A stretch of DNA of 21,267 nucleotides. Source: Actinomycetes bacterium. GTDB lineage: Bacteria; Actinomycetota; Actinomycetes; Propionibacteriales; Propionibacteriaceae. Made by a program: the position numbers and the translations under genes. Below, piece after piece: positions 1 to 21,267 of the stretch (position 1 is the stretch's first letter; every line of letters starts with the position of its first letter). The notes under the pieces were generated by a model. It was not told the DNA's origin. It saw only the letters and a list, made by a program, of their open reading frames with translations, and searched no databases. The stretch lies in the NCBI GenBank assembly GCA_029778515.1, contig JAKOQD010000103.1, forward strand, positions 1 through 21,267, read 5' to 3'.

Positions 1-236
1 CCCTGCTGGTGCGCTGCCAGGACACTGCGGCTGAAGTGGCCCGGCAGGAGGCGCGGGCCGATCGGAGCGCTGTGGCCAAGGCGATCGCCGACCGGCCGAC
101 CGGGGCCCAGGTGTTGGTCGGCAACCACGGGAACGAGGTGCGGGTGGAGGTACGTCTCGATGCTCGGCCATGGGCGGCCTGGTTACCCGCGATTCCGGTG
201 TCCGCCACCGCGACGGTCATTCGGGAGCCGGCATGA
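1..236 (+). CDS. TadE-like pilus assembly protein, C-terminal part (5' end outside window)
   Basis: The reading frame is open from base 3 to the stop at 234-236 with no convincing start, so this is the last 77 residues of a gene beginning before the window. The visible part has an Ala/Arg-rich helix (TAAEVARQEARAD), a PTGAQVLV segment and an alternating-Val strand (EVRVEVRLDAR), ending in VSATATVIREPA. This is the usual tail of the TadE-like minor pseudopilins of actinobacterial Tad/Flp loci. The membrane helix expected at the N-terminus is not in view. The stop overlaps the next start as ATGA, indicating translational coupling with the TadG-like gene. The assignment rests on this pattern plus the gene order (TadE-like, TadG-like, convergent DEAH helicase). 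Confidence 0.7.
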   Translation, partial: LLVRCQDTAAEVARQEARADRSAVAKAIADRPTGAQVLVGNHGNEVRVEVRLDARPWAAWLPAIPVSATATVIREPA

Positions 237-652
237 AGCGCCGCGCATCCCGCGTCCGTCGCGCCGAGCGAAGGCGTGGTTTTCGTCCACCTGAGGTGGA
301 GCGCGGCTCCGGCACCGCGCAGATGGCGGCGGTTTCCCTTGTGCTCTTGGTCGTTGTGGGCGCTCTGGCCGTGGTGATCGGCTACCTGGCCGCCCTGAAT
401 GAGGCTCGCGGTGCCGCCGACCTGGTGGCACTGTCGGCCGCTGCCGAGCGCGTTCGGGGAGCCGACGCGTGCCGAGCCGCTCGGAGCACGGCTAGCGCCA
501 ACCAAGTGGCGGTGACTGGCTGTCGAGTAGTCGGCGACACCTTGGACTTCGTGGTCGTGGTCACGGTTGCGCGTTCCGTACGGTTTGGAGCGCCGGTGCT
601 GCCGCAGCGGGTGCAAGCCACGGCGCGAGCCGGGCGCACCGGGCTGGGGTGA
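233..652 (+). CDS. TadG-like 'helicase/secretion neighborhood' Flp pilus protein
   Basis: A 139-residue protein. The ATG at 233 overlaps the upstream stop (ATGA), which decides this start over the longer frame from 170. A basic N-terminus (MKRRASRVRRAERRRG) is followed by GSGTAQ at about residues 25-30 and one hydrophobic helix (about 31-54), then an Ala-rich stretch NEARGAADLVALSAA. This is the signature of TadG/Rv3654c-type proteins, in which the G-S-x-T motif precedes the membrane segment and the rest lies outside the membrane. Two cysteines (in DACRAA and VTGCRV) could form a disulfide. It probably takes part in Tad pilus or secretion assembly with the upstream TadE-like protein. It converges on the helicase with only 44 bases between the two stops. 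Confidence 0.75.
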   Translation: MKRRASRVRRAERRRGFRPPEVERGSGTAQMAAVSLVLLVVVGALAVVIGYLAALNEARGAADLVALSAAAERVRGADACRAARSTASANQVAVTGCRVVGDTLDFVVVVTVARSVRFGAPVLPQRVQATARAGRTGLG

Positions 653-656
653 CCGA

Positions 657-683
657 GGTGGCTCGGGTACCGGATGTGCCACC
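657..683. terminator. Weak hairpin between convergent stop codons
   Basis: GGTGGC (657-662) and GCCACC (678-683) can pair across a 15-nt loop in the 44-base gap between the convergent pilus gene and helicase. There is no T-tract on either side, so a bidirectional terminator role is only a suggestion. Confidence 0.25.
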
Positions 684-696
684 GAGGTGGCCGCGA

Positions 697-2940
697 TCAG
701 GTGATCAGGAGGGCAAGCAGGCTGGCCGCCGCAGCCTTCTCCAGTGGCTGGTTTCCGTTGCCACATTTCGGCGAGACCACACAGGCTGGGCATCCGGCGG
801 CGCAGGGGCACTGCAAGAGCCGATCCCGGGTCGCGGTGAGCCAAGCCTCGACCGATTCGAAGCCGCGCTGGGCGAAACCGGCGCCACCGGGGTGGCCGTC
901 GTGAACGAACACGGTGAGCTGGCCGGTGTCGGCATGCAGTGCGGTCGACAGCCCGCCGATGTCCCAGCGATCGCACGGCGCGAACGCCGGCAGCAGGCCG
1001 ATCGCGGTGTGCTCGGCAGCGTGCGCCGCACCGGGAAGATCGCGGACGGGAATGCCGCCGAGCGCAGCGGGGGGGACGGTGTACCAGACCGCCTGGGTGC
1101 GCAGGGTTCGTTGGGGCAGGTCGAGGGGGTGCGAGTCCCAGACCTTTCCGGAAGCCTCGTCCCGACGCAGGAAGCCGGTCACCTGGCTGGAGAGTTCCAC
1201 TGCGCCGAAGTACACCCTGCCGGCACCGAGGACCCGCTCCTGCTGAACACCGAGAATCCGAACGTCGCTGGCGCCGAGGGCCTGGGTGAAGTAGCCCTCC
1301 TGCACCCGTTGCGCCAGAGCGGTGTGACCAGCCGGGTCGTACTCGAGCACCCGCCACTGGTCACCCTGATGCAGGTAGACCGCGCCGGTGTGCACGGTCC
1401 GGTCTGCCGCGGCTGGATCGACTTGGCCGATCACGCGACCAGTCACAGTCTCGACCACCTCGACGCTGGCACCGCCGATCGAGCGCAGGTCAATCGCGTC
1501 CGCTGGACGATCAGAGCGCGTCCAGAACCAACCGCCCGGACGCTTGCGCAGGTGCCCGGCCGCGGTCAACCCGTCCAGCAGGGCGGGCAGGGTTTCGCCG
1601 AACCATTTCCGGTCGGCCAGCGTGACCGGCAACTCGGCTGCAGCCGCGGCGATGTGGGGAGCCAGCACATTCGGGTTCTCGGGGTGAAGCACCGTCCGCT
1701 CGACCGGAGCGTCGAAGATGGCTTCGGGATGCTCACAGAAGAACGCGTCCAGTGGGTCCGGACGCGCGATCAGGACCGCGAGCGCGTCGCGTCCGGCTCG
1801 CCCGGCCCGGCCGGCCTGCTGCCACAACGCGGCGCGGGTTCCCGGGAAGCCGCAGGTGAGCACCGCGTCCACACCGGAGATGTCGACGCCGAGTTCCAAC
1901 GCGTTGGTGCAGGCCACCCCGCGGAGGCGGCCCGACTGCAGCCCGGCCTCGAGTTCGCGGCGATCTTCGGCCAGGTAGCCGCCGCGATACGGCTGGATGT
2001 CGGAGTCGTCGCCGCCTTTGCGTTGGGCACGAAGCGCGACCAGTTCGGCTTGCACCCGCGAGGTGGTGAAGGCAAGAGTCTGGCGACCTTCGCTCACGAG
2101 TCGAGCGAGCATGTCGGCAGCCTCGTGGTGAGGGTCAGCCTCCGGTTGCCAGATCAGGTAGTCGAGCGCGGCCCGCCGGGACGTGTCCGCGGCGACTTCG
2201 AGGACGTCATCCACGCCGGCGAGCAGCGAGAGCAGACCGCCCGCGTCCGCGACGGTTGCTGACGCCGAGACGAACACGGGGTCGGCGCCGTAGTGGTTGG
2301 CCAGCCGCCGAAGCCGGCGCAGCACCGCGGCGACATGTGCGCCGAAGACGCCGCGATAACGGTGGGCCTCGTCGATCACGACGTAGCGCAAGGTGGACAG
2401 TAGCCGCGTCCACTGTTGGTGTCGGGGCAGTACCGAGCGGTGCAGCATGTCGGGGTTGGTCAACACATAACGGCCGAAATCGCGGGCGAACCGTCGTTCC
2501 TCGGTACTGGAGTCGCCGTCAAGGGTGGTGGTGCGCCACCCGGGCAGGGCCAGTGAGCGGCACACCCGGGCCTGGTCGTGGGCCAGGGCTTTGGTGGGTG
2601 CCAGGTAGATGGCGCTGTGCCGGCGACCAAGATCTAGTGGTCCGTGGTCGATGTCAAAACCGACCGTGCCGTCCGCGGTAGCGGCGAGCACCGGCAGCAG
2701 GTAGCCGAGCGTCTTTCCGGAAGCCGTGCCGGTGGCCATCGCCACATGCCTGCCGGCGAAAGCGGCTTCCGCTGCGACGGCCTGGTGCTCCCAGAGTCGA
2801 GTGATGCCCTGTGCCGACAGCGGCTCCCGCAGCCGTTCGCTGAGCCAATCGGGAAAGTCAGCGGTGCTGCCGTGCGCCGCCGCGCGGTGATGGTGGTGGC
2901 GCAGCCGCGGATCGTCTAGAAGCCAAGCCGGAACTGCCAC
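697..2940 (-). CDS. DEAH-box helicase, 'helicase/secretion neighborhood' type (TIGR03817-like) with C-terminal Cys cluster
   Basis: A superfamily 2 ATP-dependent helicase of about 747 residues. Counted from the 2940 start, visible motifs are: WEHQ (Q-like motif, about 50), Walker A ATGTASGKT (about 68-77), LAPTKALAHDQ (Ia), TNPDMLH, DEAH in VVIDEAHRYRG (about 190), SASAT (motif III), CTNALELGVDISGVD (V) and QQAGRAGRAGR (VI). The C-terminus carries CPCAAGCPACVVSPKC (about 711-726), a Cys cluster typical of the DUF1998-like zinc region of these helicases. Relatives (Rv3649 type) normally sit beside the Tad locus, as here. The nucleic-acid substrate is not known. Start: GTG at 2940 has a weak upstream GGCAGG and begins where family similarity begins; GTG at 3045 would add 35 residues that look unrelated and has no ribosome site. 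It may be co-transcribed with the minus-strand gene upstream. Confidence 0.88.
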   Translation of the reverse strand: MAVPAWLLDDPRLRHHHHRAAAHGSTADFPDWLSERLREPLSAQGITRLWEHQAVAAEAAFAGRHVAMATGTASGKTLGYLLPVLAATADGTVGFDIDHGPLDLGRRHSAIYLAPTKALAHDQARVCRSLALPGWRTTTLDGDSSTEERRFARDFGRYVLTNPDMLHRSVLPRHQQWTRLLSTLRYVVIDEAHRYRGVFGAHVAAVLRRLRRLANHYGADPVFVSASATVADAGGLLSLLAGVDDVLEVAADTSRRAALDYLIWQPEADPHHEAADMLARLVSEGRQTLAFTTSRVQAELVALRAQRKGGDDSDIQPYRGGYLAEDRRELEAGLQSGRLRGVACTNALELGVDISGVDAVLTCGFPGTRAALWQQAGRAGRAGRDALAVLIARPDPLDAFFCEHPEAIFDAPVERTVLHPENPNVLAPHIAAAAAELPVTLADRKWFGETLPALLDGLTAAGHLRKRPGGWFWTRSDRPADAIDLRSIGGASVEVVETVTGRVIGQVDPAAADRTVHTGAVYLHQGDQWRVLEYDPAGHTALAQRVQEGYFTQALGASDVRILGVQQERVLGAGRVYFGAVELSSQVTGFLRRDEASGKVWDSHPLDLPQRTLRTQAVWYTVPPAALGGIPVRDLPGAAHAAEHTAIGLLPAFAPCDRWDIGGLSTALHADTGQLTVFVHDGHPGGAGFAQRGFESVEAWLTATRDRLLQCPCAAGCPACVVSPKCGNGNQPLEKAAAASLLALLIT

Positions 2941-3050
2941 GCGGACAGCCTGCCACGCAAGTATTGCCCGGCTGCAATCGGGTGGGTCTCGACCCGCTTG
3001 ACCAGCCGAATCAGTGGAGCTCAGGAGCCGTTGGGGGAGGTGCACCGAGG

Positions 3051-3071
3051 CCGCAGGCGGTCAGCCTGCGG
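3051..3071 (-). terminator. Perfect 8-bp hairpin downstream of the NADP-binding protein gene
   Basis: CCGCAGGC (3051-3058) and GCCTGCGG (3064-3071) pair perfectly around a 5-nt loop, 11 bases past the stop of the minus-strand gene. No T-tract follows. It could terminate or attenuate transcription into the helicase, and it bears on the helicase start: a start at 3045 would place the hairpin directly against it. Confidence 0.45.
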
Positions 3072-3082
3072 GAGGTCCCAGA

Positions 3083-3733
3083 TCACTCTCGGTCTGTGGG
3101 CGGGCCGAAGTCCACCTTCGGGCACTCCGACATCCGCAGCTTCCGGGTGCCACCGTCCACCCAGGTGCTCAGATCGAAGTCGCCGAACTCGGTCAGCATC
3201 TCGGCCACGGTCGACTCGGCCAGGCTGTCGGCCCGCCAGTCGATCCGCATCCCACCGAACACGTCGGCGGTGATCAGCTCATCGACCTGGTCACCGGCCC
3301 ACCGCACCATCGCCGCCGGCAGCCCCGGATGGAAGCCGCCGTCAGTCACGAAGCACCGCCCGCGGGCGCGCAGCACCGGCTCCAGGGCACGTAGCGCGGC
3401 CAGCTTGGCCGGCGAGGAGAGCAGGGTGTCGATCCAGTCCGCGCCCGCGTCCGCCACGATCTGTGCCAGCGCGCCGACCCGATCGGGAAGACTGGCAGTC
3501 ACCACCACCTGCTGCGCGCCCTCGACCAGGTCCCGTACGGCACTGTCGGCGGTTGCGTCCACCTGCCTGAGTTCCACTTCGGCCGGCCCGCTCACCACTT
3601 CGGCGGTGGCCTCCAGCCGTCCGCGATCGCGTCCAGCCAGCACCACCTGGTCATCCTCGGCGAGCATCGGCGACAGCAGTCGGGTGATCTCGCGCCCGGT
3701 ATTGCCCGACGCCCCGAGCAAGACAATCCGCAT
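3083..3733 (-). CDS. Saccharopine dehydrogenase-like NADP-binding protein, short form
   Basis: A 216-residue protein. The ATG at 3733 is preceded by a strong GGGAGGAG ribosome site (GGAGGAGCC-ATG), which rules out the 22 extra residues of the longer frame. The N-terminus MRIVLLGASGNTGREI is a Rossmann fold with GxSGxxG, followed by VVLAGRDRGRLEA and a VDATADSAV segment, as in saccharopine dehydrogenase-like and short-chain oxidoreductases. The middle part FVTDGGFHPGLPAAMVRWA matches the conserved region after the Rossmann domain in this superfamily. The protein stops just after KVDFGPP, whereas saccharopine dehydrogenase-like proteins are commonly 350-400 residues, so this is either a short subfamily or a C-terminally truncated gene. 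Substrate unknown. It diverges from the methyltransferase gene across 146 bases. Confidence 0.65.
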   Translation of the reverse strand: MRIVLLGASGNTGREITRLLSPMLAEDDQVVLAGRDRGRLEATAEVVSGPAEVELRQVDATADSAVRDLVEGAQQVVVTASLPDRVGALAQIVADAGADWIDTLLSSPAKLAALRALEPVLRARGRCFVTDGGFHPGLPAAMVRWAGDQVDELITADVFGGMRIDWRADSLAESTVAEMLTEFGDFDLSTWVDGGTRKLRMSECPKVDFGPPTDRE

Positions 3734-3879
3734 GGCTCCTCCCGCATCTCGGCAACTCCACTTTCCTAGGGCCGACCTGCGCCGGCGTGCAGTTGGCAAA
3801 AGTCGACCTGGCCTGAGCCACCGTTGCGTCCACGATCCCGCGGCGCTGTGTGCAGAGCGATTGCTGGCAAGCTTGACCG

Positions 3880-5331
3880 GTGCTCACCGACTCCGCCATC
3901 GCCCAGCTGCGCGCCGACGTGCTCGCCGCCGACTACACCCTTGACGGGCTGACGGAGCGTCTGGGCTCAGCGGCAATCGCCGCGCTGGCCCGCAACACTT
4001 CGGTCGCCGCCGCCCGGGCGCTCGGCGACGCGACGGACCCCCAAGCGGACGCGATCCGGCTCTGGCTGCTGCAGCTACCCGTTCCGGCGCAGCGACTGGC
4101 GAACTGGACCAGCCTGCCCGCGCTGAAGGCAGCTGGGCTGGTCGTCGGAGACGCAGAGCTTCGCGCCACCATCGAACTCAAGCCACACGGCTCCGACCGC
4201 CGCGAGGGCTGGATCTGCTCCGACCACACCCCGCTCGATGAACGGGTTCCGCAGCCGCGTCCAGATTTCGTCCTGGGTGCCTCGCCGGCGTCCACCACGC
4301 TCACCCAACTCGTGCCGCCGCGCCGCTACCCGAGGGTGCTCGACCTCGGCACCGGCTGCGGTATCCAGGCGCTGCACCTGGACGCAGCCGAGATCGTCGC
4401 CACCGACCTGAACCCGCGGGCCCTCGAACTCGCCAGGATCGGACTCGGTCTCTCGAACGTCGAGGCCGAGCTGCGCCTCGGCTCGCTCTACGAGCCGGTC
4501 GCCGGTGAGCGGTTCGACCTGATCGTGACCAACCCGCCCTACGTGCTCAGCCCGCCGAGCGAGGCCAAGCTGGTCTACCGCGAGGGCGGATTCAGCGGCG
4601 ACGGACTGATGCGAACCGTGGTCGCTCAGGCCGCCGACCACCTCACCGACGACGGACTGCTGATCGTGCTGGGTAACTGGGCGGTCACTGATCCCGAGCA
4701 GTGGGAGCAGCACCTCAAGGAGTGGATACCGGACGGCTGCGATGCCCTCGTGCTGCAGCGCGAACTGCTCGACCCCTACGAGTACATCGAGATCTGGCTC
4801 ACCGACGCCGGCCTCCAAGGCACCGACGAGTATGCGTCCCGCTACGCCGAATGGCTGGACTACTTCGTGAGTCTGCGCATCGTGGGCGTTGGCATGGGCT
4901 GGATCGGCTTGGCCAAGTCGAAGTGTCCGGCGCCGGTCGTGCGGATCGAGGAATGGCCGCACGCCGTCCATCAGCCGGTCGGACAAGCCTTCAGTGACTT
5001 CTTCACGGCGATTCCGACCACCCAACTGACGGACGCCGAACTGCTCGCCACCTCGCTGCGGCTGCACCCCGGCGTGGTCCAGGAGACCATTGGGATGCCC
5101 GGCGCAGCGCACCCCCAGCACATCGTGCTGCGCCAGCAATTCGGCTTCGGACGCGCGGTCGAGGCCGGCACAGCGCTCGCCGCGATCGTGGGCGCGTGCG
5201 ATGGTGATCTGCCACTCGGCGTCCTGATCGGCGCGGTCGCGGGCCTTCTCGACACCGATACCGTAGAGCTGGCCGCGGAAGTACTACCGCAACTGCGGCG
5301 GCTGGTGGCCGATGGCTTCGTAGTTGCGTGA
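3880..5331 (+). CDS. Class I SAM-dependent methyltransferase with NPPY motif and extra N- and C-terminal domains
   Basis: A 483-residue protein starting at GTG 3880; no clear ribosome site is seen, so the start is uncertain by a few codons. Residues 1-140 form an Ala/Leu-rich helical domain (winged-helix or docking type by appearance). The catalytic core follows: SAM motif I VLDLGTGCGIQALHL (about 153-167), acidic motif ATDLNPRALELAR, and motif IV NPPY at 218-221 in IVTNPPYVLSP. NPPY marks N-methylation of amide or base nitrogens (PrmC, RsmC and TrmN6 families), so the target could be a protein glutamine or an RNA/DNA base; sequence alone does not decide. A C-terminal region (about 380-483) has no recognised motif. 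This three-part architecture is common among actinobacterial methyltransferases of unknown target. It precedes the HtrA-like protease by about 100 bases. Confidence 0.8.
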   Translation: MLTDSAIAQLRADVLAADYTLDGLTERLGSAAIAALARNTSVAAARALGDATDPQADAIRLWLLQLPVPAQRLANWTSLPALKAAGLVVGDAELRATIELKPHGSDRREGWICSDHTPLDERVPQPRPDFVLGASPASTTLTQLVPPRRYPRVLDLGTGCGIQALHLDAAEIVATDLNPRALELARIGLGLSNVEAELRLGSLYEPVAGERFDLIVTNPPYVLSPPSEAKLVYREGGFSGDGLMRTVVAQAADHLTDDGLLIVLGNWAVTDPEQWEQHLKEWIPDGCDALVLQRELLDPYEYIEIWLTDAGLQGTDEYASRYAEWLDYFVSLRIVGVGMGWIGLAKSKCPAPVVRIEEWPHAVHQPVGQAFSDFFTAIPTTQLTDAELLATSLRLHPGVVQETIGMPGAAHPQHIVLRQQFGFGRAVEAGTALAAIVGACDGDLPLGVLIGAVAGLLDTDTVELAAEVLPQLRRLVADGFVVA

Positions 5332-5344
5332 GCGCCGGCGATCC

Positions 5345-5373
5345 TTCACAGGTTCTCACAGGATTGGTACAGC
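5345..5373 (+). promoter_or_regulatory. Candidate sigma-A promoter of the HtrA-like protease gene
   Basis: TTCACA (5345-5350) and TACAGC (5368-5373) are separated by exactly 17 bases, in the gap between the methyltransferase stop and the protease start. Only the -35 box is close to consensus. CACAGG occurs twice inside the element, and AGTGA-N6-TCACT lies just downstream (about 5384-5399), a possible regulator site. Confidence 0.35.
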
Positions 5374-5429
5374 TTCCCCATTGAGTGACCGCGTTCACTG
5401 GAGGTCAGAAGAGAACGGAGTCCAAGACG

Positions 5430-7217
5430 ATGGCAGAGCTTGACGATATTCGACCCGATGCCCCGCAGGGTGCGGACGCGACCGAGCCCACCCAGGTGCT
5501 CCCGAGTGTCCCGGTGCCCCCGCTGCCGGCTGCTTCGGCGCCGACATCCCCTTGGGCGCGCCCGGCGGACCTGAGTGGCAATTGGGCGGCGCCGGACGCA
5601 ACCAAGCGCTTCGATGCGACCACCCCGAATGCGCCCGCAGCGGCCAATCCAACCACCCGGATCCCGAGTGCGGCGACCGGTCCGACCACACCGATCCCCA
5701 CCACGCCCGGCGGCGGCCAGTACCCGACCGCGCAGCAGTATCCCGGCCAGGCGTACGGACAGCAGCCCTACTTCCGTCCGGGAGCTGGCCAGCAGCAGGC
5801 GGGTTACTACCAGCCCGGCTACTACGGGCAGCAGTACTCCCAGCAGCCCTACGGCCAGCAGCCTCACGGTCAGCAGCCCTACGGCCAGCAGCCTCACGGT
5901 CAGCAGCCCTACGGCCAGCAGCCCTACGGTCAGCAGGCTTACGGCCAGCAGGCTTACGGTCAGCAACCGGGCCATGCCCAGTACGGCCCGGGCTACCAGC
6001 AGGACGCCCAACGTCCGGCTCAGTCAGCGTACGGACAGAGTCCCTACGGGCCGAACGGCTACTACCAGCCGCAGCACACCACCACGCCGACGAAGAAGCG
6101 CTGGCCGATCGCAGTGCTTGCGATGCTGGCGGCATTCCTGCTGATCGCGTCCGGTTCGTTCTGGGCGGCCCGCCAGTTCGATGGTGCGCTGCCGTCATCG
6201 AGCCGCACCACGCAGCCAACGATCGAGCCGTACTACCCGCGCGATGAACCGTCCGAGGACCCTGCCCAGATCCAGCCGACCCAGCCCGAAGAGGAGACCG
6301 GCGGCTCGGCGACCAGCAACGGCGTCAGCGACGGGCAGGCAGCCGGCGTGGTCCTGATCGAAGCCGAAACCGCCTCCGGGCTCGCCGCGGGCACCGGCAT
6401 GATTCTCACTGCGGACGGCCGGGTGCTCACCAACTACCACGTGGTCGCCGGATCGACGAAGCTGGCTGTCACCGACGCAGTGAGCGGGAACACCTACTCC
6501 GCCACCGTCGTCGGCTTCGACCAGACCAAGGACGTGGCCCTGCTGCAGTTGAAGGACGCCAGCGGGCTGAACACCGTCACGATCGACGACGACCCCGTTG
6601 ACGTCGGCGATGCCGTGGCCGCAGTCGGCAACGCCAACGGTGGGGGAGAGTTGGTCAAGGCCCCCGGCGAGGTCACCGGCACAGATCAGGACCTCACCGT
6701 CTCGTCCGACTCGCCGTGGGGCAACACTGAGGACCTCACCGGCCTCATCGAGACCGACGCCGGTGCCGTCCCGGGCGATTCCGGCGGCCCGATGTTCGAC
6801 GACGAGAACGAGGTGCTCGGCATGACCACCGCCGGCTCCACTCGCGAGGGCACCAGTTACGCCGTCCCGATCGCCACCGCCCTGGCCGTGGTGGAGCAGG
6901 TCGAATCCGGGAAGGACGCTGGCACCGTCCGCGTCGGCCCGGCCGGCTTCCTGGGCATCAAGGTGGCGGACGCCGACCAGCGCTCCGCCGGCAAGACCAT
7001 CACCGAAGTGGTGGCGGACAGCCCGGCCGCGAAGGCCGGGGTCAAGGCCGGCAGCACCCTGACCCGGGTGGGCGACACCACGATCAAGGCCAGCACCAAC
7101 CTGGCCACAGTGATCCGGGCGCTCGAACCGGGCCAGCAGGTGAGCATCGAGTGGACGGCTTCGAACGGCTCGCAGAAGGAGGCGACGGTCACCCTGGGCA
7201 GCAGTCCAGTCAACTGA
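5430..7217 (+). CDS. Membrane-anchored HtrA-like serine protease (S1C) with PDZ domain and YGQQ-repeat N-terminus
   Basis: A 595-residue protein. ATG 5430 follows GGAG with 9-nt spacing; the upstream GTG at 5385 has no ribosome site. Residues 1-100 are Pro/Thr/Ala-rich, residues about 100-220 are rich in Tyr, Gly and Gln with eight perfect pentapeptides (141-180), and a membrane helix follows KKRW at about 225-245. The trypsin-like domain has the full triad: His337 (TNYHVV), Asp368 (KDVALL) and Ser451 (PGDSGGP). A C-terminal PDZ domain (about 500-595: [23 protein letters not shown]) completes the HtrA/DegP/PepD plan. The protease domain is expected outside the membrane, with the repeat region in the cytoplasm. 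Probable role: degradation of misfolded envelope proteins or regulated proteolysis. The substrate is not evident. Confidence 0.9.
5850..5969 (+). repeat. Eight in-frame 15-bp tandem repeats encoding [YH]GQQ[PA]
   Basis: The units read [40 protein letters not shown], preceded by a diverged YSQQP. At DNA level the unit is TACGGCCAGCAGCCC with alternating GGC/GGT codons. The near-identity indicates recent duplication or slippage within the protease gene, so copy number may vary between strains. Confidence 0.9.
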
Positions 7218-7234
7218 GCAGTTGCGACCAGATC

Positions 7235-7266
7235 GGATCCGGGTTAGCCCGGTTCAGCCCGGATCC
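7235..7266 (+). terminator. Hairpin downstream of the HtrA-like protease
   Basis: GGATCCGGG (7235-7243) pairs perfectly with CCCGGATCC (7258-7266) across a 14-nt loop, 18 bases after the protease stop. No T-run follows, as is frequent for actinobacterial terminators. Confidence 0.5.
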
Positions 7267-7328
7267 ACCGATGGCTGTCGTCGCGAGCGGCACCTGATCG
7301 GCGCGGCCTGGTTGGCTTCGCGCGGTTG

Positions 7329-7491
7329 AACCCGACTTTGATGGCATTTGGGGCGGGGCTGTCCGGCTGTTCGAGGCGAAACCCGGTTTCGATGGCTTAT
7401 GGGCTGCTGGTGAGGCTCGATATGCCATCCAAGTCGGGTCAGGCTCGCTCGCTACGAAGCCAGGTCGCCGAGATGCCATCCAAGTCGGGTT
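7329..7491. repeat. Nested set of four related 18-bp repeats, two direct and two inverted, 51-bp period
   Basis: Copies A (7329-7346, AACCCGACTTTGATGGCA) and B (7380-7397, AACCCGGTTTCGATGGCT) are direct repeats starting exactly 51 bases apart. Copies C (from 7423) and D (from 7474) carry the inverse form TGCCATCCAAGTCGGGT, also exactly 51 bases apart. A can pair with D and B with C, giving nested stems. Apart from these repeats, the terminator and the topA promoter, the 542-base gap 7218-7759 shows nothing: its open frames are the repeats read through and have no ribosome site. Confidence 0.75.
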
Positions 7492-7713
7492 CGCCGCGAT
7501 TCGGTGCCGGCAAACCCGAGGCCGCTGCGCGACTCCATCCGGGCGCCTGGCGTCGCCGGCCACGCTCAGTACGACCTGATCTGCCATCTCGTGGCTCGGC
7601 TGGCCAGGGCACCGGTCTGGTGCGGCCCTACCGATTCCACGGTTGGCCAGTGGTGCCTCCGACAACTGACTCGCCAGTTGAGGGACACATCACCAGCATC
7701 CGTGGCGAAGAAC

Positions 7714-7719
7714 TAGAGT
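7714..7719 (+). promoter_or_regulatory. topA: Candidate -10 box for topA
   Basis: TAGAGT lies 40 bases before the preferred topA GTG and fits the TANNNT -10 pattern. No good -35 is visible. A transcript starting near 7726 would exclude the longer topA frame that begins at GTG 7718. Confidence 0.3.
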
Positions 7720-7759
7720 GAGCGATCGATCGTGTCCCCGAACGCCAGGAAGAAGCCAA

Positions 7760-10477
7760 GTGGCAACTGAGCACAAGTCCAGGCTCGTCATCGTCGAGTC
7801 CCCGACCAAGGCGGTCAGCCTGGCCAAGTTCCTCGGGTCGGGCTTCGTGGTCGAGTCCAGCCGCGGCCACGTCCGCGACCTGCCGACCGGTGCCGCCGAG
7901 GTGCCGGCGAAGTACAAGGGCGAGAAGTGGGCCCGCACCGGCGTCAACATCGCCGCCGACTTCGAGCCGCTGTACGTCGTCGCGGCCGACAAGAAGGGCA
8001 CGATCCGCGACCTCAAGGCCAAGCTGAAGAACGCGGACGAACTCCTGCTCGCCACCGATGAGGACCGCGAGGGCGAGGCGATCGCCTGGCACCTGCTCGA
8101 CGAGCTGAAGCCGAAGGTGCCGGTCAAGCGGATGGTGTTCCACGAGATCACGCCCGAGGCGATCCACGCCGCAGTCGAGAACACCCGCGAGCTCGACACC
8201 GACCTGGTGGACGCGCAGGAGACCCGGCGCATCCTCGACCGGCTTTACGGCTACGAAGTCTCGCCGGTGCTCTGGAAGAAGGTCATGCCGAAGCTGTCGG
8301 CGGGCCGCGTGCAGTCGGTGGCGACCCGTCTGGTCGTTGATCGCGAGCGCGAACGGATTGCGTTCCGCGCTGCCGCCTACGCCGATATCGAGGCGGTCCT
8401 GGACGCCGGTGTGGACGCTGATCCGCGCACCTTCACCGCCAAGCTCACCGCATTCGGATCGCGCCGGATCGCCCAGGGCCGCGACTTCGACTCGGTCGGC
8501 AAGCTCGCCGGCAAGGACCTGCTGCAGCTCGGCATCGATGCGGCGCAGCGCCTCGCGTCCGACCTTGCCAAGGCCGGTTTCTCGGTCGGCAGCGTGGAGG
8601 CGAAGGGCTACACCCGCAAGCCGTACGCGCCCTTCCGCACCACCACCCTGCAGCAGGAAGCTGGCCGCAAACTCGGCTTCACCGCGCAGCGCACGATGTC
8701 GGTGGCCCAGGAACTCTACGAACGCGGCTTCATCACCTATATGCGAACCGACTCGGTGACGCTCTCGAGCACTGCTATCGAAGCCGCGCGCGCCCAGGTC
8801 AAGGAGCTGTACGGCGGCAAGTACCTGCCCGCGCAGCCGCGGGTGTACGCGTCCAAGGTGAAGAGCGCGCAGGAGGCGCACGAAGCCATTCGCCCCGCTG
8901 GCGCGACGTTCCGCACGCCGCAGCAGACCGGCCTGCACGGTGACCAGTTCCGGCTCTACGAGTTGATTTGGAAGCGCACGATCGCGTCCCAGATGAAGGA
9001 CGCCGAGGGCGAGACGGTCAGCGTCCGCATCGGCGCGACCCTGCCCGAGCGTGTGTCAGTGACCGACGCGGCCACCGGCGAGGTGGTCGATTCGGGCCGC
9101 GCGACCTTCAACGCGTCCGGTCGCACGATCACCTTCCTTGGCTTCCTGAAGGCCTACGTCGAGTCGGTCGACGACGATTCGTCCACCGACGACGCGCAGG
9201 CCCGGCTGCCGCAACTCGCGTCCGGGCAGCGCCTGGAAGCGGAGACGATCAGCGCGCAAGCCCACGAGACCAAGCCGCCGGCCCGCTACACCGAACCGTC
9301 CCTGGTGGCGAAGCTGGAGGAGTTGAACATCGGGCGTCCCTCGACGTATGCGGCGATCATCCGCACGATCACGTCGCGGGACTACGTGTTCAAGAAGGGT
9401 TCGGCGCTGGTGCCGACCTGGCTGGCGTTCGCGGTCACGCGGCTGCTGGAGGAGCACTTCGCGAAGCTGGTCGACTACGCGTTCACCGCAGAGATGGAAC
9501 AGACCCTTGACGAGATCGCCGCCGGCGATGCCGCCCGGGTCGCGGTGCTCAAGGACTTCTACTTCGGCCCTGAAGGCTCGGCCCACGAGGGTCTGGAGAA
9601 GCTGGTCACCGAACTCGGCGAGATCGACGCGCGTAAGCTGTCTACCTTCAACCTCGGCGACGATGTGGACGTGCGGGTCGGACGCTACGGCACCTATGTC
9701 GAGGATTCCGAGGGGCGCCGAGCCAACATCGATCCCGACCTGGCGCCGGACGCCCTGACGCTCGACTTCGCCCGTGAACTGCTGGCCAAGCCGGCCATCG
9801 AGGAGCGGACGATCGGCATCGATCCGGCCTCGGGTAACGCGATCGTCGCGAAGAACGGACGCTTCGGTCCGTACGTCACTGAAGTACTTCCCGAGGACGC
9901 GCCGAAGTCAGCGAAGCCGCGGACCGGATCGCTGTTCGCGTCCATGAGCACCGAGACTGTGACGTTGGAGCAGGCGCTGCAGTTGCTCAGCCTGCCGCGC
10001 CTGGTGGGCAAGGCCGCGGACGGTGAGGAGATCACCGCGCAGAACGGGCGCTACGGTCCCTACCTGAAGAAGGGGACGGACTCGCGCTCGCTGACCAGTG
10101 AAGACCAGATCTTCGAGATCACCCTCGCTGATGCGGAGGCGATCTACGCCCAGCCGAAGACCCGTGGACGGGCGGCCGCGGCGTCCGGGCCGTTGCGCGA
10201 ACTGGGTGCCGACCCGGTTAGCGGCAAGCCGGTGGTGGTCAAAGACGGCCGATTTGGTCCGTATGTCACCGACGGCGAGTTCAACGCGACCCTGCGCCGC
10301 ACCGATTCGGTCGAGGCCATGACGCTGGAGCGGGCCGCCGAACTGCTGGCCGAGAAGCGCGCAAAGGGACCGGCGCCGAAGCGCACCACCGCACGCCGCA
10401 CCACGACCACCAAGAAGGCCACGACCACCAAGAAGCCGGCCACCAAGAAGACCACCACCACCAAGCCGGCCAAGTAG
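7760..10477 (+). CDS. topA: DNA topoisomerase I (type IA)
   Basis: A 905-residue enzyme that relaxes negative supercoils by single-strand passage. The TOPRIM domain opens with LVIVESPTKAVSLAKFLG and has the Mg-binding acidic cluster in LATDEDREGEAIAWHLL. The catalytic tyrosine is Tyr327 in GFITYMRTDS. LSAGRVQSVATRLV is the usual core motif, and NIGRPSTYAAII the strand-passage domain motif. The C-terminus has no zinc-finger cysteines but several GRYGxYV/GRFGPYV repeats, then a Lys/Thr-rich tail (TTKKATTTKKPATKK), the arrangement of actinobacterial TopA. GTG 7760 follows AGGAAG at suitable spacing; the alternative GTG 7718 would add 14 residues and overlaps the candidate -10 box. It is followed by a long palindrome and then tmk-holB. 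Confidence 0.97.
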   Translation: MATEHKSRLVIVESPTKAVSLAKFLGSGFVVESSRGHVRDLPTGAAEVPAKYKGEKWARTGVNIAADFEPLYVVAADKKGTIRDLKAKLKNADELLLATDEDREGEAIAWHLLDELKPKVPVKRMVFHEITPEAIHAAVENTRELDTDLVDAQETRRILDRLYGYEVSPVLWKKVMPKLSAGRVQSVATRLVVDRERERIAFRAAAYADIEAVLDAGVDADPRTFTAKLTAFGSRRIAQGRDFDSVGKLAGKDLLQLGIDAAQRLASDLAKAGFSVGSVEAKGYTRKPYAPFRTTTLQQEAGRKLGFTAQRTMSVAQELYERGFITYMRTDSVTLSSTAIEAARAQVKELYGGKYLPAQPRVYASKVKSAQEAHEAIRPAGATFRTPQQTGLHGDQFRLYELIWKRTIASQMKDAEGETVSVRIGATLPERVSVTDAATGEVVDSGRATFNASGRTITFLGFLKAYVESVDDDSSTDDAQARLPQLASGQRLEAETISAQAHETKPPARYTEPSLVAKLEELNIGRPSTYAAIIRTITSRDYVFKKGSALVPTWLAFAVTRLLEEHFAKLVDYAFTAEMEQTLDEIAAGDAARVAVLKDFYFGPEGSAHEGLEKLVTELGEIDARKLSTFNLGDDVDVRVGRYGTYVEDSEGRRANIDPDLAPDALTLDFARELLAKPAIEERTIGIDPASGNAIVAKNGRFGPYVTEVLPEDAPKSAKPRTGSLFASMSTETVTLEQALQLLSLPRLVGKAADGEEITAQNGRYGPYLKKGTDSRSLTSEDQIFEITLADAEAIYAQPKTRGRAAAASGPLRELGADPVSGKPVVVKDGRFGPYVTDGEFNATLRRTDSVEAMTLERAAELLAEKRAKGPAPKRTTARRTTTTKKATTTKKPATKKTTTTKPAK

Positions 10478-10494
10478 CCCGCCCGCTCCCTGGC

Positions 10495-10564
10495 AAGTTC
10501 GCTCCCGAAAGGGACGCTAGCTCCCGAATATTCGGGAGCGCGGGTCCCTTTCGGGAGCGAAGTT
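10495..10564. repeat. 70-nt two-stage palindrome between topA and tmk
   Basis: The outer arms (10495-10515 and 10544-10564) are 21 nt each with one mismatch. They flank 4-nt internal loops and a perfect 20-nt inner palindrome, GCTCCCGAATATTCGGGAGC (10520-10539). The word GCTCCCGAA starts both the outer and the inner stem. It may act as a terminator for topA, although it has no T-tract, and its regularity suggests a dispersed palindromic element. Confidence 0.85.
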
Positions 10565-10596
10565 TCCGGAAGGCGGACGGGGGGAGAGGAGACACG

Positions 10597-11235
10597 ATGG
10601 GCGAGGGAGTGTTCATCGTCTTCGAGGGCGGTGACGGCGTGGGCAAGTCGACCCAGGCGACGCTGCTGGCCGAGTGGGCGGCCGGGCAGGGACGCGAAGT
10701 CGTGGTCACCCTTGAGCCGGGCGGGACGGCGATCGGGCGGGTACTGCGGGACCTGGTGCTGAACCCGTCCTGGGGTGATGTCAGTCCGCGGGCCGAAGCC
10801 CTGATGTACGCCGCTGACAAGGCGCAACACGTCTACGAGGTGGTCAAGCCGGCGCTGGGCCGTGGTGCAGTGGTGATCAGCGACCGTTATGTCGACTCGA
10901 TGCTGGCCTACCAGGGCGCGGGTCGGGTGCTGTCCGTCGAGCGGGTCGAGCAGGTGGCGCGTTGGGCCACCGAAGACCTGCTGCCCGACCTCACCGTCCT
11001 GCTCGATCTCGACCCCGACCACGGGCTCGCGACGATCGCCGAGAAGGATCGCCTCGAAGGTGCCGGCACCGACCTGCACGTCCGGGCGCGGCAGTTCTTC
11101 CTGGATCTCGCCGCTCGGGACCCGGAGCACTATCTGGTGCTGCCCGCCAGAACGGGCATCGAAAGCATCGCTGCCGCCGTGCGCGAGCGGGTGGGCGAGC
11201 TGTTGTCGGTGCCGTCTGGCAAGCTGACGCCGTGA
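10597..11235 (+). CDS. tmk: Thymidylate kinase (dTMP kinase)
   Basis: A 212-residue enzyme that phosphorylates dTMP to dTDP with ATP, the step towards dTTP. AGGAG lies 5 bases before ATG 10597. The P-loop is FEGGDGVGKSTQA (residues 9-21). LEPGGTAIGRVLRD replaces the usual REPGGT by Leu at the first position. SDRYVDSMLAYQGAGR (about 95-110) carries the Asp-Arg-Tyr motif for nucleotide binding, and LLDLDPDHGL is the conserved strand before the LID. The length is normal for the family. The stop overlaps the holB start as GTGA, so the two are translationally coupled, a common tmk-holB arrangement. Confidence 0.96.
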   Translation: MGEGVFIVFEGGDGVGKSTQATLLAEWAAGQGREVVVTLEPGGTAIGRVLRDLVLNPSWGDVSPRAEALMYAADKAQHVYEVVKPALGRGAVVISDRYVDSMLAYQGAGRVLSVERVEQVARWATEDLLPDLTVLLDLDPDHGLATIAEKDRLEGAGTDLHVRARQFFLDLAARDPEHYLVLPARTGIESIAAAVRERVGELLSVPSGKLTP

Positions 11236-12410
11236 ACTCGACGAGCACTTTCGCCGACGGGGTCTGGACCGAGCTGATCGGCCAGGATCGCGTGGTCGAA
11301 GTGCTGCAACGCGCCGTCCGTGGCGCCGGCGCGGACGGCAACCGGCACGCCATGACCCACGCCTGGCTGTTCACCGGTCCGCCGGGCTCGGGCCGCTCGA
11401 ACGCAGCCAGAGCCTTCGCCGCTGCGCTGCAGTGCCAGTTCGGTGGCTGCGGTGACTGCAATACCTGCCTGACGGCGCTCAGCGGTGCGCACCCCGATGT
11501 CACCCTCGTGCGCACCGAGCAGCTGAGCATCGGTGTCGATGAGGTGCGCGACCTGGTACGACGCTCGGCGATGGCGCCGACGCTGGGCCGTTACCAGGTG
11601 CTGGTGGTCGAGGACGCGGACCGCATCACCGAGCGGGGCGCGGACGCCCTGCTGAAGAGCATCGAGGAGCCGGCTCCCCGAACCGTCTGGCTGCTGTGCG
11701 CACCCACGTCGAACGATGTCGTGGCGACGATCCGCTCCCGCTGTCGCCTGATGGAACTGAGCACTCCGAGCACCGCTGCCATCGCCGAACTGCTGCAGCG
11801 GAGGGACGGCGTCGAGCCGCAACTGGCTGGTTTCGCAGCGCGGGTCGCCCAGGGCCATATCGGACGCGCCCGCGCGCTGGCCCGCAGCGAGACCGCCCGC
11901 GCACGCCGAGCCGATGTGCTGGCGCTGCCGGGTCGGCTGACCTCCCTTGGCGCCTGCCTGAGCGCGGCGGCGAGCATGGTCGACGCCGCGACCGAGGAGG
12001 CTGCCGCGGTCACGTCCGAGCTGGACGCACGCGAGAAGGCCGAACTGAGCGAAGCGCTGGGGTTCGGCACTCGTGGCGCTCGGCCGCGGAACGCGCAGGC
12101 GGCGTTGCGGGAGCTGGAGGATCAGCAGAAGGCCCGCGCCAAGCGACTGCAGCGCGACGCGCTCGACCGCGTCCTCACCGAGCTCACCGCCTTCTACCGC
12201 GATGTCCTGGCGATCCAGACCGGCTCTGGGGCGGCGCTGATCAACGCCGAAATCGCGGACGCCATTGGCATCGCCGCCCGTCGCGGATCGGCCGATGCCA
12301 CGGTGGCAAGGCTGGACGCGATTCTGGCCTGCCGCACGGCACTGGAAACCAACGTTGCGCCGCTGCTGGCGATGGAGTCGCTGCTGCTGGCGCTGGCTGA
12401 CTGGCACTGA
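11232..12410 (+). CDS. holB: DNA polymerase III, delta' subunit (clamp loader)
   Basis: A 392-residue AAA+ clamp-loader subunit. GTG 11232 overlaps the tmk stop by 4 bases and gives the expected N-terminus (VWTELIGQDRVVEVLQRAV). The P-loop reads FTGPPGSGRSNAARAF (about 48-62) with Arg in place of the catalytic Lys, consistent with a delta' that does not hydrolyse ATP. Cys68, Cys73, Cys76 and Cys79 (CQFGGCGDCNTC) form the zinc module. VVEDADRITERGADALLKSIEEP (125-147) is the Walker B/sensor region and RSRCRLMEL follows. The C-terminal third is helical and Ala-rich, the clamp-loader collar. It works with the DnaX and HolA products to load the beta clamp. Confidence 0.95.
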   Translation: MNSTSTFADGVWTELIGQDRVVEVLQRAVRGAGADGNRHAMTHAWLFTGPPGSGRSNAARAFAAALQCQFGGCGDCNTCLTALSGAHPDVTLVRTEQLSIGVDEVRDLVRRSAMAPTLGRYQVLVVEDADRITERGADALLKSIEEPAPRTVWLLCAPTSNDVVATIRSRCRLMELSTPSTAAIAELLQRRDGVEPQLAGFAARVAQGHIGRARALARSETARARRADVLALPGRLTSLGACLSAAASMVDAATEEAAAVTSELDAREKAELSEALGFGTRGARPRNAQAALRELEDQQKARAKRLQRDALDRVLTELTAFYRDVLAIQTGSGAALINAEIADAIGIAARRGSADATVARLDAILACRTALETNVAPLLAMESLLLALADWH

Positions 12411-12438
12411 ACGCGAATCCGCCCGCTCGTCGCGGTCC

Positions 12439-12499
12439 GGGCATTGAAATGCGGGTTCTGGTGGTCGATCCCGGTCGGGAAACCCCCTTTTCGATGCCC
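12439..12499. repeat. Imperfect inverted repeat downstream of holB, related to the 7329-7491 repeats
   Basis: The arms 12439-12458 and 12480-12499 match at 16 of 20 positions around a 21-nt spacer. The right arm, AAACCCCCTTTTCGATGCCC, resembles repeat B upstream of topA (AACCCGGTTTCGATGGC). It could terminate the tmk-holB transcript, since the right arm contains TTTT, or belong to a dispersed element. Confidence 0.5.
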
Positions 12500-12613
12500 G
12501 CAACCTGATCAGGGACTTCGCAGAGCGCGCCCTGCGCCGTGTCGCTCACGGCCGTCCGCGTCGACGGATGCAAGCATGGACACGAGAGTGTGCCCTTGTT
12601 GAGAGGACTTCCT

Positions 12614-13915
12614 GTGACCGAGCCGCGCGATTTCGAGCCCGTAGTCGATGCCGACGTGCCCGCACCGGACGCAACTCCGGTCAGCGACACCCCTGAACCT
12701 GAGCTGAGCACCTGGCGCCCGGTGCAGCCGGCCGAGCCCGCAGCCGTGGACGAGACGCCCGCCCAGCCCGAGGCATCCGCTCAGTTCGAGACTCCCGCTC
12801 AGGCGGAACCGTTCGCCGGGCCGGAACCGACGATCGAGGCCCCGGCAGTCGCGGAGCCGGTGCTGGAGTCCCAGCCGCCGGCGGCCCAACCTGAGGTGGT
12901 CCCTGCGCCACTGGATGAGCCCGAGTCGGTCTCGGTGCCCGAGCCCGAGCCGGTCGCCACGCCCGAGCCTGAGCCGGTCGCCACGCCCGAGCCTGAGCCG
13001 GTCGCCACGCCCGAGCCTGAGCCGGCACCTGTTCCCGAGCCGGTAGCAGTCCCCGAACCAGCGCCGACGCAAGCTCGAACTCCCGAGCCGCAGCCCGTGG
13101 TGGCGCCCGAGCCCGAGTTGGTGATCGACAGCGAGCCGACCACCCAGGCGGAGACCGTGGCTATCGTGCCGGCCGAGCCGGAGACCGCAGAGACTGTGGC
13201 CATTCGTCCGGTTGCCGGGCCGCCGATGGTCGAACCGACGATCGCGCTGCCCAACGAACCGGCACCGACGGCAGCCGTGCCCACCGAGTCGATCTTCCGT
13301 CCGGTGAGCCCCTCGCAGGAGCCGACCACGGTCGAGCAACTGTCGGACGAGGAGGCCAAGCTGGCCGCCGAACGCGCCGCCCGCCGTGACGCCCGCGTGG
13401 CCGCGCTTGCCGCGACTGCGCCGATGGCGATCGCCGCACCGGCGCCGGTGATCGTCCACAAGCGCACCAACGACAAGTTCTGGGGTTCGCTCGGCCTGTT
13501 CCTGCTGCGACTGGTGGTGGCGGTGATCTTCGCGATTCGCGGGCTGAACATCGTCACCGACATCCCGGCCGCGCAGGCCACCTTCGCCAAGACGATCCTG
13601 CCGGAGCCGCAGCTCATGGCGATCGTCACCGGGGTCGCGTCCCTGCTGATCGCCCTGTCACTCGTGCTCGGACTGCTGACCCGTCTGGCCGGCCTGGGCA
13701 TCGCGCTGATCGCCGGCGGGGTGCTGGCCTTCGTGTTGTGGGGGCCGTGGAGCCCGTTCGTCGCCGGTCAGCCGGGCTTCCTCGGTGAGTTCGAGTTGCT
13801 GCTCGCCGCGGTCGGCCTGCTCTTCCTGCTGATCGGTGGGGGCGGCTGGAGCCTGGATCGCAGCTTCCGTGCCGGTCGCGAGCGGGACAAGGCCGAACGC
13901 AACGCTGCCAGTTAG
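12614..13915 (+). CDS. DoxX-like membrane protein with long Pro/Glu-rich N-terminal region
   Basis: A 433-residue protein. GTG 12614 has GAGAGG at 7-nt spacing; the longer frame from 12539 has no ribosome site. Residues 1-250 are low complexity, rich in Pro, Glu, Ala and Val, with repeats PEPEPVAT (about 108-137). A charged helix follows ([24 protein letters not shown], split by sense into acid and Arg parts). The C-terminal 145 residues hold about four membrane helices beginning at [14 protein letters not shown] (289), then [34 protein letters not shown] and [19 protein letters not shown]. This is the DoxX/DoxD-like four-helix pattern. Function is unknown; some family members take part in quinone or thiol chemistry. 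The acidic tail probably lies in the cytoplasm. Confidence 0.7.
12937..13025 (+). repeat. 24-bp tandem repeat, about 3.7 copies, encoding PEPEPVAT
   Basis: Copies at 12937-12960, 12961-12984 and 12985-13008 differ only by C/T at one position, and a partial fourth copy ends at 13025. The repeat stays in frame within the DoxX-like gene, so length changes would not break the protein. Confidence 0.9.
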
Positions 13916-13993
13916 CGAACCGCATAGTCGGGAACGCTTGCTGAGACTGTCGTCAGCTTGTCCTGATCACACTCGGACCAGGTTCTCAAGCCT

Positions 13994-13999
13994 TAGCCT
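13994..13999 (+). promoter_or_regulatory. -10 box for leaderless transcription of the PSP1-like gene
   Basis: TAGCCT ends 6 bases before ATG 14006, so the expected first transcribed base is the A of the start codon. There is no ribosome site upstream, which fits a leaderless mRNA. Confidence 0.45.
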
Positions 14000-14005
14000 T
14001 GCGCT

Positions 14006-14842
14006 ATGCCCCGGGTATTGGCTGTCGCCTACGAGCCACTGGGTCGGCTCTACTACTTCGACCCCGGCGAGGAGCACGTCAGCTTCGGCCAGCAGGTGCT
14101 GGTGCCGTCCGGGGCCGGCGCTGAGGTGGCCACCTGCGTCTGGGGCCCGGTCACGCTGGAGTGGGACACCGAGCTACCCCGGCTGATCGGGATCGCCCAG
14201 CCGTCCGACCTCGATCGGGACGCCCGCAATCGGGCGAAGCGGGCCGAGATCGCTGCGGTCGCCCGGCGGCTGATCGCCCAGCACGATCTGGGCATGCGGG
14301 TGGTGGGCGTCGACTACGTCGATCGGAGCGAGGAGTTCGACCAACTGGCGGTGGTCTACTTCGAGGCTCCCGGACGGGTGGACTTCCGGGCCCTGATCCC
14401 AGATTTGGCGCGTGCGCTCAAAGCTCGGATCGATCTCCGCCAGGTCGGATCCCGGGACGCGGCGGCGATCCTGGGCGGCGTGGGCGCGTGCGGCCGGGAG
14501 TACTGCTGCGCCTCGATTGGGCTGCCAGAAGCCGTCATCTCGATGCGGCTCGCGCGGACGCAGGACCTGCCCGCGAACCCGGCGCAGCTCCTGGGAGGTT
14601 GTGGCCGCTTGATGTGTTGTCTCGCCTACGAGCATGACCTGTACCGCGAGTTCCGCGAGCGCGCTCCGGGACTGGGTGCCAGGGTGACCACCGCGGAGGG
14701 GCCCGGACGGGTGGTCGGACATGTGGTGCCGCTGGAAGCGGTGATGGTTCAGATCGGACACGAGCAGGTGCGCTGTCCGCTGGCCAGTATCGGCAGTCCA
14801 ATGGATCCGCCACGACCCGCGAGGAAAGCGCCGCCCGGGTGA
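14006..14842 (+). CDS. PSP1 domain protein (RicT/YaaT-like) with two Cys clusters
   Basis: A 278-residue protein of the PSP1 C-terminal family. It contains VVGVDYVDRSEEFDQLAVVYFEAPGRVDFRAL (in sense, residues 99-130) and RIDLRQVGSRDAA, the conserved family core. Two cysteine motifs follow: GACGREYCC (Cys162, Cys167, Cys168) and GGCGRLMCC (Cys199, Cys204, Cys205), which in Bacillus RicT help bind iron-sulfur clusters of the Ric complex, which influences RNA maturation. In actinobacteria it is typically found near holB, as here, usually without obvious RicA/RicF partners; none is in this window. Its role here is therefore inferred only as RNA processing or regulation. Transcription is probably leaderless, and the S33 lipoprotein gene follows after 42 bases. 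Confidence 0.85.
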   Translation: MPRVLAVAYEPLGRLYYFDPGEEHVSFGQQVLVPSGAGAEVATCVWGPVTLEWDTELPRLIGIAQPSDLDRDARNRAKRAEIAAVARRLIAQHDLGMRVVGVDYVDRSEEFDQLAVVYFEAPGRVDFRALIPDLARALKARIDLRQVGSRDAAAILGGVGACGREYCCASIGLPEAVISMRLARTQDLPANPAQLLGGCGRLMCCLAYEHDLYREFRERAPGLGARVTTAEGPGRVVGHVVPLEAVMVQIGHEQVRCPLASIGSPMDPPRPARKAPPG

Positions 14843-14872
14843 ACCATGAAACCGGCGTTCGGGGGGTTTGGC

Positions 14873-14878
14873 TACCCT
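14873..14878 (+). promoter_or_regulatory. -10 box for leaderless transcription of the S33 hydrolase gene
   Basis: TACCCT ends 6 bases before GTG 14885, the same geometry as for the PSP1-like gene. This supports GTG 14885 rather than ATG 14846 as the true start, since the promoter lies inside the longer frame. Confidence 0.45.
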
Positions 14879-14884
14879 GAACGA

Positions 14885-16456
14885 GTGCCTTCTACGATCC
14901 GCCGCCTCGTCGTCATCGCGCTGGCGCTCGCGCTAGGCGCGTGCACGCCGACGCCGGCGCCGCCGTCCGCGCCGTCCGCGTCCGTGGTTCCGGAGAATGG
15001 GATTCGAATCTCGTCCGTCCCCGGTCCGGCGGTGGATCGTCCGCAGTTCGCCGCGACGCAGCCGGACGTCGAAGGCCTCGTGGATGGCCTGACCGGTGAC
15101 GGGCTCTCGGGCTATCTCAAGCAGTCCGTGGAGTGGAGCCCGTGCGACGAGGACGAGTGCGCACGGATTCTCGCTCCGCTCGACTACGCGAACCCGGCCG
15201 CGGCCGCGGTCACCCTGTCACTGCGTCGCCAGCCGGCCACGAAGAGCCCGCGGCTCGGCACCCTTTTCGTCAACCCGGGCGGGCCGGGCGCGTCCGGTAC
15301 CGATCTGGCCGAGAGCTTCGACAATGACGGACTGGAGCAGTACGACATCCTCGGCTGGGATCCGCGAGGCACTGGCGCGTCCACCCCGGTGCAGTGCTTC
15401 AGCGACCGGCAGGCGGACGCCTTCAACAACCTGGACGGTTCACCCGACGACGAGGCCGAACGCGCTGCGCTGATCGAAGGGGTCTTCGATTTCGGCAAGT
15501 CGTGCTGGGAGCGCAGTGGGTCGTTGCTGGAGCACATCTCCACGATCGAGACCGTCCGCGACCTCGACCTTATGCGCGAGCTGGTGGGCGACGCGAAGTT
15601 GAGTTACCTGGGTTACTCCTACGGCACGCAGATCGGTGCGACCTACGCCGAACTCTTCGGCGAGTTCACCGGACGCCTGGTGCTGGACGCGGCGGTGAAC
15701 ATCACCGACACCGACGAGGTGATCCAGGCGATGGGCTTCGACTTGGCGCTGGGGAATTTCGCGTCCTGGTGCGCCAAGGAGGCGTGTGCGCTCGGTTCCA
15801 GCAAGGACGAGGTGCTCGATCTGATCACCGGCCTGCTGGACAAGCTGGATTCGGCGCCGCTGAAGGTGGGCGAGCGCAAACTCACCCAGACGCTGGCTGC
15901 CACCGGGATCGCGGCGCTGTTGTACGGCGGCAAGAGCACTTGGCCGACGTTGGCCGCGTCCGTGCTGGCGGCGACGAAGGGCCGCGGCGACGCGCTGCTG
16001 TGGGGCGCGGACTTCCTGAACTCGCGCGACGAGGACGGTACCCACGACCCGATGTTCTTCGCATTCCCTGCGATCAGCTGTGCGGACGACTCCACCGAGC
16101 AGGGGGTGCTGGACGCCGACCGGCTATGGGCGGAGGACCAGCAGAAGGCCCCGATCTTCGGCAAGTATTTCGGCCCGCAGTACACCTGCGCGCTGTGGCC
16201 GGTGCGGCCGGCCCGTCGGCTGGATATCCGCGGCGCCAGCGCGCAGCCCCTGCTGGTGATCGGCGGGACGGGGGACAATGCGACCCCCTACCAGCAGGCC
16301 GTGGACATGGCCGACCAGCTCAAGTCGGCCACGCTGGTGACCTACGAGGGTGAGGGCCATGGCACCTTCGGCGGCAAGTCCGAGTGCGTCGACCGCATCG
16401 TGGTGAACTACCTGGTGAAAGGCACGATGCCCGCGGAAGGCGTCCGCTGCAGCTGA
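14885..16456 (+). CDS. Alpha/beta-hydrolase lipoprotein, tripeptidyl aminopeptidase-like (peptidase family S33)
   Basis: A 523-residue secreted lipoprotein. With the GTG 14885 start, a textbook signal peptide results (VPSTIRRLVVIALALALGAC) with lipobox LGAC and lipidated Cys20. The longer frame from ATG 14846 would put 13 unrelated residues before it. The oxyanion region is FVNPGGPGASG, the nucleophile Ser245 lies in GYSYGTQIG, the acid is Asp464 in GTGDNATP and the base His492 in GEGHGTFG: a complete triad. The C-terminal TAP-like domain (about 420-523) is present. Several conserved Cys (for example SPCDEDEC, CAKEACALG) probably form disulfides outside the cell. Relatives include Streptomyces tripeptidyl aminopeptidases and mycobacterial Hip1/CaeA. 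Likely role: cleaving peptides or esters at the cell surface. Confidence 0.9.
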   Translation: MPSTIRRLVVIALALALGACTPTPAPPSAPSASVVPENGIRISSVPGPAVDRPQFAATQPDVEGLVDGLTGDGLSGYLKQSVEWSPCDEDECARILAPLDYANPAAAAVTLSLRRQPATKSPRLGTLFVNPGGPGASGTDLAESFDNDGLEQYDILGWDPRGTGASTPVQCFSDRQADAFNNLDGSPDDEAERAALIEGVFDFGKSCWERSGSLLEHISTIETVRDLDLMRELVGDAKLSYLGYSYGTQIGATYAELFGEFTGRLVLDAAVNITDTDEVIQAMGFDLALGNFASWCAKEACALGSSKDEVLDLITGLLDKLDSAPLKVGERKLTQTLAATGIAALLYGGKSTWPTLAASVLAATKGRGDALLWGADFLNSRDEDGTHDPMFFAFPAISCADDSTEQGVLDADRLWAEDQQKAPIFGKYFGPQYTCALWPVRPARRLDIRGASAQPLLVIGGTGDNATPYQQAVDMADQLKSATLVTYEGEGHGTFGGKSECVDRIVVNYLVKGTMPAEGVRCS

Positions 16457-16493
16457 CTTGTCGGCGTCCGAGCCCTCGGCTGGGGAGTCCTTC

Positions 16494-16516
16494 GGCTGGT
16501 CGAGCTTGTCGAGACC
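16494..16516. repeat. Actinobacterial short interspersed repeat (GGCTGGTCGAG / CTTGTCGAGACC)
   Basis: The words GGCTGGTCGAG and CTTGTCGAGACC are contiguous here, and the reverse complement is the GGTCTCGACAAGCTCGACCA sequence that I know as frequent in intergenic DNA of several Actinobacteria. A partial inverse copy, CGAACTCGACCATCCAGC, follows near 16541. The 181-base gap before the tRNA holds this and the tRNA promoter. Confidence 0.55.
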
Positions 16517-16609
16517 GCTTTCCGCCGCACTCAGTCCTAACGAACTCGACCATCCAGCAGGTCGTGGGACGCGTGGGGCGTCGTTTCGGCAGCTTGGGCG
16601 GCTTGCCCC

Positions 16610-16615
16610 TATAGT
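16610..16615 (+). promoter_or_regulatory. -10 box of the tRNA-Thr gene
   Basis: TATAGT lies 22 bases before the mature tRNA 5' end. The short leader between them contains a GGCT-GAAA-AGCC tetraloop hairpin (about 16624-16635). No clear -35 is visible. Confidence 0.5.
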
Positions 16616-16637
16616 TGTGCCTCGGCTGAAAAGCCTC

Positions 16638-16710
16638 GCCACCTTAGCTCAGTCGGTAGAGCGACGCTCTCGTAAAGCGTAGGTCGCGGGTTCGATTCCC
16701 GCAGGTGGCT
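16638..16710 (+). tRNA. tRNA-Thr (anticodon CGT)
   Basis: A 73-nt cloverleaf. The acceptor stem GCCACCT (16638-16644) pairs with AGGTGGC (16703-16709), with discriminator T at 16710. The D arm is AGCTCAGTCGGTAGAGC. The anticodon stem ACGCT/AGCGT encloses loop CTCGTAA with anticodon CGT at 16671-16673, reading ACG. The T arm is GCGGG-TTCGATT-CCCGC. CCA is not encoded. Confidence 0.96.
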
Positions 16711-16811
16711 CCGTCGTCGTGGGGAGTAAGCCCTGCAACCAATGGCCCAGCTCTCCCGGTGGGCCTCCAGATGTGGTGAGGTATGCGTTGGCTGAACCGA
16801 ACGCTGCGCCG

Positions 16812-18446
16812 ATGACCGGCACTGGCACCACTGAGCACGTCTCCGCGCTCGCCCCATTCGGCAACCGGGCGTTCAAGTGGCTCTGGATTGGTGTGGTGAT
16901 CAGCAGCGTCGGCGCGTGGGCGCAGATGGTCGGGGCGCAGTGGTTGTTCATCAGCGACCCGAACGCCGCTACGATCGTCGCACTCGTCCAGACTGCGTCC
17001 GTGCTGCCGATGCTGCTCTTCGGACTCGCCGCAGGGGCGCTGGCCGACGCGTTCGATCGGCGCCGGCTGCTGCTCTTCGTCCAGCTCTACTCGGGCACTG
17101 TCGCGATCATCCTCGCCGTGCTCACCTGGCTCGACCGGATGCCCCCGCTGCTCCTGCTCGCCTTCACCTTCCTGATCGGCGCCGGCACCGCCATGCAGGT
17201 GCCCACCTGGCAGCCGCTGATCACCGAGCTGGTGCCGCGCTCCCAGATCGCGCAGGCCACCCGCCTCGACATGGTCAGCGTCAACGTCGCGCGGGCGGTT
17301 GGCCCGGCGATAGCCGGGCTCATCATCGCGGCTTGGGGCGTCCCGCTGGTCTTCCTGCTCACCGCGGTCAGCGCCCTGTTCCTGATCGGCGCATTGCTGG
17401 CCTGGCGACGTCCGGACGAGTCCCCGCGCGCCCGCGAGCGCTTCCTGCCGGCCCTTCGCGCCGGCGGACGCTACGTGCGGCACGAGCCGGTAGTGCGGCT
17501 GATCCTGGGTCGGCTCGCCGTGTTCGTGATCCCCGGCACGGCCATGTGGACGCTGCTGCCGCTGATCGCGAATCGCCAGCTCGGCCTCGGTGCGAGCGGT
17601 TACGGCCTGCTGTTCGCCTTCCTCGGCTTGGGCGCGGTTGCTGCGGCGCTGTCGCTCGGACGGGTTACCAAGCACTTCTCCGGTAACCAGGTGCTCAGTT
17701 GGAGCGCCGTCCTGTTCGCTGGCGCCTTCGCGCTCACGATGGTCGTTCCGGGACTGTTCGCTGCGGTCCCGTTACTGGCGATCCTCGGCTTCACCTGGAC
17801 GGCAACCATCTCCACCTTGAACGCCGAGCTCCAGCTCTACCTGCCCGGGTGGGTGCGCGCCCGGGCCCTCGCGGTCTACCTGATGGTCTTCGCCGGTGTG
17901 CAGGCCGTCGCGGCCCCGGTCTGGGGACTGGTCGCGCAGCATGTGAGCCTGTCCGCCGCGGTCTGGGCGGCGGCCGCACTACTGGCTGCGGGGGGCCTCG
18001 CCGGCTTGGCCTGGCACTTCCCGGAGAGCTCCCAGCTGGACCGGTCGCCGCTGGTCTACTGGGGTGATGCCCAGGTGCTCTACTCGCCCGAGCCGGACGC
18101 TGGGCCGGTGCAGGTGATGGTCGAGTACGTCGTGCCTTCCGACCGGGTGGCCGACTGGCGGGCCGCGATGGAGGACCTGCGGCGCTCGCGGATGCGCAGT
18201 GGTGCGATGCGCTGGGAGCTCTACCGGGTAGGGGAGCGCGCTGACACCTACCTGGAGATCTTCGCGGTGCCGTCCTGGCAGGAACACCTGCACCAGCACG
18301 AGCAGCGACTCACCGCTCAGGACCAGGAGATCGAGCTGCGGGCCTTCGGCTTCGCGACCAACCCGCCGATCGGAACCCACCTGTTGCCGCCGCCGGACGG
18401 CCCGGACGAGGACATCGGCTCAACGGGGCCGGCGGGCGGCAAATGA
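16812..18446 (+). CDS. MFS transporter (EntS/DHA3-like) with C-terminal soluble domain
   Basis: A protein of about 544 residues from ATG 16812. This start is chosen because the family N-terminus (SALAPFGNRAFKWLWIGVVIS) follows directly; no strong ribosome site is seen, and the frame is open back to GTG 16719, just after the tRNA. About 12 membrane helices span residues 22-402, with the motif A-like GALADAFDRRRLLL (75-88) and PTWQPLITELVPRSQIAQATRLDMVSVNVARA (in sense, 131-162), as in the MFS_3/enterobactin-exporter group. Residues about 430-530 form a soluble ferredoxin-like segment resembling antibiotic-biosynthesis-monooxygenase domains, which is recurrent in this subfamily. Substrate unknown: drug or siderophore export is possible. 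Its stop codon overlaps the first base of the downstream CstR-like operator. Confidence 0.85.
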   Translation: MTGTGTTEHVSALAPFGNRAFKWLWIGVVISSVGAWAQMVGAQWLFISDPNAATIVALVQTASVLPMLLFGLAAGALADAFDRRRLLLFVQLYSGTVAIILAVLTWLDRMPPLLLLAFTFLIGAGTAMQVPTWQPLITELVPRSQIAQATRLDMVSVNVARAVGPAIAGLIIAAWGVPLVFLLTAVSALFLIGALLAWRRPDESPRARERFLPALRAGGRYVRHEPVVRLILGRLAVFVIPGTAMWTLLPLIANRQLGLGASGYGLLFAFLGLGAVAAALSLGRVTKHFSGNQVLSWSAVLFAGAFALTMVVPGLFAAVPLLAILGFTWTATISTLNAELQLYLPGWVRARALAVYLMVFAGVQAVAAPVWGLVAQHVSLSAAVWAAAALLAAGGLAGLAWHFPESSQLDRSPLVYWGDAQVLYSPEPDAGPVQVMVEYVVPSDRVADWRAAMEDLRRSRMRSGAMRWELYRVGERADTYLEIFAVPSWQEHLHQHEQRLTAQDQEIELRAFGFATNPPIGTHLLPPPDGPDEDIGSTGPAGGK

Positions 18447-18464
18447 TACCCTTGGGGGTATAAC
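18446..18464 (+). promoter_or_regulatory. CsoR/CstR-type operator overlapping the -10 of the thioredoxin-repressor operon
   Basis: ATACCCTTGGGGGTAT (18446-18461) is an inverted repeat ATACCC-N4-GGGTAT, the GC-tract palindrome typical for CsoR-family repressors. The -10 TATAAC (18459-18464) starts inside its right half, so bound repressor would block polymerase. No good -35 is seen. The same layout recurs upstream of the sqr-like gene. Confidence 0.75.
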
Positions 18465-18482
18465 TCTTGAGGGGATTCTGGC

Positions 18483-18860
18483 ATGGCAACGACTGAACTG
18501 ACGGCGGCGGTTTTCGAGCAGACGATCGCTGAGAACGACATCGTACTGGTCGACTTCTGGGCAGCCTGGTGTGGCCCGTGTCGCATGTTCGCCCCCGTAT
18601 TCGAGGCCGCTTCCGAGCAGCACCCTGACCTGGTCTTCGGCAAGGTCGACACCGAGACCGAACGTGACCTGGCGGCCGCAGCGAGGATCATGTCGATCCC
18701 GACGCTGATGGTCTTCCGCGAAGGCATTCTGGTCTACGCCCAGCCTGGGGCCATGCCCGCGCCGGCGCTGGAGGAGCTGATCAGTGCCGTCCGCGCGGCC
18801 GACATGGACGCGGTACGCGCCGAACTCGATGAGCAAAACTCGGAAGCCAGCAATGCCTGA
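18483..18860 (+). CDS. Thioredoxin
   Basis: A 125-residue single-domain thioredoxin. GAGGGGA lies 7 bases before ATG 18483. The active site is FWAAWCGPCRM (Cys30, Cys33), the cis-proline Pro73 is in SIPTL, and KVDTE is the conserved strand. It has about 15 extra residues at the C-terminus (acidic, DMDAVRAELDEQNSEASNA in sense) beyond the fold. It is the first gene after the CstR-like operator and overlaps the repressor gene by 8 bases, so it belongs to the sulfur-stress operon. The likely role is reduction of protein or low-molecular-weight persulfides or disulfides formed during sulfide stress; this is inferred from the context. Confidence 0.93.
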   Translation: MATTELTAAVFEQTIAENDIVLVDFWAAWCGPCRMFAPVFEAASEQHPDLVFGKVDTETERDLAAAARIMSIPTLMVFREGILVYAQPGAMPAPALEELISAVRAADMDAVRAELDEQNSEASNA

Positions 18861-19182
18861 AGAACCGATCCATGCCGGTACAGTGGAATCCACTGAACGG
18901 GTGGAAGGCAATTTCGTAATGCAGCTCGAAGAAAGCGATCTGGTTGGAGTGCTCAAGCGGCTTAAGCGAGCTCAGGGCCAAATCGGCGGTATCATTCGAA
19001 TGATTGAGGAAGGCCGCGATTGCAAGGAGGTCGTCACCCAGCTCGCCGCCGTGTCGAAGGCGCTCGATCGGGCTGGGTTCGCGGTCATCGCGGTCGGGCT
19101 GCGGCAGTGCATCACCGCCGATCCGGAAGGCACCGGAGTCGACACTTCGTCCCTGGAAAAGCTGTTCCTCTCCCTGGCCTAA
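18853..19182 (+). CDS. CsoR-family repressor, CstR-like (persulfide-sensor type)
   Basis: A protein of 109 residues from ATG 18853, which overlaps the thioredoxin stop by 8 bases. An internal ATG at 18919 with GGTGGAAGG upstream would give 87 residues, the usual family length, and cannot be excluded. The all-helical DUF156/CsoR fold is clear: LKRLKRAQGQIGGIIRMIEEGRDCKEV (in sense, 34-60) and VTQLAAVSKALDRAGFAV. Cys57 and Cys86 are 29 residues apart, the same spacing as CsoR Cys36-Cys65 and CstR Cys31-Cys60. The position four before Cys86, His in copper sensors, is Gly82, so copper binding of the CsoR kind is unlikely and dithiol persulfide/polysulfide sensing is favoured. It probably represses its own operon and the convergent sqr-like operon. 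Confidence 0.88.
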   Translation: MPEEPIHAGTVESTERVEGNFVMQLEESDLVGVLKRLKRAQGQIGGIIRMIEEGRDCKEVVTQLAAVSKALDRAGFAVIAVGLRQCITADPEGTGVDTSSLEKLFLSLA

Positions 19183-19192
19183 TCGTCAAGCG

Positions 19193-19209
19193 AACCGGCG
19201 TCCGGTTTT
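19193..19209 (+). terminator. Intrinsic terminator of the thioredoxin-repressor operon
   Basis: AACCGG (19193-19198) and CCGGTT (19202-19207) pair around CGT, and the stem runs into TTTTAATT, 11 bases after the repressor stop. It is short but has the classic stem plus T-run form. Confidence 0.5.
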
Positions 19210-19291
19210 AATTGAGAAGCGGCGCCGGCGATTTGCTTTCGATTGCGGTGTCGACTAGCGTACGCCCCTGACTTTTCGGGGTCGCCAGACT

Positions 19292-19334
19292 TGCATTTAG
19301 CGGACGGCCCGATAAGCGCCGTCCGCTAAATGCA
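19292..19334. terminator. Perfect 17-bp hairpin between the convergent operons
   Basis: The arms 19292-19308 (TGCATTTAGCGGACGGC) and 19318-19334 are exact inverse complements around a 9-nt loop. AT-rich ends flank a GC-rich stem, and on the plus strand TTTAAT follows. It lies 5 bases beyond the stop of the minus-strand small gene and probably terminates both operons. Confidence 0.7.
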
Positions 19335-19339
19335 TTTAA

Positions 19340-19507
19340 TCAGTGGTGGCCCTTCGCAACCATCCGCATGATCCGCAGGTCAAAGGCGATGAAGCGCAGG
19401 AACTGACCGAGCAGGTTCTGCCGGCCGCGCAGCGTCTTCGCGGTCGGCAGCGGCGACTTGGACAGATCGGCGACCGGCTCGGGAGCGGGCAGGTTCGACT
19501 CAGTCAT
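19340..19507 (-). CDS. Small protein of 55 residues in an operon with the sqr-like gene
   Basis: ATG at 19507 lies 2 bases beyond the sqr-like stop (minus strand) and has GGAG at 5-nt spacing, placed inside the end of the preceding gene; the stop is at 19340-19342. The protein begins MTESNLPAPEPVADLSKSP, a loose Pro-rich segment of about 23 residues. A basic amphipathic or hydrophobic helix follows (TLRGRQNLLGQFLRF, then IAFDLRIMRMV), and it ends in AKGHH. No cysteines, signal peptide or clear membrane helix are present. The tight coupling, good ribosome site and following terminator support a real gene. Function unknown: a membrane-surface partner or small subunit of the flavoprotein would fit the composition, but this is inference. 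Confidence 0.72.
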   Translation of the reverse strand: MTESNLPAPEPVADLSKSPLPTAKTLRGRQNLLGQFLRFIAFDLRIMRMVAKGHH

Positions 19508-19509
19508 GA

Positions 19510-20964
19510 TCACTCCGGAATCATTTGCCAGCCCGGCAGGGCCTTGGCCTTGTAGAGGAACAGGTAGTGGAGCATCAGCTTCACCCAGTGGCCGTGCAGG
19601 CCGAGTTCGCCGCGGGTCTCCTTCTCGTCCCGGCCGGTGGCGAAGCGTTGGTAGTCAGGCACCACTGGCAGCATCGTCATCGCGGCAGCCGAGCCCTTGG
19701 TCAACCCCGTCCCTGCGGACGCGACGCAGGCTGCGCCCATCCGCGCCATCGACGCGGTGTGCGCCGGGGCGTCCGCGCCGTGCCGGATGCGGTCGGCGAT
19801 CGTCTTGGCGACGGTCTTGCCCATTACGCCGGATGGCATGCCGGTGCGTGGCGGCGAGGGCGCGATCATCGTCCCGTTCGGGGTCTTCAGCGGCTTCGAG
19901 ATCTGGTGCGGCGGTGCGAACGCAATCCCGACCGCCCACAGGTTGTCGTACCCGGGAGCGGCGTAGGTGGTCGGCCAGTCCTCGGCGCGCCATTCCGCAT
20001 AGGGCTTGGCGGTGTAGTCGGCGTCCACCTTCATGAAGCCGCTGGGTGCGAAGAGTTCGCTGGTGATGTCGCTGCCATCGGGTGCGTAGGCCTTCAGTGG
20101 CACCCCGCCGAACGGCGGGATGAGCATCGCGAAGTCGAAGTCGAGAGTGTACGTGGCGCCGTCCAGGGTCTCGTAGTGGATCAGCCCGGCCTCCACCTTC
20201 TGCACGTGCGCACCGAGGATGACCTCGACGCCGCGTTCGCGGAACAGAGAACCCGTCCACAGTTCGCTGGTGGTCTGGAAACCCTGCTGGTCGAAGACCA
20301 TCCCGTCGACGCCGAAGTCGCCCAGCGCTGCCTCGTTGGTCAGGTAGACCACGCGGGCCAGGTCGCGGACGCCGGCTTCGCGCAACTCGTGGTCGACGTT
20401 GAAGACGTACTCGAACGCCGCTCCCTCGCAGGTGCAGGTGCCGTGACCCATGCCCACCACGAGGGTCTGCGGCTTGCCGCTCTTGAGCACCGCGATCACT
20501 TCGCGCAGCTTCTCGGCCGCCTCCATGGCGTGGTCGGCAGTGCAGACCGACACCGTGTGTCCGTCCGGTCCCATGCCCTCGGTGGCTTCGAAGCGGAGCT
20601 TCGGACCGGTGGCGTTGATCAGGTAGTCGTAGCGCAACTGGTCGGCCTGACCGGACTTTTCCTTCGACGTGTACTCGATGTCCACCGCGCCACGGCCGTC
20701 GTGCGTGTCGCCGGCAGGGCGGATCGCTACTGCCTTCGCCTGGCGGAACTGGATGCCCTTTCGCTGGTAGACCGGCGCGAGCGGGAAGACGACGTCCTTC
20801 TTGCTCATCTCGCCGACGCCCACCCAGATGTTGGACGGGATCCAGTTCCACTGCGAGTTCGGCGAAACCACGGTGATGGTGTGGTTGCGACCGAGCATTC
20901 TGCGTAGGTGCAGGGCTGCGGTGTGGCCGGACACTCCGGCTCCTAGGATGACTACCTCTGCCAT
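19510..20964 (-). CDS. sqr: Sulfide:quinone oxidoreductase-like FAD flavoprotein
   Basis: A 484-residue two-dinucleotide-binding-domain flavoprotein. AAGGAG lies 5 bases before ATG 20964. VVILGAGVSGHTAALHL (4-20) is the FAD Rossmann motif, LINATGPKLRF (115-125) is the ATG motif, and LVVGMGHGTCTCEGAAFEY (168-186) is the second dinucleotide domain carrying Cys177 and Cys179. NLWAVGIAFAPPHQISKP (341-358) replaces the usual GD motif, and SGVMGKTVAKTIADRI follows. The C-terminus HWVKLMLHYLFLYKAKALPGW (459-479) is the amphipathic membrane-anchoring helix seen in SQR. Other cysteines are Cys141 and Cys413; no cysteine lies near residue 350. Expected reaction: sulfide to sulfane sulfur with electrons to quinone at the inner membrane face. 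A related NADH- or thiol-linked oxidoreductase is the alternative. It is first in the operon with the 55-residue protein. Confidence 0.8.
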   Translation of the reverse strand: MAEVVILGAGVSGHTAALHLRRMLGRNHTITVVSPNSQWNWIPSNIWVGVGEMSKKDVVFPLAPVYQRKGIQFRQAKAVAIRPAGDTHDGRGAVDIEYTSKEKSGQADQLRYDYLINATGPKLRFEATEGMGPDGHTVSVCTADHAMEAAEKLREVIAVLKSGKPQTLVVGMGHGTCTCEGAAFEYVFNVDHELREAGVRDLARVVYLTNEAALGDFGVDGMVFDQQGFQTTSELWTGSLFRERGVEVILGAHVQKVEAGLIHYETLDGATYTLDFDFAMLIPPFGGVPLKAYAPDGSDITSELFAPSGFMKVDADYTAKPYAEWRAEDWPTTYAAPGYDNLWAVGIAFAPPHQISKPLKTPNGTMIAPSPPRTGMPSGVMGKTVAKTIADRIRHGADAPAHTASMARMGAACVASAGTGLTKGSAAAMTMLPVVPDYQRFATGRDEKETRGELGLHGHWVKLMLHYLFLYKAKALPGWQMIPE

Positions 20965-21002
20965 TGGTGCTCCTTCTGCGGCTGCGTTGCCGACGTCTTC
21001 AG

Positions 21003-21021
21003 CCTATACGGGTTGGGGTAT
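21003..21021 (-). promoter_or_regulatory. Second CstR-type operator and -10 box, upstream of the sqr-like gene
   Basis: On the minus strand this reads ATACCCCAACCCGTATAGG. The left half ATACCC is identical to that at 18446 and the right half CCGTAT is degenerate. The -10 TATAGG begins at the same operator position as TATAAC does in the other promoter. Transcription would start about 32 bases before the sqr-like ATG. Confidence 0.65.
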
Positions 21022-21083
21022 CGACACGGGCTTCTTCAGAAGTTTCAGTGGCTGATGCGGACGCCTCGATCTGAACGCCAGCC

Positions 21084-21145
21084 TTAGCGCTCGAGCGCCA
21101 GCACCAGTGGCTAGGGCTCGATGCTTGCGGCTAGCGCTCGGCGCC
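21084..21145. repeat. Three imperfect direct repeats (YTAGSGCTCGxxGC)
   Basis: TTAGCGCTCGAGCGCC (21084), CTAGGGCTCGATGC (21111) and CTAGCGCTCGGCGCC (21131) lie in the gap between the divergent sqr-like gene and the last gene. The first contains the perfect palindrome GCGCTCGAGCGC (21087-21098). They could be regulator sites of the partial downstream gene. Confidence 0.35.
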
Positions 21146-21223
21146 GCCCGGCTAAGTCTTCCAGTTCAATGACTCCGTGGGGTCCGGCTTGAGGCATGCT
21201 TGGACGACGGAATAGGAGTTCAG

Positions 21224-21267
21224 ATGCGTCGAGTGCTGATGATGTTGGTGGCGGTCCTGGTGGCGCC
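21224..21267 (+). CDS. Start of a probably exported protein (3' end outside window)
   Basis: ATG 21224 follows AGGAG with a short gap (ATAGGAGTTCAG-ATG). The 14 visible residues, MRRVLMMLVAVLVA, are two arginines followed by a hydrophobic run, the beginning of a signal peptide or membrane helix. Nothing more can be said about its function. Confidence 0.6.
   Translation, partial: MRRVLMMLVAVLVA

Follow-up and report, generated by a model that had tools for sequence, protein, structure and literature searches.

The 21,267-base stretch of DNA analysed here (the window) carries two convergent operons, one encoding a thioredoxin and a CsoR-family repressor (trx-csoR) and the other a sulfide:quinone reductase (SQR)-like flavoprotein and a 55-residue protein (sqr-small ORF). 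This is the gene order that a sequence-only reading of the same DNA had described. We consider it very probable that a CstR-type repressor controls both operons through the element ATACC-N6-GGTAT in response to persulfide or polysulfide. The proposal draws on the sensor residues of the repressor, the sites, their conservation, the partner genes and a spacer difference in relatives, all of them legible in the DNA.

Table 1. Features of the locus, in coordinates of the window.
Feature	Position	Strand	Remarks
Operator 1	18446..18461	+	ATACCCTTGGGGGTAT; exact ATACC-N6-GGTAT; 21 bases before trx ATG
Thioredoxin, 125 aa	18483..18860	+	PF00085 and TIGR01068 above cut-off; WCGPC at residues 29-33
CsoR-family repressor, longest ORF from ATG, 109 aa	18853..19182	+	PF02583 above cut-off; overlaps trx stop; Cys57, Cys86
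Repressor, likelier extent, 87 aa	18919..19182	+	starts at ATGCAGCTC; GGAAGG at 18903-18908 upstream
Perfect 16-bp inverted repeat	19293..19333		between the convergent operons; fold z -6.0, arms checked
55-aa protein	19340..19507	-	directly 3' of sqr; C-terminal segment conserved (FDLRIMRMVAKGHH in the window protein); 13 homologues
SQR-like flavoprotein, 484 aa	19510..20964	-	best matches are solved SQRs; Cys141, Cys177, Cys179, Cys413
Operator 2	21006..21021	-	ATACCCCAACCCGTAT (minus strand); one mismatch to ATACC-N6-GGTAT; 41 bases before sqr ATG

Could two such sites have arisen by chance? When one mismatch is allowed, ATACC-N6-GGTAT occurs only at operators 1 and 2 in the whole window; shuffled versions of the window contained 0.04 matches on average, and none of 100 shuffles contained two. 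The near-identical element that had been claimed to precede both operons was thus borne out. A looser pattern, ATACCC-N4-GGGTAT with up to three mismatches, matched three times in the window against 2.26 expected; this count alone is not significant, and matches no commoner than in shuffles are what two unrelated palindromes would yield. Against that reading stand the shuffle counts at one mismatch, on which we rejected a chance origin, and the retention of the sites at orthologous promoters, where control matches numbered zero. We regard the probability of coincidence as negligible.

This retention was examined in relatives of the window organism. Of 43 Trx matches, 27 have an exact site in the preceding 200 bp (reversed control, 0), and 7 of 11 sqr matches have an exact site, with 3 more having a site with one mismatch. 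The operators are therefore conserved in orthologous loci; their absence there had been named in advance as grounds for abandoning the idea. The remaining 16 Trx matches, many of them in Arthrobacter-type loci, have no exact site, and one of the nine sampled genomes with this type of SQR (L168) has no site within about 1.5 kb. The convergent four-gene layout is repeated in 7 of 80 loci, and in two loci (L165 and L167) all four genes point one way.

The identity of the repressor bears directly on the signal. Its PF02583 match (79.6 bits against a cut-off of 22.8) places it in the CsoR family, and it has Cys/Gly/Cys where copper CsoR has Cys/His/Cys. The two cysteines, which are 29 residues apart, occupy the positions of the copper-ligand cysteines with no histidine between them; among 23 close relatives, both are invariant and the glycine is present in at least 90%. 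Such residues, together with operators at sulfide/persulfide genes that are kept in orthologues, characterize a CstR-type protein and support the earlier assignment of a cysteine-only regulator. The 87-residue form is probably its true extent: when 12 loci were aligned and inspected by eye, most kept this start and the purine-rich stretch upstream of it.

An ordinary Cu(I) CsoR acting at copper operators would belong to the same Pfam family. The lowest-E NCBIfam match of the repressor is to RicR, albeit far below the cut-off (43.7 vs. 175 bits), and its best solved match was labelled a copper-sensing repressor by the depositors. However, the histidine is exchanged for glycine, the N6 sites inspected had no recognisable copper genes, and ten relatives have separate Cys-His-Cys paralogs whose loci carry N7 sites in 11 of 12 cases and N6 sites in 0 of 12. 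Both sites in the window have the N6 spacer, not the TACC-N7-GGTA of copper-type operators in these relatives. On the strength of the missing histidine and the N7 operators at the copper paralogs, we rejected the copper identity, which we judge very unlikely.

The partner genes point to sulfur chemistry. The flavoprotein is SQR-like by its profile match to 3hyv (E 9.8e-70) and by three SQR cysteines: Cys141, Cys179 and Cys413 align to 3hyv cysteines that we take to be the catalytic ones. Sulfide-dependent quinone reduction is its predicted activity. The 55-aa protein adjoins this type of SQR, following it, in 9 of 9 sampled genomes, and its status as a constant follower is apparently new. The domain and the WCGPC motif of the first gene product are those of a thioredoxin.

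The regulon had also been called self-contained, a description that does not survive comparison with relatives: in each of ten genomes there are 5–13 exact sites, and many of these stand at further sulfur and thiol genes. The genes behind the same operator include those for CoA-disulfide-reductase-rhodanese-like proteins, thioredoxin reductase (378 bits, above the cut-off of 343), rhodanese and a PDO-like protein. The CoA-disulfide reductase match scores 425 bits, short of its cut-off of 579, and for the PDO-like protein no match passed its cut-off; both names are therefore given as "-like". Where relatives carry the trx operator, the same element also precedes a CoA-disulfide-reductase-rhodanese gene and, in some of them, a rhodanese or PDO-like gene as well. 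The suggestion that thioredoxin stands in for rhodaneses or persulfide dioxygenases is accordingly not supported; judging from these gene sets, it would join the rhodanese-type enzymes. Some sites in relatives adjoin genes without an evident sulfur role.

We propose the following scheme. The cysteine-only repressor would bind ATACC-N6-GGTAT at both promoters, keeping trx-csoR and sqr-small ORF low. A rise in persulfide or polysulfide would modify the cysteine pair and release the repressor from DNA, and both operons would then be transcribed. At the quinone pool, SQR would oxidise sulfide and so yield sulfane sulfur, and thioredoxin would reduce persulfides, aided in relatives by the CoA-disulfide-reductase-rhodanese, thioredoxin reductase, rhodaneses and PDO-like enzyme under the same operator. 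The operator spacer, longer by one base at copper operators, may keep copper CsoR away. DNA binding, the persulfide signal and the direction of sulfur flow are thus predictions, and we presume that the relatives are a fair guide to the window organism.

The same cysteines might instead sense electrophile, disulfide or peroxide stress generally, with sulfur genes being only part of the targets. Trx, thioredoxin reductase, DsbA-like and CcdA-like genes do lie at sites in some relatives, and nitroxyl also cross-links the CstR of Staphylococcus aureus, according to the available part of that report (PMC5480029). The SQR, rhodanese and PDO-like targets, however, indicate sulfane sulfur, as does the precedent of ScCsoR from Streptomyces coelicolor in the portion of its description at hand (PMC7533328). 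General thiol stress is therefore improbable as the signal, though less so than copper, and the persulfide-responsive scheme remains our preferred explanation.

The promoters themselves are less well delineated. A sigma-70 consensus scan of positions 18300-21267 found no promoter. The -10 boxes proposed earlier at the right end of each site do exist as strings (TATAAC and TATAGG), but the bases after GGTAT vary between orthologous promoters, and we rejected the boxes for this lack of conservation. The first base of operator 1 is the last base of the stop codon of an upstream MFS gene. At all 10 trx promoters inspected (the window and nine relatives), TGA is joined directly to the site (TGATACCC). 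This TGA could be an extended -10 element; it remains a suggestion because in 5 of the 10 promoters TGA is the stop codon of an upstream open frame of at least 155 codons. The inverted repeat between the operons is a possible two-way terminator, one that the terminator scan did not list because the scan demands a T run.

How do such similar repressors avoid each other's operators? In a wider sample of Actinomycetota, TACC-N6-GGTA was found at 9 of 19 Cys-only regulators and N7 at 1, while for 46 copper CsoRs the counts were 0 for N6 and 23 for TACC-N7-GGTA. This association of spacer with sensor type appears to be new; a literature search of limited scope found no report of the gene arrangement or of the spacer rule, and the rule may already have been published. 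A one-base difference in spacing offers a simple, testable answer: it would let paralogous repressors that recognise almost identical sequences control distinct regulons within the same cell. We lean slightly toward the joint proposal that this code holds across Actinomycetota (N6 for Cys-only sulfur sensors, N7 for copper sensors), with the N6 regulon joining SQR oxidation and its constant 55-aa partner to thioredoxin and recycling of the CoA-disulfide-reductase type. On our preferred scheme, the actinobacterial persulfide-sensor regulon would widen to thioredoxin, thioredoxin reductase, CoA-disulfide-reductase-rhodanese and SQR, and a short operator that can be searched in genomes would predict sulfur-stress genes, including two small uncharacterised proteins.

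The kind of regulon is already known, because the published ScCsoR uses the same element. The sequence-only reading had named a precedent in Firmicutes only. ScCsoR is a sulfane-sulfur repressor that is released from ATACCn6GGTAT by polysulfide; like the window protein, it is an actinobacterial CsoR-family member with cysteines 29 residues apart (Cys37, Cys66) and sulfur-gene targets. Unlike in the window, those targets are a PDO, a rhodanese, a sulfite transporter and ScCsoR itself; the accessible text lists neither thioredoxin nor the 55-aa protein, and its authors set the circuit against those with SQR (PMC7533328). CstR is likewise a Cys-only persulfide sensor of this family. In S. aureus it represses sqr; in Enterococcus faecalis the repressed genes are those for CoA-persulfide reductase and rhodaneses. 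It comes from Firmicutes, however, with no thioredoxin among the targets given in the excerpts available, and in S. aureus its likely direct target is a single operon, cst (PMC5480029, PMC9405070).

Copper CsoR of Streptomyces lividans has nearly the same half-sites (TACC / GGTA), but as described in the part of the source available it senses Cu(I) and uses TAC-X9-GTA, with a half-site gap one base longer (PMC3902906). TTHA1953 of Thermus thermophilus is also a CsoR-family regulator of sulfur genes, redox-sensitive via cysteine, with binding strongly dependent on spacer length; it differs in its operator, TACNNTACNNNNGTANNGTA, and in sulfur oxidation targets distant from its own gene. According to the available portion of that report it did not respond to NaHS, which counts against the persulfide reading here (PMC10318464). 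In the AdpA system of S. coelicolor, as in our scheme, sulfane sulfur induces thioredoxins, which reduce it to H2S. AdpA is an unrelated regulator, and the excerpts of the study mention no CsoR-family repressor on trx; they do report that thioredoxin overexpression increases H2S release, supporting the scheme proposed here (PMC9952706).

Scanned over its whole length for ATACC-N6-GGTAT with at most one mismatch, the window returned only two matches (see the table). Shuffled windows held a mean of 0.04 such matches, and none of 100 shuffles held two. The 66 bases around the inverted repeat fold with z = -6.0; a terminator scan that requires a T run did not list it. The DoxX-domain protein of the window lacks an operator; thiosulfate metabolism in some organisms includes DoxX relatives.

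Features of the convergent gene pairs, their operators and other window features
Feature	Position	Orientation or remark
trx	18483-18860	rightward
CsoR-family gene	stop at 19182	rightward
sqr	20964 to 19510	leftward, toward trx-csoR pair
55-aa ORF	19507 to 19340	leftward, toward trx-csoR pair
Perfect 16-bp inverted repeat	19293-19333	between the stops of the two convergent gene pairs
ATACC-N6-GGTAT, exact	18446	
ATACC-N6-GGTAT, one mismatch	21006	
DoxX-domain protein	12539-13915	
tRNA-Thr (CGT) gene	16638-16712	immediately upstream of MFS gene

The thioredoxin scored above the cut-offs for PF00085 and TIGR01068, and the repressor matched PF02583. Aligned to a solved copper CsoR (4m1p), the repressor has a glycine, in place of that protein's histidine, between its two cysteines. 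Neither cysteine varies among 23 close relatives, at least 90% of which share the glycine. In its printed alignment, the best solved match, 7mq1, shows no histidine between the cysteines either; its depositors named it a copper sensor, and we take it to be pneumococcal CstR. For the flavoprotein, the closest solved structures are sulfide:quinone reductases (SQRs; E 2.8e-39, residues 2-324). A profile built from 18 long-type sequences, the window's among them, and four shorter ones (22 in all) matched 3hyv at E 9.8e-70, with Cys141, Cys179 and Cys413 each opposite a cysteine of that structure.

Conservation was assessed in 80 loci containing a repressor relative, the best 80 of at least 523 confirmed in one scan of reference genomes. 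The convergent four-gene plan was found again in seven (L001, L003, L004, L007, L009, L011, L014). Thioredoxin hits of at least 100 bits numbered 43 in these loci, the window and L149, a locus included because it is located at a site; an exact site stood no more than 200 bp upstream of 27 (25/41 without L149 and the window), and the reversed control pattern preceded none. Seven of 11 sqr hits, window included, had an exact site (control, 0). The sqr genes of L011, L013 and the window have a site with one mismatch, and that of L006 is split into two pieces, with a site further upstream. This split gene, from Micropruina glycogenica (L006:6385-7333), matches 321/484 residues in different frames and is flanked by an intact operator and the small ORF. 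Near 7921 of the same locus, one exact operator is shared by two diverging Cys-only repressor genes. All four genes (trx, sqr, small ORF and csoR) are codirectional in L165 and L167, where exact sites occur close to trx and ahead of csoR. Three operator-like sites in a row, each with at most one mismatch and spaced by ~21 bp (two helical turns), precede the repressor gene in 16/80 loci, mostly of Arthrobacter and relatives (L038, L042, L043, L045, L046, L048, L049, L053, L057, L060, L062, L071, L074, L077, L079, L080).

Does the spacer distinguish this sensor from its copper-sensing kin? Ten relatives' genomes contained 24 PF02583 genes, 12 of them taken as copper-type. All 12 encode Cys-His-Cys; TACC-N7-GGTA lay upstream of 11 and the N6 form of none, whereas N6 lay within 700 bp upstream in 70 of the 80 CstR-type loci and N7 in none. 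A wider test covered 60 Actinomycetota genomes, of which 45 had PF02583 matches. From 79 rows, four of the previously used G004 and four partial hits were excluded; the 71 genes kept were classed by script, and sites were sought within 400 bp upstream. Among 46 Cys-His-Cys genes, N7 occurred in 23 and N6 in none; among 19 Cys-x-Cys genes without His, N6 occurred in nine, N7 in one (the contrary case, L232) and neither in nine; the six other genes had neither. The association of spacer with sensor class gave p = 2.6e-7 by Fisher's exact test, with no correction for kinship. Roughly half the genes in each class lack such a site, and the rule therefore covers only sites found. More distant Cys-only regulators (Cys-Arg-Cys, Cys-Thr-Cys; L217, L219, L237) also lie behind N6 sites. 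Parts of the rule are already published: the copper CsoR operator is TAC-X9-GTA (PMC3902906), that of the S. coelicolor sulfane-sulfur repressor ScCsoR is ATACCn6GGTAT, its resemblance to copper operators being stressed by the authors (PMC7533328), and binding by TTHA1953 is highly sensitive to the spacer (PMC10318464).

The start of the repressor gene was compared in 12 loci. In four (L001, L002, L003, L010), the operator-like ATAC-N8-GTATGAT, one mismatch from the operator, spans the N-terminus of the long ORF, and in most of the 12 a purine-rich GAGGG-like stretch precedes the inner start. We infer that the inner ATG (window position 18919) is probably where translation begins; csoR may also have its own promoter in those four relatives. 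In the window, the element at the csoR start has decayed (TACAGT at 18879).

The 55-aa protein accompanies one type of SQR. It follows sqr in all ten first-scan loci with the long type, L006 (G004) among them. A class-wide draw of 296 genomes held the long type in nine (including G004) and a shorter type (34-37% identity) in four; the small protein followed sqr in 9/9 of the former and was not found adjoining sqr in the four latter. When 296 genomes drawn likewise were searched for the small protein, nine clear matches emerged, all at long-SQR places, together with three weak ones (E >1e-4). In eight of the nine long-SQR genomes, an exact site precedes sqr or its trx-led cluster within the ~1.5 kb covered on each side; L168 has none there. 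Its C-terminal end is a conserved basic and hydrophobic segment, and the protein may bind the membrane or SQR.

The ten genomes contain 77 exact sites; of the reversed pattern there is a single copy, in one genome, and none in the other nine. The surroundings of 76 were examined (one G002 site was left out), adjoining ORFs were catalogued, and representatives were compared with Pfam and NCBIfam. Genomes were counted when an exact site lay no more than 150 bp from the gene in question; by this measure we found a CoA-disulfide-reductase (CoADR)-like flavoprotein with a rhodanese domain in 10/10; thioredoxin (in G008 a thioredoxin-rhodanese fusion, in G010 at 112 bp) and a 55-61-aa protein with CGKTTWxGCGQH in nine each; SQR in seven; a ~170-aa protein without family match in six; rhodanese in five; MBL-fold-plus-rhodanese proteins resembling persulfide dioxygenase in three (two share just 34-36% identity with the representative); thioredoxin reductase in three, always 90-92 bp downstream of the site; a CcdA-like protein in two; and SLAC1, TauE, DsbA-like and YgaP-like proteins in one each. 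These counts describe and do not test, because the families were chosen at sites and only fetched regions were searched. Several sites (e.g. L140, L142, L148) adjoin genes without evident sulfur role and may be chance occurrences. The Cys-rich 55-61-aa protein (MCxPVxCxxCGKTTWxGCGQHV...FGR; L106, L110, L114, L120, L128, L135, L006 and others), with the operator upstream in 9/10 genomes, had no Pfam or NCBIfam match. In L149 (1797-2498, minus strand), a thioredoxin-rhodanese fusion lies immediately behind an exact operator, which ties this thioredoxin type to sulfur transfer.

The sequence-only reading was right in its observation and core interpretation. Its view of the regulon as self-contained fails for the relatives, since their exact sites (5 to 13 per genome) also adjoin other genes, other sulfur genes included. 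Neither thioredoxin in place of rhodaneses nor fixed -10 boxes overlapping the operators was borne out.

The evidence from sequence covers sensor residues, sites, conservation and partner genes. On the proposed mechanism, persulfide would release the window repressor, SQR would generate sulfane sulfur, and thioredoxin and the CoADR-like enzyme would remove it from thiols. Joint induction of a reductive and an oxidative enzyme may seem futile; the pair would, however, clear protein and small-molecule persulfides, with SQR consuming the freed sulfide. In published work, polysulfide releases ScCsoR (PMC7533328), thioredoxin overexpression increases H2S release (PMC9952706), and E. faecalis has a CoA-persulfide reductase under CstR control (PMC9405070). 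The window carries a real and well-conserved regulatory unit whose kind is known and whose arrangement is new.
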